Shown: positions 1 through 44,318 of the stretch, in pieces
Position numbering within the stretch: the stretch's first letter is position 1
How the letters are laid out: each line of letters starts with the position of its first letter
Virus record (IMG/VR): IMGVR_UViG_3300036829_000060
Coordinates: 1 to 44,318 of that record
Reading direction: 5' to 3' (one strand)
Origin: a virus
Length of the DNA: 44,318 nucleotides
Notes under the pieces: generated by a model
What the model was told of the DNA's origin: nothing
Database searches by the model: none
What the model saw: only the letters and a program-made list of their open reading frames with translations
Position numbers and translations under genes: made by a program

Positions 1-62
1 TCTGAGATTTTCGCGGAGAGGCTCACGCCGGTTGCACGCCTTCAAAAGCGCAGGTCAGAGGC

Positions 63-653
63 ATGATCGATCTTGATGAGATGTGTTGTGGCACAACAAC
101 TTTCACGACGACCCGAAAGTATCCGAAACGAGCAACGAGAGTGTCTGTAACTGGAAATCCGAGAGATCCTATACCCCACGGGCTGAGTGGGTCTAGAAAG
201 CCGTGGGAATGTAAGTGTTCCAAGTGTCGGACGGCAAGCCGAAAGTACAACCGCGAGAAGCAGGCTGAGTATCGGCTACGCGACAAGCAGAAGGTTGACG
301 AGCTGGCCGCTAAGCGGGTACAGCGGAACAACGCCAAGAGTGATCCAAGTGGATCAGTTCGCAAGGGACGCAGGACTTTAGGTGAGATGGAGAGAGCTGT
401 CATCGAGGAATGCGCTGCGATCACCGACGCTAAGCCGACGATGATTGTTGCGGCCAAGAACCTGGGACGCTCGGTTGACGATCTGACGGACAACCCGAAA
501 GTCATTGCGCTGTATAACTCTACGATGAAGCAGCTGATGGCGACGATGGCTGAGTTGCGAGGCGACAAGGTGAAAGCTGGTGTGACTGGCCGCAAGAAGT
601 CGGGCGGTCGGTTGGCTACGGTAGGTGCTCTGACGAAAGTGAAACGGGCATAA
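63..653 (+). CDS. putative terminase small subunit
   Basis: A 196-residue basic protein placed directly before the terminase genes. The C-terminal half (about residues 110-190) has the helical, charged pattern and the RRLATV-like ending typical of small terminase subunits of actinobacteriophages, which recognise phage DNA and hand it to the large subunit. The N-terminal part holds a short Cys cluster (CKCSKC, about residues 49-54) followed by a basic helix, resembling the zinc knuckle seen next to HNH domains. ATG at 63 is preceded closely by AGAGG; an internal ATG at 81 is an alternative start. It ends in a TAATG overlap with the next gene. The assignment rests on position and general pattern, not on a diagnostic motif. 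Confidence 0.55.
   Translation: MIDLDEMCCGTTTFTTTRKYPKRATRVSVTGNPRDPIPHGLSGSRKPWECKCSKCRTASRKYNREKQAEYRLRDKQKVDELAAKRVQRNNAKSDPSGSVRKGRRTLGEMERAVIEECAAITDAKPTMIVAAKNLGRSVDDLTDNPKVIALYNSTMKQLMATMAELRGDKVKAGVTGRKKSGGRLATVGALTKVKRA
341..356. repeat. 16-bp palindrome TGATCCNNNNGGATCA, copy 1
   Basis: A perfect two-arm palindrome with centre AAGT, inside the putative small terminase gene and followed by GTTCGC. It is one of five copies in the window (others at 7492, 28181, 36580 and 42947). Confidence 0.7.
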
Positions 654-958
654 TGACGATCAACAATCTGTACGTGCATTACGACGACGATGGCACACCT
701 CGGCACTTCATCAACGATGAAGAAGTATCCAAAGACGTGTGGACACAACAGCATCCACACATGAAGAGAGGGAAACCCGATGGGCGAGACAGAGGTTCGG
801 ACAGCGGAAACGTCGGTGAGCAACGCGTCAGCGGCGTCGACAAAGTCGAAAGCATCAGGGCGAGTCGCGACAAGCGCACCAAAGCGCGCAAAACTAAACG
901 CGCGGGGAGTTCCAGTCACGCAGTGGGACAACAACAGCAACGACCCAAACAAACGTAA
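653..958 (+). CDS. hypothetical protein, C-terminal part overlaps next gene
   Basis: Starts in a TAATG overlap with the preceding gene. The first 40 or so residues (MTINNLYVHYDDDGTPRHFI and following) read like an ordinary protein, while the last 60 residues, Arg/Lys/Gln-rich, lie over the next reading frame and read like a shadow. Either the gene truly ends at 958 with a 179-nt overlap, or ribosomes shift +1 near the CCC codon at 776-778 into the frame used from 780. No function is recognised. Confidence 0.5.
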   Translation: MTINNLYVHYDDDGTPRHFINDEEVSKDVWTQQHPHMKRGKPDGRDRGSDSGNVGEQRVSGVDKVESIRASRDKRTKARKTKRAGSSSHAVGQQQQRPKQT

Positions 959-1004
959 GCACGTCGGCGAAGACCCGACCGGCAAGGCCAACAAGCTGTC
1001 ATGA
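780..1004 (+). CDS. hypothetical protein, basic, overlapping frame
   Basis: 74 residues, Ala/Ser/Lys-rich N-terminus and a more ordinary C-terminus (RGVPVTQWDNNSNDPNKRKH). ATG at 780 has a good ribosome binding site, GAGAGGG at 766-772, and the stop overlaps the next ATG (ATGA at 1001-1004), the spacing style used throughout this genome. It overlaps the 3' part of the 653 gene in the +1 frame. It is unrecognised; the low-complexity basic N-terminus could bind nucleic acid, but that is a guess. Confidence 0.6.
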   Translation: MGETEVRTAETSVSNASAASTKSKASGRVATSAPKRAKLNARGVPVTQWDNNSNDPNKRKHVGEDPTGKANKLS

Positions 1005-1183
1005 TCATCGCCGGGATAGTTCTACTGCTCATCGCGTGGCTACTGCCCTACATTGTTCCGGTACCGCCCGGAATCGAGTATGTGGTAACGGTTCTCGGCT
1101 GGATAGCGCTCGTCGTCGGAATCATCCTGTGGCTGCTCAGCCTGACTGGTCGCCCGGTCGGCGGTAGACGCTACTGGTATTAG
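1001..1183 (+). CDS. small membrane protein with two transmembrane segments
   Basis: 60 residues with two hydrophobic helices (about residues 2-20 and 27-48) separated by a Pro-rich turn (PYIVPVPPG), then a short basic tail. The start overlaps the previous stop (ATGA). Small membrane proteins beside terminase genes are common in actinobacteriophages and have no settled role. It is followed one base later by the large terminase gene. Confidence 0.65.
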   Translation: MIIAGIVLLLIAWLLPYIVPVPPGIEYVVTVLGWIALVVGIILWLLSLTGRPVGGRRYWY

Positions 1184-1184
1184 C

Positions 1185-2810
1185 ATGCCCGCAACGGTTC
1201 TCGGTAAGACAACGCCGAGGATTTACACGAAACCGCTTGACTCGCACGTGAATCCGCTGACAGGTGAACTGTTAGCGGATTTCACGGACGGGGAGGCGGC
1301 GAGGGCGTTCGCGAACGACATTCTTGGGATCACGCTATTCCCTTGGCAGGAATGGCTTTTGGATCATGCGCTCGAACTTGACGAGACCGGTAAGCTGTAC
1401 CGCTTCCGCATCATTATCACGATGGTTGCACGCCAGAACGGAAAGACTACGGTAGAGAACATTCTGGCGTTGTGGCACATGTACTCTCTGGAATCCGGTC
1501 TGGTGATCGGAACAGCGCAAAGCCTGGACCGCAGCGAAGAGGCATGGAAAGACTGCCTGGCGCTCGCCGAGCTGCAAGACGACCTCAACGAGATGATCGA
1601 GGAACGAAACTTCGGTCATCCCAAGTACTTTAACCTCGACAACGGTTGCGAGTATCGGGTAGCGGCTGCGAGCCGTAAGGGTGCCCGTGGGTTCCCCGGT
1701 GACTTGATTCTGTTAGATGAACTGCGGGAGCATCATTCGTTCGATTCGTGGGCTTCTGTCACTAACACGATGAACGCCCGCCCGTTGGCGCAGGCGTTCG
1801 CATTCTCGAACGCTGGTGACGCGTTGGGGGTTGTTCTGCGGTATCAGAGAGCGTTGGCGCACAAGGAACTTGGCTGGCCTGACGGTGACGACGACGCGGA
1901 ACTGTTGGGTAGCGATTCGGAGCTGTGGGCCGGGATCGAGGATGTTGACCTACCCGCTGGCTGGGACGAAATCACGACAGCCTTGTTTGAGTGGTCGGCA
2001 CCGCCCGACGCTAAGCGAACCGACATGGATGCTCTTGCGCAGGCGAACCCGTCGCTGAATCATGACGAGGTTACGATGAACTGCCCGACGACACGCAGTT
2101 TGCTTGCGGCGCTTCGTAGTACGCCACCTCTGGAGTATGACATGGAGGTGCTGTGCCGGTTCGTGGCAGGCGCAGAGGGTGGGCCGTTCCCTGAAGGTAC
2201 CTGGGACGCAACAAGAGACGATGATGCCACACCGGGTGAGGACGCCGAAATCGTTGTGTGTGTGGAAGTTTCGACACGCCGAGATGCTGCGTTCATAGCC
2301 CGTTGCGGGCGATACGTGCAAGACGGTAAAGATATTGCGGTGGTTGGTATTTCGATGGATCAGCCTGGAATCGACTGGGTAGTAAGGCATCTCATCGACA
2401 CACGCGAAACGTACAAGGGTATCGTCGTCCGGTCCGAAGGTGGCGCACCGACAGTTAACCTGTTGGAAGACTTGCGCAATGCCAAACTCGACAACGGCGA
2501 AGAGGCACGCCTGCCACTCATCGAGTGGGGCGGACCCGACGTGCAGGCAGCACACGCTGACATCACGGATCGCTTGTCGCAGAAGGCAATCGAACACCTG
2601 TCGCACAAAGGGCTGGACGCGGCAGCAGCAACCGCTATACCACTGATAAACCCCGGCGGCGGCTGGCGCGTCGACATACGCCGATCACCAACGGACACAG
2701 CACCTTTGTACTGTGTCATCGGTGGCGTATGGGGTATGGACCACCTACCCGAAGAGGTCAGCATCTATGCCACACGCGGAGTGCGAGTGATACAGAGACG
2801 AGGATTCTGA
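1185..2810 (+). CDS. terL: terminase large subunit
   Basis: 541-residue packaging motor. The N-terminal ATPase shows a Walker A-type motif MVARQNGKTT (residues 80-89), a terminase hallmark, and a Walker B LILLDE (about 174-179) followed by an acidic/His segment. The C-terminal half would be the RNase H-like nuclease that cuts concatemers; VCVEVSTRRDAA (about residue 350) probably starts that domain. It works with the small subunit at the portal vertex. The length is normal for phage TerL. ATG at 1185 begins one base after the previous stop; the end overlaps the next ATG at 2810. Confidence 0.95.
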   Translation: MPATVLGKTTPRIYTKPLDSHVNPLTGELLADFTDGEAARAFANDILGITLFPWQEWLLDHALELDETGKLYRFRIIITMVARQNGKTTVENILALWHMYSLESGLVIGTAQSLDRSEEAWKDCLALAELQDDLNEMIEERNFGHPKYFNLDNGCEYRVAAASRKGARGFPGDLILLDELREHHSFDSWASVTNTMNARPLAQAFAFSNAGDALGVVLRYQRALAHKELGWPDGDDDAELLGSDSELWAGIEDVDLPAGWDEITTALFEWSAPPDAKRTDMDALAQANPSLNHDEVTMNCPTTRSLLAALRSTPPLEYDMEVLCRFVAGAEGGPFPEGTWDATRDDDATPGEDAEIVVCVEVSTRRDAAFIARCGRYVQDGKDIAVVGISMDQPGIDWVVRHLIDTRETYKGIVVRSEGGAPTVNLLEDLRNAKLDNGEEARLPLIEWGGPDVQAAHADITDRLSQKAIEHLSHKGLDAAAATAIPLINPGGGWRVDIRRSPTDTAPLYCVIGGVWGMDHLPEEVSIYATRGVRVIQRRGF

Positions 2811-3235
2811 TGGACGACCTAATGCACCAGCAAGCGGAATACCCAGAGACGCTGGACTGGCTGGTGGAAAACCTTACGTACAAAGAGAATTGGGATTTCG
2901 AGCTGGACCCAGCATTGGAACGCGGCCAGGGCTCGACGGGTCACACACTCGTCATCACAATTCTCACTCCCAATAGCTACAACCCGAAGGAAATGCGAAG
3001 GGTCGCACACTTATTCCCGGTGCCGCCTGCAGCGTACGATGAAAGGTCATGGCGGCGTTGGCTGTTCGAGCAGATACACCTGGTCGAGCTGCACGAGGCG
3101 ATGGAGTTCTACACCATCGACGGCGAAAAGCCTTACGCCCCAAGCCATGGTCCCGGCAATGACCCGTATATGCTGCGTGAAGTCGGTACTGTACGGGATC
3201 AACGCACGTCGTTTCGTGGCAAGGTGAATATGTGA
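2810..3235 (+). CDS. hypothetical protein between terminase and portal
   Basis: 141 residues from ATG 2810, which has GAGG about 7 nt upstream and overlaps the terminase stop by one base. A longer upstream reading from 2729 would lie inside terL and is rejected. The protein is soluble, acidic and Trp-rich near the N-terminus (LDWLVENLTYKENWDFEL). I recognise no domain. Its place between terL and the portal suggests a head or packaging accessory role, which is inference only. Confidence 0.75.
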   Translation: MDDLMHQQAEYPETLDWLVENLTYKENWDFELDPALERGQGSTGHTLVITILTPNSYNPKEMRRVAHLFPVPPAAYDERSWRRWLFEQIHLVELHEAMEFYTIDGEKPYAPSHGPGNDPYMLREVGTVRDQRTSFRGKVNM

Positions 3236-3540
3236 TTGCCCTGATTGTTCTTACGGTGCTTGCGCTTTGGGTTGCCACTATGGCAGCGACCGCGTATCTC
3301 GTTGCCTACCGTATAACAAAAGCACACCGTTATGCAGTAACTCTTAAGCATAACGAGGGAGCTTTCATAGCATTATGTACCAGAAAGCGTTGGGACCGTT
3401 GGACTTTCGAGGATGTTCGGATCACGCCGACTAACCCTGGCGGCGCTGTGGTGCAGGCAGCGCCAGGTTCGCTGCATGTGCCGTACCGAAACATCCTGTA
3501 CTACCAAGAGATTCAGGAGACTACGAATGTTGATGAGTAG
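3232..3540 (+). CDS. membrane-anchored hypothetical protein
   Basis: 102 residues starting at GTG 3232 (GTGA overlap with the preceding stop, AAGGTG just upstream). One N-terminal transmembrane helix (residues 2-26) leads into a soluble domain of about 75 residues with beta-strand-like pattern. The end overlaps the portal start at 3527 by 14 nt. No family recognised. Confidence 0.7.
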   Translation: MIALIVLTVLALWVATMAATAYLVAYRITKAHRYAVTLKHNEGAFIALCTRKRWDRWTFEDVRITPTNPGGAVVQAAPGSLHVPYRNILYYQEIQETTNVDE

Positions 3541-5011
3541 CGGCGTATTCCGCACGCTAGCGCAATCAGCGTTCGCGGAGACAGCGCCACAACTAAACGA
3601 GGCATACTTCGCGCCCCGCACCGGAATTCAGCTACAGACACAGGTCGCAACCTACGGGCTGATGTACCGTGTGCAGCCGCACCTGTTCACTGCAATCGAC
3701 AAGATAGCCAACCTGATCGCGAAACTCACTGTCGGAGTTTATGATACAGCACCAGAAAGCGGAGACGTGCTGGATCGCCGGGGACCGTACGCCCAACTCA
3801 TGCGCAACCCGTGCTCCACACTGCCGAGATTCAAGTTCTACCACTGGATTTCGACCACATACGAAACATACGGCGAGGCATACCTCGTCAAGAACCGGGT
3901 GCCGACCAGCGACGGTTCCAGGGGTAGGGTAATGGGCTTCGTGCCAATGCATCCCGTCAATACCTACATTCACCGTGACGACAACGGGGTGCTGCAATAC
4001 GGTTTTACCGGCATGCCAGATATGTGGTTCCCCGAGTCGGAGATCGTACCGTTCCGCCGTTACAATCCCGACAACACCATGCGTGGTTTGTCCCGTATGG
4101 AACCACTGAGACAGACTCTCATGAACGAAGATTCGGCACGCAAAGCTGCAAAGTCGTTGTACGACAACATGCTTCGCCCAAGCTACGTGCTGTCAACCCC
4201 AAAGGTGTTGGGGGAGGCGGGATTTAAGCGGTTAGAGGCGGCTGTGCAGTCTGTTGGCGGTGTCGAGGGTGCGGGTGGCGTAATGCTGCTGGAGGATGAT
4301 GTGACCGCCACCCGTATGCAGCTCGACGCAGAAGAGATGCAGTACATCGAGACCCGAAAGCTAAATCGCAGTGAGTGTTTCGAGGTCTACGATCTGAATC
4401 CCGCTGCGGCACAGATCAATGACAACACCACGCAGACCAGCTACGAGCCGATGACCAAAGACGTGTACAAGGCCAGCATCGACCACCGGCTCAAAGACAT
4501 CGAATCCACATTCGACTTCTACGTCGGCGCAGAATTCAACGGACCCAAGGAATTTCGTTTCGACGTTAACAACCAGCTACGTGCCGACATTGAGGTACTG
4601 GCACCGGCCATCGTGCAGCTTGTGCAATCGTTTGTACTCAAGCCGTCCGAAGGTCGCACATGGCTTGGCCTTTCGGATGCTGGCAAGGACGCTGACCAAC
4701 TGTTCGGCAACCAGGCGATGAAACCTCTTGAGCTAGTGCTGAATCCGCCAGAACCGCCCACAACGCCTGGGGCGCTTGCACTTCCGAGCGGACACCCAAG
4801 CAACAACGACAACCCGAACCCGCAGGGTGATTTGCCGAAACGCGTTCCGGCACTTACGGATAAGGGTAAGTGGTATAAGAATCAGATCTTTGCCGGTTTA
4901 GGCCGTGGCAAAGCTTGGGACGAGGTTGCGCACCAGTACATGGAACGAAATCCCAGTGACAGGCAAGACATTCAGGTTGCTTGCCTGCATATTTTGATGG
5001 AGGCGAAGTAA
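3527..5011 (+). CDS. portal protein
   Basis: 494 residues from ATG 3527 (CAGGAGA about 7 nt upstream; the open frame runs further up to 3413 but that part lies inside the preceding gene). Sequence pattern matches HK97-type (SPP1/HK97-like) portal proteins: an N-terminal segment with TAIDKIANLIAKL, a YGEAYLVKNR segment, a DIWHR-like region (PDNTMRGLSRMEPLRQTL), and a C-terminal Pro-rich tail. The portal forms the dodecameric ring through which TerL packs DNA and to which connectors bind. Gene order terL-portal-protease-capsid supports the call. Confidence 0.9.
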   Translation: MLMSSGVFRTLAQSAFAETAPQLNEAYFAPRTGIQLQTQVATYGLMYRVQPHLFTAIDKIANLIAKLTVGVYDTAPESGDVLDRRGPYAQLMRNPCSTLPRFKFYHWISTTYETYGEAYLVKNRVPTSDGSRGRVMGFVPMHPVNTYIHRDDNGVLQYGFTGMPDMWFPESEIVPFRRYNPDNTMRGLSRMEPLRQTLMNEDSARKAAKSLYDNMLRPSYVLSTPKVLGEAGFKRLEAAVQSVGGVEGAGGVMLLEDDVTATRMQLDAEEMQYIETRKLNRSECFEVYDLNPAAAQINDNTTQTSYEPMTKDVYKASIDHRLKDIESTFDFYVGAEFNGPKEFRFDVNNQLRADIEVLAPAIVQLVQSFVLKPSEGRTWLGLSDAGKDADQLFGNQAMKPLELVLNPPEPPTTPGALALPSGHPSNNDNPNPQGDLPKRVPALTDKGKWYKNQIFAGLGRGKAWDEVAHQYMERNPSDRQDIQVACLHILMEAK

Positions 5012-5015
5012 AAAA

Positions 5016-5876
5016 ATGCCATTCGGAAAACGCAAGCAGGGTAACAAGATTCTCGTCGTCAATACTGATACCGGCGATGTGAAAGGAACACACGACAGCG
5101 AGGCCGATGCTGACAAGCAGCTCGCGGCGCTACACGCCAACGACGCAGATAAGGACAAGGGGCACATGGACATTCAAACCAAAGCAATGGCGGCAGAAGT
5201 CGTGCCCGTCGAAGGTGATGAAAGCGGACCCGGCACACTGCACGTCATCGCATCCTCCCCTAGGTTGGACCGTGACGGCGAACAGCTTTGGGCCGACGAA
5301 TGGGAAACCCCACTGCCCGAACACATTCAGATTCTCGGCGATCATGACAACCGTCATGTCCTGTCTACGGTTGGCAGCGGCACACCAACGATGGAGGCGG
5401 ACAACAAGATCCATGTTCGCGGCACATACGCTGAAACCGACTACGCGCAACAGGTCCGAAAACTGGTCAACGGCAAGCACTTACGGCACCTGTCGGCGGC
5501 GTTTCGGGAGAAGAAAACCCAAAAGGGTGTGTCACGCGAGCTGATCAATGCCTCGTTTGTCAACGTGCCGTCCAACACCGATGCTGTTGTGCTGGAATCG
5601 AAGTCGTTCGATGAGATGAGTGACGAGACAAAAGCAGTCATCGAGGCCGTCGTCAAAGAGGCGGTCGCCGAAACGCTCAAAATGATCAGCAATCTGACGG
5701 GCGTTGAAATCAAAGGACTTTCGCAGGCACCGGAAGGGGCACCGTCGAAAGACGCTGACCCCCAAGCTGACCCGGCGAATGATGAAGCAGCCGCACTTGC
5801 AAAAGCCAAGGCCGCTGCGTTCCAAATCACCAGTGAGACAAGGCAATACACAGAAGAGGAGCTACAAAATGCCTAA
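5016..5876 (+). CDS. HK97-family prohead protease, likely with scaffold tail
   Basis: 286 residues. The S78-type protease core spans about residues 55-195: likely catalytic His110 in LGDHD and Ser160 in HLSAAF, then the family end motif ASFVNVPSNTDA. It cleaves capsid and scaffold during head maturation. About 50 residues precede the core (VVNTDTGDVKGTHDSEADAD), a small segment often joined to actinophage proteases. The Ala/Glu/Lys-rich C-terminal 80 residues probably act as scaffold. It starts 4 nt after the portal stop and overlaps the capsid start by 8 nt. Confidence 0.9.
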   Translation: MPFGKRKQGNKILVVNTDTGDVKGTHDSEADADKQLAALHANDADKDKGHMDIQTKAMAAEVVPVEGDESGPGTLHVIASSPRLDRDGEQLWADEWETPLPEHIQILGDHDNRHVLSTVGSGTPTMEADNKIHVRGTYAETDYAQQVRKLVNGKHLRHLSAAFREKKTQKGVSRELINASFVNVPSNTDAVVLESKSFDEMSDETKAVIEAVVKEAVAETLKMISNLTGVEIKGLSQAPEGAPSKDADPQADPANDEAAALAKAKAAAFQITSETRQYTEEELQNA

Positions 5877-7419
5877 CGTCTTGGAACTCAAGCAGCGGTC
5901 GGTGGAACTCAAGAACACCGTCGCAGAGAAGTTGAAAGCTGTTGACAGCGGCGACATTACCGTCGCTGAATTCTCCACCTACATGGAGAAAGCGAAGACC
6001 GAGGACAAGGAAATCGGCGACGGAATCAAGGCGTACAACGCTGCGCTCGGAATCCGTGACGGTGCCGACCGTGCCCCCGGCGAAGGTGCCCCACCCGACC
6101 GGCAGGTACCGGAATCACTGAAAGTCAAACGGGCCAAGGAGAACTGGGCGCGGTACAAGAGTCTCCAGAAGATGGCTGCGGAGAACGCCCGCAACATCGT
6201 TTCAGGTGAAGGAGACGGTCGCCATCAGGGATCATTCTCGTTCGACATCGCCCTGAAACGGGTTAGTGATCCGTGGGCTGTTTCAGTACCCGAGGACTCC
6301 GAGTACCAGCTTCACGAGAAAGCACAGGGTGTCGCAGGGTTGCAGGGTGTAACCGCAACCGGCACAACGGTTCCGCCTACAGGAACGCCCGCACCGGGCG
6401 CGTACTTCCTGTCCGGTGGTGGCGCGGCTACACTGGTTGAGCCGGAATTCGAGCCGGGTATCGCCGAACTTCGGTTCTACCCCAACGTGATTGAGTCGCT
6501 GTTCCCCGGCGTCCCGGTCAGCGCTGGAGTGGTGTCCTACGTCAAGCAGACCGGTATGACGAACAACGCGGCAGCCACCCCGGAAGGTGCGACCAAGCCG
6601 ACGAGTTCCGTTGCCGTGGCACGGTATACGGACACCATCGGGAAGATCACCAACCTGGAACGCGTCACCGACGAAACAATCGAGGACGCACCGCAGTTCT
6701 GGGCGCTAGTCCAACAGGACGGCGTGCTCGGCGTGTCACGCAAGTTCGAGGTCGAATTGCTTGCTGGCACAGGCATGCCCGGCATCAACGGACTGCTCAA
6801 CCGCAACGAGGCAGCCGGTGGTCTGGCGTACCCGTCAGGGTTCCTGGCACCTACGGTAGTCACTCCGGTTACCGCTGTCGTGATCGGCGGCGGCGTCGGT
6901 TCCGGTGCGACCAGCGAGACGGTCGCCAGCATCACACCAGGCCGCAAGTACACTCTCCCAAGCGATTACACCAAGGGCACGGCGGCTGCTGAAGCGCTGC
7001 TGCAGGCGGTTACCGACATTCGGGTGACGTACTTCTTCGAGCCGGATGCTATGCTGCTCAACCCAACCGACTGGATGACAATCCGGTTGGCGAAGGATGC
7101 GAACGGGCAGTACCTCGGTGGTTCGTTCTTCGGTACCAACTACGGTCTAGCCGCCAACAACGGTCAGGTCGGTATCGAAGATGGTCTCACGCTGTGGAAC
7201 AAGCGAGTCGTCTCGACTCCTGTTCAGCCGCTTGGGCTTCCGATTGTTGGTGACTTCCGAGACGGTGGTAAGATCCTCCGTCGCGGTGGCATGCGTGTCG
7301 ACGTAACCAACATGAACGGGTTTGATTTCGAGCAGAACCTCTGGACAATGCGAGCCGAGATCCGTGCAGGTCTGCAGGTGAAGCGTCCCGAGCTGTTCGA
7401 GATCGTCCAATTCGCGTAA
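5869..7419 (+). CDS. major capsid protein, HK97 fold
   Basis: 516 residues from ATG 5869 (AGAGGAG about 8 nt upstream; the open frame reaching back to 5704 lies inside the protease gene). The first 110 residues form a charged helical delta-type domain (LELKQRSVELKNTV) expected to act as scaffold and be cut off. The remainder has typical HK97 features: FYPNVIESLFPGV, ATPEGATKPTS, TIGKITNLERVTDE, and GTGMPGINGLLN. It forms the icosahedral shell. The stop codon lies inside a hairpin (7415-7435). Confidence 0.95.
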   Translation: MPNVLELKQRSVELKNTVAEKLKAVDSGDITVAEFSTYMEKAKTEDKEIGDGIKAYNAALGIRDGADRAPGEGAPPDRQVPESLKVKRAKENWARYKSLQKMAAENARNIVSGEGDGRHQGSFSFDIALKRVSDPWAVSVPEDSEYQLHEKAQGVAGLQGVTATGTTVPPTGTPAPGAYFLSGGGAATLVEPEFEPGIAELRFYPNVIESLFPGVPVSAGVVSYVKQTGMTNNAAATPEGATKPTSSVAVARYTDTIGKITNLERVTDETIEDAPQFWALVQQDGVLGVSRKFEVELLAGTGMPGINGLLNRNEAAGGLAYPSGFLAPTVVTPVTAVVIGGGVGSGATSETVASITPGRKYTLPSDYTKGTAAAEALLQAVTDIRVTYFFEPDAMLLNPTDWMTIRLAKDANGQYLGGSFFGTNYGLAANNGQVGIEDGLTLWNKRVVSTPVQPLGLPIVGDFRDGGKILRRGGMRVDVTNMNGFDFEQNLWTMRAEIRAGLQVKRPELFEIVQFA

Positions 7420-7435
7420 AGCGCAGCGCTTTACG
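7415..7435 (+). promoter_or_regulatory. perfect hairpin spanning the capsid stop codon
   Basis: A 21-nt perfect inverted repeat with 10-nt arms (CGTAAAGCGC and GCGCTTTACG) around a central A. As RNA it gives at least 9 bp with a CAG loop. The UAA stop of the capsid gene (7417-7419) is inside the left arm. There is no U-run, so it looks more like an mRNA-stabilising or processing structure than a terminator. Confidence 0.7.
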
Positions 7436-7448
7436 AACAGGGCTGCTG

Positions 7449-7483
7449 TGGTACCGGGTCGATTGGTCGTCTCCCCGGTACCA
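7449..7483 (+). promoter_or_regulatory. second post-capsid hairpin
   Basis: The arms TGGTACCGGG (7449-7458) and CCCGGTACCA (7474-7483) pair perfectly across a 15-nt loop, with two more wobble pairs possible outside. No U-tract follows. Together with the hairpin at 7415-7435 it separates the highly expressed capsid gene from the connector genes, and could be an attenuator or 3'-end protection structure. Confidence 0.65.
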
Positions 7484-7491
7484 TGGCACTC

Positions 7492-7507
7492 TGATCCACA
7501 TGGATCA
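7492..7507. repeat. 16-bp palindrome TGATCCNNNNGGATCA, copy 2
   Basis: Centre ACAT, followed by GTTCGACTGAGAG. It lies between the second post-capsid hairpin and the next small gene, ending 23 nt before its ATG, so it falls in a 5' leader or operator position. Confidence 0.75.
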
Positions 7508-7530
7508 GTTCGACTGAGAGGCAACAGAAT

Positions 7531-7689
7531 ATGCCAGGAACATGGCCCTACGAGAACGATGACGGCGACCTCGAAATCACCCACGAATACGGCGAAGACA
7601 CTGCGGTAGACGTGATTTCGACATTCCCCGGCACTGACGGCGGCGATGGGCAACCACGTACGGTTGTCGTGCGGAAGCCACGTCCATGA
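7531..7689 (+). CDS. small acidic hypothetical protein
   Basis: 52 residues (MPGTWPYENDDGDLEITHEY and on), strongly acidic in the middle and ending in a basic RKPRP. ATG 7531 has GAGAGGC about 13 nt upstream, and the stop overlaps the next ATG (ATGA, 7686-7689). It fills the gap between the capsid and the first connector, where many actinophages have a short head protein of unknown role. Function not recognised. Confidence 0.7.
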   Translation: MPGTWPYENDDGDLEITHEYGEDTAVDVISTFPGTDGGDGQPRTVVVRKPRP

Positions 7690-8213
7690 CTGTTGACCCG
7701 CTGCTCAACCCGGTGGACTTCGCGAAATTCCAAGCGAAGGACCAGGATTGGTTCCTCGGTGCTGTCGGCGACACGATACGCGACTACTGCGGATGGCACA
7801 TCGCGCCAGAAATTTCAGTTACCGACGTGCCAGCCATAATCGGGAACCACGGCATCATCATGCTACCGACGTTGAACCTCGTTTCTATTGAAGGATTTAG
7901 GCTTAACGGCGCAGAGCTGAGTCCCGAAGTGTGGCAAGCATATTCGGGTGGCTACATCGAGTACTACGGGTATGCCGGTCGGCGCGCTCGCGGACACGAA
8001 GTCTGGGTTGACATGACACACGGGTTCACGGAACTACCGAAAGCTGTTGCGGAAGTAGGTTACGAGCTGACCGGGCGTGTGCTTGAGAAGCCAGCCGGAA
8101 TCGTGACAGACATGCAGCGCGGGCCAACTCGAATGACGTTCGGAGAGTTCGGCGTCGTCCTCTCTGACGACCAAAAGAACCGCCTCGGGCCATACAGAGT
8201 AATGAGGGTCTGA
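7686..8213 (+). CDS. head-to-tail adaptor (gp6-like connector)
   Basis: 175 residues. Residues 1-60 (PLLNPVDFAKFQ, VGDTIRDYCGWHI) and the pattern IIMLPTLNLVSIEGFRLNG match the helical adaptor proteins that sit beneath the portal in HK97-like phages. The position right after the capsid supports this. Start ATG 7686 overlaps the previous stop. It is followed immediately by an HNH gene that interrupts the connector cluster. Confidence 0.8.
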   Translation: MTVDPLLNPVDFAKFQAKDQDWFLGAVGDTIRDYCGWHIAPEISVTDVPAIIGNHGIIMLPTLNLVSIEGFRLNGAELSPEVWQAYSGGYIEYYGYAGRRARGHEVWVDMTHGFTELPKAVAEVGYELTGRVLEKPAGIVTDMQRGPTRMTFGEFGVVLSDDQKNRLGPYRVMRV

Positions 8214-8215
8214 AA

Positions 8216-8617
8216 GTGGCTGTGCTTGAAGCTGAGAGGGGCAAGCGGTGCATCACATGCAAAGTGGTGCAGCCGGTCTCCGAGTTCTATGGGCGACGTA
8301 ACCAGTGCAGGGCTTGTGTACGCAAGCGCACCAACGCTTGGAAGGCTGCCAATCTTGATTTGACGCGTGCTCACAAGTGGAAAAATCGTTACGGCATTTC
8401 CGAAATGGAGTACGACAAGCTATTTGAGCGACAGTATGGTTTGTGTGCCATATGTGAGTGTGAGCCTGAAATATTGTGTGTTGACCATGATCATGAAACA
8501 GGGCAGGTGCGAGGACAGAGTTGTAATAGAGCTATCGGAGCGTTGAAAGACGATCCGGCACTATTGTTGGCCGCATATAAGTACTTGAAACGCAAGGTGC
8601 GACATGTCAGTACTTGA
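8216..8617 (+). CDS. HNH endonuclease (endonuclease VII-like), inserted
   Basis: 133 residues with a CxxC zinc pair (CITCK; CRACVRKR), a second Cys pair (CAICEC) and the signature CVDHDHETGQVRGQSCNRAIG, which matches the recombination endonuclease VII/HNH fold: the DHDH holds the catalytic His and metal ligands and the later Cys completes the zinc site. These are usually free-standing homing endonucleases. The start is GTG 8216. The first residues (MAVLEAE) copy the start of the next gene (MSVLEAE), suggesting insertion at that gene's 5' end. It overlaps the next gene by 14 nt. Confidence 0.88.
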   Translation: MAVLEAERGKRCITCKVVQPVSEFYGRRNQCRACVRKRTNAWKAANLDLTRAHKWKNRYGISEMEYDKLFERQYGLCAICECEPEILCVDHDHETGQVRGQSCNRAIGALKDDPALLLAAYKYLKRKVRHVST

Positions 8618-8987
8618 GGCGGAAGTCGTTGTGCAGCACCGGGTATTCATAGAGAACACTGCTTCGACGGGTAGGCACGGCAGTTCACAAGAGGGAACTT
8701 TGTCAGATCCCATAGAGCGTAAGGTATTTCAAATTTTTCCCGCTAGATGGCAGCGTCCCGTACCCGACCCGATCAACCTCGAAGACTTGGATCGCAGCAT
8801 CACCGACCTACTCATGGACGTACCGGACCCGAGCGTGTACAAACAGCGAGACACCGTGCTCATCAACGGCGTTTCCTTTGTCGTGCAAGGACTCCCAGAC
8901 TTCCAAGGCTGGGGCGACGGCTTGCAGATCATGAGCGAATACGATGACATGTTCGGTGGTTCGGTGCTGATAAGGCGGGTGACATAG
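8604..8987 (+). CDS. head-tail connector / minor head protein
   Basis: 127 residues starting at ATG 8604. Beta-rich pattern with conserved-looking INGVSFVVQGLPDFQGWGDG; in position and size it matches the stopper (gp16-like) connector that closes the head channel. It ends directly against the next ATG at 8988. The first seven codons resemble the start of the upstream HNH gene. Confidence 0.7.
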   Translation: MSVLEAEVVVQHRVFIENTASTGRHGSSQEGTLSDPIERKVFQIFPARWQRPVPDPINLEDLDRSITDLLMDVPDPSVYKQRDTVLINGVSFVVQGLPDFQGWGDGLQIMSEYDDMFGGSVLIRRVT

Positions 8988-9302
8988 ATGGCTGACCTAT
9001 TCCACAGTGACGCAGGCGGTTTCACTATGCACGTAGATCTCAGCGGCGGCTACGACGCTGGTATCACAGCCGAGATCGACCAGAAGATTCGTCACATGAC
9101 ACGAGTCGAAATGTATTGCCACACAAAGGCAGAAGAACTCAAAGCCGCCACCGGGAGCGGCAACTTCCGGGTCTACGCGCAGACACGGAAAGAAACTCAG
9201 CGACCACGATTCTATGTCGCACCGTTCAATCGTGAAGGAATCCACGAGGAACTGTCGCAGGCCGTGCTACTCAAAGCAGCGTTGGGAATGAGTGGTAAAT
9301 GA
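8988..9302 (+). CDS. head-tail connector protein (gp10/HK97-like)
   Basis: 104 residues. Pattern: start LFHSDAGGFTMHVDL, a central helix with KAEELKAATG, then RPRFYVAPFNREGIHEEL. This fits the small tail-completion/neck proteins between stopper and tail terminator. The stop overlaps the next ATG (ATGA, 9299-9302). The assignment relies on order and size. Confidence 0.65.
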   Translation: MADLFHSDAGGFTMHVDLSGGYDAGITAEIDQKIRHMTRVEMYCHTKAEELKAATGSGNFRVYAQTRKETQRPRFYVAPFNREGIHEELSQAVLLKAALGMSGK

Positions 9303-9718
9303 CGAGTTACGTTGTGCCGCCGCTACTTCCGCCAGACGTGCAGGATCTCGGCATCTACTACTTCACGCCTTTGCTTGCGCCAACACCAGTCGATTCCCGG
9401 CTGCCGAAACCCGCTGACGACAAAGACACAGTGAGCGGATTCCTCACCATCGAGGCCGCACCTAGTAACCGAATCGGCCTGGCGCAGTGGGACGTTTCGA
9501 TGGTCTTGCATGCCTACTCGCCGGTCGAGGCCGAAGCTGCCGACATCAGCAACAAGGTCATGGCGTACGGGACAGCAGTGCAAGGGCTGACCGTAATGAG
9601 TTGGTACATAGTCGGTTTGGTAAATGCGATGGGCTCTGAGCAGATACCAAACCCCGATATTGATCTTCCGCGTTATCGTTCTGCGTTGACGTGGCGGGTG
9701 GCTGGTCACCCAATCTAA
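9299..9718 (+). CDS. tail terminator protein
   Basis: 139 residues in the gene slot just before the major tail protein. The pattern LPPDVQDLGIYYFTPLLAP, then WDVSMVLHAYSPVEAEAADI and RYRSALTWRVAGHPI, fits tail terminators (gpU/SPP1 gp17-like), which cap the growing tail tube and join it to the head. Starts in an ATGA overlap. Confidence 0.75.
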   Translation: MTSYVVPPLLPPDVQDLGIYYFTPLLAPTPVDSRLPKPADDKDTVSGFLTIEAAPSNRIGLAQWDVSMVLHAYSPVEAEAADISNKVMAYGTAVQGLTVMSWYIVGLVNAMGSEQIPNPDIDLPRYRSALTWRVAGHPI

Positions 9719-9719
9719 T

Positions 9720-9749
9720 TGAATACCAACTGAATACACAACTGAATAC
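9720..9749 (+). repeat. three short direct repeats TGAATAC before the major tail gene
   Basis: TGAATAC occurs at 9720-9726, 9731-9737 and 9743-9749, spaced 11 and 12 nt apart, in the AT-rich 57-nt gap before the major tail protein gene. The leader looks unstructured, which would suit strong translation of the most abundant tail protein. It may also be simple sequence drift. Confidence 0.5.
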
Positions 9750-9775
9750 CAAAACACAATGAAAGGCAACAGAAA

Positions 9776-10375
9776 ATGACTGCACCAGTTACCGCTGACA
9801 ATGTTCTCGAATTGCTGGCACCATCACCACGCACATCCGGCTCGATCCTGTGGGCTCCCATCGGAACGGCGCTCCCCACAACGTCTTACGCCATCCTCGA
9901 CGGTGCAGCGGGCGCGTTTGTCGACCTCGGCTTCGCCGACGACAACGGACTCAAACAGCGTGAAACCCGTTCTACCACAGACGTGTTTGTGTGGGGCGGC
10001 GACCTGGCCGGTACGTTGCAAACCCAGTATGACCGGACAATGACGTTCCGGCTCATGCAGTTCCGCAACACCGAGGTTCTCGCGGCGGCGTATGGAATCT
10101 CGAATGTCTCTGTCGTACCGGCGACTTCGACAAACGGCAAGGAAATCGCCGTCAAGCTGAACCCGAATCTTCTCGACACCAGGTCGTGGGTGTTCGACGG
10201 GTTCTACGCGGAAAACCTTGTGCGCGTTGTTATTCCGATCGGTCGCGTTGTGACGGTCGGCGAGGTCGACATGACCCACAAGGCGTACATGACCATCGAA
10301 TGCACGCTCAAGGCGTACCCCGACAGCAACAAGAACCACGGGTACCTCTACATCAACGACGGGGTGACCACGTAA
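9776..10375 (+). CDS. major tail protein
   Basis: 199 residues, beta-rich with typical tube-protein content: LWAPIGTALPTTSYAILDGA, LGFADDNGLKQRETRSTTD, VFVWGGDLAGTLQTQYDRTM, and a C-terminal WVFDGFYAENLVRVVIPIGR. These segments are characteristic of siphovirus major tail proteins of actinophages, which polymerise as the tail tube. ATG 9776 has AAAGGC about 11 nt upstream. It lies between the tail terminator and the tail chaperones, as expected. Confidence 0.92.
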   Translation: MTAPVTADNVLELLAPSPRTSGSILWAPIGTALPTTSYAILDGAAGAFVDLGFADDNGLKQRETRSTTDVFVWGGDLAGTLQTQYDRTMTFRLMQFRNTEVLAAAYGISNVSVVPATSTNGKEIAVKLNPNLLDTRSWVFDGFYAENLVRVVIPIGRVVTVGEVDMTHKAYMTIECTLKAYPDSNKNHGYLYINDGVTT

Positions 10376-10377
10376 TC

Positions 10378-10794
10378 ATGGCCGGTTCAGCGGCGAAAAA
10401 GGTTGGCACACGGGCGAACTCGGCTAAGAATCGACCGCCCGAGCTGCACGTCGAACTGCCCAAGCCCGATGATGTTGCTGCAGAGGCGAAGTCGCCGTAC
10501 CCAAAGACTGTACGAGTCTACTCGTATCAGCCCAAAGGTGGTGGCGACCCAATCCTGTTGGCAATGGACGGGTTTGAAGTACCGGACAAGCTGTGGCATT
10601 TCGACATCGCGCAGCTTCCGCTTCTGAATCAGACTTGGCGATGGATGGACCGGGCGAAGATTCCGAAAGCCATTCAGCGTCAGACTCAGATGTTGCCTGA
10701 CAAAGAGTATTTCGAGATGTTCGATGAGTGGTTCGAGGCGATGCGGATACTGCGCGGCGGTACCCCGAAAGGCGCTGTTACAGCGGGGAAATGA
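10378..10794 (+). CDS. tail assembly chaperone, first frame (G)
   Basis: 138 residues from ATG 10378, 2 nt after the major tail stop. Acidic and helical with LWHFDIAQLPLLNQTWRWMD, standard for the G protein that coats the tape measure during tail assembly. The frame ends GCG GGG AAA TGA; the G-GGG-AAA run at 10785-10791 right before the stop is a candidate -1 slippage site leading into the downstream frame. Confidence 0.88.
   Translation: MAGSAAKKVGTRANSAKNRPPELHVELPKPDDVAAEAKSPYPKTVRVYSYQPKGGGDPILLAMDGFEVPDKLWHFDIAQLPLLNQTWRWMDRAKIPKAIQRQTQMLPDKEYFEMFDEWFEAMRILRGGTPKGAVTAGK
10785..10791 (+). promoter_or_regulatory. programmed -1 frameshift site GGGGAAA
   Basis: In the zero frame it is read G GGG AAA followed by the stop UGA (10792-10794). 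The P-site tRNA re-pairs fully on GGG after slipping back one base. A stop immediately after is a known stimulus. The downstream frame continues for 135 codons as the T domain. Confidence 0.7.
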
Positions 10795-11198
10795 TCGCGC
10801 TCGCAGCGGCCATCAGGAACCACTGGCATGCTGTCGAGCGTGACCTACTCGCTATGGGGTATCACGCTGACGACATAGGGGTGAATCTCACTACCTGCGA
10901 ACTGATTTCGGTTGTCCTGGCTGCACCGCCCGGTACTGCTGTCCATCACTATGATCCCAACGCTTGGTCACGAACCGACGAGCTGATTGCGAATCTAGGT
11001 GAACAGCAGGCCGGGTTGCTCAATCTGAACGCGAGATACGCTCGGCCACGGGTTGATTCGACTCCAGTTAAGCCGTACAACGAATTCGATGCCCTGCCAC
11101 CGTACAAGGGAATTGTGCTTGAGTCTGCGCCCGTTGACGAGTTCACGGTGAAACTCAAAGAGCGCCAACGGATAGCGCGTGAGGGAGCTGAGGAATGA
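10791..11198 (+). CDS. tail assembly chaperone, -1 frame (T part of G-T)
   Basis: This frame is open from well upstream of the G stop to 11198. A -1 shift on GGGGAAA (10785-10791) would continue directly as MIALAAAIRNHWHAVERDLL, giving a G-T fusion of about 272 residues, the usual arrangement in siphoviruses. An ATG at 10791 (ATGA) could also allow independent initiation; the family precedent favours frameshifting. It overlaps the tape measure start by 4 nt. Confidence 0.82.
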   Translation: MIALAAAIRNHWHAVERDLLAMGYHADDIGVNLTTCELISVVLAAPPGTAVHHYDPNAWSRTDELIANLGEQQAGLLNLNARYARPRVDSTPVKPYNEFDALPPYKGIVLESAPVDEFTVKLKERQRIAREGAEE

Positions 11199-14100
11199 CC
11201 ACACCGGGTCACGGCAACGAGATCAACCTTGCAGCACTATGGGTTCCGGTTATGCCGGAAACTTCGCACATGGGCGAAGAGATGCGCAAGGCCGGTCAGG
11301 AGTCGAAACGTCAATTCGAGCAAGGCTTTAACTCCGGCGCGTCACCAGAAGCTATGGGGTCCAGCTTCGGCTCCAAGCTACAAAAGTCAATCTCCAACGA
11401 GTTCAGGCACTTTGAATTACCTTACGGTGCATCAGGATTCCTCGACAAATTCAGCAGCGACGTAGACGAGAAGCTAGTCAAGAAGCTCAAAGGCGAAGCA
11501 ACACAAGCACTCCAGGCGTACCGCACTGAGTTTGACAAACTCTCGGAGGCACAGGCACGCGCCACCCAGGCAGAGGGAAAGCTAGCTGCAGCTCGCGAAC
11601 TCGGGCTCAACAAAGCCTCATTCATGATCCCGCTCATCAGGGAGAACACGACAGCGCAGAACACCCTCACCGAAGCTCAAGCCAAAGCCGGTGGAGCACT
11701 TGATATTTACAACACCAAGAACGCGGCGCTGTCCGAAGAGATGGGCAAGGTCGCCAGCGGCGGCAAGATCATGGCCGGAATCCTGGGTGGCGCAATCGTT
11801 ATCGGCGCACAGCTCGCGGTCCACGCCGTCGAATCTTTCGTAGAAGCAGTAGCGGAGGGGTTCGAGAAATCCATCGAACTCACAGTTGAATTAGGCAAAG
11901 CAGCAGTTGAGTTAGGAGAGAAATACGAACACATAGGCATCCAGATTCACGAATTCTCGACCGCTACCGGCGAAGACTTCGAGAAGACGGAAGCCGCTGC
12001 GCAACATATCTTTTCAACACTAGACGTTGCGGGCAACGATGTGGGCAAGACGATGGCGCAACTGTCGTCCATCATGGGTGTGCAAGGTGAAGACATCCAA
12101 AGCCTGGTACGCAACGTCACAGAACTCCAAGGCCGGTACACCACGCTGCGGGCAACCGACCTTGGGTCTTCCTTTCGTGCGTTCAAAGTGCCTGCGGAGG
12201 AAGCAGATAGAGCACTAGCCTCACTGCTGCAAAGCGCACGCGGGTCCGGTCAAGATTTGGGGCAACTGGCTTCGTCGCTGTCCGGTAACGTAGCAATCAC
12301 CTTGCATGAGGCTGGCCTGAATATCGAACAGGCAGGCAAGTTTACGGCTGAACTCATGGCGATGGGCGAGCCGGGACGCCAAGCCATGACCGGCATGGCG
12401 ATGGCCATGAAAGAGTTTGGCCTAGAGGGCGTTTCATTCTCTGACGGCATGCGACATGCCGGTGAAGAACTAAATAGGTTGGGGGACACCGCCGCTGGGC
12501 AAGATCTGGCTCAGAAATTGTTCGGTGCGCGCAACTGGATCGTCGCCAAAGATGCTGTGCAGAACTACCTCGACATAATCAACCAAGCGCCAGACGCTTT
12601 CAGCGCCACCACAGCCAGCACGCAGGAATTCCTTGACCAGACAGCAACATTGGGCAACAAGGTCGAAGAATTCAAACACAAAGCCGAAGACGCATTCAAG
12701 CCGTTCGGTGATGCAGCGAAAAACGCTGCCCTGACAGGGCTTAACTCAATCTCCAATTGGTTCACCTTACACCACACCGAGATCATTCAGAAGATAAAAG
12801 GCTGGGGCGACAAGCTGATTGAGCTGCTGCCCACCATCCAAGAGTGGATCGCCAACGCCATAGAAATGGGTGGCGCTTTCGCGCAGGCGCTGCTGTTCAT
12901 GTTCCAGCCAGTCGCTACTACGCTCGCTGCTGCGGGAGCCGGATTCCTTGCTCTCTCAGGGCATTTCAAAGACGCTAAAGATCTGTTAGTGATGACCGCC
13001 CAATTCGATCCGTCGAAAATCGGCAACATGGCGAAGACACTGGCCGATGGTGTACGGAACATCAAATACGACACAGGCGAAATTAAAGACAACTGGGACG
13101 AAATCGCGGACGCCGCTGGCCGCATGCCCACACAAGTCGGAACCGGCCTAGGGACTGGCCTAGGTGGTCCAGGCGAAACAGGGTTCGGCGCACCAGGTTT
13201 CGGCATGCCGGGACCGGGCGGTAGCTTCGGCCTCGGAGGCCCAAACACCCCATGGTTCCCCGGTCCAGGCGGCGGCGGTGGCAGCGGTGCCGCACCCGCA
13301 CCTGGGCCACCCGTAGGGCCGGGCGGACACCACGCGGACTGGGATGCCATCGCGCAGAAGGAATCTGGCGGCGAATGGAACAAGATATTCACTACCGGAG
13401 TACCTTTGGGCGGCGGACTGCAAATCAAGCCAGAAACCTGGTACGAATTCGGTGGACTCGCATTCACCCAATATGCTTACCAGGCAACAAAAGAACAACA
13501 GATCGCTATCGCCGAACGAATCCTCAACGGCTGGGGCACCGTAGCCGGTCAAGGACCAAAAGCCTGGGAAAACGGCGACACCTACGTCGAGAGGAAACAG
13601 TTAGGCGGACCCATCGGAACCGCTGAAATCTCCCAAGACCCACGCGACACACACTGGGGCTGGGGACCACGAGACCCGTTCGGGCGCAACCCAACCCGCT
13701 CCGACATACCAGGCAGAGGCATCACCGGCGGACCTAGCTGGGGACCGGGCGGCCCCAAGGGACGCGACGATATCCACTTCCCGTCCGAACCATGGTTCCC
13801 GTTCGACCCATGGCGTGCTCACCGGAAAGGCGTGCACGCGTTCCAGCATGGCGGTCCGATACCTCTCGACCCGAACTGGGCAGCACCGGGTGATCCAGGC
13901 TACATTGATCCGTCAACAGTCGGACAGAATCCGTACTATCGTGGCGGCACGCCGCACGGTCTGTTTGATCTGCATCCTGGCGCTGAAAGTGGTTGGCAGC
14001 CAGGGCTTCTACAGGGTTCCAGTCCGTTGTGGCAATGGCCGGGTGCCAACTTCATGTATCACGCCAAGGGCGGTCCGTCGGGCACCGACACTGTACCGGC

Positions 14101-15667
14101 ATGGCTCACACCCGGCGAATATGTATGGGACACAGATACAGTCGACAAACACGGTTGGCTCATTTCGGCTTTACATAAAGGATTCCAAGCGGGTGGCGAG
14201 GTCGGCGAAGATCCACACAGGGGCAATTCCGGTGTCCTGCAAGTCATTTACAGCAACACCGCTACCGGACAGAAGACAGGTGAAGCGGGTGGCGCATTCG
14301 TCGGACCCGGTACGAGCCAGCCGGGTTACTACGGCAAAGACTGGGAAGGACATACCGGACATGTTCACACATCGTTCGCGACGTCTCCCTACGGCGAATT
14401 CTATGGCCTACCAAAGGGAACCGACATACGGCAAGGCCAAAGTGGCTTCCCCGCATGGGTTTACGCTGTCGGCGCAGCGTTCGGAGTAGAAGCCAGCACC
14501 TACGCCGGTCACCAAGAGGGCAGCGGCTACAATCGCGGAATCGACTGGTGGCCAAAGGGACACGCCGACATGTCCGGTAGCAGCTACACCCCCGAGGAGA
14601 AGCAACGATTGCAGAACTTCGCCTCGTCAATCGCGAGCTACGGTGTAGCCAGCAGCCAGGCCGGTACACCCTCGGCATGGGCCGCTACTCAGCCGCTCTC
14701 TAGCGGACCATCTGGGGGCGATTACGGGCCATCCCAATACCCTGGCATGCCAGGGCAATACGGCGGCTACGGTGCGTATGGTGGTGAGACAGCCGACCAG
14801 CGAGAAGCCTTAGCTAAGGCTGTGCGGGAGGCCAACGACCGCAAGGCAGACCTCGACCATCAGGTTGTCGTAAACCAGAGGGCTGTAGACGATTTGAAAG
14901 CAAAGATTGCTAATGTTGGCGTGTCCGACAAGCTCGACGCGTTCGGTAAACCGTACCCGCTGACACCGGCAGAGCAGGCGCAGTTGCCCGATAAGCGTAA
15001 GAAGCTCAACGAGCAATTAGACGATGCCACGGCCACTTTGGCGAAATCGACGCGTGAAGCCGGTGAAGCTCAGGGTGACATTGCTACCGCGACACGCAAG
15101 GAGGCAGAGGGAGCGTACAAGAAACCAAGCGGCACAACAGCTTCCCAGCAGCCGCATGCGGTCGGTGAGGCTGCATTCCAGCAGCTCGGCAGTTCGTTCC
15201 TATCCGGTATAGGACAAGAACTTGGGTTTGGTGACCTGTTCTCCAAGCCACCGTGGGAGTGGGGTGCAGTGAAACTCCTTACGGGAGTAGCTGGTTGGGC
15301 GATGGGAACCGCCAACGCGTGGAGCGACGCGATCATCTCAGGTAAGACAACCGAAGCGGGACCATTCCAGGGTGCGCAAAGCGGCGGCAGCGGCATCGGT
15401 GACATACTCTCGGGATTCACTGGCTCCCTTGGCCTTTCGCTTCCGAAAGCCAGCGTAAGCAACGGGCCGAACATTGTGCCAGGCTCACTGCCCATCGCCA
15501 GCGGGCAGGGTACTGGACCCGCACCAGGACCGGGAATTGTCAACAACGACAACTCAATTCACGTGGCGTCCGATGTTGATCCAAGTAAAGTGCTTGCGCC
15601 GGTACATGAATTGCAGAACTCGAACAACGCCTCTCTGCACGGGCAGACCGGAGGAATGCCACAGTGA
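11195..15667 (+). CDS. tape measure protein with Rpf-like muralytic domain
   Basis: 1490 residues, by far the longest gene, in the tape-measure slot. The N-terminal half is helical with hydrophobic stretches (IMAGILGGAIVIGAQLAVHA around residues 190-210), then Gly/Pro-rich linkers (650-710). Around residues 710-795 is a resuscitation-promoting-factor/transglycosylase-like domain: DWDAIAQKESGGEW, with likely catalytic Glu723. A further segment near 1100-1130 (EASTYAGHQEGSGYNRGIDW) is recurrent in mycobacteriophage tape measures. At about 1.5 angstrom per residue the tail would be at most about 220 nm. Starts in an ATGA overlap. Confidence 0.94.
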   Translation: MTTPGHGNEINLAALWVPVMPETSHMGEEMRKAGQESKRQFEQGFNSGASPEAMGSSFGSKLQKSISNEFRHFELPYGASGFLDKFSSDVDEKLVKKLKGEATQALQAYRTEFDKLSEAQARATQAEGKLAAARELGLNKASFMIPLIRENTTAQNTLTEAQAKAGGALDIYNTKNAALSEEMGKVASGGKIMAGILGGAIVIGAQLAVHAVESFVEAVAEGFEKSIELTVELGKAAVELGEKYEHIGIQIHEFSTATGEDFEKTEAAAQHIFSTLDVAGNDVGKTMAQLSSIMGVQGEDIQSLVRNVTELQGRYTTLRATDLGSSFRAFKVPAEEADRALASLLQSARGSGQDLGQLASSLSGNVAITLHEAGLNIEQAGKFTAELMAMGEPGRQAMTGMAMAMKEFGLEGVSFSDGMRHAGEELNRLGDTAAGQDLAQKLFGARNWIVAKDAVQNYLDIINQAPDAFSATTASTQEFLDQTATLGNKVEEFKHKAEDAFKPFGDAAKNAALTGLNSISNWFTLHHTEIIQKIKGWGDKLIELLPTIQEWIANAIEMGGAFAQALLFMFQPVATTLAAAGAGFLALSGHFKDAKDLLVMTAQFDPSKIGNMAKTLADGVRNIKYDTGEIKDNWDEIADAAGRMPTQVGTGLGTGLGGPGETGFGAPGFGMPGPGGSFGLGGPNTPWFPGPGGGGGSGAAPAPGPPVGPGGHHADWDAIAQKESGGEWNKIFTTGVPLGGGLQIKPETWYEFGGLAFTQYAYQATKEQQIAIAERILNGWGTVAGQGPKAWENGDTYVERKQLGGPIGTAEISQDPRDTHWGWGPRDPFGRNPTRSDIPGRGITGGPSWGPGGPKGRDDIHFPSEPWFPFDPWRAHRKGVHAFQHGGPIPLDPNWAAPGDPGYIDPSTVGQNPYYRGGTPHGLFDLHPGAESGWQPGLLQGSSPLWQWPGANFMYHAKGGPSGTDTVPAWLTPGEYVWDTDTVDKHGWLISALHKGFQAGGEVGEDPHRGNSGVLQVIYSNTATGQKTGEAGGAFVGPGTSQPGYYGKDWEGHTGHVHTSFATSPYGEFYGLPKGTDIRQGQSGFPAWVYAVGAAFGVEASTYAGHQEGSGYNRGIDWWPKGHADMSGSSYTPEEKQRLQNFASSIASYGVASSQAGTPSAWAATQPLSSGPSGGDYGPSQYPGMPGQYGGYGAYGGETADQREALAKAVREANDRKADLDHQVVVNQRAVDDLKAKIANVGVSDKLDAFGKPYPLTPAEQAQLPDKRKKLNEQLDDATATLAKSTREAGEAQGDIATATRKEAEGAYKKPSGTTASQQPHAVGEAAFQQLGSSFLSGIGQELGFGDLFSKPPWEWGAVKLLTGVAGWAMGTANAWSDAIISGKTTEAGPFQGAQSGGSGIGDILSGFTGSLGLSLPKASVSNGPNIVPGSLPIASGQGTGPAPGPGIVNNDNSIHVASDVDPSKVLAPVHELQNSNNASLHGQTGGMPQ

Positions 15668-16731
15668 CACAAGCGATTCCGATCCCAGCACAACCGATGT
15701 TCAGGATTCCGGCTGCCGACTATCTGCGCCCGGAAGTCCTTGCGACATACGAACATATCGAAGACGTGCCGTATCCGTTGCAGGCAATGGAAACGGTGAT
15801 GGTCTATATCGACTTCAAGGGCAACGTCTTTCACCTAAACGGACCCAACGCGGGACGCGAAGGTGTGCGCTTCGCCCAAAACCTGCAGGGCGAGCATCAC
15901 CTGTTCTTCGAGCAGGTTGTCACGGAATCGGCGTACCAGTTCGGCGCAACCATCGAACGCGTGAATTACCTTGCGCGCAAGATCAATATGCGTGTGTTCA
16001 TTGGCCGACCGGGCATGAATAACATTGCTTACCGTGCATCTGAGGAGCATTGGTGGGCAGGCCAGGACGAACAGTTAGGCGGATGGCTTGGTGTGTTCAC
16101 GCGGTTCTCTGGCTGGCGCTGGATTCGTGTGTTCCCAATGAAAACTGTTGACACAGCACAGAAGATGGACCCAGTTGCCTACGACAACAACCAGGCAATG
16201 TGGGACATCAACTGGATTGCTCCCGTACCGTACTACAGCACACCATCGTTGATCACCGACCCCTGGCTCGCGGCCAAGGCAGGCGCACCAGACGCGGACG
16301 GCTTTTACCATGGGGTGCTTGCCATCCCGAATATGGGCGACATAGGCAGCTATGTCGAATACTTGCTAACCGACTGCGCTGGAACAGTTTTCGTTCAGGA
16401 CAACATCTTGGAGCGCAACGTCGAGGTTGGCCCTATCTTCGCCAGCGACGGCCAGATCACAGTCGACACCGACCCGACACGGAAAACCCTTCTGTCAGAG
16501 AACGATCCGCACGACGACGAATTCTACAAGGTGCTACGCGCAGCGGGGCTACTCAGCTTCCTGCTGGTGCCATCGAAAGCCCTTTCAGGAGAAGCACTTT
16601 GGTTGCGGCAGTACATACGGTTCCTGTACCAGGTTCCTCCAATGTCGGTGGCACACCTACATGTTAAGGCCAACAACCCCGACGCGCAGATCGTCGCTCG
16701 GCTGTCGCAGCGATTCAAGAGGTCGCGTTAA
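15664..16731 (+). CDS. minor tail protein, Dit-like
   Basis: 355 residues, starting at GTG 15664 over the tape measure stop (GTGA). It is the first gene after the tape measure, where the distal tail protein sits. Pattern: VMVYIDFKGNVFHLNGPNAG, a WWAGQDEQLGGWLGVF segment, and a galectin-like beta-rich C-terminus. It should form the hub under the tail tube. It ends at an overlapping TAATG with the next gene. Confidence 0.78.
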   Translation: MTQAIPIPAQPMFRIPAADYLRPEVLATYEHIEDVPYPLQAMETVMVYIDFKGNVFHLNGPNAGREGVRFAQNLQGEHHLFFEQVVTESAYQFGATIERVNYLARKINMRVFIGRPGMNNIAYRASEEHWWAGQDEQLGGWLGVFTRFSGWRWIRVFPMKTVDTAQKMDPVAYDNNQAMWDINWIAPVPYYSTPSLITDPWLAAKAGAPDADGFYHGVLAIPNMGDIGSYVEYLLTDCAGTVFVQDNILERNVEVGPIFASDGQITVDTDPTRKTLLSENDPHDDEFYKVLRAAGLLSFLLVPSKALSGEALWLRQYIRFLYQVPPMSVAHLHVKANNPDAQIVARLSQRFKRSR

Positions 16732-18650
16732 TGCCCGTCACCGAGACCCTATTCGGCTTCCAGCTCAACCCAATTGACAATCTGGGTGCAGAGCTACCGT
16801 TGAAGTTTACGAATTTGTGGACGAATCCTCTTGGTGACCCGATCTTTTCGACCGAAGGGTTGAACGGCTGCCCTGACGGTAAGTTGAATCCCACTGGGGC
16901 ATTTAACTATATGCGCAACAAGCGGGACATCATCGAACGCTCGGCGGGTCAGCGTCCGCTATTCCGCTTGGCGGACAAGAACTTAAACCTCGTCGGCGAA
17001 CTGACAGGCGAAATGTCTGCCGAGTTCGAGGAACTGATGATGGACTCTGGTACCGCCAGATACATTGTGCGGTACGACAATTGGCTTGTCGACTACATGG
17101 TCAACCTAACGCGAGTCGAAGAGGACTTGCACCTGATCATCGATAAGAATCCTCTTAACCCCACCGACTGCCGAAAGCGTTGGGGCGGAAAGATTCACAC
17201 GATCAACATTCAGCGCCACGACGACGGCACGAGTACCGTTGAGCTGCTTGCGGTTTCAAACCGGGAACATGCGAAACGGTTGCTGTTTGCAGCCTCACCG
17301 TTCCTGATGCCCGAGGTCCAGCTTCCGAAGATGTGGATCATGCCGGGACCGATTCGCACGGTGCTGTTCATGTCTTGCATCGTCAATCTCGCAAGACTTT
17401 TCGTGCCCGGCTTGTCGTTCATCACGAACATGTTCAACCCTGCGAGCTGGCTTGATCCGCTCAACAGTGATTCACTGTTCCAGGTCAATCCGTTAAGTTG
17501 GCCCATACAAGTAGCTTTCGTCAATCCTGTTCTGGACACCAGCAGTTGGACGTGTCTCGGCGCAACGTGGACCGACTGGCACAGTGCCACAGTGGACATG
17601 CTCAAAGACACCGGCACCATGATGCGCTGCTACACGTATCTTGTTGGTGACACGTACAATCCGTACGACGAGCTTAACGGTCTGTTCGGTCTGGGTGGAT
17701 TCTCCAATGATGTTGCGGTACCTACTCGTAACTGCATCATCTTCAAATTCATCGACAAGAGCGGCCATTCAGGGCCGACAGGAACCGCTTTCGACGGACT
17801 GCTCGACGTGATCGGTGTCAGCCTCGATGATCTGTTGTCCACCACACTGATTGACGGGTCAACGGGTCTCGCGCTCGATGGTGAGCCGGTATTCGAGACG
17901 GAGGGCAGCAACTTCCCGATCTTCGAGTCGCTGCTGGGTGTGGCTCGCCCTGTGCCAAAGGTGATTTGGCGTGAAGGACAGTTCACGGCGATAGTCGAAG
18001 CAACGCACACACTGCACAAGGGTTCACCCCGGACGGTGATGACCGGCGGTCGGTCACCTACGCTAGTGAACGAATTGCAGACCTTCGCAATCCGTTGGGG
18101 CTTAAGTCAACTCAGCGACATGATCAACGTTGCTATCGGCACGATGATCAACACGGCTTTCCAGATGCCACTCTCAAACGGCATCGAAAACGTGTACCAG
18201 AATCAGCTCGACAATGTGTTGTTTGCCTGGGAACGCTGGACAGATCCGTTGCGCGCCTTGTGGAATGGTGATTTGTCCTATCAGGAATACTTTGAACGCG
18301 GTAGCGGCACAGCGTACACGCTCGCCGGATTCCTCACTCTGCGAACAGGTTTATGGAAAACCCGTGCGTTCCAAGGGTTTAAGGCTGTCGTACGTAACGG
18401 TCACCCGTGGACGATAGACGAGGACACAGAATTGGGTGACCGCAACGCATTCGAGTTCGATGGTGTGCTCTACGTCGATCAGATATACGGCGACAAGCGA
18501 GCTGTGTCACGCAAGACGGGACTCATGGCCACGCTGACGATAGGTGACGACAAGGATAAGGCGGACCCGCAGGCACGCACCATGCGGGCGGTGCAAGCGC
18601 TATACACTATGTTCGGTGCATTCATGGGTGAAGGGTTGATATTCGGATGA
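16731..18650 (+). CDS. minor tail protein, ReqiPepy6 Gp37-like
   Basis: 639 residues. The N-terminal part (LNLVGELTGEMSAEFEELMMDSGTA split over residues 83-110, then YDNWLVDYMVNLTRVEEDLH and WGGKIHTINIQRHDDGTSTV) matches the Gp37-like family of siphovirus tail proteins that form the baseplate hub after Dit. The C-terminal part (AFEFDGVLYVDQIYGDKRAV, LTIGDDKDKADPQART) is also typical. Likely a Tal-type hub protein contacting the cell surface. Confidence 0.82.
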   Translation: MPVTETLFGFQLNPIDNLGAELPLKFTNLWTNPLGDPIFSTEGLNGCPDGKLNPTGAFNYMRNKRDIIERSAGQRPLFRLADKNLNLVGELTGEMSAEFEELMMDSGTARYIVRYDNWLVDYMVNLTRVEEDLHLIIDKNPLNPTDCRKRWGGKIHTINIQRHDDGTSTVELLAVSNREHAKRLLFAASPFLMPEVQLPKMWIMPGPIRTVLFMSCIVNLARLFVPGLSFITNMFNPASWLDPLNSDSLFQVNPLSWPIQVAFVNPVLDTSSWTCLGATWTDWHSATVDMLKDTGTMMRCYTYLVGDTYNPYDELNGLFGLGGFSNDVAVPTRNCIIFKFIDKSGHSGPTGTAFDGLLDVIGVSLDDLLSTTLIDGSTGLALDGEPVFETEGSNFPIFESLLGVARPVPKVIWREGQFTAIVEATHTLHKGSPRTVMTGGRSPTLVNELQTFAIRWGLSQLSDMINVAIGTMINTAFQMPLSNGIENVYQNQLDNVLFAWERWTDPLRALWNGDLSYQEYFERGSGTAYTLAGFLTLRTGLWKTRAFQGFKAVVRNGHPWTIDEDTELGDRNAFEFDGVLYVDQIYGDKRAVSRKTGLMATLTIGDDKDKADPQARTMRAVQALYTMFGAFMGEGLIFG

Positions 18651-18928
18651 CACAACGAAAGCGTCCCAACCACATTGGGTCACTGAGTGGTGAGCAGCAG
18701 CAGACTCTCGGCAAGTTTCAAAAGGATCTCAAAACTGCTATGCCACACATGGTTGCGATGGCTCAAGCGGCAAAACGGTTGAACCAAGCCATGATTGACG
18801 CCCCAATGTGGCGTGTCGTGGACACACCCAAGCCGGATGAAATCGAGGAACCCCAGATGTGGTCAGTCGGCCACGCGAAAGTCAACTACGTCGAACACAT
18901 CGAACATGAAGGGACACAAGACAAATGA
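18647..18928 (+). CDS. small minor tail-associated protein
   Basis: 93 residues with ATGA overlaps at both ends. Helical, including an amphipathic stretch KDLKTAMPHMVAMAQAAKRL. Small proteins of this type commonly lie between the Gp37-like gene and fibre genes of actinophages. No domain recognised. Confidence 0.7.
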   Translation: MTQRKRPNHIGSLSGEQQQTLGKFQKDLKTAMPHMVAMAQAAKRLNQAMIDAPMWRVVDTPKPDEIEEPQMWSVGHAKVNYVEHIEHEGTQDK

Positions 18929-20097
18929 CCATTCCGGCGCAAGCTGAAATCGTTCAGCTAGGACTCGGCGACACCGTGCCAATCGGCAACATCATGATGA
19001 ACATGTTCCTCATGGGACTGGTCACCGACCCCAACAACCCCAACCTGTTCGCCGCGACGATGCAAGCCTATCAGCGCCAGGCAGTGCTGACTGTCCCCGT
19101 GCTGCAAGGCGTTAAAGGCGATCCCGGTGAACCGTCGTTCGCGCTGCAATGGCAGAACGACGACAAAACAGATCCATCACAACTACCCACAGACCTAGGC
19201 GATACCGTAGCGGACCGAGGCAAGTTCTGGGTGTTCGCCGTCCTAGACGAGAACGGAAACCCTATCGCCACAACGATGTACGTGTGGTGGGGCACCGTAA
19301 TCGGCTGGCGGCAACTACCTGTCGGAGCACCCGGACCACCCGGACCGTACCCCGTCATCACACCGAACATCGTTCTGGAAGTACCGGGTTCACACAATGG
19401 ACCCGGCGGCGTCGACTCGTGGATACACGCCGATGGCATCGCCTCAAGCCCGGTGTTCACCTTTCATATCGCTGCGCCGCAAGGGGTTCCAGGTCCGAGC
19501 GCCGCACTAGGCTCATGCCCCGACATTGATTTCAGCACGCCTCCCGTGGCCGGTGACACACTGGTCTGTACCTCGGATACCGTTGTGGTGGGCGGTGTTA
19601 CGCGCCCCGTGTGGAAGCCTCAAGCACCGCTGCAGATGTTCCCGATGATCTACACCATTCCCGAGGCGGCGTTCACCAGCGCATTGGGCATAGGTGGTGC
19701 GATGCAACCGATTTGCACGTTCGCTGTGCCGCCGCAAACATTCAAGTGGAAGCCGGTTGTTTTCGGTCAAGTCAAAATCTTCGGTGCCAACATCAGTTTC
19801 ACACCGCTACTCGTCGGCGCGGAGGTGCGGCTGGGCGAAGCGACAACCGGTCCGATAGTGGGTCGCGGGTTCGGAAACTCGTTGGGCTACACCACATTCA
19901 TTCCTCACACCTCCGACGCTGCCAGCCCGTCTGTGGCGATGACACCGACGAATGCGCTCGGACTCGTGCAGGCCAACCACACCGGCACGGCTGGCACACT
20001 GTACGTGAACCTCGTAAACGAGGGTATGGCAGGGGTTTACGACTTCAATAGTGCCGACGCGCAACTGTTCGTCGCAGCCTGGCCGGTGCCACAGTAA
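18925..20097 (+). CDS. minor tail protein with short collagen-like linker
   Basis: 390 residues. An N-terminal helical part (VPIGNIMMNMFLMGLVTDPN) leads to a short Gly-Pro-Pro linker (GAPGPPGPYP, about residue 133) and a beta-rich C-terminal domain (TFKWKPVVFGQVKIFGANIS, NHTGTAGTLYVNLVNEGM). The layout is that of a trimeric fibre or adhesin. It follows in an ATGA overlap. The product probably belongs to the baseplate periphery. Confidence 0.72.
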   Translation: MTIPAQAEIVQLGLGDTVPIGNIMMNMFLMGLVTDPNNPNLFAATMQAYQRQAVLTVPVLQGVKGDPGEPSFALQWQNDDKTDPSQLPTDLGDTVADRGKFWVFAVLDENGNPIATTMYVWWGTVIGWRQLPVGAPGPPGPYPVITPNIVLEVPGSHNGPGGVDSWIHADGIASSPVFTFHIAAPQGVPGPSAALGSCPDIDFSTPPVAGDTLVCTSDTVVVGGVTRPVWKPQAPLQMFPMIYTIPEAAFTSALGIGGAMQPICTFAVPPQTFKWKPVVFGQVKIFGANISFTPLLVGAEVRLGEATTGPIVGRGFGNSLGYTTFIPHTSDAASPSVAMTPTNALGLVQANHTGTAGTLYVNLVNEGMAGVYDFNSADAQLFVAAWPVPQ

Positions 20098-20098
20098 C

Positions 20099-22495
20099 AT
20101 GCCTAACCGCATTTCTCTTCTCCCACAGTCGCTTTACGGGTTGACACACGACCCGACAAAGACACTGCAAGGCGACCCGCTAGGGTTCCTCGGTGCCAAC
20201 CCGTATGCGGCGATGGTTGAAGAAATAATCTTCGGTGCCATCAAAAGCACATTGAGCTTCTTTGCTCAATTCGCAAGTAGCTTCCCAGTTTTCGGTGCGC
20301 TGATCGCACCGTTCCTAGAGGCTCTGGTAGATCTCGCTGACGATATCCCAGAGACGATGATCGAGTTCCTGACCGATCCTATCGCCTGGGCTATTCGTAT
20401 CCTGAATTTCGTTATCACGTTCGCTCGCGGCTTCCCGGTGTTCGGTCCACTGATCGCACCGTTCCTCGATGCGGTAGAGGGCCTCGTCAACGATGACGCT
20501 GCGATAATGATCGAGTTTCTGACCAATCCCATCGCTTGGTCGAAACGCATTCTGCGGTTCTTGCTCGGATTCTTAAGGGGCATACCAGTTCTCAGCGAGT
20601 TGATCGCACCGTTCCTCGACGCAATCGATGATCTCGTCAATGATATACCGGATACGCTGACCGGCTTCCTAGATCCGATTGCATGGGCCAAGCGACTGCT
20701 ACGCTTCTCGTCTCAATTCATAAGGGGCGTACCAGTTCTCGGTGATCAGATCGCACCGTTCCTCGACGGCATCGACGGCCTGGTCAGTGAGATCACTGAT
20801 GCCACACCAATGTTGAACATGCTCAACCCTGCAACGTGGATGGGTTGGGTATCAAGCGGATTCCTGAGCCAGTTCGGTCTGGACTTCAATTGGCTTGGTG
20901 GTCTGTCCGGTTTAGACCTTGGCAGTGGGGCGAACTTCTTCACCGGAGTCAGTGGGGCACTTGGCAATCCAGCCGGATTAATGAGTGGCGCTCCTGTGTT
21001 CGGATCATTCGGCAGCATCCCGCTTCTCGGACCTCTGATGCCTTTGTTCGGCGGAGCAGCCAACGCGAGTGAGGCAGGGAACTTCTTCACCAGTTGGCTT
21101 GGGCTACTTGGCAATCCGACTGGCATGCTGACCGGAGCGCCGAGTCTTGGTGGTATCAGCGGTATCCCACTGTTCGATCCGTTGGCGTCAGCATTCCTCG
21201 GCGGTGGTCTGCCTATCAACGTTTCCGGCCTGTTCGGTTCACTGCCGCTGAATCTTTTTAGTGGCGTCCCTATCGGTGCGTTGACCGATCAAACCCCAAA
21301 CCTGTTGCCGCAGGGCATGTTCCCGGCAGGCTCTATCGCTGTCGGTGACGGTTGGTCAGAGGATGCTGCGAAGACGGCGACAGCCGATTCCACCGGCAGC
21401 GCGAAGCATGCTGCTGACGGCAAGAACCATGCACTGCGTTCCATCCCCATCGCAGTACTTCCTGGCAAGTCTCTCGACCTGTCGGTGAAAGTCTGGTGGC
21501 AGAGTCTCGTATCCACAGGCGCACCAATACAATTAGGAATCCTCAAGTACAAGAACAACATTGAGGTTAGTCGTTCGATTCTCGCGTCAACCGCAGCATC
21601 TGGTACATCGTCGGGCTGGACAACACTGAGCGTCAATTACGTTGTGCCAGCAGACGGTAGCGTTGACATGATCAAACTGCGCCCGATTCTTGGATCAACA
21701 GCCACAGCGGGCAACGTCTGGTATGACGATGCGACAGTTGAACAGCCGGGCGATATTCAGCAGGATTGGGTGAAAGATCTTGTCCCACAGCTAACCGGCG
21801 TGCTCGACTTGTTCGGTCTCAGTTCGCTTGATGATCTGATAGGTATTGATGTAGGGGCGATTTGGACGCTGGCCATCAATAGTATTCTCAATCCTCTTGG
21901 GGCACTTGAGGATACGCTGGCACGCTTCAACGCTCAAGAGATCATTGACCGTACACTCACAGCGGTCAACGGTATCCCGATTGTTGGTGGCACCCTCGCA
22001 GAGTTCCTGACTGCTATGGATGAAATCTTTAACACCGCGCTCGACGGTCAGTCGTTAGGCACTACTGCCACAGGCGATCTCGCGGGTCTACTTACTGATC
22101 TATCGACGGTACCCAACACGGTAATTGGCACGGTATCGGGCACACTCGCACAGACCAAGATCTCCGGTCTCGTCACAGATCTGATTGACAGGGTCACCTA
22201 CAGTGGCGGTGCCGACAGTTTCGATGATCTGCGAAATCGCTTGTGGAACAACTTCGGTGGCACAAGTGGCGGTACCAACAAGGACAACCTGGACGTTGCG
22301 GCTCAATTCGCCACCTTCTTTGCAAAGGTGGCCGACGCACCGGCTGCCTGGTCGAATTTGACTACTCGCACAACAAGATTGAGTCAAACCATGCAGGTCA
22401 TAAGAGGTGACACCATCACTGCCGTTGATAGCTATATACAGGGAATGAAGAACTGGTTTGACGCACAAACCTGGACGAGTTGGACACATACATGA
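20099..22495 (+). CDS. minor tail protein / fibre with internal repeats
   Basis: 798 residues from ATG 20099 (2 nt after the previous stop; the frame is open further upstream only inside the previous gene). About residues 58-240 hold four copies of a roughly 50-residue unit with core PVFGPLIAPFLDA and IEFLTNPIAW. About 278-370 hold two copies of another unit (NFFTGVSGALGNPAGLMSGA). A beta-sandwich resembling carbohydrate-binding modules follows (LPGKSLDLSVKVWWQSL to VWYDDATVEQ, about 460-570). Likely a receptor-binding tail protein. Confidence 0.75.
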   Translation: MPNRISLLPQSLYGLTHDPTKTLQGDPLGFLGANPYAAMVEEIIFGAIKSTLSFFAQFASSFPVFGALIAPFLEALVDLADDIPETMIEFLTDPIAWAIRILNFVITFARGFPVFGPLIAPFLDAVEGLVNDDAAIMIEFLTNPIAWSKRILRFLLGFLRGIPVLSELIAPFLDAIDDLVNDIPDTLTGFLDPIAWAKRLLRFSSQFIRGVPVLGDQIAPFLDGIDGLVSEITDATPMLNMLNPATWMGWVSSGFLSQFGLDFNWLGGLSGLDLGSGANFFTGVSGALGNPAGLMSGAPVFGSFGSIPLLGPLMPLFGGAANASEAGNFFTSWLGLLGNPTGMLTGAPSLGGISGIPLFDPLASAFLGGGLPINVSGLFGSLPLNLFSGVPIGALTDQTPNLLPQGMFPAGSIAVGDGWSEDAAKTATADSTGSAKHAADGKNHALRSIPIAVLPGKSLDLSVKVWWQSLVSTGAPIQLGILKYKNNIEVSRSILASTAASGTSSGWTTLSVNYVVPADGSVDMIKLRPILGSTATAGNVWYDDATVEQPGDIQQDWVKDLVPQLTGVLDLFGLSSLDDLIGIDVGAIWTLAINSILNPLGALEDTLARFNAQEIIDRTLTAVNGIPIVGGTLAEFLTAMDEIFNTALDGQSLGTTATGDLAGLLTDLSTVPNTVIGTVSGTLAQTKISGLVTDLIDRVTYSGGADSFDDLRNRLWNNFGGTSGGTNKDNLDVAAQFATFFAKVADAPAAWSNLTTRTTRLSQTMQVIRGDTITAVDSYIQGMKNWFDAQTWTSWTHT

Positions 22496-22959
22496 CCGAT
22501 GCAGTGATACGAACATCCATGGGGGACATAGCAATCGGTTTCCTGTCTCACGCCGAGGAAGCTGTCGCCAACTTCAAAGCTCTTGCGGCAGAGGGTGATT
22601 ACGACAAATCTGAATTCCATTACGTCATAGAAGGATTCATCATCCAAGGTGGCAGTTTGTACGAGAGCGAACACGACGCACTGGATGACTACTTCCCCGA
22701 CGAGCACGAACACGATGTGATGTTCAACCGGCCCTACCTCGTGGCAACAGCCGGTCGCGGCGAATACAGCCATCCTACACAGTTTTTCATCACCCTACGC
22801 GAAGCCGAACACTTGAACTGGAATCACACCATCTTCGGCGAAGTGACAGACGACCAGTCACGCAAAGTGGTCGACGAAATCAACGCTGTCGAAACAGATT
22901 CCGAGGAGCGGCCACTGGAGCCGGTCATCATCAACAGTATTACGATCAAGGAGCAGTAA
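22492..22959 (+). CDS. cyclophilin-type peptidyl-prolyl isomerase
   Basis: 155 residues from ATG 22492 (ATGA overlap; TTG 22480 is an alternative). Clear cyclophilin motifs in order: FHYVIEGFIIQGG (residues 42-54), TQFFITL (96-102) and NHTIFGEV (111-118). Cyclophilins catalyse prolyl cis-trans isomerisation. The catalytic Arg of the family (Arg55 in human CypA, in FHRIIPGF) is Tyr44 here, and the Trp121 position is His107, so activity may be weak or the domain may only bind proline peptides. It sits among tail genes, suggesting a folding role for fibres. Confidence 0.9.
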   Translation: MTDAVIRTSMGDIAIGFLSHAEEAVANFKALAAEGDYDKSEFHYVIEGFIIQGGSLYESEHDALDDYFPDEHEHDVMFNRPYLVATAGRGEYSHPTQFFITLREAEHLNWNHTIFGEVTDDQSRKVVDEINAVETDSEERPLEPVIINSITIKEQ

Positions 22960-23246
22960 TGCCACAAGGAACAGCAACACGTAAAACCGTGCCAGTCAAC
23001 TACTTTCACCTGGCAGCGACAGGTGACCTGCTACCGGCGATGCTGGCGTTGCTGAACCTTGGTTTCGATCCATCACTAAAACTCGCCAAGCAAGACACAA
23101 CCACTGTGGCGCTGTTGACAATTGACGGGCCAGCACCCGAAAGACAGCACATCACAACAAGTCTGGGTAACGTTCTGGTCTGGGAGAACAATAGGCTTTT
23201 GAACCTGACGCTCGCACAATTCCAGGCCGGGTACAGCGTGCCATGA
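22959..23246 (+). CDS. hypothetical protein
   Basis: 95 residues, one-base overlap with the cyclophilin stop (TAATG) and 4-nt overlap with the next gene. Pattern: VNYFHLAATGDLLPAMLALL, TTVALLTIDGPAPERQHITT, then a beta-rich end. Position between the cyclophilin and a tail adhesin suggests a tail role. Not recognised. Confidence 0.65.
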   Translation: MPQGTATRKTVPVNYFHLAATGDLLPAMLALLNLGFDPSLKLAKQDTTTVALLTIDGPAPERQHITTSLGNVLVWENNRLLNLTLAQFQAGYSVP

Positions 23247-25156
23247 CAGTAGGATGGTGGCCAGAGTTCGAGGCAGCGTTCAACCTCAACATCCCTATCT
23301 CCCTTGGCTTTACGGGAGCGCCGGTGATGGCCGCGAGCTTCGGCCTGTCGGTTCCCATCAGTCTGGGGATGGACGCGCAAGGCGTCAGTGTCGCAGACTT
23401 CAACCTGTCGGTGCCGTTCGAGCTTGGCATGACCACACCCTACACGGCATCATTTGACCTACAGGTTCCGTTCTCACTGGGAATGGCTGGGGCGGAACAG
23501 TATTCGGCTGACTTCAGCCTTAACGTGCCGTTCACACTTGCCATGCTAGGCGAGGCCGGTCTCAACGCATCATTCAACCTGGCCATGACCACAGCGCTCG
23601 CTATGGCGGGTACATTCGTTCCCGGTCCACCGACGATCACAACAGTCTCCCCGAGCACTGGCGACTACGACACTGCTGTGACACTCACTGGCACAGGGTT
23701 TTTGGCTACCACAACTGACAACGGTCTCGCCAGAATTGACATTGGTCAAACGTGGCGTTATCTCCGTATCTACAATCCATTGAATCAGTGGATGGCCGTC
23801 TTAGAGTTTGAGTTACGGGACGCCGCCGCAGCCAAATACACTGGCATCACCTACACACAGTCGAACGTATACAGCGAAGCTATCGCTGCCACAGAAGCGA
23901 CTATGAACGACGGCAGCGCAGACGGTTCGGTGAACGCCGCTACAGCCATGAATCAGGTCACCGACAACTACTTGCGTGCTGATCTTGGAAGCTCAAAGTT
24001 CATAGACCACATCATCATTGGCTACGATTACCTCACCAATTTCCCCACAGGATGGGGGCCTCAGTACACCAATGGGTTCGCTGTTCAAGGATCTAACGAC
24101 GGGTCGGCGTGGACCGATATTGCGACTACGCCAACCTATGCAAGTCGCGTTAAGGTACCAACCCCTGTTGGCACAACAACGGTAACCGTTGGGGGACAAG
24201 CGGTTAGAAACCTCGTCATCGTCAGCGACACATCAATCACATTCAACCCACCAGGACTGGCCAACGGCGCATACGACGTGGTTGTCACCAACGCCAATGG
24301 AAGTGCCACTGCGACAGCAGGATTCACATATTCCTTTACGCCACAAACAGTTACGACCGCACAAACCAATACTGCACGGCCGGTTGGTTCTAAAGGTGTC
24401 AAGATTCGTTGCATTCGTGGCGCGGGCGGTGGTGGCGGGAATCCTTATGATGGGTTCCCGGTAAATGATCCGAGCTGGTGTTATGGCGGTGGTGGTGGCG
24501 GTGGTGGTGGATTCGTCTCCACAACAGGTGAGGAATATATCCCCACATCACAATTAGGCGCAACATATTCCATCACGATTGCAGCGCAACCGGCAGCAGG
24601 TGCAGCCGGTGGTTCCAGCCTATTCACTAGCGGCAGCGTTTCATTGACCGCTCATGGCGGCAGTTTTGGCGGTGCTGGCACAAGCAGTGGGGATGGCACT
24701 GGTGGCGCGGGGGGCACAACCAGTGTTTCAGGTGTTTCTGGTGTCGGGTTTACAAACAGTAACGGTGGTGGTGGTGGTGGTGGACGAGTAGCAGGCGTTA
24801 GCGCATCTGGAAGTGGTCGAGGTGCTGGCGGCGGTGGCGGTGGTGCTGGAAACCCAAGTAGCGGAAGCATGTTGGCCGCTGGTGCAGGTGGTGCTCGTCA
24901 AGGTGGAAGTGGTGGCATAGCCGGATCTCCAGGTAGTGCAGGAACCAACGCCACCGATTCAACCACTTACGGCGGTTCTGGTGGTGGTGGTGGAACTCCC
25001 ACATACTCAGCTGGAACTGTGGATACATTCGCTGGTGGCAATGGCATCAACCTCGGCGGTTCAGGTGGTGGCGGTAGCAGTGGTAAAACTTCTGCGGTGA
25101 GTTTTGCGACACGTTCTCGTGGTGGTTCTGGTCGAGTTACTGTTGAATGGGTTTGA
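23243..25156 (+). CDS. tail adhesin: repeats, split IPT/TIG, discoidin, Gly-rich tip
   Basis: 637 residues. Residues 13-121 hold six copies, 18-20 residues apart, of a unit with core FxLxVPxxLGM. Residues about 129-156 start an IPT/TIG domain (PTITTVSPSTGDYDTAVTLT) that is interrupted by a discoidin (F5/8 type C)-like domain, about 160-300 (WRYLRIYNPL, YLRADLGSSKFIDHI, FAVQGSNDGSAWTDI). The IPT/TIG then resumes at about 305-364 (TTTVTVGGQAVRNLVIVSDT, GAYDVVVTNANGSATA). Residues 370-637 are Gly-rich, the loop-rich tip type of phage fibres. Probably a host-surface adhesin. Confidence 0.82.
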   Translation: MTVGWWPEFEAAFNLNIPISLGFTGAPVMAASFGLSVPISLGMDAQGVSVADFNLSVPFELGMTTPYTASFDLQVPFSLGMAGAEQYSADFSLNVPFTLAMLGEAGLNASFNLAMTTALAMAGTFVPGPPTITTVSPSTGDYDTAVTLTGTGFLATTTDNGLARIDIGQTWRYLRIYNPLNQWMAVLEFELRDAAAAKYTGITYTQSNVYSEAIAATEATMNDGSADGSVNAATAMNQVTDNYLRADLGSSKFIDHIIIGYDYLTNFPTGWGPQYTNGFAVQGSNDGSAWTDIATTPTYASRVKVPTPVGTTTVTVGGQAVRNLVIVSDTSITFNPPGLANGAYDVVVTNANGSATATAGFTYSFTPQTVTTAQTNTARPVGSKGVKIRCIRGAGGGGGNPYDGFPVNDPSWCYGGGGGGGGGFVSTTGEEYIPTSQLGATYSITIAAQPAAGAAGGSSLFTSGSVSLTAHGGSFGGAGTSSGDGTGGAGGTTSVSGVSGVGFTNSNGGGGGGGRVAGVSASGSGRGAGGGGGGAGNPSSGSMLAAGAGGARQGGSGGIAGSPGSAGTNATDSTTYGGSGGGGGTPTYSAGTVDTFAGGNGINLGGSGGGGSSGKTSAVSFATRSRGGSGRVTVEWV

Positions 25157-25191
25157 GTAGCAACAACTTTCGATAGAAAGGGAAGATAGTT

Positions 25192-25551
25192 ATGGCAATA
25201 CCGGATGCGGGAAAACAAGCTGCTATTGACGGTTACAAAACCTTCATTGGTGGCGCATCAACATGGGTCAGTCTGCACACTGGCGCGGGCGGTGGCACAA
25301 CCGGTGCCAACGAGGCATCCGGCGGCGGATACGCCCGCAAGCAATCCGTCCTAACCTCGGGCAGCACAGGAACAGTAACCGGCACACAGGTCAACATTTC
25401 TTGTGCGGCAGGAACTTACACCGAGGGCGGCGTGTGGACCGCTGTCACAGCAGGAACATTCGGCGGGTCATCGGCGTTCACTGCTGGTAGTGTGGTGGTG
25501 TCCGGTGCCGGGGCATCTATCAACGTAACCCCAAGCGCATCAACAACATAG
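25192..25551 (+). CDS. phage tail fibre-type protein
   Basis: 119 residues, Gly/Ser/Thr-rich and beta-rich: STWVSLHTGAGGGTTGANEA, YARKQSVLTSG, GVWTAVTAGTFGGSSAFTAG. This pattern (cargo WVSLHTgDPG..GanE..GGgYaR) recurs in tail fibre proteins of many actinophages. A small hairpin CTTTC-GATA-GAAAG at 25167-25180 lies just before its ribosome binding site GGGAAG. Confidence 0.78.
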   Translation: MAIPDAGKQAAIDGYKTFIGGASTWVSLHTGAGGGTTGANEASGGGYARKQSVLTSGSTGTVTGTQVNISCAAGTYTEGGVWTAVTAGTFGGSSAFTAGSVVVSGAGASINVTPSASTT

Positions 25552-25565
25552 AAGGAACAAAGAAA

Positions 25566-25862
25566 ATGGCGTTTGACGTGAAAACTGACCACAAAATCGT
25601 GGCGGGTGGTGACGATCTCATGCAGCTACTCGACAGCAACACGCTCGCAGTCGTCATCACTGCGACACGCAACCCGGCCAGCGGAGAGTGGACAATCCAT
25701 GCCGAAAACGGTTCTGTCCCAGACCTTATCGCGCCTACCGTGGCGGGTGGGGCGCAACCTCGCAGCGAGGTAATCTCGGCTATGATCAGCCAAGCGTTGG
25801 ACGCTCTGCCCGGCACTGGCTATTCCTGTGTCGTACCGCACGGATTGCCTGAAACACCATGA
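25566..25862 (+). CDS. hypothetical protein
   Basis: 98 residues: a beta-rich front (VKTDHKIVAGGDDLMQLLDS, TATRNPASGEWTIHAENG) and a helix with SEVISAMISQALDAL. AAGGAACAAAG upstream of ATG 25566 gives a good ribosome binding site. It stands between the tail fibre gene and the lysis genes. Not recognised. Confidence 0.65.
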   Translation: MAFDVKTDHKIVAGGDDLMQLLDSNTLAVVITATRNPASGEWTIHAENGSVPDLIAPTVAGGAQPRSEVISAMISQALDALPGTGYSCVVPHGLPETP

Positions 25863-26089
25863 ACGACAACGGCAAATCCCTGAAGCAACTGAGTGTCTCC
25901 TACGGTGACGAAGAGATATTCGACGGCATGCCAGTGCGTTTCAGCGTGTACATCGAATCCGAGGCTGGCACAGTGCGATTGGAGATGGGACCACCGGGCG
26001 GGCCAGGCTTCATCGAACAGATGCAGCAGTACGCGCAGCAGTACGCAGCTGCCAAGAAAGCCAGCGATAAACGACCCACGCCGCTATGA
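25859..26089 (+). CDS. hypothetical protein
   Basis: 76 residues in ATGA overlap with both neighbours. N-terminal beta-rich part and a Gly-Pro-rich turn (LEMGPPGGPGF) followed by a Gln-rich helix (IEQMQQYAQQYAAAKKA). Not recognised; translational coupling into the following membrane microprotein is likely from the overlap. Confidence 0.65.
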   Translation: MNDNGKSLKQLSVSYGDEEIFDGMPVRFSVYIESEAGTVRLEMGPPGGPGFIEQMQQYAQQYAAAKKASDKRPTPL

Positions 26090-26205
26090 CCGTCAAACGG
26101 GTTGCTTTCGTCGTGTTGTTCCTGATGGCTACATGGGTGTTGGGGATTGTGTTGGCAATCTTGGCTTTTGAGAGACAGGAACACCGTGGACTTGAAACTT
26201 GGTAA
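26086..26205 (+). CDS. 39-residue single-pass membrane protein
   Basis: ATGA overlap with the previous gene; a short basic N-terminus (MTVKR), one hydrophobic helix of about 25 residues (VAFVVLFLMATWVLGIVLAI), then a charged tail (FERQEHRGLETW). It overlaps the start of the peptidase gene at GTG 26186. Its place at the front of the lysis genes makes a holin-like or regulatory role possible, but nothing in the sequence proves it. Confidence 0.6.
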   Translation: MTVKRVAFVVLFLMATWVLGIVLAILAFERQEHRGLETW

Positions 26206-26965
26206 GGCCCCGGTGCGGCCTGGCGCTGTCACATTCCGATTCTCTGACTTCGCTACCGTAGCGAAGATGCCTGAGCCGCCAAGCAATTTCGGACACGAGA
26301 AGCTGATCAGACAGTGGGGCATGCTCGGCAATGATGTCGCAGGTAACTGTGTGTTCGCGGGCGCGGGCCACGAGATCATGCTGTGGAACGCCGAAGTCGG
26401 TAAGCAGGTCCGAATCTCCGAGCGGACAGCGCTTTCCAACTACAGTGCGCTCACTGGCTACGATCCGAGCCAGACCGATCCAGTCACGGGAGAGAACCCG
26501 ACAGATCAGGGAACCGATGTCGCGCAATGGCTTTCATACCGGCGTAAGACAGGATTCTTTGACGATGACGGGCGTTACCATAAGATCGGCGCATACATCA
26601 GCCTGGACCCCGGTAACACCGATCAATTACGGTACGCCGCATACTATTTCGATGGAGTTGGAATTGGTGTCAACTTCCCGAACCAATGGATGGACATCTT
26701 CAAACAGGGCGGACGTACCTGGCCTGCACTGCGCAACCCCGATTACGAAGGTGGGCATTACATTTCGGCGGTTGCGTTCCGTGACAGACGTCCGGTCATT
26801 GTCAGCTGGGGGCAGAAAATCGAGCTGACACTCGGTGCCTACAAGCAGACGTGCGACGAGGCATACGCCTACCTCACACCTGAGAAGCTGGCCAAAGGTG
26901 TTGACCTGCAGGGGTTCAACTACGTCAAGCTAACCGACTACATCAAACAGTTACGGAGTGTGTGA
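26186..26965 (+). CDS. cysteine peptidase-like lysis protein (C39/papain-like)
   Basis: 259 residues from GTG 26186, which has AGGA about 6 nt upstream; the open frame reaching back to 26147 lies inside the membrane microprotein gene. The likely catalytic Cys is in NDVAGNCVFAGAGHEIMLWN and the likely His in EGGHYISAVAFRDRR, followed by SWGQKIELT, the order of C39/papain-like peptidases. Similar proteins lie beside lysin A in many mycobacteriophages and probably cut peptidoglycan stems or process tail proteins. The 19-nt inverted repeat at 26248-26266 lies inside the gene. Confidence 0.7.
   Translation: MDLKLGKAPVRPGAVTFRFSDFATVAKMPEPPSNFGHEKLIRQWGMLGNDVAGNCVFAGAGHEIMLWNAEVGKQVRISERTALSNYSALTGYDPSQTDPVTGENPTDQGTDVAQWLSYRRKTGFFDDDGRYHKIGAYISLDPGNTDQLRYAAYYFDGVGIGVNFPNQWMDIFKQGGRTWPALRNPDYEGGHYISAVAFRDRRPVIVSWGQKIELTLGAYKQTCDEAYAYLTPEKLAKGVDLQGFNYVKLTDYIKQLRSV
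26248..26266. repeat. inverted repeat CTTCGCTAC-C-GTAGCGAAG
   Basis: Perfect 9-nt arms around a central C, inside the peptidase gene. Its first 16 nt are identical to 36212-36227, in front of the second early operon. It carries the 9-mer CTACCGTAG, which with its complement CTACGGTAG occurs eight times: 616, 1447, 6851, 26253, 31025, 36217, 36967 and 40025. Confidence 0.6.
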
Positions 26966-26966
26966 T

Positions 26967-27170
26967 ATGAGGATAGAAGTCTACCGCGCAGAAAACAGCG
27001 AATATCGTTGGCGCAGACGAGCGGACAACGGCGAGATAACCACGACGGGTCAGGCTCACAGACGTAAGTGGAATGCGAAACGTGCTGCGCGCAAAGCATT
27101 CCCGAACGATCCCGTAGTAGACCTGACTAGACGCGGCAGCCTCGCGACAAGACGACCCGACAAGCGATGA
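26967..27170 (+). CDS. DUF1508/YegP-like small protein
   Basis: 67 residues from ATG 26967 with ACGGAG about 8 nt upstream (GTG 26958 is an alternative). The pattern IEVYRAENSEYRWRRRADNG, then a basic helix WNAKRAARKAF, matches the small DUF1508 (YegP) fold, normally a beta-hairpin-helix unit of about 55 residues with unknown role. The stop overlaps the next ATG (ATGA). Confidence 0.65.
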   Translation: MRIEVYRAENSEYRWRRRADNGEITTTGQAHRRKWNAKRAARKAFPNDPVVDLTRRGSLATRRPDKR

Positions 27171-27277
27171 GCGTGCAATGCCCTGATCACCTCTGCATGA
27201 TCTGCGGCGATCAGATGACCTACTGCCTACTCTGGTATTGTCCTAGCTGCGGCCATATCGAAAGTGAGACAGCATGA
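27167..27277 (+). CDS. 36-residue zinc-ribbon protein
   Basis: ATGA overlaps at both ends. Two Cys pairs, CMICG (residues 10-14) and CPSCG (25-29), 11 residues apart, form a minimal zinc ribbon; an additional Cys5 and His8 are nearby. It immediately precedes and overlaps lysin A. Function unknown. Confidence 0.65.
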   Translation: MSVQCPDHLCMICGDQMTYCLLWYCPSCGHIESETA

Positions 27278-28179
27278 CCATCTTTGGGCCTGACATCAGC
27301 AACAACAACGGAGTTGTGAACATCGACCGTGTTGCCGACGAAGGATTCGATTTCGTGTTCGCTAAAGTCTCTGAGGGGTCAGGCTTCTCGGACCGATTCT
27401 GGCCTCGCACCCGAGACTGGTGCGCCGCAAGGGGTTTGATCTGCATCGGATACCACTACGTCAAAACCGACAACGCCGACGCGCAAGCAGCATGCTTCGC
27501 CAACAACGGTGGCGGCAACAAAGTGATGTTCGACTTCGAGGCCAACTCTGGTGGTATCAACAACTTTTGGGCATGCGTCAACGCGTTCAACGCCCGCGGT
27601 ATCGAGGTTGTGCTGTCCTACATTCCGCGCTGGTACTGGCAGGGCACCATGGGCTCACCGGATATCTCGAATATCCCTGGCCTGCTTATACAATCGTCCT
27701 ACGTCAACGGGATCGGGCCAGCCTCAGTGTTGTATCCCGGTGACAACAGCATATATTGGGCCGGGTTCGGCGGCAAAAGCGTTGACATTCTGCAGTTCAC
27801 CGACAAGGCGACCATCGCCGGAATGTCGTTGGATGCCAACGCATATCGGGGTAGCAAGGCAGAGCTGGCAGCAGCTCTCGGAATCGGTGGAATACCAGGA
27901 GGTTTACTAATGGCACTCAATGATGCCGAGCAGCAAGAGGTTCTGGACGGCGTACGGTTGATTCGTAATCAGCTTCTCGGCAACCCAGACCCGAATCGTC
28001 CTGGCGTAGCGCCGGGCTGGCCGCAGCTCGACGACAGAACAGTCGTGGACGCGCTCGCTGACGTACGCAACCAGCTCGGACCGTGGCCGCAGCTCGGCAC
28101 CAATGCGAAGGGTGAACCGCTGACCCCGGTTGACGCGCTCGCAGCGGTGAAAGATGCTGTGATACCGAAGAAAACGTGA
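27274..28179 (+). CDS. lysA: lysin A, GH25 muramidase
   Basis: 301 residues. The N-terminal 205 residues are a glycoside hydrolase family 25 domain: PDISNNNGVVNIDRV, FDFVFAKVSEGSGF, IGYHYVKT and the catalytic pair Asp87-x-Glu89 in MFDFEAN. It cleaves the glycan chain of peptidoglycan. The C-terminal 90 residues carry two related LIRNQLLG/VRNQLG and W(P)QL units, likely cell-wall binding. Starts in an ATGA overlap. There is no signal peptide, so release needs the holin. Confidence 0.93.
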   Translation: MTIFGPDISNNNGVVNIDRVADEGFDFVFAKVSEGSGFSDRFWPRTRDWCAARGLICIGYHYVKTDNADAQAACFANNGGGNKVMFDFEANSGGINNFWACVNAFNARGIEVVLSYIPRWYWQGTMGSPDISNIPGLLIQSSYVNGIGPASVLYPGDNSIYWAGFGGKSVDILQFTDKATIAGMSLDANAYRGSKAELAAALGIGGIPGGLLMALNDAEQQEVLDGVRLIRNQLLGNPDPNRPGVAPGWPQLDDRTVVDALADVRNQLGPWPQLGTNAKGEPLTPVDALAAVKDAVIPKKT

Positions 28180-28180
28180 C

Positions 28181-28196
28181 TGATCCACATGGATCA
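28181..28196. repeat. 16-bp palindrome TGATCCNNNNGGATCA, copy 3
   Basis: Centre ACAT, as in copy 2. It begins 2 nt after the lysA stop, and its right end contains the stop codon of the opposite-strand gene (28194-28466), so it sits exactly where the two convergent genes meet. Confidence 0.75.
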
Positions 28197-28466
28197 GTGC
28201 TTGACCCGCTTACCGACGTGTGAGCGGGCCTGCACGTACCGGCGTGCCTGCGCCTCTACTGCGCGTTGCCGTTCGGCCATCGCGAGTTTCTGCAACACCT
28301 GGAACGCCATCATCGCTTTCGCCTGCGTGACAACAGGACTGGCCATCTCAGCCTGGTATGTGGGTGGTAGTTCGTCGGCGAACCACATATCGGGGGCACG
28401 CTGGGCGGTGAAGAACTTCTCGGGCGGTAGTGGCCACCACTTGTTGGCCAGCTCATTGGTCGTCAT
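28194..28466 (-). CDS. hypothetical protein on the opposite strand between the lysins
   Basis: 90 residues. The composition is ordinary (ELANKWWPLPPEKFFTAQRA, DMWFADELPPTYQAEM, then a long helix AKAMMAFQVLQKLAMAERQR), while the overlapping plus-strand frame is Cys/Arg/Ser-rich and looks like a shadow. No ribosome binding site is seen; a TATGAT -10-like element (28480-28475 on this strand) ends 8 nt before the ATG, which would give an almost leaderless mRNA, common in mycobacteria. It is the only minus-strand gene supported here. Function unknown. Confidence 0.65.
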   Translation of the reverse strand: MTTNELANKWWPLPPEKFFTAQRAPDMWFADELPPTYQAEMASPVVTQAKAMMAFQVLQKLAMAERQRAVEAQARRYVQARSHVGKRVKH

Positions 28467-28474
28467 GAGCGATC

Positions 28475-28480
28475 ATCATA
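28475..28480 (-). promoter_or_regulatory. possible -10 element for the opposite-strand gene
   Basis: TATGAT on the minus strand, 8 nt before the ATG at 28466. A -35 is not convincing (CAACAG 17 nt further up). The spacing implies a transcript starting within about 2 nt of the start codon. Confidence 0.4.
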
Positions 28481-28541
28481 CACTTCCGCAGCAAAACCTG
28501 TTGCGGGACACGGTATCCCCGAGAAAGGGGGATAACTGAAT

Positions 28542-29393
28542 ATGGTTACTAAATATGTTCTAGCTGCGATGATCGGTGCCGCAGCATCTTTCGGTGCGCC
28601 AGCGGTGATGGCGTTGGCTCAGACAGATATCTGGGTCGGCGGTAACACTGACTGCACATCGTCAAGCTACCAACATGCAAGCAGCAACGAGCAGCTCGGC
28701 CGTCACAGTGTGGCGGTTCAATTCGGTACGTGTGATGGCGATTTCGCGCCGTTCCTGGGCAGCACACGAGCCGATGATGCGATCAGCCAAGGAGTTACCG
28801 CGACGAGACAAGCGTGGGACGCCAACTGCGGCAACGGTATTGAGGAATGTACACTGCACGGGTTCTCGATTGGCGCTGCACCGGCAACCATCGTCGCTAA
28901 CGACGTCGGTGCGGACAGGCCAGGCAGCAACACACACCTGATCACCGAGGGCAACGCGTGGGGGCAACCCGGCGTGTTCGGTGGGAAGCCCGGTCCGATC
29001 GGATTCTGGATCAACGTCGGAGCACCGGCTACCGGTGTGCCGCTGCGCATTCCGCAGGTAGCAGGTAGTGAGAACAGGTTCAACGTCAACGACGGATTCG
29101 CTGATGACGCTTTGCAACAGCCGCAGGCCGAGATCCAGAATCTGTCCTGTCTCAACGGTTGTGACGGTCAGCCGCCGCAGCATTACATTCAAAACGGTAC
29201 GCCGACAGCTTCTTTCACGACTGATGACGGTGTGAAGCAGGTGGTTTACGGGCAGCCGTTTCCGGGTGTTGTTGCACCGCAGGATAATCCGGCTGTGAAT
29301 CCTGAGCTGGCACCGCGACTCGATGTGCCAGAGTTCGTTGGTGAATTGCCGTGTTCTGATGGGAAGTTCACACCTGGTGATGCACCCTGCTAA
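28542..29393 (+). CDS. PE-PPE-domain hydrolase with signal peptide, probable lysin B
   Basis: 283 residues. A signal peptide is visible: basic VTK, hydrophobic core, then VMALA cleavage near residue 26. The rest matches the PE-PPE alpha/beta hydrolase family of mycobacteria, with nucleophile Ser109 in LHGFSIGAAPA and a later NDGFADDALQQP segment where the family places its acid residue. In phages of mycobacteria an esterase follows lysA and frees mycolates from arabinogalactan; this protein holds that place. A Cys-x9-Cys tail (CSDGKFTPGDAPC) ends it. AAAGGGG precedes the ATG. Confidence 0.8.
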   Translation: MVTKYVLAAMIGAAASFGAPAVMALAQTDIWVGGNTDCTSSSYQHASSNEQLGRHSVAVQFGTCDGDFAPFLGSTRADDAISQGVTATRQAWDANCGNGIEECTLHGFSIGAAPATIVANDVGADRPGSNTHLITEGNAWGQPGVFGGKPGPIGFWINVGAPATGVPLRIPQVAGSENRFNVNDGFADDALQQPQAEIQNLSCLNGCDGQPPQHYIQNGTPTASFTTDDGVKQVVYGQPFPGVVAPQDNPAVNPELAPRLDVPEFVGELPCSDGKFTPGDAPC

Positions 29394-29409
29394 AGAAAGG
29401 ATGAAAGTT

Positions 29410-29625
29410 ATGAATTGGCAAGCATATTGGAAAGCCATCGCGGCATTCGTAAGTACTGTCGTGGTGCCGGGTGTCGTGATGTGGGTGCAGAGTGGGCAGC
29501 CCTGGCCTCACGACGCGTCGGGCTGGGTGCTTTGGCTGGTAACGGTTTTCGGCGCTACGGGCGGTGTTGCCGTTAGCCCACCGAACAGTGTGATCGGTAA
29601 GCACGAGAAGCCCGAAAGTGCCTGA
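29410..29625 (+). CDS. holin
   Basis: 71 residues from ATG 29410 (AAAGAAAGG 9 nt upstream; ATG 29401 is too close to it). Two hydrophobic segments, AIAAFVSTVVVPGVVMWV and WVLWLVTVFGATGGVAV, then the SPPN motif and a charged tail. This pattern (WKAxxAxxxxVVVP ... GxxxVYxxPN) is typical of the small holins beside mycobacteriophage lysins. It should permeabilise the membrane so that LysA reaches the wall. Confidence 0.8.
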   Translation: MNWQAYWKAIAAFVSTVVVPGVVMWVQSGQPWPHDASGWVLWLVTVFGATGGVAVSPPNSVIGKHEKPESA

Positions 29626-29986
29626 GTGGCTTGCCGTTACGGGCGCAATCTCAGTCGTCGCAGTGGCGGCTGGGGTTGTGTCTGGCCCTGCAATCTTCGC
29701 GAATGTCCCTGTCGCGCTGTTGCTTCCCGATTCGCCGGTGCTCATCACACCAGGCGGTAAGGTTTCTGTGCCTCTCTCTGTGCCGGTAAACACGTCTGCG
29801 GTACCGTCTAGCCCACTACCCGCTGTTAGTCCGTCAGCGTTGCCCACAGAGCCAGTACGACCCATCCCTGTGCCAGCGGATGCCGTGCCAGGCGGTCAGA
29901 TTCCGCCGCTGGAGGTGGTTGCACCGAATTCATGTCCTATCGGGCTGGTGCTCGATCCTGTTCTGGGGGTGTGTGTTTCGATATGA
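29618..29986 (+). CDS. Pro-rich membrane-anchored or secreted lysis-cassette protein
   Basis: 122 residues from GTG 29618, overlapping the holin stop by 8 nt. An N-terminal hydrophobic segment (about residues 5-38) is followed by a Pro/Ser/Val-rich stretch of about 60 residues and a short C-terminal disulphide candidate (CPIGLVLDPVLGVC). The layout, anchor plus extended periplasmic stalk, is reminiscent of spanin-like or wall-spanning proteins. Not recognised by family. Confidence 0.6.
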   Translation: MPEWLAVTGAISVVAVAAGVVSGPAIFANVPVALLLPDSPVLITPGGKVSVPLSVPVNTSAVPSSPLPAVSPSALPTEPVRPIPVPADAVPGGQIPPLEVVAPNSCPIGLVLDPVLGVCVSI

Positions 29987-30204
29987 CACACCGAACGCCG
30001 GAAGAGAAGCCTAGGCGAAACCTGTTCGGTCCCAATGCTTTACCGCACTGGGCTATGGGTATTGTGACAACCCTCTGGCTGTACTTCCAGATCACGCTCG
30101 GCACGGCAGGCGTGCCCGGCCCGATTAATCAGGCGTTCGCGGCGATCTTCGCACTGTGGACCTCGTATCTGTTCAACGCCGCAAATCTCAAGGGGAACAA
30201 ATGA
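29983..30204 (+). CDS. membrane protein with two transmembrane helices, possible second holin
   Basis: 73 residues from ATG 29983 (ATGA overlap). After a basic N-terminus come two hydrophobic segments: MGIVTTLWLYFQITLG and NQAFAAIFALWTSYLF. A second small two-helix protein after the holin is common in mycobacteriophage lysis regions. Confidence 0.65.
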   Translation: MTHRTPEEKPRRNLFGPNALPHWAMGIVTTLWLYFQITLGTAGVPGPINQAFAAIFALWTSYLFNAANLKGNK

Positions 30205-30662
30205 ATTGGCTACAGAACTTTCTGACATTCGATGTCATGTGGTCGTTCCTCGGCGGTATCATCATCGGCAACACCATCATGTGGCTACTCATCAGGAAGT
30301 CAAACACCGTGGCACTCAAGCGATTTCCGTTCCAAGCAATCGTCACCGTCGTAGCCATCGTTGTGCTGGTGTACATCATGGTGTCAACCAACCAGGCCCG
30401 CGAATGCGCGATCCGGCTAAACGTGTCAGTGTCGACCGAACAGGACATCGCGAAAATCGAAAGAGACGCTCTCGCAACAGCTATCATCGAGTCGCAGTCG
30501 GTTCCCGCTGAGATACAAGCACTTCCACAGAACGATCCGGTGCGCAAGAAGTACATGGACCCGATCACTGCGCGCTATCTCGCGGCTACCAAGTCTGCCG
30601 CTGACAAGCGGGCGGCTAATCAGTCTGTACGGGAGGCGGCACAGCGAGCATGCGGAAAGTAA
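30201..30662 (+). CDS. membrane protein with two helices and a helical tail
   Basis: 153 residues from ATG 30201 (ATGA overlap, AAGGGG about 8 nt upstream). Transmembrane helices at about residues 12-30 (MWSFLGGIIIGNTIMWLL) and 43-62 (FQAIVTVVAIVVLVYIMVS), then 90 residues of charged, probably helical sequence. It could act with the holins or as an envelope-spanning component. No diagnostic domain. Confidence 0.65.
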   Translation: MNWLQNFLTFDVMWSFLGGIIIGNTIMWLLIRKSNTVALKRFPFQAIVTVVAIVVLVYIMVSTNQARECAIRLNVSVSTEQDIAKIERDALATAIIESQSVPAEIQALPQNDPVRKKYMDPITARYLAATKSAADKRAANQSVREAAQRACGK

Positions 30663-30751
30663 GGCTCTGGCCGCTGTGGCTGATTGTGTTAATCGCTTAC
30701 GCGGCAATGCTTTTGCTCATCGTGTACGTGAATAGTGGTGGGCCGCACTAG
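30650..30751 (+). CDS. 33-residue membrane microprotein
   Basis: ATG 30650 overlaps the previous gene's end by 13 nt. A basic start (MRKVRLW) and one long hydrophobic helix (PLWLIVLIAYAAMLLLIVYV), then NSGGPH. It fits the run of small membrane proteins closing the lysis operon. Confidence 0.5.
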   Translation: MRKVRLWPLWLIVLIAYAAMLLLIVYVNSGGPH

Positions 30752-30832
30752 GTGTCAGCTATCCCGCTGGCTACGTGGTTGTTCGTCGGGCTACCTGTGC
30801 TTGCCATGGTTTTGAGCGGCTACGGCATATAA
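30752..30832 (+). CDS. 26-residue membrane microprotein
   Basis: GTG 30752 directly follows the preceding stop. The translation MSAIPLATWLFVGLPVLAMV and on is almost wholly hydrophobic, ending SGYGI. It may be real because of the exact junction and the neighbours, but it is very short. It is the last frame before the terminator-like hairpins. Confidence 0.35.
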   Translation: MSAIPLATWLFVGLPVLAMVLSGYGI

Positions 30833-30834
30833 CC

Positions 30835-30930
30835 GCAGGTAAACCTGCATTTTGAAAGTCACTGTCCCGCAACGGGATTCACTATTTGCCCTGGTCAAAC
30901 AGGGTGTTTCGGCCTGTTACTTCTGAGGCC
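30835..30930 (+). terminator. cluster of four small hairpins after the lysis genes
   Basis: Four inverted repeats follow each other: GCAGGT/ACCTGC (30835-30848, followed by ATTTT), CCCG/CGGG (about 30866-30876), CCCTG/CAGGG (30889-30904, followed by TGTTT) and GGCCT/AGGCC (30911-30930). None is long, but the first and third have T-rich tails, as for weak intrinsic terminators. They end the rightward late transcripts before the early promoter. Confidence 0.5.
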
Positions 30931-31024
30931 ACTGTTAAAGCTGTGACATTGCTACGATACTCATAGGAACGCTCTGACCAGCGGCGATGATGCACGTGGA
31001 GAGTCGCCGGCTGTTAGCTGGCCT

Positions 31025-31062
31025 CTACGGTAGTTGACATTCTGTATATACACGATTAGAGT
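31025..31062 (+). promoter_or_regulatory. promoter of the first early operon
   Basis: The -35 is TTGACA at 31034-31039 and the -10 is TAGAGT at 31057-31062, separated by 17 nt: the best sigma-70/SigA-type promoter in the window. The 9-mer CTACGGTAG (31025-31033) touches the -35 on its upstream side. Confidence 0.75.
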
Positions 31063-31076
31063 CGTGCTAGCACGAC
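31061..31076. promoter_or_regulatory. operator-like perfect palindrome GTCGTGCTAGCACGAC
   Basis: A 16-bp perfect palindrome starting on the last two bases of the -10 and covering the expected transcription start. Only one copy was found. The position is that of a repressor operator controlling early expression. Confidence 0.65.
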
Positions 31077-31463
31077 CCGCTAGCCCACTCGGAGCCAGCG
31101 GCGCACGATTCGCCGGAATTCACCCGGCAGCATGGCAATCACCCGGTCGACGGGGCATCTCCACTACGTCGAACCACCTCGGGGCGCAGGACGACCGACG
31201 GATGTATAGCGAGTCAGGCTGAAGAGTCAGACGGAATTCTCCAAAAACCTAAGCGCTGCTAGGGGACACAACCCAGCACGCCCAATCGCACAACAAAGCT
31301 CGTCGAACCCGTCCTGAACGGTGAGGCCAACCCGTCCGTGAACGGTGAGCAGCGGACCTGCGAAGGGGTCTCCTTCAATCGAAACCCGTTGCCGCAAGGT
31401 AAGCGGGTCTACCGGCTTTGGCATGCCGGTACTGAAGAGAATGCCAAACAGATTGGAGACAAA
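31077..31463 (+). other. long early-operon leader without a convincing gene
   Basis: About 390 nt between the promoter and the first early start codon. It holds two copies of CGTCC(G)TGAACGGTGAG (near 31312 and 31334) and a hairpin TACCGGC/GCCGGTA (31410-31431), then the shared leader AAACAGATTGGAGACAAA at 31446-31463. Frames here lack good starts. The length and structure suggest leader-mediated control. Confidence 0.55.
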
Positions 31464-31688
31464 ATGAAAGTAACCAACACCATCACACAGCTGGTTGTCA
31501 CCCTGTTCAACAAGTCGCAGCGCTTTGACTTCGGCAACGTTGATGAGGCAGTAAGCGAGATCCACGCGGTAGCCAAACGGCACGGTTACTCGTGCCTGGT
31601 CGATTACATCGGCGACGATCCGCAACTGAGCTGGACTTTGGTTCGCATGTCTGACAATCACACAGTCGGGCGTGCCTTTATCCGCTGA
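31464..31688 (+). CDS. hypothetical early protein
   Basis: 74 residues from ATG 31464, fixed by the shared leader GATTGGAGACAAA. Pattern: VTLFNKSQRFDFGNVDEAVS, a helix EIHAVAKRHGY, then a beta-rich end (LVDYIGDDPQLSWTLVRMSD). The fold may be a small alpha-beta. Its UGA stop is the first three bases of the intergenic element at 31686. Not recognised. Confidence 0.75.
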   Translation: MKVTNTITQLVVTLFNKSQRFDFGNVDEAVSEIHAVAKRHGYSCLVDYIGDDPQLSWTLVRMSDNHTVGRAFIR

Positions 31689-31758
31689 GTAGTACTAGGC
31701 CAGCCTCGAAAGAGGCTGTGCCAGTGGACAACTCAGTCCAAACAGATTGGAGACAAAC
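31686..31758 (+). repeat. structured intergenic element, copy A
   Basis: Order: TGAGTAGTACT (starting with the upstream stop codon), a hairpin CAGCCTC-GAAA-GAGGCTG, a small hairpin TGGAC-AACTCA-GTCCA, then leader AAACAGATTGGAGACAAAC and ATG 31759. CTGAGT at the front can alternatively pair with ACTCAG in the second loop. Confidence 0.85.
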
Positions 31759-31941
31759 ATGGTAACAAGCAACATCCTCGGCTGGAACGTAACCCACACC
31801 ATCGAGGTTGTGTTCGTACCCAATAACCACGGCTACCCGTACGCAGCCGAATGTTCATGCGCTTGGCGGTCAAACACCTACGCTTCTCGGCACGCCGCAG
31901 AGCAGATGGGCGCTGATCACCTGGCCACCGTTGCTAACTGA
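31759..31941 (+). CDS. hypothetical early protein
   Basis: 60 residues from ATG 31759, after the leader; an in-frame TTG inside the leader (giving METN) is rejected because it overlaps the ribosome binding site. Pattern: HTIEVVFVPNNHGYPYAAEC, SCAWRSNTYASRHAAEQMGA; two Cys and several His could bind metal. It resembles a small double-stranded-RNA-binding-like or zinc fold only vaguely. The stop is inside the next intergenic element. Confidence 0.75.
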   Translation: MVTSNILGWNVTHTIEVVFVPNNHGYPYAAECSCAWRSNTYASRHAAEQMGADHLATVAN

Positions 31942-32010
31942 GTAGTACTTGGCCAGCCTCGAAAGAGGCTGTGCCAGTGGACAACTCAGTCCAAACAGAT
32001 TGGAGACAAA
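31939..32010 (+). repeat. structured intergenic element, copy B
   Basis: Almost identical to copy A (same hairpin CAGCCTC-GAAA-GAGGCTG and same TGGAC-AACTCA-GTCCA), beginning with the stop of the upstream gene and ending in AGATTGGAGACAAA before ATG 32011. Confidence 0.85.
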
Positions 32011-33579
32011 ATGAAATCACAAGAAATGGCACAGGATATTGTTGCTTCGCTTCGCGCCCGTAACCCGATCATCTGGGTTGTGACCCGCGAGGAAGGGCGT
32101 GTTGAGCCTTACCTGTTCGAGGCTGGTGTGTCTGCGAACTACGAACCCGTATTCTGGGATGTAGCAGCAGGATTCACCGGCATCGACGGCAAACCGCTTA
32201 GCACGTTCGACAACGGCGCTGACAGTCCCGACGCTGCTCTTGACGCAATCAACGACGCGACCAGCCGGAAGCTGTGGGTACTGCGGGATTTACCTGTGTG
32301 GCTTGCACCGCCGGTTGGTCTGCTCACACTACGCAGGTTGCGTAATCTTGCGCGTTCACTGCCCGGTCGCGACAGCGACAAGGCACAAGCCGTCATCGTG
32401 ATCTCACCTACAAAAGACGTGCCTGCTGAATTGGCGGACCACACAACGGTTTACGAGTGGCCGCTGCCTGACCGCGAGGAAATCGCCGCGCTGCTCGATG
32501 TTGCAATCGAGTCGCTACCCGACGATATGCAAGCGACTGCCCTTAACGGCAGCCGTGACGCGGCAATCGATGCAGCAGTCGGACTCTCGGGTGAAGAGGC
32601 GCAAGCAACCTTTGCCCGGTCGCTGGTACAAACCAAGCGTATCGACCCCGCTGCTGTGGCCGCTGAGAAGCGGCGCGTCGTCGCCAAGACTGGCGGCGCC
32701 GAATGGTTCGACCCAATCGAGGGCGGGCTGGAAGCTGTTGGTGGGCTGGACAATCTGAAATCGTGGCTCGTGTCGCGTGCCAGTGCGTACAGTCCAGCTG
32801 CCCGCGAGTACGGTCTGCCTGCTCCCAAGGGTGCCATTCTGGTTGGCGTTCCTGGTTGCGGTAAGTCGCTTGCCTGCAAAGCGATTGGCACAGAGTGGAA
32901 CATTCCGGTAATACGGATCGACCTCTCCGCGCTCAAAGGCAAATATGTGGGTGAGTCAGAGGCCAACCTGCGCAACACCTTTAGCATGATCGAAGCTATC
33001 GGGCGTTGCGTCGTGTGGGTAGACGAAATCGAGAAAGCTCTGGCTGGCTCGGTCGACGGTTCGGCTGATGGCGGCGTGAGCGCGGACGCTCTCGGGTTCC
33101 TGCTCTCATGGATGCAGGAACGCCAGGGCGAGGCGTTTGTTATCGCGACGGCGAACAACGCTGAGAAGCTACCGCCGGAATTGTTGCGCAAGGGCCGCTT
33201 TGACGAGGTTTGGTGGGTTGACCTGCCCAACCGTGTCGAGCGTGAATCCATCATTGCGGCAGCGCTGCGCTCCAATAAGCGCAACGCCAGCAAGATTGAT
33301 CTTGCTGCTGTCGCTGACGCTACCGACACGTTCACAGGTGCCGAGCTTGCTGCTCTGGTACCCGATGCAATGTTCGCAGCGTTCAATGATGGTGCCCGCG
33401 AGGTCACAACGGACGATCTGCTGCTAGCAGCTAAAGTTGTTGTGCCGCTTGCGAAAACGGCGAGTGAGAAGATCACTCGTTTACGTGAGTTCTGGTTGGG
33501 TCGCGCACGGCCTGCTACAGCGGCCATTGCCGAAGCTGTCCGCAAGGGCAGCAAGGCAAGGCAGCTGGACCTCAACTGA
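32011..33579 (+). CDS. AAA+ ATPase, Ycf46-like
   Basis: 522 residues. The N-terminal 200 residues start with NPIIWVVTREEGRVEPYLFE, the pattern of Ycf46-type proteins. The AAA+ core has Walker A GVPGCGKS (about 279-286), Walker B VVWVDEIEK (about 334-342), sensor-1 ATANN (about 379-383) and the GRF motif RKGRFDEVWW (about 393-402) with the likely arginine finger. Such ATPases form hexamers that remodel or unfold partners. It is the largest early protein, framed by structured elements on both sides; the two following genes are likely partners. Confidence 0.88.
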   Translation: MKSQEMAQDIVASLRARNPIIWVVTREEGRVEPYLFEAGVSANYEPVFWDVAAGFTGIDGKPLSTFDNGADSPDAALDAINDATSRKLWVLRDLPVWLAPPVGLLTLRRLRNLARSLPGRDSDKAQAVIVISPTKDVPAELADHTTVYEWPLPDREEIAALLDVAIESLPDDMQATALNGSRDAAIDAAVGLSGEEAQATFARSLVQTKRIDPAAVAAEKRRVVAKTGGAEWFDPIEGGLEAVGGLDNLKSWLVSRASAYSPAAREYGLPAPKGAILVGVPGCGKSLACKAIGTEWNIPVIRIDLSALKGKYVGESEANLRNTFSMIEAIGRCVVWVDEIEKALAGSVDGSADGGVSADALGFLLSWMQERQGEAFVIATANNAEKLPPELLRKGRFDEVWWVDLPNRVERESIIAAALRSNKRNASKIDLAAVADATDTFTGAELAALVPDAMFAAFNDGAREVTTDDLLLAAKVVVPLAKTASEKITRLREFWLGRARPATAAIAEAVRKGSKARQLDLN

Positions 33580-33654
33580 GTAGTACTCTGGCGCATAGGC
33601 TTTCGGGTCTATGCGCTGGCTGGACAACTCAGTCCACAACGATTGGAGACAAAC
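33577..33654 (+). repeat. structured intergenic element, copy C
   Basis: Starts with the ATPase stop codon in TGAGTAGTACT. Its hairpin is GCGCATAGGC/GTCTATGCGC with loop TTTCGG (33591-33616), different in sequence from copies A and B but in the same place. TGGAC-AACTCA-GTCCA and CGATTGGAGACAAAC follow, before ATG 33655. Confidence 0.85.
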
Positions 33655-34383
33655 ATGACTGAATTTCGTACGCTACAGCCTGGCCTGCTGGTCAACATGA
33701 ACACCAGCGTTAAGGGCAACGTGACCTATCAAGTCAACGACCGCGACGTGAGATACGTTGACCGGTCCGAGATCACCGATATTCACACCCGCAAGCTCGT
33801 CGCAGACATCGATGAGCAGGAACGGGCCATCAAGGAACGCACCAAGATCCGCGGATTGATCCTGTCGGTATGCGCCAAGTCTGAGTTCGCGCTGCTCTGC
33901 CCAAACGACAGAGAGGCCGAGCTGCGCGAGGCCATCGCCGAAGGGCGAACGCTCGCAGAGAAATTTAACGCCAACGCCTCGACAACCCACATAGAGTTTC
34001 GGGTCATCTGCGGTCGCATCGCACAAGACGACGTAGAGACTGTGCGAGCCATCACGAGCGAGATTCGCTCACTGATGGAAGACATGCAACGCGGTGTTAA
34101 AGCGTTGGATGTCAAAGTGATTCGCGCTGCCGCTAACCAAGCAACCGAAGTCGGCAAAATGCTTTCACCGGAAGCAAAAGGTCGCGTAGCGGTCGCCATC
34201 AAGGCAGCACGTGACACAGCGCGCAAGATCGCTAAGGCCGGTGAGGTTGCCGGGCAAGAGATCGACCGTGGCGCACTGCGCAAGATCGGCAAAGCGCGAA
34301 CGTCGTTCTTGGACATCAACACCGAGGTTGCCGAACTGGCGGAACCGAAAGCCCAGGGACGCAACATCGACCTATCTGCCTGA
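33655..34383 (+). CDS. hypothetical coiled-coil protein, probable ATPase partner
   Basis: 242 residues from ATG 33655. A short beta-rich front (LQPGLLVNMNTSVKGNVTYQ, VRYVDRSEITDIHT) is followed by long charged helices (DIDEQERAIKERTKIRGLIL; VKVIRAAANQATEVGKML; ARDTARKIAKAGEVAGQEID). It lies between the AAA+ ATPase and the 34456 gene with the same element on each side, suggesting shared control and a joint job. Family not recognised. Confidence 0.75.
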   Translation: MTEFRTLQPGLLVNMNTSVKGNVTYQVNDRDVRYVDRSEITDIHTRKLVADIDEQERAIKERTKIRGLILSVCAKSEFALLCPNDREAELREAIAEGRTLAEKFNANASTTHIEFRVICGRIAQDDVETVRAITSEIRSLMEDMQRGVKALDVKVIRAAANQATEVGKMLSPEAKGRVAVAIKAARDTARKIAKAGEVAGQEIDRGALRKIGKARTSFLDINTEVAELAEPKAQGRNIDLSA

Positions 34384-34455
34384 GTAGTATTCCCCCACTC
34401 TCCAACGGAGAGTGCGGGTTTGGACAACTCAGTCCACAACCGATTGGAGACAATA
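34381..34455 (+). repeat. structured intergenic element, copy D
   Basis: TGAGTAGTATT with the upstream stop, hairpin CACTCTCC-AAC-GGAGAGTG (34396-34414) with CCC/GGG outside, TGGAC-AACTCA-GTCCA, then CGATTGGAGACAAT and ATG 34456. The stem has no sequence similarity to copies A-C but the same position. Confidence 0.85.
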
Positions 34456-34794
34456 ATGGCATGCGACACAATGCTTTCGATGGGTCAGACGTTGACTCAG
34501 CGCAAAGATCAGGTACGCAAAGCAGCGGCCACCATCGACAAGCTGATAGCGCAGCGCAAAGCGGGCGTGAAAGTCGGTCCGCAGGGTGCCGTCACGTTTA
34601 CCGGCATCCCCGACGCTGACCGCTCTGGCATGACGGACGCTTGCGTCTACCGGATGTTGACGCGTAGCGGTTCTGCTGCTGCGAAGATGGCCATCATGCG
34701 GGCAGAGCAGCTGGCGGGCCGTAGCGTGAATCGTGCAGCCCTGACAGCGGGTGTGCATTCGCACGATGGCGGTAACACCTGGTCGGCGCACTGA
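34456..34794 (+). CDS. hypothetical protein of the ATPase module
   Basis: 112 residues from ATG 34456. Pattern: CDTMLSMGQTLTQRKDQVRK, VKVGPQGAVTFTGIPDADRS, TDACVYRMLTRSGSAAAKMA, and a His-rich end GVHSHDGGNTW. I recall similar proteins being common in phages, but I do not know a function. It contains Cys and His that might bind metal. Its stop starts the next intergenic element. Confidence 0.75.
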   Translation: MACDTMLSMGQTLTQRKDQVRKAAATIDKLIAQRKAGVKVGPQGAVTFTGIPDADRSGMTDACVYRMLTRSGSAAAKMAIMRAEQLAGRSVNRAALTAGVHSHDGGNTWSAH

Positions 34795-34869
34795 GTAGTA
34801 CTCTGGCGCACAGGCTTTCGGGTCTGTGCGCTGGCTGGACAACTCAGTCCACAACAAAGATTGGAGACA
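34792..34869 (+). repeat. structured intergenic element, copy E
   Basis: Same as copy C except that the hairpin is GCGCACAGGC/GTCTGTGCGC (34806-34831): the T-A pair of copy C has become C-G on both arms, a compensatory change. TGGAC-AACTCA-GTCCA and AGATTGGAGACAAT follow, before ATG 34870. Confidence 0.85.
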
Positions 34870-35058
34870 ATGATGGACCCAAACACTGCGCTAGCAGAAC
34901 TGCGCAAGTATGCGATGGGATCAAAAGAGGAGTGGGCCTTACTGTTTGAAGGTCTGGACTCGTGGCTGTTGCGCGGCGGATTCCTGCCCGACGACTGGGC
35001 GAAAGCCCAAGAGGCAGACAAGGCGGCGCTGCGAATAGCGTTGGGTCGCAAGCCATGA
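34870..35058 (+). CDS. hypothetical early protein
   Basis: 62 residues from ATG 34870 (a second ATG follows at 34873). Helical and Trp-rich: LAELRKYAMGSKEEWALLFE, LDSWLLRGGFLPDDWAKAQE. The stop overlaps the next ATG, so three more small genes are translated in series behind this one without intergenic elements. Not recognised. Confidence 0.7.
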   Translation: MMDPNTALAELRKYAMGSKEEWALLFEGLDSWLLRGGFLPDDWAKAQEADKAALRIALGRKP

Positions 35059-35261
35059 CTTTCACGCCATGTAGTCCACGGCACAAGTCATGCTCACCGG
35101 CTCACGCCGAGCTGGTATGGGATTACCGGCTGGAACGGTTACGGCAAAAGGTACAGCGGGAAGCCTTCACTGGCGATTACGAAGCTGACATCGAGCACTG
35201 GAAAGCCAAGGGCGGCAAGCTGATCAGCTTTCGCGACTGGCTCAAGGCGCACAAGTCATGA
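35055..35261 (+). CDS. hypothetical early protein
   Basis: 68 residues, ATGA overlaps at both ends. An N-terminal Cys/His-rich piece (TPCSPRHKSCSPAHAE) and a basic helical remainder (YRLERLRQKVQREAFTGDYE). The Cys/His content could bind zinc. Not recognised. Confidence 0.7.
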   Translation: MTFTPCSPRHKSCSPAHAELVWDYRLERLRQKVQREAFTGDYEADIEHWKAKGGKLISFRDWLKAHKS

Positions 35262-35410
35262 GCGGATATAACTGGTTTAAGCACGATGCAGTGTCAAACC
35301 TGTTGCTGCTACTCAAGATTGACCCTACCAAGGTCACACCGGAGCAGCGGCAACAGGCAGAACGTGTCATAGATTCCACCATGCGCTACGCACGTTCGAT
35401 GATGACATGA
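35258..35410 (+). CDS. 50-residue hypothetical protein
   Basis: ATGA overlaps with both neighbours. Pattern: YNWFKHDAVSNLLLLLKIDP, then TPEQRQQAERVIDSTMRYAR: helical. Support comes from the exact junctions and ordinary composition. Not recognised. Confidence 0.6.
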   Translation: MSGYNWFKHDAVSNLLLLLKIDPTKVTPEQRQQAERVIDSTMRYARSMMT

Positions 35411-35556
35411 TCGTCACCACGCCAATGTTCCTGACAGGAACAACGGAAGCCCTGCTACATCAAGCGATCCACCAAGTTGGTAACGAGAATAATGCCGAGG
35501 TGGGCGACGAGATAGTCGTGAACTTCATTGGGATGACCAAAGATTCAGACGGGTGA
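35407..35556 (+). CDS. 49-residue hypothetical protein
   Basis: ATGA overlap with the previous gene. Pattern: TTPMFLTGTTEALLHQAIHQ, then acidic EVGDEIVVNFIGMTKD. Last member of the overlapping group before the intergenic element at 35593. Not recognised. Confidence 0.6.
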   Translation: MIVTTPMFLTGTTEALLHQAIHQVGNENNAEVGDEIVVNFIGMTKDSDG

Positions 35557-35592
35557 CCGCTGGCACGCTGGGCAGTAACTTACAGAAAGGTT

Positions 35593-35667
35593 TGAGTGGT
35601 ACTCGTCCACCCTCGAAAGAGGGTGTGGCGCTGGACAACTCAGTCCACAACAGATTGGAGACAAAAA
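35593..35667 (+). repeat. structured intergenic element, copy F
   Basis: TGAGTGGTACT (here not the stop of any gene), hairpin CACCCTC-GAAA-GAGGGTG (35608-35625), TGGAC-AACTCA-GTCCA, CAGATTGGAGACAAA and ATG 35668. Compared with copies A and B a G-C pair in the stem has become C-G, a compensatory change. Confidence 0.85.
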
Positions 35668-36006
35668 ATGAACAAGTCAATGGTGATCGCAGCAGTAGCG
35701 GGCGGGCTCACAGCAATCGCGGTGAGCATGGCTCAGGATGCACACGCTGACGAGTCGTCTTACCTTAACGAGGTTTCCGCTCGTGGTGTGCCGATCACAT
35801 CAGCGACGCTGACGCTCGGACATCAGATCTGCTCCGACATATCGTATTACGGAGTCGACGGCATCGAGAAAGACGCGAGAGCTGCTGTCGTGGCGGGCGT
35901 TTCAGCCCATGACGCTGCGGTGCTGATCGTTGTGGCAGTGTACGAGCTGTGCCCGTCCAACCATGGCGCGCTGAACGCGTGGCTGTACCCGACAACGGAA
36001 GCGTGA
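35668..36006 (+). CDS. secreted DUF732-type protein
   Basis: 112 residues from ATG 35668. Signal peptide: MNKSMVIAAVAGGLTAIAVS and on, with cleavage after AHA (about residue 27). The mature part matches DUF732, a small helical domain with two Cys found mainly in secreted mycobacterial proteins: YLNEVSARGVPI, LGHQICSDI, GVSAHDAAVLIVVAVYELCP. Role unknown; as an exported early phage product it could act on the envelope, for example against superinfection. It supports a mycobacterial host. Confidence 0.85.
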   Translation: MNKSMVIAAVAGGLTAIAVSMAQDAHADESSYLNEVSARGVPITSATLTLGHQICSDISYYGVDGIEKDARAAVVAGVSAHDAAVLIVVAVYELCPSNHGALNAWLYPTTEA

Positions 36007-36010
36007 CGCT

Positions 36011-36133
36011 ATGAAGATTCGCACAGTTCGCGTACCTGATGACCTCTGGGCGCGCGTGAAAGCGAAAGCGAAACAGAACGACGAACAGGTGTCGACGGTG
36101 ATCCGTCGACTGTTGTTCGCGTACGTACGCTAG
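36011..36133 (+). CDS. 40-residue ribbon-helix-helix DNA-binding protein
   Basis: MKIRTVRVPDDLWARVKAKA, then QVSTVIRRLLFAYVR: a beta-strand with alternating exposed residues and two helices, the Arc/CopG type of dimeric DNA-binding fold in minimal length. It starts 4 nt after the DUF732 stop and ends just before a strong terminator. It is a natural candidate for binding one of the palindromic motifs of this genome, but no direct evidence links it to one. Confidence 0.75.
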   Translation: MKIRTVRVPDDLWARVKAKAKQNDEQVSTVIRRLLFAYVR

Positions 36134-36149
36134 GAGACACTTAAAAGAG

Positions 36150-36183
36150 CCTCGGCAGGATTCGTCCTGACCGAGGTTTTTTT
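36150..36183 (+). terminator. intrinsic terminator of the first early operon
   Basis: An 11-bp stem with one A bulge: CCTCGGCAGGA, loop TTCG, TCCTG-A-CCGAGG, followed by seven T. It ends the operon that starts at the 31034 promoter. Confidence 0.92.
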
Positions 36184-36342
36184 ATGTCCAAAATCGCTGG
36201 TCACATGCTTGCTTCGCTACCGTAGCGTCTGTAATACCTTGCGTATATACAACTTTCGGCTGTCAGCGTGTCGCATCCTTGACCTGTCACCAGGTGAGCG
36301 TACTGTCCAGCCAGACGACCAATCAAAGACTGGAGACAAACC
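36184..36342 (+). promoter_or_regulatory. control region of the second early operon
   Basis: Contains the 16-mer CTTCGCTACCGTAGCG (36212-36227, identical to 26248-26263) and a candidate promoter TTGACC (36279-36284), 16 nt, TACTGT (36301-36306). A short inverted repeat ACCTG/CAGGT lies within the spacer. The leader GACTGGAGACAAA (36328-36340) then precedes GTG 36343. TATATAC near 36244 is an alternative -10. Confidence 0.5.
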
Positions 36343-36582
36343 GTGGACGACGACATGACACACATACTCATGCGCTTCGCACGCTGCACCGAAATCATCA
36401 CAGCCGAGCACCATCCCGACGAGCACGGCATGCCATACGTTCTGCACATCGACGGCGGCAAGCACCACGGCACCGTAATCCATGTCATGACAGAGCAATC
36501 CGTCACCCGCCTGTTCAACGAGGTTGTGGCAGCACGCAAGCTGGGCGACGACCACGAACACCCCTACTTGAGCGCCGTCTGA
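36343..36582 (+). CDS. hypothetical early protein
   Basis: 79 residues from GTG 36343, set by the leader variant GACTGGAGACAAA. Rich in His and acidic residues: ITAEHHPDEHGMPYVLHIDG, GKHHGTVIHVMTEQSVTRLF. The beta-hairpin-helix pattern suggests a small alpha-beta fold. The UGA stop is part of the palindrome at 36580. Not recognised. Confidence 0.7.
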   Translation: MDDDMTHILMRFARCTEIITAEHHPDEHGMPYVLHIDGGKHHGTVIHVMTEQSVTRLFNEVVAARKLGDDHEHPYLSAV

Positions 36583-36595
36583 TCCAAACGGATCA
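36580..36595. repeat. 16-bp palindrome TGATCCNNNNGGATCA, copy 4
   Basis: Centre AAAC. Its first three bases are the stop codon of the 36343 gene, and GTTCGATTGGAGACAAAC follows directly, so the palindrome takes the place occupied by the structured element elsewhere. Confidence 0.8.
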
Positions 36596-36599
36596 GTTC

Positions 36600-36613
36600 G
36601 ATTGGAGACAAAC
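36600..36613 (+). repeat. shared leader GATTGGAGACAAAC without the hairpin element
   Basis: A full copy of the ribosome-binding leader before ATG 36614, joined to the 16-bp palindrome instead of the hairpin element. It shows the leader is a unit of its own. Confidence 0.8.
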
Positions 36614-36952
36614 ATGTATCCCGAAGAGGTTAATCGAGATCCGGCACGTATCCATGGTGCCGACGAAATGTGGACTAGCGCACTCAATCGCCTGGACAAA
36701 ATCGTCGCATACATCAGGACGATGGAACCCGACATCTATACGGCGGCAGGTGAAAACCATGACAGCTCAGTGCTTTACGACTGGCTCAAGGGCTACATCA
36801 TGATTGCTGAAACTCGCGGCGGGAGGGTGGCACGTCAGACAACAACACTGATGTGTGCTGCCGCGCTCACAAAGCTGGTGCGAGCGCCACGCACCGACGA
36901 CCCACTGGCGCAACTAGATTGGAAGGAACCAGAAGATGACGACCAGCACTGA
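36614..36952 (+). CDS. hypothetical early protein
   Basis: 112 residues from ATG 36614. Helical: ARIHGADEMWTSALNRLDKI, YDWLKGYIMIAETRGGRVAR, MCAAALTKLV, and an acidic end (PEDDDQH). It overlaps the next gene by 17 nt. Not recognised. Confidence 0.7.
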   Translation: MYPEEVNRDPARIHGADEMWTSALNRLDKIVAYIRTMEPDIYTAAGENHDSSVLYDWLKGYIMIAETRGGRVARQTTTLMCAAALTKLVRAPRTDDPLAQLDWKEPEDDDQH

Positions 36953-37658
36953 TATCGCTGTGATCCCTACGGTAGACGCGGAAATCGTTGAGCCGCAGCT
37001 ACTCAACAAGACAGAGGCGAAACGCCTCGACAAGAAGATCCGTACCGCAGCAGACAAGACAGTCAAGAGCAACCAGCGCACGCTGGAACTGTTCGACGAA
37101 CTGAAAGGCCTTGTCGCCGAAGCCAAGACAGGTGAGATCCACAAAGCCCTCGGCCTCAAATCCTGGCCCGCCTACCTGGCCGACGCGGTACACATCACTG
37201 TGGCTGCACGCGACGACCGAAAAGCCGTGACACAGTGGCTCTCTGGTGAGGGCATGTCCCAGCGCGCTATCGGTGCGATGCTCGGTGTCGGGTTCGGCAC
37301 AGTGAACCGCGACCTCGACGGCCAAGAGGTCGAAGACGGTGCGACTGTGACATCGTTGGACGGTGCGCAGCGCCCCCGCAACGGCAAGGCGAAAGATGAA
37401 GAGGCGGAAGAGGAACCGCTCGATGTGGAGTCCGAGGAGATTCCCGACGAGCCGATGAAAGCCGTTGACATCGTGTCATCGTTCAACGACGAGATGGCGA
37501 ATCTTGTTGCGGCGCAGGGTGAGCTGACGTACCTTGCGGGTGAGGACAAGTGGGCCGGTGCCCGCAAGCGTGTCACCAACGCCAACCTCAACAACCTCGG
37601 CGACGTCATCCACGAGCTGCAACTCATCGTGGATGACCTGATGGGCGACAGCTCATGA
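36936..37658 (+). CDS. helix-turn-helix DNA-binding protein
   Basis: 240 residues. A helical front is followed by a clear helix-turn-helix at about residues 106-127 (LSGEGMSQRAIGAMLGVGFG, then TVNRDL), of the kind found in ParB-like and phage regulatory proteins, then an acidic linker (KDEEAEEEPLDVESEEIPDE) and a helical C-terminus. It is probably a regulator or replication accessory. The ATG has AAGGAACC 10 nt upstream inside the previous gene. Confidence 0.78.
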   Translation: MTTSTDIAVIPTVDAEIVEPQLLNKTEAKRLDKKIRTAADKTVKSNQRTLELFDELKGLVAEAKTGEIHKALGLKSWPAYLADAVHITVAARDDRKAVTQWLSGEGMSQRAIGAMLGVGFGTVNRDLDGQEVEDGATVTSLDGAQRPRNGKAKDEEAEEEPLDVESEEIPDEPMKAVDIVSSFNDEMANLVAAQGELTYLAGEDKWAGARKRVTNANLNNLGDVIHELQLIVDDLMGDSS

Positions 37659-38122
37659 TCCGAATCACCAAGGGCGACATCGTATTAGAGTGCGAGACGC
37701 AGGCAGATCTGCAGCTCGCGCTGAGTGTACTGTGCGAGCCGGTAGACGTTCCCGCGCTGCCCAGCATGCACGTCCCCGTCGAAGTCAATGCCCCGGCTTG
37801 GCGCGTCGGTGGGCCTACGGAACCCTATGTGCCAGAGCTACCCAACGACGAGCCGAGCGGAAACATGCGCGTAAACATGGGATTCGATACCGCACAACAT
37901 ATTTCAGTTCCGTCGAAACAACTCGACGTGCTCGAAGCAGTGAAACTGTTCCCCGAGGGCGTCTCATGCAAAGCTGTCGGCGAACTACTCGGACTGTCCG
38001 ACAAACAAGTCGGCGGACGCATACAACAACTCAGACGGGCCAACCTGATCGAACATGTGCCACACCACAACCTTTGGGTGGCAACACCTTTGGCTCGCCG
38101 CGCCAAACTGGTGAGGGCATGA
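37655..38122 (+). CDS. winged-helix DNA-binding protein
   Basis: 155 residues, ATGA overlap. The C-terminal 65 residues form a winged helix: QLDVLEAVKLFPEGVSCKAV, LLGLSDKQVGGRIQQLRRAN, LIEHVPHHNLWVATPLARR. The front half has a small beta-rich part and a Pro-rich linker. Together with the 36936 product it makes this operon regulatory in character. Confidence 0.75.
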   Translation: MIRITKGDIVLECETQADLQLALSVLCEPVDVPALPSMHVPVEVNAPAWRVGGPTEPYVPELPNDEPSGNMRVNMGFDTAQHISVPSKQLDVLEAVKLFPEGVSCKAVGELLGLSDKQVGGRIQQLRRANLIEHVPHHNLWVATPLARRAKLVRA

Positions 38123-38388
38123 TGTGTCACCTATGCGACGAGCGGCTGGCTAACGCCAACGAGGCTTGCGACGAAATCCTTGACGTACAAACAGAATTCC
38201 GTGAGCACTTCCCCGAGCGCACGCACAGCCAGCGGGTTAGCGACATGGCGAATATGTGGCTTAGAGATTTGCCCATGCACCGCGACACGCCGCCGGAAAC
38301 CCTTACGGTAGTACAGAATATAGCTCTGTTCCTGGCGACGATGACCGAGCGTGTCATCGACCTGAAACGAGAAGCCAATGTGTCATGA
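38119..38388 (+). CDS. hypothetical protein with N-terminal CHxC motif
   Basis: 89 residues from ATG 38119 (a second ATG at 38122). Starts MMCHLCDERL, then helical (EILDVQTEFREHFPERTHSQ, LTVVQNIALFLATMTERVID). The next gene starts with the same motif, suggesting related proteins. It overlaps that gene by 11 nt. Confidence 0.65.
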   Translation: MMCHLCDERLANANEACDEILDVQTEFREHFPERTHSQRVSDMANMWLRDLPMHRDTPPETLTVVQNIALFLATMTERVIDLKREANVS

Positions 38389-38629
38389 GTGTGACCGCGA
38401 GATCGAGGGTATCCGCCCTATGGCAGACTCGCTGATAGCGGCTGAGCGTGCCGTACGTCGCGTGTACGAGGGGGACACGGAAGCCCAGCACACAGTTCGC
38501 CTGGCCTGCACCATCGTTGACACGTTCCATGATTCGGGTCATGACATCAAGGCGTTGTGCCTGGCGTATGCGTTGGTGATTGAGAAATTGCTTGCGGTGC
38601 AAGAGATTTACGGGATAGAAACCGTATGA
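38378..38629 (+). CDS. hypothetical protein with N-terminal CHxC motif
   Basis: 83 residues: MCHECDREIEGIRPMADSLI, then helices (AERAVRRVYEGDTEAQHTVR, ALCLAYALVIEKLLAVQEIY). Last gene of the operon; the terminator stem begins 5 nt after its stop. Function unknown; probably a divergent copy of the preceding gene, as both begin MCHxCD and are helical. Confidence 0.65.
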   Translation: MCHECDREIEGIRPMADSLIAAERAVRRVYEGDTEAQHTVRLACTIVDTFHDSGHDIKALCLAYALVIEKLLAVQEIYGIETV

Positions 38630-38634
38630 GGACC

Positions 38635-38686
38635 GGCGGCGTGCTGCTGTATGGCTTTGTCTCCAATCCGGTGGCACGCCGCCTTT
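38635..38686 (+). terminator. intrinsic terminator with a loop antisense to the shared leader
   Basis: Perfect 10-bp arms GGCGGCGTGC (38635-38644) and GCACGCCGCC (38674-38683), extendable by five further pairs including wobbles, followed by TTT. The 19-nt loop (38650-38668) contains CTTTGTCTCCAATC, the exact reverse complement of GATTGGAGACAAAG. The first 13 nt of that sequence occur in front of at least six genes between 31.4 and 36.6 kb. Confidence 0.88.
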
Positions 38687-38762
38687 AACTGCCCGAGTCG
38701 CAGCGGGTGATAGTACGAAATGACTGCGGCACTACAACACACAATAAGGAAGGTGAAATGCC
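38687..38762 (+). promoter_or_regulatory. leader before the SSB-like gene, possible weak promoter
   Basis: About 75 nt separate the terminator from ATG 38763. GATAGTAC near 38708 could be a -10, with TTTAAC (38684-38689) too far up to be a good -35. AAGGAAGGTG (38746-38755) is a strong ribosome binding site. A promoter must exist here if the terminator is efficient. Confidence 0.3.
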
Positions 38763-39206
38763 ATGGCATTTCAAAAGATTGAGGTACCGGCTGGCAACTT
38801 CATGGGATGGAGTAACACCAAGACGGGTCAGGTAGTCCAGGGCAAGGTGCTGGACTACAGCGAGACAGACGGCAGGGACTACGCGAAAGATCCGTGCCCC
38901 CTGCTGACTGTCGAGTTGAACCGCAAGGCTACGTCAGTCAACAAAGAGGGTGAGCGAACGGTTTACGAACCGGGAGACGAGCTTTCGATCACGTGCGGTC
39001 AGGCCAACTTGAAGAAGTCGGTCAAGAAAGCCGACCGCGACGTGGGCCTCAAACGTGGCTACCTCGTACGGGTCGAACTCGTGCAGTTCGAGAAGGTACC
39101 GGACGGCACCGTGAAAGTCTTTGAGGTCCAAGTGGACTCGTCTACCGGCGAGGAACACAGCGACCACGACGGCGCAAGCGGTGACGACGACGAGCCGCCG
39201 TTTTAA
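38763..39206 (+). CDS. single-stranded DNA-binding-like protein
   Basis: 147 residues. The body is beta-rich (TGQVVQGKVLDYSETDGRDY, PLLTVELNRKATSV, ELSITCGQANLKKSVKKADR), consistent with an OB-type fold. The end is strongly acidic and closes in GDDDEPPF, the arrangement of the SSB C-terminal tip that recruits replication partners. ATG 38763 has a strong ribosome binding site; an ATG at 38758 leads to a different frame. It is the first replication-type gene of the window. Confidence 0.72.
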   Translation: MAFQKIEVPAGNFMGWSNTKTGQVVQGKVLDYSETDGRDYAKDPCPLLTVELNRKATSVNKEGERTVYEPGDELSITCGQANLKKSVKKADRDVGLKRGYLVRVELVQFEKVPDGTVKVFEVQVDSSTGEEHSDHDGASGDDDEPPF

Positions 39207-39212
39207 TGAAAG

Positions 39213-39749
39213 ATGTTGTGCCATAACATGATTCAGATCCCAACTCGTGTAGCTAGACGAGCATTTACCAAGTGGACACTCAACACTAACGGCTGTCATG
39301 TCAGCACGTACTCCATTGCGTCCCACGGTTATTCGCAGATCGGTTGGCGAGACGATGACGGAACATTGCGTGGCACAACGGCACATCGCGCAGCGTGGGT
39401 TCATATTAACGGTCAAATACCGGACGACATGACTGTGGACCATCGTCCAACATGTGACTCACGCTGCGTGTATGTGAAACACCTTCGGCTACTAACCAAC
39501 TTTGAGAATGCGCGCCGTACGCTGGGTCGCGATTGGCCTGTAGGGCAATGCATTAACGGACACAACAACTCATTGTTGCACACTCAGCCGAATGGGCGCA
39601 CGCGCTGCAAGGTGTGCCGTGCGCAGTATCAACGCGATTATCGCAAACGTCAACGTACACAACAAGAATGGACGACCAATGGACGCGAAAGAAATACGAG
39701 AACTGTTCGACCTACAGCAGGTGCTCGCAGACGTATCGGGCAGTGTTGA
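39213..39749 (+). CDS. HNH homing endonuclease
   Basis: 178 residues. HNH motif: TAHRAAWVHINGQIPDDMTV, DHRPTCDSRCVYVKHLRLLT, NFENARR, followed by a zinc pair region (QCINGHNNSL to CKVCRAQYQR), the pattern of free-standing phage HNH nucleases with a C-terminal DNA-binding module. ATG 39213 or 39228 may be the start. The last 24 codons overlap the next gene and are composed of Arg/Thr-rich residues. It probably entered between the SSB-like gene and its neighbour. Confidence 0.85.
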   Translation: MLCHNMIQIPTRVARRAFTKWTLNTNGCHVSTYSIASHGYSQIGWRDDDGTLRGTTAHRAAWVHINGQIPDDMTVDHRPTCDSRCVYVKHLRLLTNFENARRTLGRDWPVGQCINGHNNSLLHTQPNGRTRCKVCRAQYQRDYRKRQRTQQEWTTNGRERNTRTVRPTAGARRRIGQC

Positions 39750-39939
39750 CGCTGACATCGTGACAGAGCCGAATGTGCTTGCGGCACTACTGGAATGGAA
39801 GCACGCCGACGACGGCAAGATAGACGTCAAGCCAGAGTCACCCAAGCCCAAGCGCAGTAAAGCGAAAACGGCTGAGCCAGAGAAAGACTCATTCGAGGCC
39901 ACACCGGACCCGAGCGCCGACGACGAACCAGACTTCTAA
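39679..39939 (+). CDS. hypothetical protein with SSB-like acidic tip
   Basis: 86 residues from ATG 39679, inside the end of the HNH gene; the upstream part of the frame has atypical composition. An N-terminal helix region (KEIRELFDLQQVLADVSGSV), a central part (NVLAALLEWKHADDGKIDV), a Lys/Pro-rich linker and an acidic end SADDEPDF similar to that of the SSB-like protein 0.5 kb upstream. A role in the same replication complex is inferred. Confidence 0.65.
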   Translation: MDAKEIRELFDLQQVLADVSGSVDADIVTEPNVLAALLEWKHADDGKIDVKPESPKPKRSKAKTAEPEKDSFEATPDPSADDEPDF

Positions 39940-40124
39940 TGGCTGCCGCATTCGCGCTGTCATGGTACCGACCCGAAGAAGTGGCACACAAGCTACGCAA
40001 GCGTCCCGGTCGGGCGGTAAGTCGCTACCGTAGCAGCGATTACGACAGGCTGGTTAAGGTTGCGATGCACATCAACTCGCTGGACCCCGAAATGTGTTGC
40101 GACGTAGAGGTAATCACATCATGA
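39939..40124 (+). CDS. hypothetical protein
   Basis: 61 residues from ATG 39939 (TAATG overlap). Basic middle (HKLRKRPGRAVSRYRSSDYD) and a C-terminal part with two adjacent Cys (EMCCDVEV). It contains the GCTACCGTAGC copy at 40024-40034. Not recognised. Confidence 0.65.
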   Translation: MAAAFALSWYRPEEVAHKLRKRPGRAVSRYRSSDYDRLVKVAMHINSLDPEMCCDVEVITS

Positions 40125-40393
40125 GAATCAACGTGTACAGCCAGGAAATCAACCTCAACACCAGCGCCGTGGAACTTGTTGAACAGCAAGCAGATACAGG
40201 CATCACCTACGGTGCAGTACGGCTGTTCCTGCACAGCTCCGACCGGCTGCACGACGTGCCGGGCGACGACGACCGCAGCGCAATCACGTTCTGGCTACCC
40301 AAGTCTCGCAACAAACGAGACGCGCTCGCCATCCTATTCCACCGACTAGGCTACCTAGTCGGAACGGCACCACCAGAGACAGGAATGGACTAA
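40121..40393 (+). CDS. hypothetical protein
   Basis: 90 residues, ATGA overlap. Pattern: MRINVYSQEINLNTSAVELV, TGITYGAVRLFLHSSDRLHD, DDDRSAITFWLPKSRNKRDA, LAILFHRLGYLVG: alternating strands and helices. Proteins of this pattern recur among actinophage early genes with no known role. Confidence 0.7.
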   Translation: MRINVYSQEINLNTSAVELVEQQADTGITYGAVRLFLHSSDRLHDVPGDDDRSAITFWLPKSRNKRDALAILFHRLGYLVGTAPPETGMD

Positions 40394-40830
40394 TGAGCGA
40401 CCCGATCGCACAAACATGGCTCACAGATACCGATGCGGGCCAACGTTATTCACGGTTCGTGAAAGATCTTCATAAATGCGAGGTTTCGTTTAGCGACGAC
40501 TCTGAGAAGATCGAAACCGACAACGTAGCCAAAATCCTACGGGACCATCTACCGTTAGCGGAATCGAATTCCGTTGGTAGCAAGATTATTTCAGGCTACG
40601 GTGCTGGGGCACACATGCCGGTGCTCGACCTCGACATGGATGTGATGCTACTACCGTCGTCAACACCGGGACATCACCACTTGTACATCTACAAGCCTAT
40701 GCCGTGGCCTGAATACTCACTACTGATGAATATCCTTGCGCACGTTGGCATTCTACAACCTGGCTACGTACGTGCCAGCCACACACGGATAGAGTCGTTC
40801 CTACGCACACCCTGGACAAGGAAACACTAA
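40393..40830 (+). CDS. conserved hypothetical phage protein
   Basis: 145 residues, TAATG overlap. The segment GAGAHMPVLDLDMDVMLLPS, STPGHHHLYIYKPMPWPEYS, GILQPGYVRASHTR is a recognisable pattern of a widespread actinophage protein of unknown function; the acidic LDLD and the HHH motif could form a metal site. It is co-translated with its neighbours. Confidence 0.72.
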   Translation: MSDPIAQTWLTDTDAGQRYSRFVKDLHKCEVSFSDDSEKIETDNVAKILRDHLPLAESNSVGSKIISGYGAGAHMPVLDLDMDVMLLPSSTPGHHHLYIYKPMPWPEYSLLMNILAHVGILQPGYVRASHTRIESFLRTPWTRKH

Positions 40831-41153
40831 TGAGATACAGCGACATGCGGGCCATGACCCACGAGACCGGGACGCTGCTCGACAAGAAACGGCTCGGTAA
40901 GAATCAAAAGGCAAGGCTCGCAACACTTATCGACAAGCTCGACGCTGCCAAGCAGCCGCCGCCTACTCCGCCGTGCCCAAACACGGGTGAGCGCGGGGAC
41001 TTTCAGGGCAACGTCTACGCGCAGCACTACCGCACATCGGTCACGGCGCGAGAGATGCGGCGTGGCAGCAAGTTCGGGCTGGCACAGTGCAGGCCGATGC
41101 GCTCCCGTATACAACGAAGCGCGCGTAAGCGCAGAACGGGCGGCGTGAAATGA
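40830..41153 (+). CDS. basic hypothetical protein
   Basis: 107 residues, TAATG overlap. Helical front (ETGTLLDKKRLGKNQKARLA, TLIDKLDAAKQ), a Pro-rich middle, and a strongly basic end (MRRGSKFGLAQCRPMRSRIQ, RSARKRRTGGVK), suggesting nucleic-acid contact. Not recognised. Confidence 0.65.
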   Translation: MRYSDMRAMTHETGTLLDKKRLGKNQKARLATLIDKLDAAKQPPPTPPCPNTGERGDFQGNVYAQHYRTSVTAREMRRGSKFGLAQCRPMRSRIQRSARKRRTGGVK

Positions 41154-41210
41154 GATGGTTTTGAGCCACACATGTTCGACACCGACAAACGACCAATGAA
41201 ACGCCTAGGC

Positions 41211-41231
41211 TACAGAATTGAGGACAAAACC
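41211..41231 (+). repeat. degenerate copy of the shared leader
   Basis: ACAGAATTGAGGACAAAACC precedes ATG 41232 and resembles CAGATTGGAGACAAAC. It is the only leader-like copy downstream of the antisense-loop terminator and differs inside the ribosome-binding part (GAGG in place of GGAG). Confidence 0.5.
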
Positions 41232-41456
41232 ATGAGCCAACCAATAGGACCGAGCCTGCCCACCATCGGACGTATCGTGCATGTCGAGGCGCCACCCGTC
41301 ACCATACCGGCCATCGTGACAGCGGTCATCGGCAGCGACGGCACAATCATGGCCACCCTGTTTCCGCCCGGCGCAGCGCCGGTTTGGATGACAGAGATTG
41401 AGCATGACGAGGGCGGGCGTAACGGTACGTGGCATTGGCCGAAGATAACACGATGA
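41232..41456 (+). CDS. small beta-rich hypothetical protein
   Basis: 74 residues from ATG 41232, preferred over the upstream ATG 41172 because of the leader with GAGG. Pattern: PTIGRIVHVEAPPVTIPAIV, TAVIGSDGTIMATLFPPGAA, EHDEGGRNGTWHWP: a barrel-like fold common in actinophages. Not assigned. Confidence 0.65.
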   Translation: MSQPIGPSLPTIGRIVHVEAPPVTIPAIVTAVIGSDGTIMATLFPPGAAPVWMTEIEHDEGGRNGTWHWPKITR

Positions 41457-41629
41457 CACCGTTCACAGCCGACGAGCTTGTCGTCATGGTTAAGGCCCGT
41501 GATCTGTTGCGCGACAAGGTAACTAGCGGTGACAATACCAATAGTTACCGGGTCGAGACTGCGTATGGCGCAGTGGTCGACGTGCTACGTCATTCATACC
41601 TCGACACGAAAGACGAGGCGAGCAAGTGA
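41453..41629 (+). CDS. hypothetical protein
   Basis: 58 residues, ATGA overlap with the previous gene and GTGA with the next. Helical: MTPFTADELVVMVKARDLLR, YRVETAYGAVVDVLRHSYLD. Not recognised. Confidence 0.65.
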   Translation: MTPFTADELVVMVKARDLLRDKVTSGDNTNSYRVETAYGAVVDVLRHSYLDTKDEASK

Positions 41630-41790
41630 TACATGTTGCCGTCTATAGGGATAGGTGCTCAGAGGGCCATGTGCAGCGTCACCCGTTCTCACGCAACATT
41701 GCATTGATATGGGGCACAAAGACTTTGAGACTGAGTGTCCGGTATACCAAGCTGTCGACGGTGTATGTCTGCGGAAGATGCTGGCTATGA
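41626..41790 (+). CDS. 54-residue hypothetical protein with CxxC end
   Basis: GTG 41626 overlaps the previous stop (GTGA), and the stop overlaps the next ATG (ATGA, 41787-41790). Pattern: MIHVAVYRDRCSEGHVQRHP, then VYVCGRCWL at the end; Cys11, His and the CxxC could form a zinc site. The exact overlaps at both ends favour this frame over the one open from 41655. Confidence 0.55.
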   Translation: MIHVAVYRDRCSEGHVQRHPFSRNIALIWGTKTLRLSVRYTKLSTVYVCGRCWL

Positions 41791-41936
41791 TATACATCGT
41801 GATCATCGAAACAGTATGGCTGGCAACCATTTACGGGCATCGCATGTTCGACGCGTTCGACCGGGCGCAGGCACGGCTCGACGCACAGCTAGAAGACGAC
41901 CTCGACGAAATCCGAGAGGGGTACTGGCACATATGA
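41787..41936 (+). CDS. 49-residue membrane protein
   Basis: ATG 41787 (ATGA). One hydrophobic segment, MIYIVIIETVWLATIYGH, then an acidic helix (RAQARLDAQLEDDLDEIREG). The frame is open further upstream to 41655, but that part overlaps the 41626 gene. The end overlaps the next ATG. Confidence 0.6.
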   Translation: MIYIVIIETVWLATIYGHRMFDAFDRAQARLDAQLEDDLDEIREGYWHI

Positions 41937-42397
41937 TTATCGGGACCACCGGCACACGCGAAGGGCTGACCAATCAGCAGTTGGCTTGGCTCGCAACAAC
42001 ATTCGAGACCGGCAAACAGGATGGCACAATTGCGCAGGTGCATCACGGCGCGTGCATCGGTGCTGACGCTGCGGTGCATGCGCAAGCGCTGGAGCTTGAG
42101 ATACCGATACATGTCTGGCCTCCGATCAACCAAAAGTATGCTGCGGTAGGATGTTTCGTACCGCACCCGCTGGTAACCGTGCATCGGGCGATGCAATACC
42201 TAGACCGTGACCGCCAAATCGTCAGCGCCGCATACGGTTTGGTGGCGTTACCGAAACACAACGAGCAACCCGAGCGTATGCTGTGGGGAGGCACATGGTA
42301 CACAGTGGATTTCGCGGAGCGGATGGGTAAGCCCGTCATCATCTGCTACCCCAATGGTGTTGTGGAACAACGTAATCCTGAACAAGAACGGAGATGA
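41933..42397 (+). CDS. SLOG-like (Rossmann-type) nucleotide-binding protein
   Basis: 154 residues, ATGA overlap. Starts IIGTTGTREGLTNQQLAWLA, then VHHGACIGADAAVHAQALEL and IPIHVWPP: the Gly-rich loop and GADA motif of the SLOG/DprA-like fold, which binds nucleotides or their derivatives. The rest (IVSAAYGLVALPKHNEQPER, WYTVDFAERMGKPVIICYPN) fits small phage members. It could act in nucleotide metabolism or in signalling against host defence; neither is shown here. Confidence 0.7.
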   Translation: MIIGTTGTREGLTNQQLAWLATTFETGKQDGTIAQVHHGACIGADAAVHAQALELEIPIHVWPPINQKYAAVGCFVPHPLVTVHRAMQYLDRDRQIVSAAYGLVALPKHNEQPERMLWGGTWYTVDFAERMGKPVIICYPNGVVEQRNPEQERR

Positions 42398-42400
42398 GAA

Positions 42401-42727
42401 ATGGTAGAAGAAACCGAACAGCCGTACGCGACGAGGTTCTTCAACTCGCGAACAGGTGATGTAGCATTAACCTGTTGTATGCGTTGCGGCAACATCGTCT
42501 GGAATCCAACACTGCACGAAAGGACACATCATGGCCAGCAAGACAGCGAAGCGGGCACCGGCCAAGAAAACGGCAGCGTCGAAAACGCAAGCGAGAAGCC
42601 AGGACTCAGCCAAACTGGAGTTCACGGCGGAAGCAACGACGTTTCCGAGCGACCCAGATCTGGAAGCTCTGGAGGAAGAGAGGGCCGAACTACAGTCGCC
42701 GGGTCAGGTAAGCAAAGCCGCCGGTAA
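42401..42727 (+). CDS. small zinc-finger protein, long overlap at the 3' end
   Basis: The first 45 residues include a zinc-finger pattern, CCMRCGNIVWNPTLHERTHH (Cys-x2-Cys, His-x3-His), a form common in actinophage early genes. The last 65 residues, Gly/Ser/Arg-rich, lie over the next gene in another frame and are doubtful as a coding product. GGAGATGAG gives the ribosome binding site of ATG 42401. Confidence 0.6.
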   Translation: MVEETEQPYATRFFNSRTGDVALTCCMRCGNIVWNPTLHERTHHGQQDSEAGTGQENGSVENASEKPGLSQTGVHGGSNDVSERPRSGSSGGREGRTTVAGSGKQSRR

Positions 42728-42821
42728 ACAAATAGACAACGACCCCGGCTACGACGTAGACCAGCTCACGCACATGGTCGAATACTGGGGAGACGGCGAC
42801 CGCAGCGAACCCGGCGCATAA
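42531..42821 (+). CDS. hypothetical protein with basic N-terminus and acidic body
   Basis: 96 residues from ATG 42531 with GAAAGGA 8 nt upstream. N-terminus KTAKRAPAKKTAASKTQARS is Lys/Ala-rich, the rest acidic (DPDLEALEEERAELQSPGQV, NDPGYDVDQLTHMVEYWGDG). It begins in the +1 frame relative to the 42401 gene, the same offset as the pair at 653/780, and is the last gene before the terminator at 42831. Confidence 0.68.
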   Translation: MASKTAKRAPAKKTAASKTQARSQDSAKLEFTAEATTFPSDPDLEALEEERAELQSPGQVSKAAGKQIDNDPGYDVDQLTHMVEYWGDGDRSEPGA

Positions 42822-42830
42822 CACCGAGTG

Positions 42831-42860
42831 CCCTTGCTGCCTAACGGCGGCAAGGGTTTT
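42831..42860 (+). terminator. intrinsic terminator
   Basis: An 11-bp stem, CCCTTGCTGCC and GGCGGCAAGGG with one wobble, loop TAAC, then TTTT. It ends the operon that began with the SSB-like gene. Confidence 0.9.
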
Positions 42861-42871
42861 CGGCTCTCTAC

Positions 42872-42893
42872 GGGATATTTTTCAAAAATTCCC
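42872..42893. promoter_or_regulatory. AT-rich inverted repeat before the last operon
   Basis: GGGATATTTTT and AAAAATTCCC are near-perfect arms (one extra T) around a C, in a short AT-rich stretch between the terminator and ATG 42921. It is too tight for an RNA hairpin but suits a dimeric protein site. A promoter should lie here, though no good -35/-10 pair was found. Confidence 0.45.
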
Positions 42894-42920
42894 ACGACAC
42901 ACATTTTAGGGTTTCACAAA

Positions 42921-43046
42921 ATGACGACCAACGACGACCACGAGACTGATCCAAACGGATCACACGTACACACTACAGATGACGCCGCGCTGTGGTGGAC
43001 CGAGGCGTTCCCGCAATGGAAAGGCAAGCACAATGCCCGCACGTAA
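42921..43046 (+). CDS. 41-residue acidic hypothetical protein
   Basis: From ATG 42921: MTTNDDHETDPNGSHVHTTD, then DAALWWTEAFPQWKGKHNAR. The palindrome copy 5 (42947-42962) encodes the TDPNGS part. The frame open upstream to 42828 crosses the terminator and is rejected. It overlaps the next start by 14 nt. Confidence 0.6.
   Translation: MTTNDDHETDPNGSHVHTTDDAALWWTEAFPQWKGKHNART
42947..42962. repeat. 16-bp palindrome TGATCCNNNNGGATCA, copy 5
   Basis: Centre AAAC, as in copy 4. It lies in the first codons of the 42921 gene, within 80 nt of the operon's presumed promoter. Confidence 0.75.
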
Positions 43047-43266
43047 AACACCACGCCCCTTGCGTACAGCGTTCGCCACGCGCGCACGACCCGACATGCG
43101 CACCTATCCAGCCGGGAATTTCGGCAACAAGCCGAGCCTCGACTTCGATTGGGACGCAGCGCTTTACCGGCATGCGCTGACAATGCGGGAGCTGGGCTAC
43201 GAGCTGAGTAAGGAACAACGGAAGAGGATAGACGACCATGAGACTGCTGCACTTTCGGACAGCTAA
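43033..43266 (+). CDS. hypothetical protein
   Basis: 77 residues from ATG 43033. Basic N-terminus (ARKTPRPLRTAFATRARPDM) and helical C-terminus (YRHALTMRELGYELSKEQRK). It overlaps the next gene by 29 nt. Not recognised. Confidence 0.62.
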   Translation: MPARKTPRPLRTAFATRARPDMRTYPAGNFGNKPSLDFDWDAALYRHALTMRELGYELSKEQRKRIDDHETAALSDS

Positions 43267-43384
43267 ACGCAGAACCGGCTGGCACGCTCACCTAGTGGTG
43301 TGCTATCACAACAGGCGTAACGGTGTCGACGTGCAGCTCGGCTCGCATCGCTACCGCTTACTATGGAGACTGTGCAATGCCTGA
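43238..43384 (+). CDS. 48-residue basic hypothetical protein
   Basis: From ATG 43238: MRLLHFRTAKRRTGWHAHLV, VCYHNRRNGVDVQLGSHRYR, LLWRLCNA. Beta-rich and basic. It overlaps both neighbours. AGAGG at about 43224-43228 is near the ATG. Confidence is limited by the length. Confidence 0.5.
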   Translation: MRLLHFRTAKRRTGWHAHLVVCYHNRRNGVDVQLGSHRYRLLWRLCNA

Positions 43385-43739
43385 TGCATTCGACCTGTCA
43401 AAGCTGTTGAAGGACAACCCTTTAGACTTCGAGCACTACGACAACGTAGACGTGAGCGGTAGACCGGCACCGACTAACGTACGCGTGCAACTCAATTCAG
43501 GCATCGAGGTAAAGTGCGAGGTACGGTACAGCGGCACCAACAAAGTTGACGGTGACCGGCTGTTCACGGTGATAGCTGAAATCGACTGGGAGAACTACCA
43601 TCCCAAGCTCTTACTTGTGGAAGAGATGCCCAACGATGTTGAGTTTCGTTTCCGCATACCGGGTATGTCCGACGCCGACGCGAGCAACATATGCCGAGGT
43701 CTGCAATTGATACCAGAGCGAATCATTGGGGTGAAGTGA
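43377..43739 (+). CDS. hypothetical protein
   Basis: 120 residues from ATG 43377 (GGAGA about 8 nt upstream). Pattern: VRVQLNSGIEVKCEVRYSGT, RLFTVIAEIDWENYHPKLLL, VEEMPNDVEFRFRIPGMSDA: a beta-rich protein. Not recognised; the composition strongly supports a real gene. Confidence 0.75.
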   Translation: MPDAFDLSKLLKDNPLDFEHYDNVDVSGRPAPTNVRVQLNSGIEVKCEVRYSGTNKVDGDRLFTVIAEIDWENYHPKLLLVEEMPNDVEFRFRIPGMSDADASNICRGLQLIPERIIGVK

Positions 43740-43741
43740 GA

Positions 43742-43957
43742 ATGCTTGTCCACCAATGCAGTTCATGCAAGAAAATCAGCGGTCACACCGGGTTCGTTGA
43801 CACTGTGCCAGCGCTGCCGTCGTTCTGGTCACGTATCACCGTCGACATGGCATGGGGCAACACAGCCGACCATCAAAAGGTGACCTACGATCTGTGCGAC
43901 GAATGCTCAAGGATGCCAATCACTTTCGGCAACATCGAACTGAACAGGAACAAATGA
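43742..43957 (+). CDS. zinc-ribbon hypothetical protein
   Basis: 71 residues from ATG 43742. Two Cys pairs, CSSCKK (residues 6-11) and CDECS (about 52-56), frame a beta-rich middle, as in a zinc ribbon. The stop overlaps the next ATG (ATGA). Confidence 0.7.
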   Translation: MLVHQCSSCKKISGHTGFVDTVPALPSFWSRITVDMAWGNTADHQKVTYDLCDECSRMPITFGNIELNRNK

Positions 43958-44166
43958 TGGACATGCGAAGATCGCTTGTCGCACTACGAAGCCGACTGAT
44001 CGCTGAACGCAACAGCGAACTGATCCGCGCCATCGAACTGCGCGAGCACAGTGAACACTGGAAAGCCATGTACTACACCGGATTAGCGGACGGCCACAAC
44101 GGAATCGCTAAGCAACTCACTGCGATCATAGAAGGGGAAGTGCCTGATGGCCTTTCAACAGACTGA
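43954..44166 (+). CDS. hypothetical helical protein
   Basis: 70 residues from ATG 43954 (second ATG at 43957). Helical: MRRSLVALRSRLIAERNSEL, IRAIELREHSEHWKAMYYTG, LADGHNGIAKQLTAIIEGE. It overlaps the next gene by 20 nt. Not recognised. Confidence 0.65.
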   Translation: MMDMRRSLVALRSRLIAERNSELIRAIELREHSEHWKAMYYTGLADGHNGIAKQLTAIIEGEVPDGLSTD

Positions 44167-44318
44167 GATACCGCGCCGTAAAACATCATTCGGCGGCGAG
44201 GGTGGGCCACTACTGATACCGCCCGGCGCTAAACACATTCCGGGTAAAAAGAAATGTGAGACGTGCGGTCGACACGTCCGACCGGAGAGTAAGCACTACC
44301 GCAAGGGTACCTGTAAAT
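44147..44318 (+). CDS. partial gene cut by the window edge, zinc-binding protein
   Basis: Opens at ATG 44147 (GAAGGGGAAG upstream) and is still open at the last base, so the 3' end is missing. The 57 visible codons read AFQQTEIPRRKTSFGGEGGP, then LLIPPGAKHIPGKKKCETCG, with Cys pair CETC and a later Cys, suggesting a zinc finger. Confidence 0.6.
   Translation, partial: MAFQQTEIPRRKTSFGGEGGPLLIPPGAKHIPGKKKCETCGRHVRPESKHYRKGTCK

Follow-up and report, generated by a model that had tools for sequence, protein, structure and literature searches.

A pseudoknotted RNA element takes the place of hammerhead ribozymes between genes of a phage operon

By computation, the genes of one operon in the window (44,318 nucleotides, positions 1–44,318 of virus record IMGVR_UViG_3300036829_000060) are separated by six copies of a compact RNA pseudoknot, here called X, which covaries in related phages, overlaps the preceding stop codon, lies directly before the next ribosome-binding site, and is exchanged with hammerhead ribozymes before orthologous genes. 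Judging from these sequences, we propose, with a probability of roughly 45%, that X is an undescribed cis-acting RNA family that marks or makes a cut at the gene junctions of a polycistronic phage mRNA, occupying the position of a type II hammerhead in close relatives, and that it is most likely self-cleaving.

Results

Six pseudoknots between the genes of one operon

The operon and its leader contain the following features, all on the + strand.

31034–31062, +: sigma-70-like promoter of the operon, TTGACA-17-TAGAGT, supported only by its fit to the consensus (one such match in the sequence against 2.3 expected from shuffles)
31368–31380, +: 13-mer GTCTCCTTCAATC, present in the leaders of all four phages compared below and complementary to the ribosome-binding site of the operon
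31377–31449, +: type II hammerhead (Rfam RF02276, Hammerhead_II) in the leader, before the first operon gene (39.2 bits; gathering threshold 37)
31464–31688, +: first small gene, 74 aa, whose stop is the TGA of X1
31686–31740, +: pseudoknot element X1 (86.2 bits, model search)
31939–31993, +: pseudoknot element X2 (86.0 bits, model search)
32011–33579, +: AAA ATPase gene (Pfam PF00004, E 4e-29), whose stop is the TGA of X3
33577–33636, +: X3, with a longer central hairpin and a UUCG loop (38.8 bits; X3 itself left out of the model)
33655–34383, +: 242-aa gene without a Pfam match, whose stop is the TGA of X4
34381–34436, +: pseudoknot element X4 (66.8 bits, model search)
34456–34794, +: 112-aa gene without a Pfam match, whose stop is the TGA of X5
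34792–34851, +: X5, with a longer central hairpin and a UUCG loop (38.9 bits; X5 itself left out of the model)
35593–35647, +: pseudoknot element X6 (80.3 bits, model search)
35668–36006, +: gene for a DUF732 secreted protein (Pfam PF05305, E 5e-8)
36150–36183, +: terminator-like hairpin with a T-run that closes the operon, recognized by eye and not listed by the terminator scan

The initial annotation had described six structured intergenic elements with a shared order of parts. All six are real and start where it placed them, TTGGAGACAA lies 3′ of every copy with the start codon next, and both of the compensatory changes that it quoted are present in the sequence. It had also held that the elements are not plain terminators; reading the six copies confirmed that each lacks a U-tail, and X thus lacks the U-tract after a hairpin that characterizes an intrinsic terminator. 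The exact 16-mer TGGACAACTCAGTCCA occurs six times in the window, and allowing up to three mismatches still gave six matches compared to 0.32 expected, a number reached in none of 100 shuffles.

X forms a compact pseudoknot: a constant 3′ hairpin has an AACUCA loop that pairs with a 5′ UGAGU, and a variable hairpin separates the two. The strand order is a, hairpin, b, a′, b′, and the pseudoknot consists of a/a′ and b/b′. Strand a (UGAGU), which contains the stop codon, is followed by a junction of usually six bases with the consensus RGYACU, which is clearly departed from in two of 15 elements (7763 in phage L046 and 7595 in phage L035). The central hairpin has 8–15 bp, is capped by a GNRA, UUCG, or three-base loop, and is followed by one or two bases. 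The 3′ part then runs through b (UGGAC), one base, a′ (ACUCA), and, with zero bases intervening, b′ (GUCCA), after which come the ribosome-binding site, unpaired within X on our reading of the sequences, and the start codon. In five of the six window copies, the UGA of X ends the upstream gene; in the sixth, on our reading of the sequences, it is the in-frame stop used by the longer relative. Some of the copies in this genome are almost identical (X1 and X2, 99%; X3 and X5, 97%). The initial annotation noted neither the pseudoknot nor the overlap with the stop codon nor the link to ribozymes.

Covariation of X in related phages

We compared 15 X elements from four related phages (the window, L046, L035, and L034) and counted pairs in 12 of them, excluding X3, X5, and L035 7595, whose hairpins could not be aligned. 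Pairing was kept in 97.5% of 240 cells; the six unpaired cells are confined to the central hairpin, consistent with L046 7763 having been aligned out of register. When the partners were slid out of place, pairing fell to 29–38%. Both sides changed in 9 of 20 pairs, compared to a shuffled mean of 3.0, and none of 500 shuffles reached 9, in a count that carries no correction for relatedness. The pseudoknot strand varies as well, with TGAAT/ATTCA in L046 and L035 and a G-U-containing TGAGT/ATTCA in L046. The covariation that had been named as the test of a functional RNA holds in three related phages and supports that claim. Carriers of X are these four related phages only, and part of the conservation may therefore reflect recent descent. 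Element L035 7595, which model R1 did not recover, was counted as X from the pattern search.

Hammerheads in the same operon

The leader hammerhead of the window, which the initial annotation missed, is predicted from its GUC motif to cut after C31409. Stems and cores were intact by script in eight of nine hammerheads, the ninth (in the window) being the Rfam match; for L034 and L035, the script found the core strands and stems I, II, and III in 8/8. Only one of these eight reached Rfam gathering (in the secreted-gene slot of L035, 45.1 bits), and two more scored ~30 bits. None of the six L034 hammerheads was recovered by Rfam at gathering, and the L035 leader hammerhead, searched on L007 (the same contig as L035), gave no Rfam match even at E 1; these seven were identified by the core pattern and stems. 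A core-like match at 43047 in the L046 record was dropped, as by eye it lacked a proper stem III. Internal hammerheads in X-type slots come after TAA, TAG, or TGA. Hammerheads also occupy three successive junctions in an unrelated phage.

Exchange of X and hammerheads before orthologous genes

Across the four phages, each of the 25 operon ribosome-binding sites follows X (15 sites), a hammerhead (9), or another structure (1), and X and a hammerhead never occur together before the same site (0/25). The ATPase gene follows X in the window and L046 and a hammerhead in L035 and L034; genes P0002 and P0003 follow X in the window, L046, and L035 and a hammerhead in L034; and the secreted-protein gene follows X in the window, L046, and L034 and a hammerhead in L035. 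None of the four leaders contains X. All copies of X lie in a single orientation between genes of one operon, and downstream of the operon a plain hairpin (window 36580–36595) stands in one X-like place.

Replacement by hammerheads before orthologous genes supports a role common to both RNAs, and X is thus probably a further means by which the message is cut or marked at gene boundaries. The shared slots could also stem from swapping of any ribosome-binding-site module via the common CACAACGATTGGAGACAA. The three roles suggested initially (processing, translation control, and protein binding) are unequal in that the exchange favors RNA processing. Pistol, hatchet, and twister-sister were found by searching places where hammerhead and twister are interchangeable, as described in PMC10085705 and PMC8216279.

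Searches for known families and for X elsewhere

At gathering thresholds, Rfam matched only the hammerhead in the window, and a search of window 31300–36700 with 4227 families up to E 5 again returned only the hammerhead, leaving the six X elements without a family. The exact 16-mer was found at 26 loci, with X in 2. A relaxed pattern combined with the ribosome-binding site gave 68 stretches, of which 66 were re-read, with X in one (L071, the L034 phage); the remaining two are L007 and L013. A core-pattern search returned three contigs, all already known. Among GTDB genomes, one stretch on a Chloroflexi contig, with neither the hairpin nor the b/b′ stem, was judged a chance match. A blastn search of isolated phages gave no convincing X. 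Model R1 gave a best E of 0.04 in 13 more distant relatives and a best score of 24.7 bits in 98 other loci, where 24 of 28 rows sit on the 16-mer or pattern used to pick the loci. In distant relatives (ATPase identity 54–63%), the junctions inspected, which cover 10 of 13 loci, have neither X nor a hammerhead.

Discussion

From these observations, we infer cleavage by X, its site, and its timing. Once a ribosome leaves the upstream stop codon, X would fold and would cut itself within one of its two junctions, so that the upstream message would end in a hairpin and the downstream message would begin with one, comparable to hammerhead stems III and I. A more specific proposal, to which we give somewhat less credence, is that X is a new natural self-cleaving ribozyme class; a long transcript would then be converted to mostly single-gene messages by ribozymes of two or more unrelated kinds, one placed right behind each operon stop codon, and the leader cut would free an RNA that includes the shared ribosome-binding site in antisense.

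It is also conceivable, if on balance unlikely, that X serves as a nuclease cleavage site or as a barrier to a 5′-to-3′ exonuclease of the RNase J type, in which case downstream messages would start at or near X and hammerheads would reach the same end by leaving a hairpin-bearing 5′ terminus. Occupancy of the same slot as hammerheads and the position of a compact pseudoknot directly 5′ of the ribosome-binding site agree with this possibility, but a central hairpin of 8–15 bp is a short substrate for RNase III, and within the window operon only the hammerhead matches Rfam, even at E 5. The plant-virus exonuclease-resistant family xrRNA_D is pseudoknotted and in some cases intergenic, as described in PMC6299227, but the same source places conserved bases ahead of its 3′ pseudoknot strand, whereas a′ and b′ abut in X.

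We regard as improbable that X acts without a cut, either as a structural insulator shielding the ribosome-binding site from upstream sequence or by coupling termination at UGA to restart. The stop codon within a pairing strand in five of six window copies and the plain hairpin in a similar place would fit such a role. However, hammerheads in the same slots follow any of the three stop codons and the TAG stop at L035 7595 precedes X, and a UGA inside the element is therefore not required; the unpaired ribosome-binding site also speaks against this reading.

A DNA-level repeat with no RNA role, serving as a protein-binding or recombination site, is very improbable: X is repeated and partly palindromic, with some near-identical copies, but its sequence changes while pairing stays, G-U pairs included, and every copy has the same orientation between genes of one operon. 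Slightly less credible still is that X is a known ribozyme with its parts reordered, for instance a hammerhead with a non-circular permutation; hammerheads of this kind with two pseudoknots are described in PMC10085705, but CUGANGA occurs in 0/15 X elements and in none of the near flanks, and GAAA, present in 10/15, is mostly a hairpin loop replaceable by UUCG or others, so we rejected this assignment for want of both conserved core strands. Least credible is a UGA readthrough signal fusing adjacent proteins. In the window, 5/6 gaps are in frame and no stop interrupts the frame across any of the six, but only 6/14 elements overall have in-frame gaps, with 0/5 in L046, where a stop closes 4/5.

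Self-cleavage of X would add to a short list of about ten ribozyme classes, nine well studied and one proposed by the count given in PMC10085705. In these uncultured phages, a known ribozyme and an undescribed RNA swap before the same genes in close relatives, providing a ready candidate of ~55 bases and a natural experiment on the purpose of gene-junction ribozymes. Should X cleave, it would be a new ribozyme; should it not, its actual role will reveal what it is about the hammerhead that the phage requires.

Several known systems resemble X in part. The start-associated sequences (SAS) of cluster K mycobacteriophages comprise GGGATAGGAGCCC and 17-bp imperfect inverted repeats (PMC3203893). 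Like X, SAS/ESAS are conserved repeats at the start sites of many genes, with inverted repeats upstream; unlike them, the phages studied here have GATTGGAGACAA and a pseudoknot. HDV-like and theta ribozymes are, like X, pseudoknotted and occur in phages. In HDV-like RNAs, the 5′ strand of the second stem comes before the inner hairpin, within a nested double pseudoknot, whereas in X it comes after, and X has no Rfam match to them. In pistol, the loop of a short stem pairs with a strand some distance away, and the loop strand and closing strand abut. X shares both traits; the distant strand, however, is 5′ in X and 3′ in pistol. By the definition in PMC4604425, the pistol stem loop pairs with the junction between two further stems and 10 bases are highly conserved, whereas X has only one further hairpin, no third stem, and no such set of bases. 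The pistol model, among the 4227 families, gave no match to the window operon up to E 5. Pistol was found through its association with other ribozymes, and X, too, is associated with another ribozyme. In xrRNA_D, described in PMC6299227 as spanning the first base of stem P1 to the last pseudoknot base, P1 and P2 plus a pseudoknot whose closing bases lie 3′ of P1 resemble the arrangement in X, and some copies lie between genes; the viruses and sequences are unrelated, and exonuclease resistance of X is putative. Compared to the type II hammerhead, X has a different pairing order and no CUGANGA strand, and its cleavage is putative, but both are compact pseudoknots with two hairpins, packed in the same way between stop codon and ribosome-binding site at the same gene junctions.

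Structure and conservation of X

All six copies of the pseudoknot element X lie in the window, a viral record of 44,318 bases, exactly where the initial annotation had placed them. As it had also described, a start codon comes after each copy, with GATTGGAGACAA or a near copy in between.

Start positions of X in the window
31686, X1
31939, X2
33577, X3
34381, X4
34792, X5
35593, X6

The constant 3' hairpin of X occurs six times in the window, a number reached by none of 100 shuffles. Because its AACTCA loop is complementary to TGAGT, the first strand of X, the strand order a (UGAGU), central hairpin, b (UGGAC), a' (ACUCA), b' (GUCCA) forms a pseudoknot, with one base linking b to a' and no linker between a' and b'. 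Single-strand folding cannot show pseudoknots, and such folds of X contained one of the two helices, a/a' or b/b'. Seven of the eight X elements folded had a lower energy than any of 200 shuffles, with z between −4.4 and −5.8; for the eighth, z was −3.2 and 1 of 200 shuffles was equally low.

We counted pairing in 12 aligned X elements from four phages, excluding three elements with longer hairpins. Of 240 cells, 97.5% were paired, and pairing fell to 29–38% when partners were slid by 1–3 columns. Under shuffle controls that ignore relatedness, both sides changed in 9 of 20 pairs compared to 3.0 by shuffling (0/500), and the covariation score was 0.293 compared to 0.137 (0/500 shuffles); the pairing-preserving sequence change proposed for the window was thus upheld across four related phages. 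The a/a' helix has one variable pair (G-C, G-U or A-U) and b/b' has four, three of which vary on both sides. The central hairpin ranges from 8 to 15 pairs with GNRA, UUCG or three-base loops, and because both its length and its loop type vary, this loop probably does not matter. RGYACU is the usual sequence of the first junction, with a clear departure in 2 of 15 elements. X is real, structured and conserved by pairing.

Outside the window, X was present in three further IMG/VR viral contigs (L007/L035, L013/L046 and L034/L071, each pair being one phage), and the ATPases of the four phages are 65–89% identical. Only these four records yielded X to a covariance model of the element, which detected 14 copies with E-values no higher than 4e-9 and scored X3 and X5, which were outside its training set, at 39 bits vs 24.7 bits for the best of 98 other loci. 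Neither X nor a hammerhead was found at the junctions read in distant relatives, and a blastn search of isolated phages revealed no X. The operon ATPase is similar to the one encoded by cluster O mycobacteriophages and one operon gene encodes DUF732, suggesting a mycobacterial-type host.

Exchange of X with hammerhead ribozymes

The leader, the operon stretch ahead of the first gene, carries in the window a type II hammerhead (31377–31449; 39.2 bits, Rfam), followed by AACAGATTGGAGACAAAATG, identical to the sequence after X2. L034 has six hammerheads ahead of successive genes, and before four orthologous genes the element differs between the phages, being X in some and a hammerhead in others.

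Occupancy of orthologous slots in the four phages
ATPase: X in the window and L046, hammerhead in L035 and L034
P0002 and P0003: hammerhead solely in L034
Secreted (DUF732) gene: hammerhead solely in L035

Across the four phage operons, TTGGAGAC occurs 25 times, preceded by 15 X elements, 9 hammerheads and 1 other structure, in the L046 leader; no copy is preceded by both X and a hammerhead. Two of the nine hammerheads, the window's and one in L035, pass the Rfam cut-off. The window's was counted on the basis of that match, and a scripted check showed intact stems and core strands in the other eight. By sequence comparison, X is tied to self-cleaving ribozymes through replacement before orthologous genes.

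In five of six window copies, X opens with a TGA that is also the upstream gene's stop codon. Ahead of X6, in the stretch 35407–35595, a small gene stops early at a TGA that corresponds to a Trp codon in the relative L013; the gene either was truncated recently or contains a sequence error. We read the X6 TGA as the probable stop of the longer frame, as in L013. Between 31939 and 35668, 5 of 6 stop-to-next-start gaps are multiples of three with the frame open through X, which is probably chance (L046, 0 of 5). Internal hammerheads adjoin stop codons of any kind, and X brings its own TGA except at L035 7595, with TAG just ahead, so stop overlap looks like packing common to both elements rather than reading of UGA.

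Two other structures lie at higher coordinates in the window.

36580–36611, just past the operon: plain hairpin TGATCC-AAAC-GGATCA, neither X nor hammerhead, opening on a stop codon and with the operon's ribosome-binding site after it
38640–38692, minus strand: a further TTGGAGACAA, flanked by an inverted repeat with arms GGCGGCGTG and CACGCCGCC

An antisense 13-mer in the leaders

Immediately 5' of the ribozyme slot, all four leaders share one 13-mer, GTCTCCTTCAATC, a near-complement of the ribosome-binding site GATTGGAGACAA; apart from these two, the four leaders are dissimilar and have no word of at least 9 bases in common.

Positions of the 13-mer
Window, 31368–31380
L034, 4096–4108
L035, 4623–4635
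L046, 4554–4566

In predicted folds the two pair strongly in three of the four leaders (6.6–7.7 expected pairs) and partly in the window (2.5); thus, the leader ribozyme can sit, in these models, within a helix hiding the first ribosome-binding site. The 13-mer may keep the first gene shut off until ribozyme cleavage, which could free that site; alternatively, the cut could release an RNA able to pair in trans with every operon ribosome-binding site. L046 has a different two-hairpin structure (about 4567–4625) where the other three phages have a hammerhead. Its GUUUC and GAAAC loops are mutually complementary, no Rfam family fits it well, and it is a third candidate element for this kind of slot.

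Possible function of X

Hammerheads cut their own strand. As X takes the hammerhead's place before orthologous genes and is packed alike between stop codon and ribosome-binding site, its outcome would most simply be the same, separate messages. We tentatively favor, at a probability of roughly 45%, self-cleavage of X as a processing element. Published precedent points this way: searches of sites of hammerhead/twister interchange led to pistol, hatchet and twister-sister, according to passages of PMC10085705 and PMC8216279. That X is instead processed by a nuclease, or blocks one, seems rather unlikely, and a role as an insulator or coupling element acting without a cut is more doubtful still. 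X lacks a hammerhead core in any order, with CUGANGA in none of 15 X elements. Strand a of X, like the first core strand of a hammerhead, would lie beneath a terminating ribosome, so any cutting may wait for the stop codon to be clear of the ribosome. X matched no Rfam family, and we found no published description of it; there is a fair chance that it represents a new ribozyme class with putative catalysis.

L123, an unrelated 55-kb phage contig, contains three Rfam-level type II hammerheads between successive genes (10760–12143, minus strand), each immediately following a stop codon. Passages of PMC3088659 already describe both the clustering of hammerheads and their occurrence in intergenic regions of phages; therefore, the gene-junction ribozyme arrangement is of a known kind, and X is the new part.

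Follow-up and report, generated by a model that had tools for sequence, protein, structure and literature searches.

The window, by which we mean the whole stretch of DNA analysed here (an IMG/VR virus record of 44,318 bases), belongs to a mycobacterial phage, and the terminases closest to its own come from Mycobacterium abscessus prophages, at less than 50% identity. None of the isolated phages matches the region from 31 to 39.2 kb by DNA, and cluster O phages share the AAA-ATPase and one of its neighbours at 53-56% protein identity. From 31.4 to 37 kb, a 13-nt leader lies a few nucleotides 5' of the start codon of eight genes, and one variant copy is present in addition. Direct reading and a pattern search of the window placed GATTGGAGACAAA at 31451, 31745, 31998, 33641, 35653 and 36600, and GATTGGAGACAAT, the form ending in AAT, at 34442 and 34859. 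The earlier note had named this leader in front of the genes at 31464, 31759, 32011, 33655, 35668 and 36614, with a shorter match at 34456 and 34870; these eight copies were all found as named, and a ninth, the variant at 36328 before the GTG start at 36343, had been overlooked. The leaders and the elements that precede them are as follows.

31368 to 31380, plus strand: partly antisense stretch GTCTCCTTCAATC with a 3-nt bulge, upstream of the first leader
31377 to 31449, plus strand: type II hammerhead ribozyme (Rfam RF02276, 39.2 bits against a gathering threshold of 37)
31451 to 31463, plus strand: leader before the ORF 31464-31688
31686 to 31739, plus strand: element X copy 1, a pseudoknot (UGAGU:ACUCA and GGAC:GUCC) round a variable hairpin
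31745 to 31757, plus strand: leader before the ORF 31759-31941
31939 to 31992, plus strand: element X copy 2
31998 to 32010, plus strand: leader before the AAA-ATPase gene 32011-33579 (phrog_8638)
33577 to 33635, plus strand: element X copy 3
33641 to 33653, plus strand: leader before the ORF 33655-34383 (phrog_11021)
34381 to 34435, plus strand: element X copy 4
34442 to 34454, plus strand: leader ending in CAAT, before the ORF 34456-34794 (phrog_11784)
34792 to 34850, plus strand: element X copy 5
34859 to 34871, plus strand: leader ending in CAAT, before the ORF 34870/34873-35058
35593 to 35646, plus strand: element X copy 6
35653 to 35665, plus strand: leader before the ORF 35668-36006 (phrog_658)
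36328 to 36341, plus strand: variant leader GACTGGAGACAAAC (copy GACTGGAGACAAA, which differs from the common leader by one change), before the GTG start at 36343
36600 to 36612, plus strand: leader before the ORF 36614-36952

The repeated leader and the RNA elements before it

The leader is a short asymmetric motif with a Shine-Dalgarno core that stands near the start codons of many right-arm genes, and by these sequence features it represents a new version of a type known from cluster K mycobacteriophages, the Start-Associated Sequence (SAS). The two sequences are unrelated: the window leader GATTGGAGACAAA does not match the cluster K consensus GGGATAGGAGCCC within two changes, and it is therefore SAS-like rather than the cluster K SAS itself. 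Neither a comparable SAS nor an Rfam RNA was found in the cluster O phage Firecracker, and the M. abscessus prophages with the nearest terminase carried no SAS. The ESAS of cluster K, a 17-bp imperfect inverted repeat that, with a SigA-like promoter, precedes about half the copies, was not found at the window leaders, and a promoter scan gave no promoter-like site at them except that at 31034. This SigA-like promoter (31034-31062; TTGACA, 17 nt, TAGAGT) lies about 400 nt 5' of the first SAS, and the long leader between the two is unalignable among relatives. Within these otherwise unalignable leaders, GTCTCCTTCAAT is identical in four phages, 75-90 nt 5' of the first SAS (window 31368-31380; L295 9554; L291 9096; L292 4623), and the duplex of the stretch at 31368-31380 with the SAS is predicted at -13.5 kcal/mol. 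A strong hairpin with a T-run that resembles an intrinsic terminator (GCCTCGGCAGGATTCGTCCTGACCGAGGTTTTTTT) is located at 36145-36185, 3' of the gene block led by element X.

Three relatives were found by protein and pattern searches of IMG/VR, namely G001 (IMGVR_UViG_3300036829_000040), G002 (IMGVR_UViG_3300049435_000021) and L247 (IMGVR_UViG_3300036792_000044), whose AAA-ATPases share 89%, 66% and 73% identity, respectively, with that of the window. The hammerhead of the window, which stops 1 nt before the first SAS, has the core of the type II class (CUGANGA, GAAA, GUC), stems I-III and the pseudoknot between loop I and the tail, the stems and pseudoknot having been checked individually. Scores elsewhere were 45.1 bits in G002 and 36.5 bits, just under the threshold, in L294. 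By core, stems and loop I:tail pseudoknot (UGGCA:UGCCA, UGGCU:AGCCA, UUUGGCAU:AUGCCAAA), six hammerheads were recognized in L247, which were not reported by the Rfam scan and thus rest on the structural check, and two in G002, each directly before a SAS. Hammerheads are positioned at 9109, 9419, 9919, 11583, 12407 and 12831 in L291, at 4636 and 8291 in L292, and at 9895 and 12454 in L294.

Six of the window leaders are preceded by element X, a pseudoknot of 54-59 nt that begins at the stop codon of the previous gene and in which UGAGU pairs with ACUCA inside the loop of GGAC:GUCC. It is also present in L295, L291 and L292, and both of its helices are 100% paired in 14 copies, with double-sided changes (GAGC:GCUC, GGGU:ACCC and GGGC:GCCC; UGAAU:AUUCA). 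None of 500 shuffles matched the observed pairing, double-sided pairs or covariation score, and slid controls gave 33-40%. Element X is absent from Rfam, and 399 Mycobacteriales genomes, searched without a positive-control genome among them, gave no matches. Since element X and the hammerheads fill the same slot, element X is a candidate for a role in RNA processing or self-cleavage.

The hairpin and its conservation

Downstream of the leader-bearing genes, a single reverse copy of the leader is enclosed in a hairpin.

38378 to 38629, plus strand: ORF whose stop lies 5 nt 5' of the hairpin; in the relatives, too, the hairpin follows a homologue of this ORF
38635 to 38683, plus strand: anti-SAS hairpin with a 15-bp stem (38635-38649 / 38669-38683) and a 19-nt loop (38650-38668)
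38655 to 38668, minus strand: exact reverse leader copy inside the apical loop, reading CTTTGTCTCCAATC on the plus strand

Exact over 14 nt, this copy is the sole reverse-strand match to the leader within two mismatches in the window, and a second one appears only at 3 mismatches. In 400 first-order Markov sequences generated with the composition of the window, a reverse copy of 12 or 13 nt never occurred; for the 10-nt core, the expected count under the same composition is 0.04. The predicted folding energy of the hairpin is -33.8 kcal/mol (z -3.0; 0 of 200 shuffles), and Rfam contains no family to which it corresponds. Its loop has the 19 nt given to it previously, and its stem, previously put at 10 bp, comprises 15 bp, that is, 10 Watson-Crick pairs and 5 more that include G-U. 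The designation as a terminator has to be withdrawn, as only TTT follows the stem in the window and no U-tract is present in G001 and L247 (TTTAAC in the window; CCGTAC, CTCTCA and TTTCAT in the relatives). The combination of a GC-rich stem with a U-tract is thus missing, a terminator scan that permits loops of only 3-8 nt has no entry for the hairpin, and the hairpin is not a canonical intrinsic terminator.

Duplexes between the loop and the SAS copies are predicted at -17 to -25 kcal/mol in the four phages, compared with a mean of -9.0 and a best value of -18.9 kcal/mol for 68 other starts of the window against the loop; pairing of the SAS leaders with the anti-Shine-Dalgarno 3' end of 16S rRNA reaches only -8.7 to -11.4 kcal/mol. 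The loop is mostly unpaired in the hairpin ensemble, with the exception of the last two bases of CUCC, which are predicted in a 3-bp UGG:CCA helix within the loop (unpaired probability about 0.03), so that this helix would have to open for full pairing with the SAS.

The three relatives each possess 6-7 SAS-led genes and one reverse copy, which forms the loop of a strong hairpin directly 3' of a stop codon, and in all three the hairpin follows the homologue of the ORF at 38378-38629. When stem pairs were aligned outward from the loop and counted by script, 15 of 15 were kept across the four phages, 10 of them with double-sided change and 0 broken; these four are the only window-type genomes known, and their hairpins are homologous and of one origin. 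The 16-nt GGCTTTGTCTCCAATC is identical in three phages, and in G001 it agrees at 15 of 16 positions, the A to G change still permitting G-U pairing with the SAS. Arms exchanged between phages form 5-9 of 12 pairs (11 for the window with G001, its closest relative). The loop is therefore frozen while the stem drifts with compensation, the opposite of the independent loop drift that the earlier note had named as refuting its interpretation. Read on the minus strand, the stems would pair less well (12/15, 14/15, 14/15 and 14/18), which indicates that the hairpin RNA is the plus strand; an RNA of the minus strand is disfavoured by the G-U pairs. The offset of the loop frame is 27, 26, 27 and 29 nt in the four phages, so that the reading frame through the hairpin changes and it is the RNA, not a peptide, that is conserved. 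A conserved peptide across the hairpin, suggested by a 20-aa ORF in the window, was rejected on the same ground. The 19-nt loop string has 17 further occurrences in the databases (2 on viral and 15 on bacterial contigs), which act as a control, as none has the hairpin and none the repeated SAS; scans with the bare 14-mer gave matches that are mostly chance. The hairpin has the features of an antisense element directed at a ribosome-binding site, with an apical loop complementary to the target site and a conserved stem. These comparisons support the view that the antisense match of the loop to the leader is not accidental and that the loop is probably selected as a plus-strand RNA matching the SAS.

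The AAA-ATPase of the more distant phage contig L294 is 58% identical, and this contig carries a third SAS-like repeated leader, AACCGCGAAAGG, at 9273, 9945, 11624 and 12516, three copies of which are directly 3' of hammerhead-like sequences. No antisense loop for AACCGCGAAAGG was found in the 18.4 kb of L294 that the search covered.

A second antisense loop in cluster K phages

The SAS of cluster K is a 13-nt asymmetric sequence with a Shine-Dalgarno core that stands before many right-arm genes and is conserved beyond what pairing with rRNA would require (PMC3203893; PMC11373665). Its role was described as unknown in 2011 (PMC3203893) and still in 2024 (PMC11373665), and the authors in 2011 raised the question of a phage or host RNA or protein as its binding partner (PMC3203893). 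They also recorded in each of Anaya, Adephagia, Angelica and CrimD a single reverse-oriented SAS, at no obvious gene start, which was left unexplained (PMC3203893). In 11 of the 11 sampled K1 phages that carry it, this reverse SAS coincides exactly with the 10-nt apical loop of a hairpin, CCTCCTATCC; GCGCGG/CCGCGC closes the loop, and a further stem of 10 bp lies outside it. The inner stem is shorter in Murucutumbu, and the loop of Amelie has one additional base. Random 10-mers fell in such loops in 9 of 1500 cases in Anaya and in 14 of 1500 in the window. The K1 stem is 99.3% paired, as against 33-49% for slid controls, with modest double-sided change. The association of a SAS with an anti-SAS loop thus recurs, at the level of sequence and predicted fold, in two SAS families of unrelated sequence. 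The loop is absent from 9 of the 20 cluster K phages sampled, in several of which SAS copies are still visible, and it is therefore not obligatory.

The reverse copy of Adephagia maps to about 58,685, between gp92 and gp93, and late transcription apparently begins within this intergenic region (58447-58878; PMC11373665). In Anaya, the region between gp96 and gp97 (L010 34683-35067), like its orthologues in other cluster K phages, contains about 350 nt of conserved intergenic sequence with several strong hairpins and a conserved GGCTGGTCACC block; this sequence resembles a structured leader or a noncoding RNA situated where late transcription reportedly begins.

Possible function, alternatives and known systems

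Based on the conserved loop and the compensated stem, a possible mechanism was proposed in which the hairpin at 38635-38683 acts as a phage antisense RNA element whose stable stem keeps the apical loop open. The loop could form a kissing interaction over 12-14 nt with the SAS of 8-9 early genes, and this pairing would cover the Shine-Dalgarno core GGAG and block ribosome loading on all SAS-led genes together. Later transcription crossing the hairpin would then shut off the early genes, a timing suggested by the position of the K1 hairpin in the intergenic region of the reported late-transcription start. We consider it somewhat probable that an antisense hairpin RNA blocks the start sites of the SAS-led early genes jointly. 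As the loop stays frozen among the relatives on a stem that changes, the phage probably controls its early genes together through the hairpin, and repression in trans is plausible from these sequence comparisons; that the RNA is made and stable, acts in trans, represses, and exerts shut-off as later transcription passes the hairpin is what we infer.

The two main alternatives are a reversed direction of control and pairing in cis. In the first, the hairpin would be the target: abundant SAS leaders, as short 5' regions of mRNA freed by ribozyme cleavage, would bind the loop and thereby govern termination, processing or translation at the hairpin, and hence the ORF at 38763-39206. The hairpin does lie between genes of an apparent operon in 4 of 4 phages, ribozymes precede the SAS leaders, and with 6-9 SAS copies to one loop, titration of the loop would be stoichiometrically easy. 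However, it is the gene upstream of the hairpin that is constant, whereas the downstream gene varies (the next ORFs of the window and L247 are unrelated), and the K1 hairpin has a different gene context, so that this possibility appears rather unlikely. A slightly lower probability is given to long-range pairing in cis, by which the SAS and the loop would fold or stabilize one polycistronic early transcript with no separate RNA. The SAS genes and the hairpin share a strand over a span of about 7 kb, and the second antisense-like stretch 75-90 nt before the first SAS is present in 4 of 4 phages; yet a single loop could not pair with eight sites simultaneously, ribozymes or element X would be expected to cut such a transcript, and the K1 loop is in an intergenic region that is the reported start of a different, late transcript.

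It is improbable to a similar degree that the hairpin is kept for RNA stability, processing or factor binding, with a loop that imitates the 16S rRNA 3' end or derives from an inverted SAS. Such an origin would fit the K1 loop CCUCCUAUCC, which resembles the anti-Shine-Dalgarno sequence, and the occurrence of CCUCCUUCCCC in its place in some K phages, but the match in the window family, at 12-14 nt, extends well past the CUCC common to rRNA, and each of the two SAS types matches its own loop. Recombination can copy exact repeats, and many K phages lack the reverse copy, both of which would be expected of a functionless SAS copy inserted or inverted in a hairpin by chance or as a DNA-level repeat. 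A loop that stays frozen on a compensated stem in four phages while the frame shifts through the hairpin, and a single copy that is always apical and recurs in an unrelated SAS family, make this reading very improbable, and on sequence evidence it is strongly disfavoured.

Joint repression by the antisense hairpin could also form part of a larger, RNA-only switch, in which hammerheads or element X, the latter as a new class of self-cleaving ribozyme, would cut the polycistronic early transcript before each gene and the antisense hairpin would kiss the tag and shut all the genes off. This proposal is speculative and on balance unlikely. If it were true, the early mRNAs would all begin shortly 5' of one common start tag, and the same anti-tag logic with a different tag would have arisen or would persist in cluster K mycobacteriophages.

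The anti-SAS loop is a concrete candidate for the partner of the SAS, testable in the laboratory phages Adephagia and Anaya on M. smegmatis. It would explain the conservation of SAS positions that are unable to pair with rRNA, and the hairpin offers a testable answer to why mycobacteriophages carry start tags. Cluster K phages are among those in therapy use, which gives the control of their genes practical interest.

The claim of the earlier note that no described phage system has this exact layout requires qualification, as the repeated leader belongs to the SAS type and a lone reverse SAS was noted in 2011 (PMC3203893). A hairpin loop as the site of the reverse SAS is not described in the cited cluster K SAS papers. 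The window leader resembles the cluster K SAS as a 13-nt motif with a Shine-Dalgarno core before right-arm genes, conserved beyond rRNA pairing, with many copies preceded by another conserved element and, as in K1 phages, one reverse copy; the upstream element of cluster K, the ESAS, is a promoter-bearing inverted repeat, whereas that of the window is an RNA pseudoknot or a hammerhead. Two RNAs provide precedents for the proposed mode of action. In phages P1 and P7, the loops of the c4 antisense RNA are antisense to the ribosome-binding region of a phage mRNA and block its translation (PMC12197685). The target of c4 is the ant mRNA, whereas the window loop matches 8-9 scattered genes with an identical tag, its action being predicted. 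The mycobacterial B11/6C sRNA pairs through hairpin loops with the ribosome-binding sites of several mRNAs (PMC10470900); unlike the window hairpin, to which it has no sequence relation, it belongs to the host, has poly-C loops and pairs over 6-7 nt. Clustered hammerheads of prophages, which are of type II with a loop I:tail pseudoknot, flank genes of a phage operon in several copies (PMC3088659). In contrast, the hammerheads of the window family each stand directly before an identical start tag and are exchangeable with an undescribed pseudoknot.
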